From contig CAMAWS010000066.1 in the NCBI GenBank assembly GCA_945861845.1, positions 1 through 10,742 on the forward strand: a stretch of 10,742 nucleotides of DNA, in the 5' to 3' direction. Positions 1-10,742 of the stretch are shown one piece after another. Positions within the stretch are counted from its first letter, which is position 1. Each line of letters starts with the position of its first letter. A model generated the notes under the pieces. That model had not been told where the DNA came from. It saw nothing but the letters and a program-made list of their open reading frames with translations, and searched no databases. The translations under genes and the position numbers were made by a program. The DNA is from Candidatus Sulfopaludibacter sp. SbA3 (GTDB taxonomy: Bacteria > Acidobacteriota > Terriglobia > 20CM-2-55-15).

Positions 1-21
1 CGTACCGTGCCTGAACCGAAG

Positions 22-105
22 CTCCCCTCCTAAGTTAGGAGGGGTGGCTGCGCCGCCAACAAAATGTGGCGAAGCATCCTTAGAAAGGCGCAGACGGGGT
101 GGTTC
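22..105. repeat. Half copy of the CCCCTCCTAA-type palindromic repeat (copy A)
   Basis: A terminal palindrome with arms CCCCTCCTAA and TTAGGAGGGG around one central base lies at 24-44. It is followed by GGTGGCTG, a variable stretch, and the shared inner motif CAGACGGGGTGGTTC at 91-105. The same order is seen at 4527-4612 and 6422-6506. The mirror half present in the full copy (4527-4704) is missing here. It lies directly upstream of the MazF remnant and may have been involved in breaking it. Confidence 0.75.
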
Positions 106-152
106 TTCAACATCGCGAAGCCACCTTAATGAGCGGATGCAAATGCAAGCCC

Positions 153-326
153 GACGCGAAGCGTGGAGCCTATGGCAAACCTCCTCCCGCTCTCGTCATC
201 CAATCGGATCTATTCGACGAACATCCTTTGGTCACAATCCTGCCGGTAACAAGTGAACTTCGCGACACTCCCCTGTTTCGCATCGCCGTCAACTCCACAT
301 CCGAAAGGTTTTTCTACCCCAGTCAA
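153..326 (+). pseudogene. Remnant of a MazF/PemK-type toxin gene
   Basis: The frame from 153 reads K-R-G-A-Y-G-K-P-P-P-A-L-V-I-Q-S-D-L-F-D, then V-T-I-L-P-V-T-S-E-L-R-D, then P-L-F-R-I. This is the pattern of the first half of MazF-family RNase toxins (GKPRPALVIQSD, then a T-S strand, then APLFRI). Several normal elements are missing. The usual opening strand between R-R-G-D and G-K-P is shortened. The expected N-G-L-x-x-P-S-Q segment has become R-F-F-Y-P-S-Q. The following V-M-V-D-K and C-terminal helix are absent, and the frame ends at a TAA at 375-377. About 58 recognisable codons remain of an expected 105-115, with no paired antitoxin upstream. Family assignment is by motif recall; an inactive remnant is the most likely reading. 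Confidence 0.6.
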
Positions 327-374
327 TTTTTCTCGGCTCGATGGAACGCGTCAGAACTGCCGGACGAATCATGG

Positions 375-380
375 TAAAGT
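375..380 (+). promoter_or_regulatory. Possible -10 hexamer for a leaderless Uma2 transcript
   Basis: TAAAGT ends seven bases before the ATG at 388 and no Shine-Dalgarno precedes that ATG. A -10 box this close would place transcription start at or next to the A of ATG, as in leaderless mRNAs. No convincing -35 box is seen. The assignment is inferred from spacing only. Confidence 0.3.
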
Positions 381-387
381 GACCGTC

Positions 388-984
388 ATGTCGTCCCAGT
401 TGCACTCCAGGCTTACTCCAGAAGAGTATTTGGCTTTCGAACGCCGCTCGCCCGAAAGACACGAGTATGTGGATGGCGAACTGTTCGACATGAGTGGAGC
501 CAGCAAGCGTCACAATCAGATCGTTGTGAATCTCAGCCGTGAAATCAGTACGCAATTCAAGGGTCGATCCTGCGCGGTGTATACCAACGACATGCGTGTA
601 CGGATTGCCGGCGCCACTCGCTATAACTATCCAGACGTGGTCGCGCTATGCGGCCTGGCAGGATTTGATGACAAGGAACAAGATACGCTCGTGAATCCGA
701 ATCTGATCGTCGAAGTTCTCTCGGCTTCCACTGAAGCTTACGATCGGGGAGAAAAGTTTGAATACTACCGCCGCATAGAAGCTTTCGCGGAGTACGTCCT
801 TGTTGCGCAGGACAAGCCGCACATCGAGCAGTTCTCCAGGCAGCCGAATGGCCAGTGGCTTTTCACGGCGACAAGCGGTCTTGAGAGTCTCGTCGATCTC
901 ACATCAGTTGCCTGCAGACTCTTACTCACCGAAGTCTACGACAAGGTTGAATTTGGACCAGAGCCCGGAGAGCCTGATACCTAG
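388..984 (+). CDS. Uma2 family (DUF820) putative PD-(D/E)XK endonuclease
   Basis: This 198-aa protein has the Uma2/DUF820 layout. It opens with L-T-P-E-E-Y-L near residues 9-15 and E-Y-V-D-G-E-L at 26-32. The nuclease core follows: Y-P-D-V-V with D83, N-L-I-V-E-V-L-S with E109, then D119, K123 and a Y-Y-R-R run. D83, E109 and K123 fit the metal-binding and catalytic positions of the PD-(D/E)XK fold. The family is widespread and multi-copy in cyanobacteria and Acidobacteriota, with no firmly established role; defence or transposon-related functions are proposed. The ATG at 388 is preferred over upstream in-frame GTG 253 because the earlier codons overlap the MazF remnant and lack family similarity. 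Its stop TAG (982-984) shares a CTAG with the stop of the convergent small gene, so there is no room for a terminator between them. Confidence 0.85.
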   Translation: MSSQLHSRLTPEEYLAFERRSPERHEYVDGELFDMSGASKRHNQIVVNLSREISTQFKGRSCAVYTNDMRVRIAGATRYNYPDVVALCGLAGFDDKEQDTLVNPNLIVEVLSASTEAYDRGEKFEYYRRIEAFAEYVLVAQDKPHIEQFSRQPNGQWLFTATSGLESLVDLTSVACRLLLTEVYDKVEFGPEPGEPDT

Positions 985-1136
985 GACCAATCATCCTTTG
1001 AGGCCTTCTTCTTCCGTCTCATGATAATCACAACCACGCATACCAGCGCCAGCACGCCGGCTACAAGGCGCACAGTCGTTGTGTTATCGGCGCCGCTTTC
1101 CGGTGTTACCTGAAGCAGCCAGAGAGCAAAAGACAT
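981..1136 (-). CDS. Small single-span membrane peptide at the end of the tad operon (51 aa)
   Basis: A 51-codon frame starts at ATG 1136. The protein has a short N-terminal part (M-S-F-A-L-W-L-L-Q-V) and a polar T-P-E-S-G-A-D-N-T-T stretch. A continuous hydrophobic helix follows at about residues 22-39 (V-R-L-V-A-G-V-L-A-L-V-C-V-V-V-I-I-M), then a positive stop-transfer run R-R-K-K-K and the tail A-S-K-D-D-W-S. The charge pattern predicts an N-out, C-in inner-membrane peptide. A perfect AGGAGG Shine-Dalgarno lies 4 bases before the ATG and overlaps the tadC stop, so translation is probably coupled to tadC. I do not recognise a family. Operon position suggests a pilus accessory or platform partner, but this is inference. 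It is short enough to be missed by length-filtered gene callers. Confidence 0.7.
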   Translation of the reverse strand: MSFALWLLQVTPESGADNTTTVRLVAGVLALVCVVVIIMRRKKKASKDDWS

Positions 1137-1140
1137 AAGA

Positions 1141-1146
1141 CCTCCT
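1141..1146 (-). promoter_or_regulatory. Shine-Dalgarno AGGAGG for the 51-aa membrane peptide
   Basis: On the minus strand the sequence reads AATAGGAGGTCTTATG. The TAG is the tadC stop (1147-1145) and AGGAGG begins inside it, followed by a 4-base spacer and ATG at 1136. It is the strongest ribosome-binding site noticed in the operon and is the main evidence that the small frame is translated. Confidence 0.75.
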
Positions 1147-2068
1147 ATTGTCCCAACATTTCCAGATCGCGAAGAATGGAGATTATACCCGGCGCCAGTA
1201 TGACTACAAACAGCGCAGGCAAAATGAACAGCACTATCGGGAAGACCATTTTTACGGCCGCCTTGTTTATTGTGGATTCGATTTCGAGCCGGCGCTTGGT
1301 TCTCACCGAATCGGCGTAAATTCGCAAGGCTTGCGAAAGCCCCGTGCCGAACCGTTCTGCCTGGACGATCATGCTGGCAAGAGAGCGAATGTCCAGCAAC
1401 CCGGTGCGCTGGGCCATGTGTTGGAAGGCCACCGCACGCTGCTGGCCTGCCTGTACCTCGAGCGTCATCCAGTAGAACTCATCCGCCAGTTCGGGGTAGA
1501 CAAAACGGATCTCTTCGCCGACGCGCGCGATTGCCTGGTCGAGCGAAAGGCCGGCGCCCAGGACGATGCTCAGCATATCGGTGGTGTCTGGAAGGGCCGC
1601 CATAAGGCTCAACCGGTGGCGGTTCCGCAACGAGACCAGGACCTGCTCGGGAATGAAGTAACCGAGGACTATCGCGCCACCCAGCCCAACCGCCCACGTG
1701 CCAAGATCCATACCTTGAAGCGTCACCAGTGCAATCACCACCAAAATTGCGGTAAACGCCAGTGAGGCGATTCCATAAACCTTGACTACCTTTGGCCCCC
1801 GGAACCCGGCCCGCATCAACTCCAGTTCCTTCTGGCGGAACCAGCCCTTTCCAAAGATCGCTCCATAGGTTGACCGGAGCATCAAATCCCAGACGTCGCC
1901 GCCCAGAAGCGCGATGGATCCCCCCTGTGCCGACTGCTCCTGCAGATCCTGAATACGCTGGCTGAGCGCGTCCTGCCGGGTGCGGAAGTAATAGCTCAGT
2001 CCAGCAACCAGCAGTGTGGCGCAGGCCAGCGTGCTGAATAGAAACAACCATTGATAGCTTTGTGACAT
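1145..2068 (-). CDS. tadC: Tad pilus inner-membrane platform protein TadC (type II secretion F-domain)
   Basis: This 307-aa protein is the second of the TadB/TadC pair, relatives of GspF/PilC that form the inner-membrane platform on which the CpaF ATPase acts. Hydrophobic segments lie near residues 8-27, 98-118, 123-143 and 272-297. The cytoplasmic T2SSF helical domain lies at about 155-265, with the typical L-P-D-T-T-D-M-L-S-I-V-L-G-A-G-L-S-L at 159-176 and E-R-F-G-T-G-L-S-Q-A-L-R at 238-249. Length is normal for TadC. The ATG at 2068 follows the tadB TAA (2071-2069) with no gap, so the two are almost certainly co-translated. A TadC rather than TadB assignment rests on position as second of the pair and on the M-L-S-I-V-L-G-A-G motif. 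Confidence 0.9.
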   Translation of the reverse strand: MSQSYQWLFLFSTLACATLLVAGLSYYFRTRQDALSQRIQDLQEQSAQGGSIALLGGDVWDLMLRSTYGAIFGKGWFRQKELELMRAGFRGPKVVKVYGIASLAFTAILVVIALVTLQGMDLGTWAVGLGGAIVLGYFIPEQVLVSLRNRHRLSLMAALPDTTDMLSIVLGAGLSLDQAIARVGEEIRFVYPELADEFYWMTLEVQAGQQRAVAFQHMAQRTGLLDIRSLASMIVQAERFGTGLSQALRIYADSVRTKRRLEIESTINKAAVKMVFPIVLFILPALFVVILAPGIISILRDLEMLGQ

Positions 2069-3019
2069 TTACAGCCTCACCGACGCGACCTTGCGAACAA
2101 GCAGGATCCCGAGAATTTCCGAAATAACGCCATATATAAGGAACCGGGAGCCCACCGGCGTCAGCCAAAGCACCGATATATATTCGTAGCGCAGGAAATA
2201 GAACGCCGCGCCGGTCACAATCGGCAATCCGCACAGCAGGGCGGCCGAAAAGCGCTGTTGCGCGGTATGCGCCCGCAGGCGCCCCCGCAACTGCAGCCGC
2301 TCTCGAATGACAGCCGACAGGTTCTCCATGACGGTAACGATGTTCGCGCCGGTTTCGCGCTGCAGGATGACGCCGGTTGAAAAGAATCGCAGGTCGAGCA
2401 CGGGCACGCGATTGCCGAGGCTATGCAGGGCCTCGCTAACCGTCGAGCCGAGCGCCAGGTCCTCAACCAGCTTCTTGAATTCCCCACCCAGGGGTTCCGG
2501 TGTTTCCTCGGCCAATACCTGCACACCACTATGGATGTTGTGCCCTGCGCGCATGGCGCGGGTGAACAGGTCAATGGCGTCGGGCAGCATTTCCTCGATC
2601 TGTCTCATTCGGCGCTCGCGCTTTGTCCGAATGTAGAAAAAGGGCACGACGCTGCAGCCAAAGGCGAATAACAGCTTGAGGATCAAGAAAGGAAAGAGCT
2701 GGAGTCCCTCGGCTGCCAGATAGGCGCCCGCCAGCAGCATCACACTGAACGTCATTACATTTCCCGCGCGGTATGGCAGCCGGGCCTGGTCAATCAGGGA
2801 CTGCAGCCCCTTCATGACTTCCAACCGCGAGAGGAAGGAAACGCCGCCCAGTGGTTGCTGACGCAATAGCGCTCCAGGCCTGCGGCCGTCTTCGACCCGC
2901 AGACCGCGCAACCGCTGCTCTATTTCCAGCCGAACCCGCCGCTGCGGTCCCCATAGGGCGTACTCGGCAGCCGCCGCGAATGCAGCAGTGAAGATCAACA
3001 GCGTCACAAGGGTGGTCAT
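2069..3019 (-). CDS. tadB: Tad pilus inner-membrane platform protein TadB (type II secretion F-domain)
   Basis: This 316-aa protein is the first of the two platform proteins. It has an N-terminal membrane helix at about residues 2-22 and a basic linker with R-L-E-I-E-Q-R-L. Hydrophobic segments at about 90-108 and 110-130 follow, then the T2SSF domain at about 145-270, with M-L-P-D-A-I-D-L-F-T-R-A-M-R-A-G-H at 144-160 and F-F-S-T-G-V-I-L-Q-R-E-T-G-A-N at 212-226. C-terminal hydrophobic stretches lie near 258-275 and 293-308. This matches TadB architecture and length. A GAGG (3031-3028) lies 8 bases before ATG 3019. A 133-bp gap holding a foldback repeat separates it from cpaF, while tadC follows with no gap. 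Confidence 0.9.
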   Translation of the reverse strand: MTTLVTLLIFTAAFAAAAEYALWGPQRRVRLEIEQRLRGLRVEDGRRPGALLRQQPLGGVSFLSRLEVMKGLQSLIDQARLPYRAGNVMTFSVMLLAGAYLAAEGLQLFPFLILKLLFAFGCSVVPFFYIRTKRERRMRQIEEMLPDAIDLFTRAMRAGHNIHSGVQVLAEETPEPLGGEFKKLVEDLALGSTVSEALHSLGNRVPVLDLRFFSTGVILQRETGANIVTVMENLSAVIRERLQLRGRLRAHTAQQRFSAALLCGLPIVTGAAFYFLRYEYISVLWLTPVGSRFLIYGVISEILGILLVRKVASVRL

Positions 3020-3053
3020 ACCGTATGCCTCAAGCTCCCGTGTTTCGGTCTAC

Positions 3054-3138
3054 CTGTGGGCGCGGGGCTTTAGCCCCGTGCCAGGATCAAACAGAAATTC
3101 TCTGGAACTTTGCACGGGGCTAAACCCCGCGCCCACAG
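3054..3138. repeat. Foldback repeat with GGGGCTTTAGCCCC core, between cpaF and tadB
   Basis: The left arm at 3054-3081 (starting CTGTGGGCGCGGGG) pairs with the right arm at 3112-3138 (ending CCCCGCGCCCACAG). The arms differ only by a one-base indel in the inner TTTA part, with about 30 bases between them. Each arm also contains its own small palindrome (GGGGCTTTAGCCCC). It fills most of the cpaF-tadB gap, so the transcript would carry a very stable hairpin. No T-run follows on the minus strand, so it is not a standard intrinsic terminator. Similar GGGGCTTTAGCCCC repeats are, from memory, common between genes in Acidobacteriota and Planctomycetes. Confidence 0.85.
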
Positions 3139-3152
3139 CCGAAATGCGGCGG

Positions 3153-4505
3153 TCATCCGATTTCTTCCGGTTTTCCAAATGTCTCCCGGGGTATCTCGAT
3201 ACCGCGAGCGGACAGCCGCTTCAGGAATTGCGGCCGGTAACCGGTGGCGACGAAATGCCCCTGGACCCGGCCTTCCTCATCCACGCCGCTGCGCACATAG
3301 CGGACGATCTCCTCGAGTGTCACGCCTTCCTCGTTGTACCCAACAACCTCCGCTATGCTGGTCACTTTCCTGGTGCCATCCCGGAAACGGGCCATCTGCA
3401 CGACCACTTCAATGGCTGAAGCCGCCTGCTGCCGGATGACGGGCTCGGTGAGCCCGACGTTCGCCATCAGCACCATGGTCTGGATTCGATGGAAGCAGTC
3501 CTTGGGCGAGTTGGCATGCATAGTCGTCATGGAGCCGTCGTGACCCGTGTTCATCGCCTGGAGCATGTCAAGCGCCTCGGGACCGCGCGCCTCACCCACG
3601 ATAATCCGGTCGGGCCGCATGCGGAGGGCGTTGATCATCAGGTCGCGCGACGTCACGGCTCCTTGTCCCTCGATGCTCGCTTCCCGGGTTTCGAGCCGCA
3701 CGACGTGGCGCTGCTGGAGCATCAATTCCGCGATGTCTTCGATCGTGACAATCCGTTCGGTTTCAGGAATTGAGCGGGAGAGGGCGTTGAGCAGGGTGGT
3801 CTTGCCGCTTCCGCTGCCGCCGGAGATCACCATGTTCAGACGGGCGCGCACGCAGCCATCGAGCAGTTGAAGGATCGGAGCCGTCAGCGTGTCGTTGGCC
3901 AGCAACTCGCTATTTGTGAGCACTCGCCCGCCAAAGCGGCGAATCGATAGCGCGGGGCCGTCGAGAGTTACGGGAGGGATCGCGGCGGTCACGCGCGAGC
4001 CGTCGGCCAGGCGGGCGGAGACGATGGGATTGGCCTCGTCAATTCGTCTTCCAACGGCCGTCACCATTTTCTCGATGATGTGAAGCAGATGCTTGTTGTC
4101 CTTGAATTGAATCGAGGCAGGCTGCAGCACACCGCGGCGTTCCACATAAACCTTGCAGAAGCTGTTCACCAGAATGTCGGTGATCGATGGATCCTTCATC
4201 AGTGGCTCCAGGGGTCCGAAGCCAAAAACCTCGTCCAGGATTTCCTCGATAACGCGGTCCCGCTCGGGAAGCGTCATCGGGATGTTCTCCTGAAGGAGGA
4301 GTTTCTCGACGGCCTGGCCAATTTCGCCCCGAAGCCGCTCTTTGCTGATGAGCCGCAACGTATCGCTGTTGAGCGCCTGGAGCAGCTTCCGGTGAACCTT
4401 CGACTTCAGATCGGAATGGCGTTCCACGAAAACCGCGGCATCCTGGCGGCCCAGGGAGCGGTTGAAGCCATCGCGGCTGCGAGATGATGGTGGTGGAAAA
4501 GCCAT
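3153..4505 (-). CDS. cpaF: Tad pilus assembly / secretion ATPase CpaF (TadA)
   Basis: This 450-aa type II/IV secretion ATPase hydrolyses ATP at the inner membrane to drive Flp pilin assembly. An N-terminal helical region (about 1-95) leads to F-G-F-G-P-L-E-P-L at 95-103 and the N-domain with D-I-L-V-N and Y-V-E-R-R-G. Next come [19 protein letters not shown] at 153-171 and the Walker A motif G-G-S-G-S-G-K-T at 229-236. The Asp box T-I-E-D (254-257), Walker B I-I-V-G-E (301-305) and His box [13 protein letters not shown] (320-332) complete the active site. All catalytic residues are intact and length is typical. GGAG (4515-4512) sits 6 bases before ATG 4505. Repeats lie on both sides: the full foldback element upstream and the GGGGCTTTAGCCCC element downstream. 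Confidence 0.95.
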
Positions 4506-4526
4506 AACTTTCTCCTGCCCTGGTTA

Positions 4527-4704
4527 CTCCCCTCCTAAGTTAGGAGGGGTGGACGTGCCATCAGGAAGATATTGCCGAAGGCACCCTTCGAAAGGCACGG
4601 ACGGGGTGGTTCTGCATAGGAACCACCCCGTCTGCGCCCTGATAAGGAGGCTTCGCAGCATTTGCTGTTTGGGCACAGCCACCCCTCCTAACTTAGGAGG
4701 GGAG
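4527..4704. repeat. Full 178-bp foldback (MITE-like) element between cpaE and cpaF (copy B)
   Basis: Both ends carry the same palindrome (arms CCCCTCCTAA and TTAGGAGGGG), at 4529-4549 and 4682-4702, facing each other and followed inward by GGTGG. The centre is a 13-bp stem, GACGGGGTGGTTC (4600-4612) with GAACCACCCCGTC (4620-4632), around a 7-base loop. Regions between centre and ends are only partly complementary, so the whole is an imperfect large hairpin. It is the only complete copy in the window; 22-105 and 6422-6524 are half copies. It occupies nearly all of the 229-bp cpaE-cpaF gap and would be transcribed with the operon. No transposase frame is encoded and no clear target duplication was found. 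Confidence 0.9.
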
Positions 4705-4734
4705 CTTGGGACTCGCACATTCAATTGCATGCCG

Positions 4735-5904
4735 CTACTTCTTCTGAAGGACCGCGGCCGGCTGCCCGTCCATGCCCAACTTCTTTGCGAAGTCCCGATA
4801 GGAGCGTCCCAACTCGGTGTTGCCTCGCGTAACCACGGGGCGGGCTTCGTGCACGGACTGCATTGCTTCTTCATACCGGTTTGGCAACCCCCAGAAAGGG
4901 GCCGCGCCCAGCGTTTGCTTCAACTGCTCGAGGTTGACGTAAAGAGAGCCCTTCTTGTCGACCCGGTTCAATACCAGCTTTACTGCTTCGAGTCCATAGC
5001 CGGCGCGCGCCAGCGCTCCAAGATAGCGCTGCGCGTTACGTACTGCCGGAAACTCCTGTGTCAGCACCACGAAAATCGATTCGGACAGTTCCAGGCAGCT
5101 CAGCAAGAGGTCGTCCAGGGCCCGCGAACCATCAATGATAACGGCATCAAAGCGCTCGATGAGAAAGCTGCCGATTTCGCGCAAATGCTGTTCGCCGATC
5201 AATCGCGATCTCTCGACCTCTTCGGGAGCGCACAATACCCAGAAACCCAGCGGATCTCGCACCATGATGCCTTCCAGCATCGCCTGGTCGAGTTGGTCCA
5301 GGTTCTCGGCCACATCAGCCATCGAGTATTGATGACGCAACCCAAGGTAACAGGCAGCGTCACCGGAATCCATGTCCAGGTCCACCAGCACCGTGGACTT
5401 GCCCTGCCGGGCGCAAAGCGCAGCAAAATTTACCGCGGCTGTCGTGGTTCCCACCCCGCCCTTTACTCCCACGAATGTGTACATCCGGCCGAGCTGGCGG
5501 CTCTGCCGATGAAGGCGCTCTCCGTGCTGCTCGACCCGCGCGATCGCATCACTGAATTCCGCTCGCTTCAGTGGCTGCTGCAGGAAGTCGGCCCCGCCCA
5601 GGCGCATGGAGCGTAATAGAAATTCTTCGCTGCACTGCACGCCTGAAAGGATCACATACAGCTTTGGGAATGCCAGCTTGATCTGTTCCAGGGCGCGCAG
5701 TCCCTGTTCCTGGTCTGCCGAAATGTCCAGAAGCACCGCAGACTGCGGATTGAGATTCACATCCTGCAGGATGCGCACCGATAGATTGGGTCCCATGTCT
5801 TCGTGCTGTCCCACAACTTCCGCGTTCGGCGTGAGCGCCATTTGCTCACGGACGAAATCATGAAAGCGCGGTTCAGGACTCGCTACGATCAATTGGATAG
5901 GCAT
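4735..5904 (-). CDS. cpaE: CpaE/TadZ-family pilus localisation protein (receiver-like domain plus MinD/ParA ATPase)
   Basis: This 389-aa protein has two parts. Residues 1-125 form a response-regulator-like fold with a possible acceptor aspartate at D60 (V-L-L-D-I-S) and the G-G-A-D-F-L-Q-Q-P-L-K ending typical of receiver domains. From about 138 onward lies a MinD/ParA-type ATPase with deviant Walker A K-G-G-V-G-T-T-T (148-155) and V-D-L-D-M-D-S-G-D at 174-182. In this family CpaE/TadZ places the Tad machine at a cell site, often a pole. The second glycine-rich lysine position is T instead of K (G-T-T rather than G-K-T), common in CpaE/TadZ proteins. ATG 5904 is preferred because an in-frame extension to 6006 would overlap the upstream tadE-like gene and lacks homology. 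The gap to that gene is 7 bases. Confidence 0.9.
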   Translation of the reverse strand: MPIQLIVASPEPRFHDFVREQMALTPNAEVVGQHEDMGPNLSVRILQDVNLNPQSAVLLDISADQEQGLRALEQIKLAFPKLYVILSGVQCSEEFLLRSMRLGGADFLQQPLKRAEFSDAIARVEQHGERLHRQSRQLGRMYTFVGVKGGVGTTTAAVNFAALCARQGKSTVLVDLDMDSGDAACYLGLRHQYSMADVAENLDQLDQAMLEGIMVRDPLGFWVLCAPEEVERSRLIGEQHLREIGSFLIERFDAVIIDGSRALDDLLLSCLELSESIFVVLTQEFPAVRNAQRYLGALARAGYGLEAVKLVLNRVDKKGSLYVNLEQLKQTLGAAPFWGLPNRYEEAMQSVHEARPVVTRGNTELGRSYRDFAKKLGMDGQPAAVLQKK

Positions 5905-5911
5905 AAGATTC

Positions 5912-6559
5912 TCACGGAGCCGAGATCCCCGTTTCCGGGTTCCCTCCTGCGCTCTCAATCTCAACGGTTGTGGAAAACGGCGGTACCTGCAATGGCGGCA
6001 AGCCAAGCATAGGCAGGAAGTGATTAAACTGGTATCCGCTGATGCTGACTGTTACCGAGTCGGGGATGCACTCGGAGCCGCAACCACCGGCACAGGAAAA
6101 GGGCACACTCTCACGCGTGACCGGATCATGCATCCAGTAACTCACCTGGATCTGTATGCCGCCGGTCGCAAGTTGCGGACGATCGGGAAATAGCGGTGCG
6201 TTGGCCTGTATCCAGTTAACCACGTTGGAACCTGACTCATCCTGCCAGCAGTGCGTGCCAGCATACCGGGCGCCCTGCCGCGTGAGTGTAGCGAGGGCGT
6301 GATACGTCCAGCCGATTTCAGCGAATGCGATCAACCCAAGAGTCAGCGGGACGATGCCGGCGACCAGCACCAGGGCCATCTCCACGGTCGCCTGGCCTCG
6401 AGAGCGGGTCTTGGTCCAAGACTCCCCTCCTAAGTTAGGAGGGGTGGCTGTGCCCGTAAAGCAGATGCTGCGCAGCCTCCTTATCAGGGCGCAGACGGGG
6501 TGGTTCGCATACGGAACCACCCCGGCCGTGGCCTTCGTCAGAATGGAATCAAAAATCAT
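5912..6559 (-). CDS. TadE/TadF-like pseudopilin with a repeat-encoded N-terminal extension
   Basis: This 215-aa protein contains the TadE-like start S-R-G-Q-A-T-V-E-M-A-L-V, with G55 followed by X4 and E60. That is the prepilin-peptidase pattern G|XXXXE, leading into a membrane helix at about 61-85. The remaining ~130 residues are a periplasmic domain with four cysteines near 156-164 and 104 (C-A-G-G-C, then C). ATG 6559 lies one base after the upstream stop (TGA-G-ATG), so the start is well placed. Residues about 13-46 are translated from a half copy of the CCCCTCCTAA repeat (P-V-C-A-L-I-R-R-L-R and T-P-P-N-L-G-G). They have no place in the family, where little precedes R-G-Q-A. If the peptidase acts at G55, the extra peptide would leave with the leader. 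TadE versus TadF cannot be settled here. Confidence 0.8.
   Translation of the reverse strand: MIFDSILTKATAGVVPYANHPVCALIRRLRSICFTGTATPPNLGGESWTKTRSRGQATVEMALVLVAGIVPLTLGLIAFAEIGWTYHALATLTRQGARYAGTHCWQDESGSNVVNWIQANAPLFPDRPQLATGGIQIQVSYWMHDPVTRESVPFSCAGGCGSECIPDSVTVSISGYQFNHFLPMLGLPPLQVPPFSTTVEIESAGGNPETGISAP
6422..6524. repeat. Half copy of the CCCCTCCTAA repeat inside the second tadE-like gene (copy C)
   Basis: The terminal palindrome (arms CCCCTCCTAA and TTAGGAGGGG) is at 6424-6444. The central hairpin follows: CGGGGTGGTTC at 6496-6506, a 7-base loop, and GAACCACCCCG at 6514-6524. The far half of the full element is absent. Read on the minus strand it is open in the frame of the tadE-like gene and encodes about residues 13-46. 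The sequences beside it (ACGAAGGCC on the start side, ACCAAGACC on the other) are similar and could be a decayed duplication, but the match is too short to be sure. Confidence 0.85.
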
Positions 6560-6560
6560 C

Positions 6561-7076
6561 TCAGCTTCCCGTCATCGGCATACGCACCGATGCGCGCAGG
6601 TTGATTGTCCCGAGATTCACAAACGGAAACAGCAGCGAAAGCGGAAATCCATTCGCGAGCCTGACGACCACAAAGTCGGGGGGACGCCCGCCGGATGCAA
6701 CGTTGCAGCTCTCCAAATCCTCGGTGCAAGGGCATTCCGTTAACGCTGTGCTATTCGCCGTACCGCGTTCCGGAAGAATCTCGATCATATCCGGCGCCAG
6801 TCCCTGCACCACGGGTGAGCCCACGCCCTGCAGGTTTCCAAACACAACAACGTTTCGCACATCCGTGAGCGCTGTATCTTCAGCATCGCAATAGTTGACG
6901 TTGACGGATCGGGCCACCACTCCCGCGCCCCCGCGCAGCGCCTTCTGCAATGAGTGGTAGACGTAAAACACGCGCGCAATCTGGAACGCGCCGAACAGGA
7001 GCGCCATCATCAGGGGAATCTGGAACGCCAATTCGACAACCGCCTGGCCGCGCTGCGATGGCCACCTTCGTCTCAT
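6561..7076 (-). CDS. tadE: TadE-like pseudopilin
   Basis: From ATG 7076 this 171-aa protein begins M-R-R-R-W-P-S-Q-R-G-Q-A-V-V-E-L-A-F, a textbook TadE start. It has a basic leader, G10, then X4 and E15 at the expected prepilin-peptidase site, then a membrane helix at about 16-38. The rest is a periplasmic domain with cysteines in N-Y-C-D and C-P-C-T-E-D-L-E-S-C. The start is uncertain. ATG 7076 lacks a good Shine-Dalgarno. TTG 7103 overlaps the tadG stop as TTGA and has AAGGA 10 bases upstream. GTG 7163 would overlap tadG by 64 bases. Leader shape favours 7076; signal strength favours 7103. TadE proteins are minor pilin-like components needed for Flp pilus assembly in characterised systems. 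Confidence 0.85.
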   Translation of the reverse strand: MRRRWPSQRGQAVVELAFQIPLMMALLFGAFQIARVFYVYHSLQKALRGGAGVVARSVNVNYCDAEDTALTDVRNVVVFGNLQGVGSPVVQGLAPDMIEILPERGTANSTALTECPCTEDLESCNVASGGRPPDFVVVRLANGFPLSLLFPFVNLGTINLRASVRMPMTGS

Positions 7077-7083
7077 TGATTTG

Positions 7084-7106
7084 AATGCGCTCAATGCGCT
7101 CAATGC
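7084..7106. repeat. 9-bp tandem repeat (AATGCGCTC) at the tadG/tadE junction
   Basis: AATGCGCTC occurs twice in full (7084-7092, 7093-7101) and once in part (7102-7106). The tadG stop codon lies inside it, and it sets the distance between that stop and the possible starts of the following tadE. A change in copy number by one unit would keep phase. Confidence 0.7.
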
Positions 7107-8596
7107 AACACGATCCTTCCGACGCCCGGCGACACGCTGCACAAGCCGCCAATCCCGCCACACCGAAGCGGCACCGGGGAGCCGATATATTGTGCACGGA
7201 ACGCCCCGGTGACCAGGGCTGGATTGATTCCCATGACCGTCGCAGGCGACGTCTCCACCAGGAACTGGCGAAAGTTCAGGACGGTGAGCGTATCGCTGGC
7301 ATCCACTACCGGCATGGTCAATATGCGGCGCAGGTTGCCGAAATACTCTGTAGCATAGTCCTGCAAACCCTCCCCGGCTGCGTATGCTTCTCCTCCCCCG
7401 TCCGTGTCCGCAGCAAAGCGGGGCGCCAGGTCGAGGAATTCACCTGCCGCCAGAAGGCTGCACGTGTTTTCCGCCGGATCCACTCCGAACCGCACGTTCA
7501 GGCCGCAAAGAACATCCTGCCCGGACGTCGTGCCTGCGGCGATATTGCCGGCGAGATCCGGATACCCGGTCTCCACAGAATCGATGGAAATGTTCCCGGG
7601 CAGCGCGAGCCCGGGACTGCTGGAGATGACACCGGCGCCCATTTCAAATAGCGAACTGTCAACGCTGAGGTCCTGCGGCCCGCCTGGAACGTGATTCAAA
7701 ATGACGTACTGCACCGCGGCAAGTGTGCCGGCCAACGGCGCCGGCGTCGCGGGGGCGTTGGGCGCCTGCTGGGATGGCGTCAGGAACAACGTATAGAAAC
7801 CTCCGGGCACAAATCCATAGTTCACGGTATCTTCCCCGGCGCCTTGATCGACCACTGCAAGGCCGTCAATTCCGCAAGCCGTGCAAATCGGAGCGCTGAT
7901 ACCGGCTACGGCCGAGGCCGCTATCGTCGGCAAAGTGACAGCGCGATTCAGAAACGGCGCAAACGCGACCGGTGCCTCCGCCGAAATCTGGACCCGCACG
8001 TACTTCGGATAAACGCCGCTTGTCCAGTCGATGCCTCCGCTCAGGCCGGGGTTGACGTTCGCCTGCGCGTCGGCGAGCGTCGAAAAATAAGTCAATTGCG
8101 TGGTTGTCACCAGTCCGGACCCGCCGGCTTCGCCGAGCTGGTTCAATCGCAAATTGAAGCGGTTGTCATTGCCAGTGGTGGAATCAAACGACGCCGTCAC
8201 CTGGTCATCCGCATTGACGATAGCGGCTGCCGTTCCCACCAGGCGCGTCGCGGCGCTCAGGGCCGCAGCATCCGCAGCCGTTTGGAGCTCACCCTGGATC
8301 ACATACAGCCGGCCGAAATCCGTTGCCATCACCAGCAGCCCCAGGAACATCAGGGTAAATAGCGCGAAATAGACCGTGGTAGCGCCTCTTTGGTTGTCCC
8401 TGGCTTTACCCAGTAATTCAAAAATTGCAAATTGGCCATTGGACAAATCCGCATTGGAAATTCGAGATTCAAAATTCGAAATTGGACGAACCGAAGCGGA
8501 ATCTCGAATTTCCAATTTCGAACCTGCAATGCGGATTTGTCCAATGGCCAATCTGCAACTTCCGAATCGTTGGGTAAAACCGTGGTCCCTGTTCAA
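7100..8596 (-). CDS. tadG: TadG-like protein (Tad-domain membrane anchor) with a 63-codon in-frame insertion
   Basis: This 498-aa protein starts at TTG 8596, which overlaps the secretin stop as TTGA and has GGAG (8607-8604) 7 bases upstream. After M-N-R-D come 63 residues encoded by a foldback repeat. The Tad-domain signature then begins: R-G-A-T-T-V-Y-F at 70-77, a membrane helix at about 74-94, and G-E-L-Q-T-A-A-D-A-A-A-L-S-A-A at 102-116, as in TadE/G-like proteins (PF13400 type). There is no glutamate at +5 after G71, so cleavage by prepilin peptidase is not expected. Unlike in the TadE-like proteins, the inserted tail would stay on the mature protein in the cytoplasm. The long C-terminal part (~120-498) is periplasmic, rich in G, A, P and small hydrophobics, with no domain I can name. 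Without the insertion the protein would be 435 aa. Confidence 0.85.
   Translation of the reverse strand: MNRDHGFTQRFGSCRLAIGQIRIAGSKLEIRDSASVRPISNFESRISNADLSNGQFAIFELLGKARDNQRGATTVYFALFTLMFLGLLVMATDFGRLYVIQGELQTAADAAALSAATRLVGTAAAIVNADDQVTASFDSTTGNDNRFNLRLNQLGEAGGSGLVTTTQLTYFSTLADAQANVNPGLSGGIDWTSGVYPKYVRVQISAEAPVAFAPFLNRAVTLPTIAASAVAGISAPICTACGIDGLAVVDQGAGEDTVNYGFVPGGFYTLFLTPSQQAPNAPATPAPLAGTLAAVQYVILNHVPGGPQDLSVDSSLFEMGAGVISSSPGLALPGNISIDSVETGYPDLAGNIAAGTTSGQDVLCGLNVRFGVDPAENTCSLLAAGEFLDLAPRFAADTDGGGEAYAAGEGLQDYATEYFGNLRRILTMPVVDASDTLTVLNFRQFLVETSPATVMGINPALVTGAFRAQYIGSPVPLRCGGIGGLCSVSPGVGRIVLH
8396..8591. repeat. Foldback element with flanking 7-bp direct repeats inside tadG
   Basis: GTCCCTG occurs at 8396-8402 and again at 8585-8591 (CAGGGAC on the coding strand), 189 bp apart. 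Between them is a foldback: arms 8402-8456 and 8527-8581 are complementary over 55 positions with 8 mismatches. They include 26 perfect bases at 8431-8456 and 8527-8552 (starting ATTGGCCATTGGAC). A second inner pair, GAAATTCGAGATTC (8457-8470) with its complement (8499-8512), adds to the stem. The interior has AAATTCGAAATT-type sequence, AT-richer than its surroundings. There is no transposase. The direct repeats look like a target-site duplication, making this a MITE-like insertion. All 63 codons are open in the tadG frame. Confidence 0.85.
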
Positions 8597-9807
8597 GGAG
8601 TTGCTCCGGAGGACTCATGGCCTCGCGGGCCGATAAACGTGGGCAGCGGCGCTGCCGGTGATCGCGGCGCCTGCTCCGGTCCAAGGAAGCCCTCGGGAAA
8701 CTCGGGCAGCGCCGGCGCTGCGCCGGCAGCAAACGGCTTCACGAAATGAGGAGTGATGATAACCAGCAACTCCGAGTTGCTTTTCTGCGTATTCCGGCTG
8801 CGGAACAGATGCCCCAGGATCGGCAAGTCGCCGAGTCCCGGAATCTTGTTCATGACCTGTGTCACGCGGTTGTCAATAAGGCCCGCAATGGCGAAGCTTT
8901 CGCCCTCGCGCAAATCGACCTCCGTTTCAGCCGTTCGCGTGCTGATAGCCGGTATCAGGAAGCCCTGGATCGTCAGAGCATTCGCAAAATCCAGTGCGCT
9001 GACTTCCGGACGCACCTTCAAGTGAATCAGTCCATTCGGCTCCACGGTTGGCGTAAACACGAGGCGCACACCGAATGGGCGGAACTGTACCGTGACGACG
9101 GGAGCGGCTTGTGCGCCGCTGCCGGTACTGCTGATCACCGGGAACGGGAATTCTCCTCCAGCCAGGAAACTGGCCTCGCGGCCGCTGACCGTGATCAGGT
9201 TGGGCTCTGCCAGAATCTCCAGCAGGTTCTTGCTCTGCATGAGGCGCAACGTCGCACCGATGTTTATGTCCGGGCGGAACAGGAATAAGTTCAGAAGGTC
9301 GCTCGCGCTCACCGAGGTGTTTCCCAGGTCAGGTTGCCCGTCGGCTCCCTGGGAGAACTGCAACTGGCCGATTCGCGGAAACTGGAACTGCTGCGTGGTA
9401 GCCGTTCCCAAAAGGCTGTTGTTCACGCTGAACAGGTTCGCTCCCAGCTGGCTCAGGTTGGTGCGATCTATCGTGGCAAACTTCACCTGGAGCATGACCT
9501 GCGGGTTCTCCGTTGGCGGAGCCTGAAGCAGGTTCACCACGGACTCCGCATATGCCGCGGCAATCGCCGCCGCCTGCTTCACGACTTCCGCATCGGTGAC
9601 CACTCCGTTCAGCAGGATGGCGTCCCTGCTGCTCGACACCTCGATCTGTTCGTTTGGAAAGGTTGCGCGCAACTGCTTCTGGATTTCGCTCAAGTCCGGC
9701 TGGACGGTGATTTCGTACGGCGACACACTCTCGCCGTGCCAGATCATGATCGTTGTATTGCCCGGAGCCTTGCCGTTCAACACGACCTCCCGCAGCGACA
9801 CCACCAC
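8593..9807 (-). CDS. cpaC: Tad pilus secretin CpaC/RcpA, truncated at the N-terminus
   Basis: From GTG 9807 there are 404 codons. V-V-V-S-L-R-E-V-V-L-N-G-K-A-P-G (2-16) is the second half of the pilus N-terminal domain (PF13629 type). A BON-like/N1 segment (~32-92) follows. The secretin domain runs from about 180 to 358, with A-E-P-N-L-I-T-V-S-G at 200-209, G-E-F-P-F-P-V at 218-224, I-P-G-L-G-D-L-P-I-L-G-H-L-F-R-S at 322-337 and L-L-V-I-I-T-P-H-F-V-K-P at 347-358. The C-terminal tail is rich in A and P. Family members run about 450-550 aa with a signal peptide; here the signal peptide and first half-domain are missing. The frame is open upstream only to a TAA at 9870-9868, without a start or secretory signal. 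As read it could not reach the outer membrane, so it is probably a damaged gene. Confidence 0.85.
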   Translation of the reverse strand: MVVSLREVVLNGKAPGNTTIMIWHGESVSPYEITVQPDLSEIQKQLRATFPNEQIEVSSSRDAILLNGVVTDAEVVKQAAAIAAAYAESVVNLLQAPPTENPQVMLQVKFATIDRTNLSQLGANLFSVNNSLLGTATTQQFQFPRIGQLQFSQGADGQPDLGNTSVSASDLLNLFLFRPDINIGATLRLMQSKNLLEILAEPNLITVSGREASFLAGGEFPFPVISSTGSGAQAAPVVTVQFRPFGVRLVFTPTVEPNGLIHLKVRPEVSALDFANALTIQGFLIPAISTRTAETEVDLREGESFAIAGLIDNRVTQVMNKIPGLGDLPILGHLFRSRNTQKSNSELLVIITPHFVKPFAAGAAPALPEFPEGFLGPEQAPRSPAAPLPTFIGPRGHESSGATP

Positions 9808-10011
9808 GGCTCTAATCCCAGTGCAATTTTCTCGTGCCTGCGGCCTTCTGCCGGCAAAGTACCGGATTTACTGCCACTGGGCAACATAATCTGCCTTATA
9901 CAGCGCTGCGGAACCTCTGGATCTGGAAATTCCGCCCCGCAACACCGTCTTTATATTTCCTATCCTTTGGTGGTCATTGAAGGAGTCCCCGCCGTTTGGT
10001 ATCGTGCATTC
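9808..10011. other. Intergenic gap with a possible frameshifted piece of the secretin N-terminus
   Basis: This 204-bp gap lies between the divergently read secretin and antitoxin genes. On the minus strand, in a different frame from the secretin, ATG 9887 opens S-G-T-L-P-A-E-G-R-R-H-E-K-I-A-L-G, ending near 9818. It loosely resembles the first half of the pilus N-terminal domain (a G-K-S-x-x-L strand, then an x-x-R-I-A-V-G strand). The secretin frame takes over with I-R-A-V-V-V-S. A small indel near 9818 could explain this, but the match is weak and no signal peptide lies further upstream. No convincing minus-strand promoter was found. Confidence 0.3.
9977..10005 (+). promoter_or_regulatory. 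Possible promoter for a leaderless toxin-antitoxin transcript
   Basis: TTGAAG (9977-9982) and TATCGT (10000-10005) are 17 bases apart, the usual spacing of -35 and -10 boxes. The -10 ends 6 bases before ATG 10012, so the transcript would begin at or beside the start codon. An AAGGAG at 9980-9985 is 26 bases from the ATG, too far to act as its ribosome-binding site. Confidence 0.3.
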
Positions 10012-10206
10012 ATGAACATCGCAGAACTTATCTTTGAGAAGAGCCGGGGCTTGAGCGAAGAACTTCAGCAGGAAGCGTTGGATTTCGTCGACTTCCTCGC
10101 TGCGCGCCAGAGTACGGCGAAAGACTCTCGTGACTGGACTCGTTTTTCGTCGGAAGCGTTATCGCGACAGTACGCTTCCACAGACGCCGTTTACGATCAG
10201 GATTGA
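10012..10206 (+). CDS. DUF2281-type antitoxin
   Basis: This small 64-aa acidic protein has I-A-E-L-I-F-E-K-S-R-G-L-S-E-E-L-Q-Q-E at 3-21, then A-L-D-F-V-D-F-L-A-A-R at 22-32. That is the amphipathic pattern of DUF2281 proteins (I-Y-x-K-x-x-x-L-P-E-x-L-x-x-E-V-L-D-F-I-E-F-L), small proteins often found before toxin genes. The remaining C-terminal half carries D-W-T-R-F-S and ends D-A-V-Y-D-Q-D, probably the toxin-binding tail. An in-frame extension upstream is possible, but the preceding codons cross the intergenic gap and the start of the divergent secretin, so ATG 10012 is preferred. TGA (10204-10206) overlaps the toxin ATG by one base. Such antitoxins usually repress their own promoter; no operator was identified. 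Confidence 0.75.
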   Translation: MNIAELIFEKSRGLSEELQQEALDFVDFLAARQSTAKDSRDWTRFSSEALSRQYASTDAVYDQD

Positions 10207-10541
10207 TGCCGCGCGCGTACACACAAGGAGACGTTCTTCTCGCGCGGCTGACATTTTCCAGCGGAGAAGGCCAGAAGCGCCGCCCGGTTCTCGTCGCCGA
10301 GGATTTCGGAGACGATGATCTACTCGTGGTACCCATAACGAGCCACGCCGCGCGAACGGAAGGCGACATCGTCCTCTCAGAGTGGAAGGAGGCCGGTTTG
10401 AAACTGCCTTCGACCGTCCGGGTTGAGAAATTTGCAACCATCGAAAAGTCGTGTATCGAGCGGAATTTGGGACGGCTCGCGACCGCCGAATCGGCGGAAT
10501 TCAAAAGGGTGCTCGCGATGGTCTGCCGCCGCTTCCTTTAG
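10206..10541 (+). CDS. MazF/PemK-type mRNA interferase toxin
   Basis: This 111-aa protein has the family layout. It contains G-D-V-L-L-A-R-L at 8-15, the K-R-R-P-V-L-V basic loop and strand at 24-30, and L-L-V-V-P-I-T-S at 39-46, carrying the conserved serine/threonine. D-I-V-L-S-E-W-K-E-A-G-L at 54-65 leads to V-R-V-E-K-F-A-T-I-E-K-S at 71-82 and the closing helix. It would cleave RNA in the cytoplasm when not bound by the antitoxin. Length is normal and all blocks are present, so it is probably intact. ATG 10206 is preferred to TTG 10203; it overlaps the antitoxin TGA by one base, with AGGA (10199-10202) three bases upstream, so translation should be coupled. Whether it cuts specific sequences cannot be told from here. 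Confidence 0.8.
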   Translation: MPRAYTQGDVLLARLTFSSGEGQKRRPVLVAEDFGDDDLLVVPITSHAARTEGDIVLSEWKEAGLKLPSTVRVEKFATIEKSCIERNLGRLATAESAEFKRVLAMVCRRFL

Positions 10542-10590
10542 ATGACAGCGTCGGCGAATTGCACACGGGCTCCCGCAGTCCAGCAACCGG

Positions 10591-10650
10591 CCCAAATTCA
10601 AACGTCGGGGACGAAATTGAGTTTGGGGACCGTGAGTAATTCAATTCATT
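10591..10650. repeat. Possible repeat-like segment with two GGGGAC cores downstream of the toxin
   Basis: GGGGAC occurs at 10607-10612 and 10625-10630, among TTCAAAC, AAATTGAGTTTG and AATTCAATTC stretches. This mix recalls the GGGGAC/AATTC repeats seen beside REP-type transposases in several phyla, by memory only. No clean hairpin or second copy exists in the window. The rest of 10542-10742 shows no supported gene or terminator. Confidence 0.25.
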
Positions 10651-10742
10651 TCCAGAGAATGCGCATAAGCGTGCGGGCTGATCAGACGACTCGTGCACGT
10701 CCAGCCATACTTTCCCTCTTCATGCTCTAGACCTTGATTTTT

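Follow-up and report, generated by a model that had tools for sequence, protein, structure and literature searches.

A foldback DNA element lies in frame within tadG, a gene of the Tad pilus operon of a soil acidobacterium, directly after codon 5, where it adds 63 codons in front of an invariant glycine. Foldbacks of unrelated sequence are present at the same place in several relatives. It is quite likely that the insert is a MITE-like element which is translated with TadG and tolerated because it would belong to a leader that is either cytoplasmic or cleaved off.

Genomic context of tadG

The window analysed here (the whole DNA stretch of 10,742 nucleotides) corresponds to contig C66 in a draft genome (G000; 3.31 Mb, 496 contigs, 81% complete). 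The Tad pilus operon on its minus strand consists of genes for a secretin, TadG and two TadE-like proteins, followed by cpaE-, cpaF-, tadB- and tadC-like genes. The first four genes were named from Pfam matches and the remainder by eye, TadC additionally via the names given to its homologues. The true start of the secretin may be elsewhere than at its listed GTG. A protein 100% identical to the TadC of the window was retrieved (P0241), and a second assembly of the organism may thus exist. Two ORFs of PemK/MazF-type appearance (by eye) are located near the ends of the window (99–377 and 10203–10541). The features under discussion are collected in Table 1.

Table 1. Coordinates of the genes and repeat elements discussed in the text (positions in the window)
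Feature	Positions	Strand	Remarks
tadG	7100..8596	-	498 aa; starts with a TTG that shares bases with the secretin stop (TTGA); residues 71-117 form the Tad domain
Secretin (CpaC/RcpA-like)	8593..9807	-	Stop codon (8593-8595) shared in part with the tadG start; from ORF and Pfam
Foldback element, 180 bp	8402..8581		Termini GGYTTTACCC; TTCGAAATTGGAAATTC-type motif in the inner arms; related copies elsewhere in the genome
Target-site duplication, copy distal to tadG start (GTTGTCCCT)	8393..8401		Empty site in G001
Target-site duplication, copy next to tadG start (GTGGTCCCT)	8582..8590		Codons 3-5; empty site in G001
Second foldback family, full copy, 178 bp	4527..4704		CTCCCCTCCTAAGTTAGGAGGGG ends; between cpaE-like and cpaF-like genes
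Second foldback family, decayed copy	6422..6530	-	Within the open leader frame of the TadE-like gene 5912-6559; in frame in G001 too

The foldback element and its empty site

The arms of the foldback (8402–8483 and 8500–8581) measure 82 nt each and are 82% complementary. Folded as single-stranded DNA, the region 8396–8591 reached -62.9 kcal/mol, while shuffled sequences gave -23.8 +/- 3.4 kcal/mol (z = -11.6; 0/200 as good). The element begins at base 16 of the gene, and its ends are symmetric, reading GGCTTTACCC and GGTTTTACCC on opposite strands at 8402 and 8581. The initial annotation had described direct 7-mer repeats 189 bp apart as its borders. Both were found, at 8396–8402 and 8585–8591; however, given the symmetric ends of the foldback, 9 bp is a better reading of the flush target duplication than 7. 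This duplication abuts the foldback on both sides and is identical at 8/9 positions. The single mismatch counts against the reading as a MITE-like insertion, as does the presence of both GGYTTTACCC ends in the window copy only. The size of the insert is 180 + 9 = 189 bp, equal to 63 codons. The tadG frame is free of stops across the element; on the same strand two of the three frames are open and the third contains 3 stops, so that openness by itself is weak evidence.

In a metagenome-assembled genome of the same genus (G001), the TadG of which is 82% identical, the same junction is present without the element (TTG AAC AGG GAT CAC CAA CGC GGC). TadG starts there as M-N-R-D-H-Q-R-G-A-T-T-V-Y-F, and its TTG also overlaps the secretin stop. 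A TadG with 94% identity (P0001) begins MNRNRQRGATTVYF and counts 435 aa, exactly 63 residues fewer than the 498 of the window, which again represents the empty site, and P0002 likewise lacks the insert. The arms, the length of 189 bp, the empty site in G001 and the size of P0001 together confirm the in-frame insertion of 63 codons postulated by the initial annotation, and the uninterrupted state which it had reconstructed is seen directly in G001 and P0001. The objection that relatives might share the N-terminal residues without the inverted repeat fails, as the nearest two (P0001 and G001/P0002) do not have these residues. In nearer relatives without foldbacks, the distance from the secretin stop to the Tad domain is 8–50 nt (G003 aside), which makes the empty state most likely the ancestral one.

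Recurrence at the TadG and TadE leaders

Junctions between secretin and tadG were surveyed at 52 loci, from which one without a secretin match and three without a match to the N-terminus of TadG were set aside, leaving 48 junctions. Among the 54 genomes with tadG, G006, G144 and G349 were left out as the N-terminus is missing. For G003 a negative distance marks the assigned stop as an artefact; by eye its junction reads GTGA, and it stands outside the NTGA count given below. A weak foldback in G209 (score 19) was counted neither for nor against.

Foldbacks precede the Tad domain at 4/13 nearer junctions, namely in G000, G009 (two), G019 and G023, five in all. The tadG frame is open through all five, the stop counted in G019 being that of the secretin itself. 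Each element leaves between one and three of the same-strand frames open, and openness at the DNA level is therefore only modest evidence. At the G009 locus (L012, 1153–1541), two foldbacks follow one another ahead of the TadG domain, and neither interrupts the frame. By blastn, the elements at the TadG and TadE leaders form six groups, one of which joins the TadE element of the window, the intergenic copy between the cpaE- and cpaF-like genes and one element of G009. The insertion in tadG is one of several at the same site, from unrelated elements.

At the TadE leader, 11 loci were surveyed: an insert is present in three (G000 and G001 sharing one, G019 carrying another kind) and absent from eight. 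G001 retains the TadE-leader element in frame at a different length, with one arm missing by eye. Eight copies of this second family, two of them with shared flanks, displayed no clear target duplication by eye.

Survey of N-terminal tails

The recurrence was also visible at the protein level, where the best 120 of 143 TadG, 120 of 255 TadE and 120 of 1399 TadC homologues were listed, only part of the TadG and TadC candidates being scored. TadG N-termini numbered 106 in one count and 110 in another because the alignment cut-offs differed. Among these matches, tails of at least 20 aa were found in 32/110 TadG proteins with an aligned N-terminus and in 17/120 TadE proteins. TadC from the same operon gave 0/120 long tails, a control unmatched for divergence since its homologues are more conserved than those of TadG and TadE. 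Within the matches listed, the median TadG tail is 4.5 aa and the long ones extend over 20–178 aa, the longest belonging to P0003. They differ from each other in sequence (by eye).

Such recurrent tails of 20–178 aa could be taken as a sign that the insert was recruited, the repeat-encoded tail giving TadG a new interaction or a functional longer leader. This is very improbable, as the tail sequences differ (by eye, and by blastn of the DNA elements), the median tail among the matches listed is short, and a location before an invariant glycine suggests removal.

For each long tail it was asked whether degenerate codons could encode an inverted repeat, in comparison with shuffled residues and with body segments of equal length as control. 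Among the matches listed, an inverted repeat was encodable at p < 0.05 in 18/32 long TadG tails and 4/17 long TadE tails, while body segments scored 0/32 and 0/17; the other 14/32 and 13/17 long tails displayed no significant coded inverted repeat. As evidence, this protein survey is stronger than frame openness at the DNA level.

Probable translation of the insert

The element is most likely translated within an N-terminal leader of about 70 residues, as judged from a start overlap that is common to near relatives and from the absence of any start codon after the element. The secretin stop and the tadG start overlap as NTGA at 10/13 nearer junctions (12/48 overall). Within the first 96 codons of the tadG frame, ATG, GTG or TTG occur at codons 1, 16, 28 and 51 and then from codon 83 onward, in the helix region; codons 16, 28 and 51 are TTGs inside the element. 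In none of G000, G009, G019 and G023 does such a codon lie between the last element and the conserved glycine. A start downstream of the element, which the initial annotation had named as its own possible refutation, finds no ATG, GTG or TTG before the helix, but any of the three TTGs within the element could initiate. These, and the fact that the proposed start is itself a TTG, weigh against full-length translation. So does the long hairpin near the start: an RNA hairpin of -134 kcal/mol over 260 nt is predicted 12 nt past the start codon, and with such a stable fold translation may be inefficient.

Gene callers often extend ORFs. The long N-terminus could accordingly be an annotation artefact, with the element extragenic and translation starting inside or after it. 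The two same-strand frames open by chance, the internal TTG codons and the start codons within the elements of G009, G019 and G023 would all agree with this. The NTGA overlap is absent in G009 and G019, and in G009 the first in-frame ATG falls within the first foldback, so that this element is at most partly translated and only the second is fully inside the ORF. For REPs at the amino ends of ORFs, excerpts of PMC3733652 indicate that many may be extragenic. An extragenic position is nevertheless unlikely for the tadG element. Besides the missing start codons between element and glycine and the NTGA overlap at most nearer junctions, Met is absent from the second half of the tail in 15/18 inverted-repeat TadG tails (matches listed). 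Internal starts amount to 8/110 for TadG, 13/120 for TadE and 10/120 for TadC among the matches listed. The 32 long open TadG tails outnumber the 8 internal starts with a binomial p of 2e-9 against 1/3 (2e-4 when only the 18 inverted-repeat tails are considered; matches listed), under the assumption that an out-of-frame insertion shows up through an internal start; any that lie upstream of a new start would escape this count. Taken together, these data make the extragenic reading less probable.

Leader, glycine and prepilin peptidase

The residue at position -1 is glycine in all TadG matches listed, with long (32/32) as well as short tails (70/70; 8 internal starts left out), and in all TadE matches listed (17/17 long, 90/90 short; 13 internal starts left out). 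At position +5, Tyr or Phe is found in TadG and Glu in TadE (matches listed). The glycine at the end of the tail is a predicted prepilin-peptidase site, cleavage being less sure in TadG than in TadE since Tyr or Phe replaces Glu at +5. Peptidase_A24 genes were found in 5/5 genomes searched; in G001, G019 and G023 they share a contig with the tad genes, in G000 and G009 they lie on another. In the available portion of PMC12075869, the TadE, TadF and TadG homologues of Myxococcus are each given a predicted cleavage site after the leader. Against cleavage of TadG, the title of a reference in that paper names only Flp1, TadE and TadF as TadV-matured in Actinobacillus (PMC12075869).

The glycine at -1, the Peptidase_A24 genes and the Myxococcus homologues suggest that the insert most likely lengthens a leader which is cytoplasmic or removed. 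The initial annotation had placed a repeat-encoded tail in front of the membrane helix; this position holds, and the tail is probably part of the leader peptide, cleaved or cytoplasmic. Class-III (prepilin) leaders of Tad minor pilins have the same Gly at -1 before a hydrophobic helix, and TadE shares their Glu at +5. The usual class-III prepilin leader is far shorter than the 20–178 residues found here.

These observations fit a mechanism in which a non-autonomous MITE-like foldback entered after codon 5 of tadG, duplicating the 9 bp of codons 3–5 and adding 63 codons in frame, as the empty site in relatives shows; these codons would be read as part of the N-terminal leader. The stretch before the invariant Gly71 would be a cytoplasmic leader, probably removed by the prepilin peptidase or without a role in the pilus, and an insert would be tolerated because everything before Gly71 belongs to it, as deduced from the glycine at -1 and from the work on TadE, TadF and TadG homologues. 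As tadG starts on the secretin stop, this leader is the stretch of the junction that takes inserts most easily, and an insert there must hold the frame or disturb TadG. In-frame inserts would survive, and such a frame filter would explain the unrelated foldback families at this point in several relatives. The insertions at this spot suggest that the start of TadG accommodates DNA of this kind harmlessly.

Element family and possible mobiliser

Searching the own genome with the tadG element produced 12 alignments spread over 8 contigs, a figure that includes the window and counts some places on both strands. The copies on C20 and C130 are foldbacks. The copy on C124 is a single arm; it and its apparent orthologue in G001 both start at the terminal base with which the window copy begins. 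Copies inside and between genes, which the initial annotation had proposed to count, could be assigned in part: the C130 copy lies between two Pfam-recognised proteins, and stop-to-stop ORFs of 100–181 aa overlap the copies on C20, C124 and C145. The C20 and C124 copies each lie beside one Pfam-recognised protein; the neighbours of the C145 copy had no Pfam match. No target duplication was seen by eye at C20 and C130. A search by terminus pattern for an autonomous parent transposon in G000 (81% complete) and G001 returned the known copies and three one-mismatch matches that did not look like repeats by eye.

Variants specific to a copy are mirrored across both arms in the window, C20 and C130 copies, which fits either arm-to-arm conversion or a pairing constraint. 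Under the latter, and with the very stable hairpin predicted just past the start, the structure could have been kept for a role of the RNA or DNA, for example an mRNA fold at the secretin/tadG boundary that sets product ratio or stability, the peptide being a side effect. This appears improbable, slightly more so than an extragenic element. Arm-to-arm conversion may equally produce mirrored variants; relatives have unrelated sequences at the same place, and 78/110 TadG homologues are without a 20-aa tail (matches listed). Further, the TadE-leader element of G001 keeps its frame open although one arm short by eye, and no Rfam family matches the window.

A RAYT/Y1 transposase was considered as mobiliser and rejected. 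Y1_Tnp was found at 23 loci in 11/13 genomes, and a strong foldback (score 18 or more) at only one of these loci, of another kind; the detector used recovers known elements. At a laxer score of 13, foldbacks appeared at 10/23 loci, mostly weak, and none of the ten belongs to the family of the window (by eye). No foldback was detected near the sole Y1_Tnp found in G000. The only strong foldback adjoining a Y1_Tnp gene is located in G019 (L082, 1854–1960) and has GAGCCGCGAGCGTAAGCGAGCGG-type arms.

Relation to known palindromic elements

Translated selfish palindromes are best known from Rickettsia, across many genes. Those elements are the nearest precedent for the tadG insert, which is likewise a palindrome situated in frame within a gene and would be translated as they are. 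According to excerpts of PMC2229807 and PMC10969869, Rickettsia palindromic elements are about 100–150 bp long, occur as several families per genome, and are translated as in-frame inserts of genes that are otherwise normal. The best reading by analogy is that the tadG insert would work in the same way, the likeness being drawn from these descriptions; the host phylum is another one. Rickettsia elements reside in many unrelated genes, whereas in the present case a single location, the leader of TadG or TadE, contains several elements that are unrelated to each other.

With MITEs the tadG element has in common the terminal inverted repeats, the target-site duplication with its empty site, and several dispersed copies. 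ERIC/RU-1, Correia/NEMIS and YPAL, as far as described in parts of PMC2229807, are likewise small foldbacks that are non-autonomous, duplicate their target and have open frames fused to genes. Judged by these descriptions, the tadG element differs in having no 5'-TA ends, a 9-bp duplication and no parent transposase found.

REP/BIME elements with HuH (Y1) transposases include class 3 TnpAY1 of Acidobacteria and Planctomycetes; Acidobacteria are reported to contain high-copy secondary structures, of which Solibacter usitatus has about 600, and REPs inserted in frame are described within tnpA-REP genes (all from excerpts of PMC6006769). As described there, REP/BIME adjoin the transposase gene and have a foot of the form CnGA or GT[AG]G, whereas repeats of the tadG family flank a Y1 transposase gene at none of the 23 loci in 11 genomes (by eye). 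A small precedent for recurrent insertion at one site is recB of two Xanthomonas species, where different REPs lie at about the same site (PMC3733652, in part).

Among literature titles, with subscription papers mostly uncovered, no report of such leaders or of unrelated families in one leader was found. The gathering of unrelated element families in one leader seems to be new here. It is tentatively proposed, with chances somewhat below even, that selfish palindromes find a safe harbour in the leaders of Tad minor pilins generally across Acidobacteriota, unrelated families landing there repeatedly, being translated into leaders as long as about 180 residues and being removed from the mature pilin by the prepilin peptidase. 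If true, the cost to the cell would be little and selection for the frame would protect the element.

At this single gene position, about a hundred relatives can be compared, some empty and some filled with unrelated elements. It can consequently serve to test how mobile DNA is filtered by selection for the frame, and what length a prepilin leader can attain. Long repeat-like N-termini of TadG and TadE in the databases may be real leaders and not bad gene calls.
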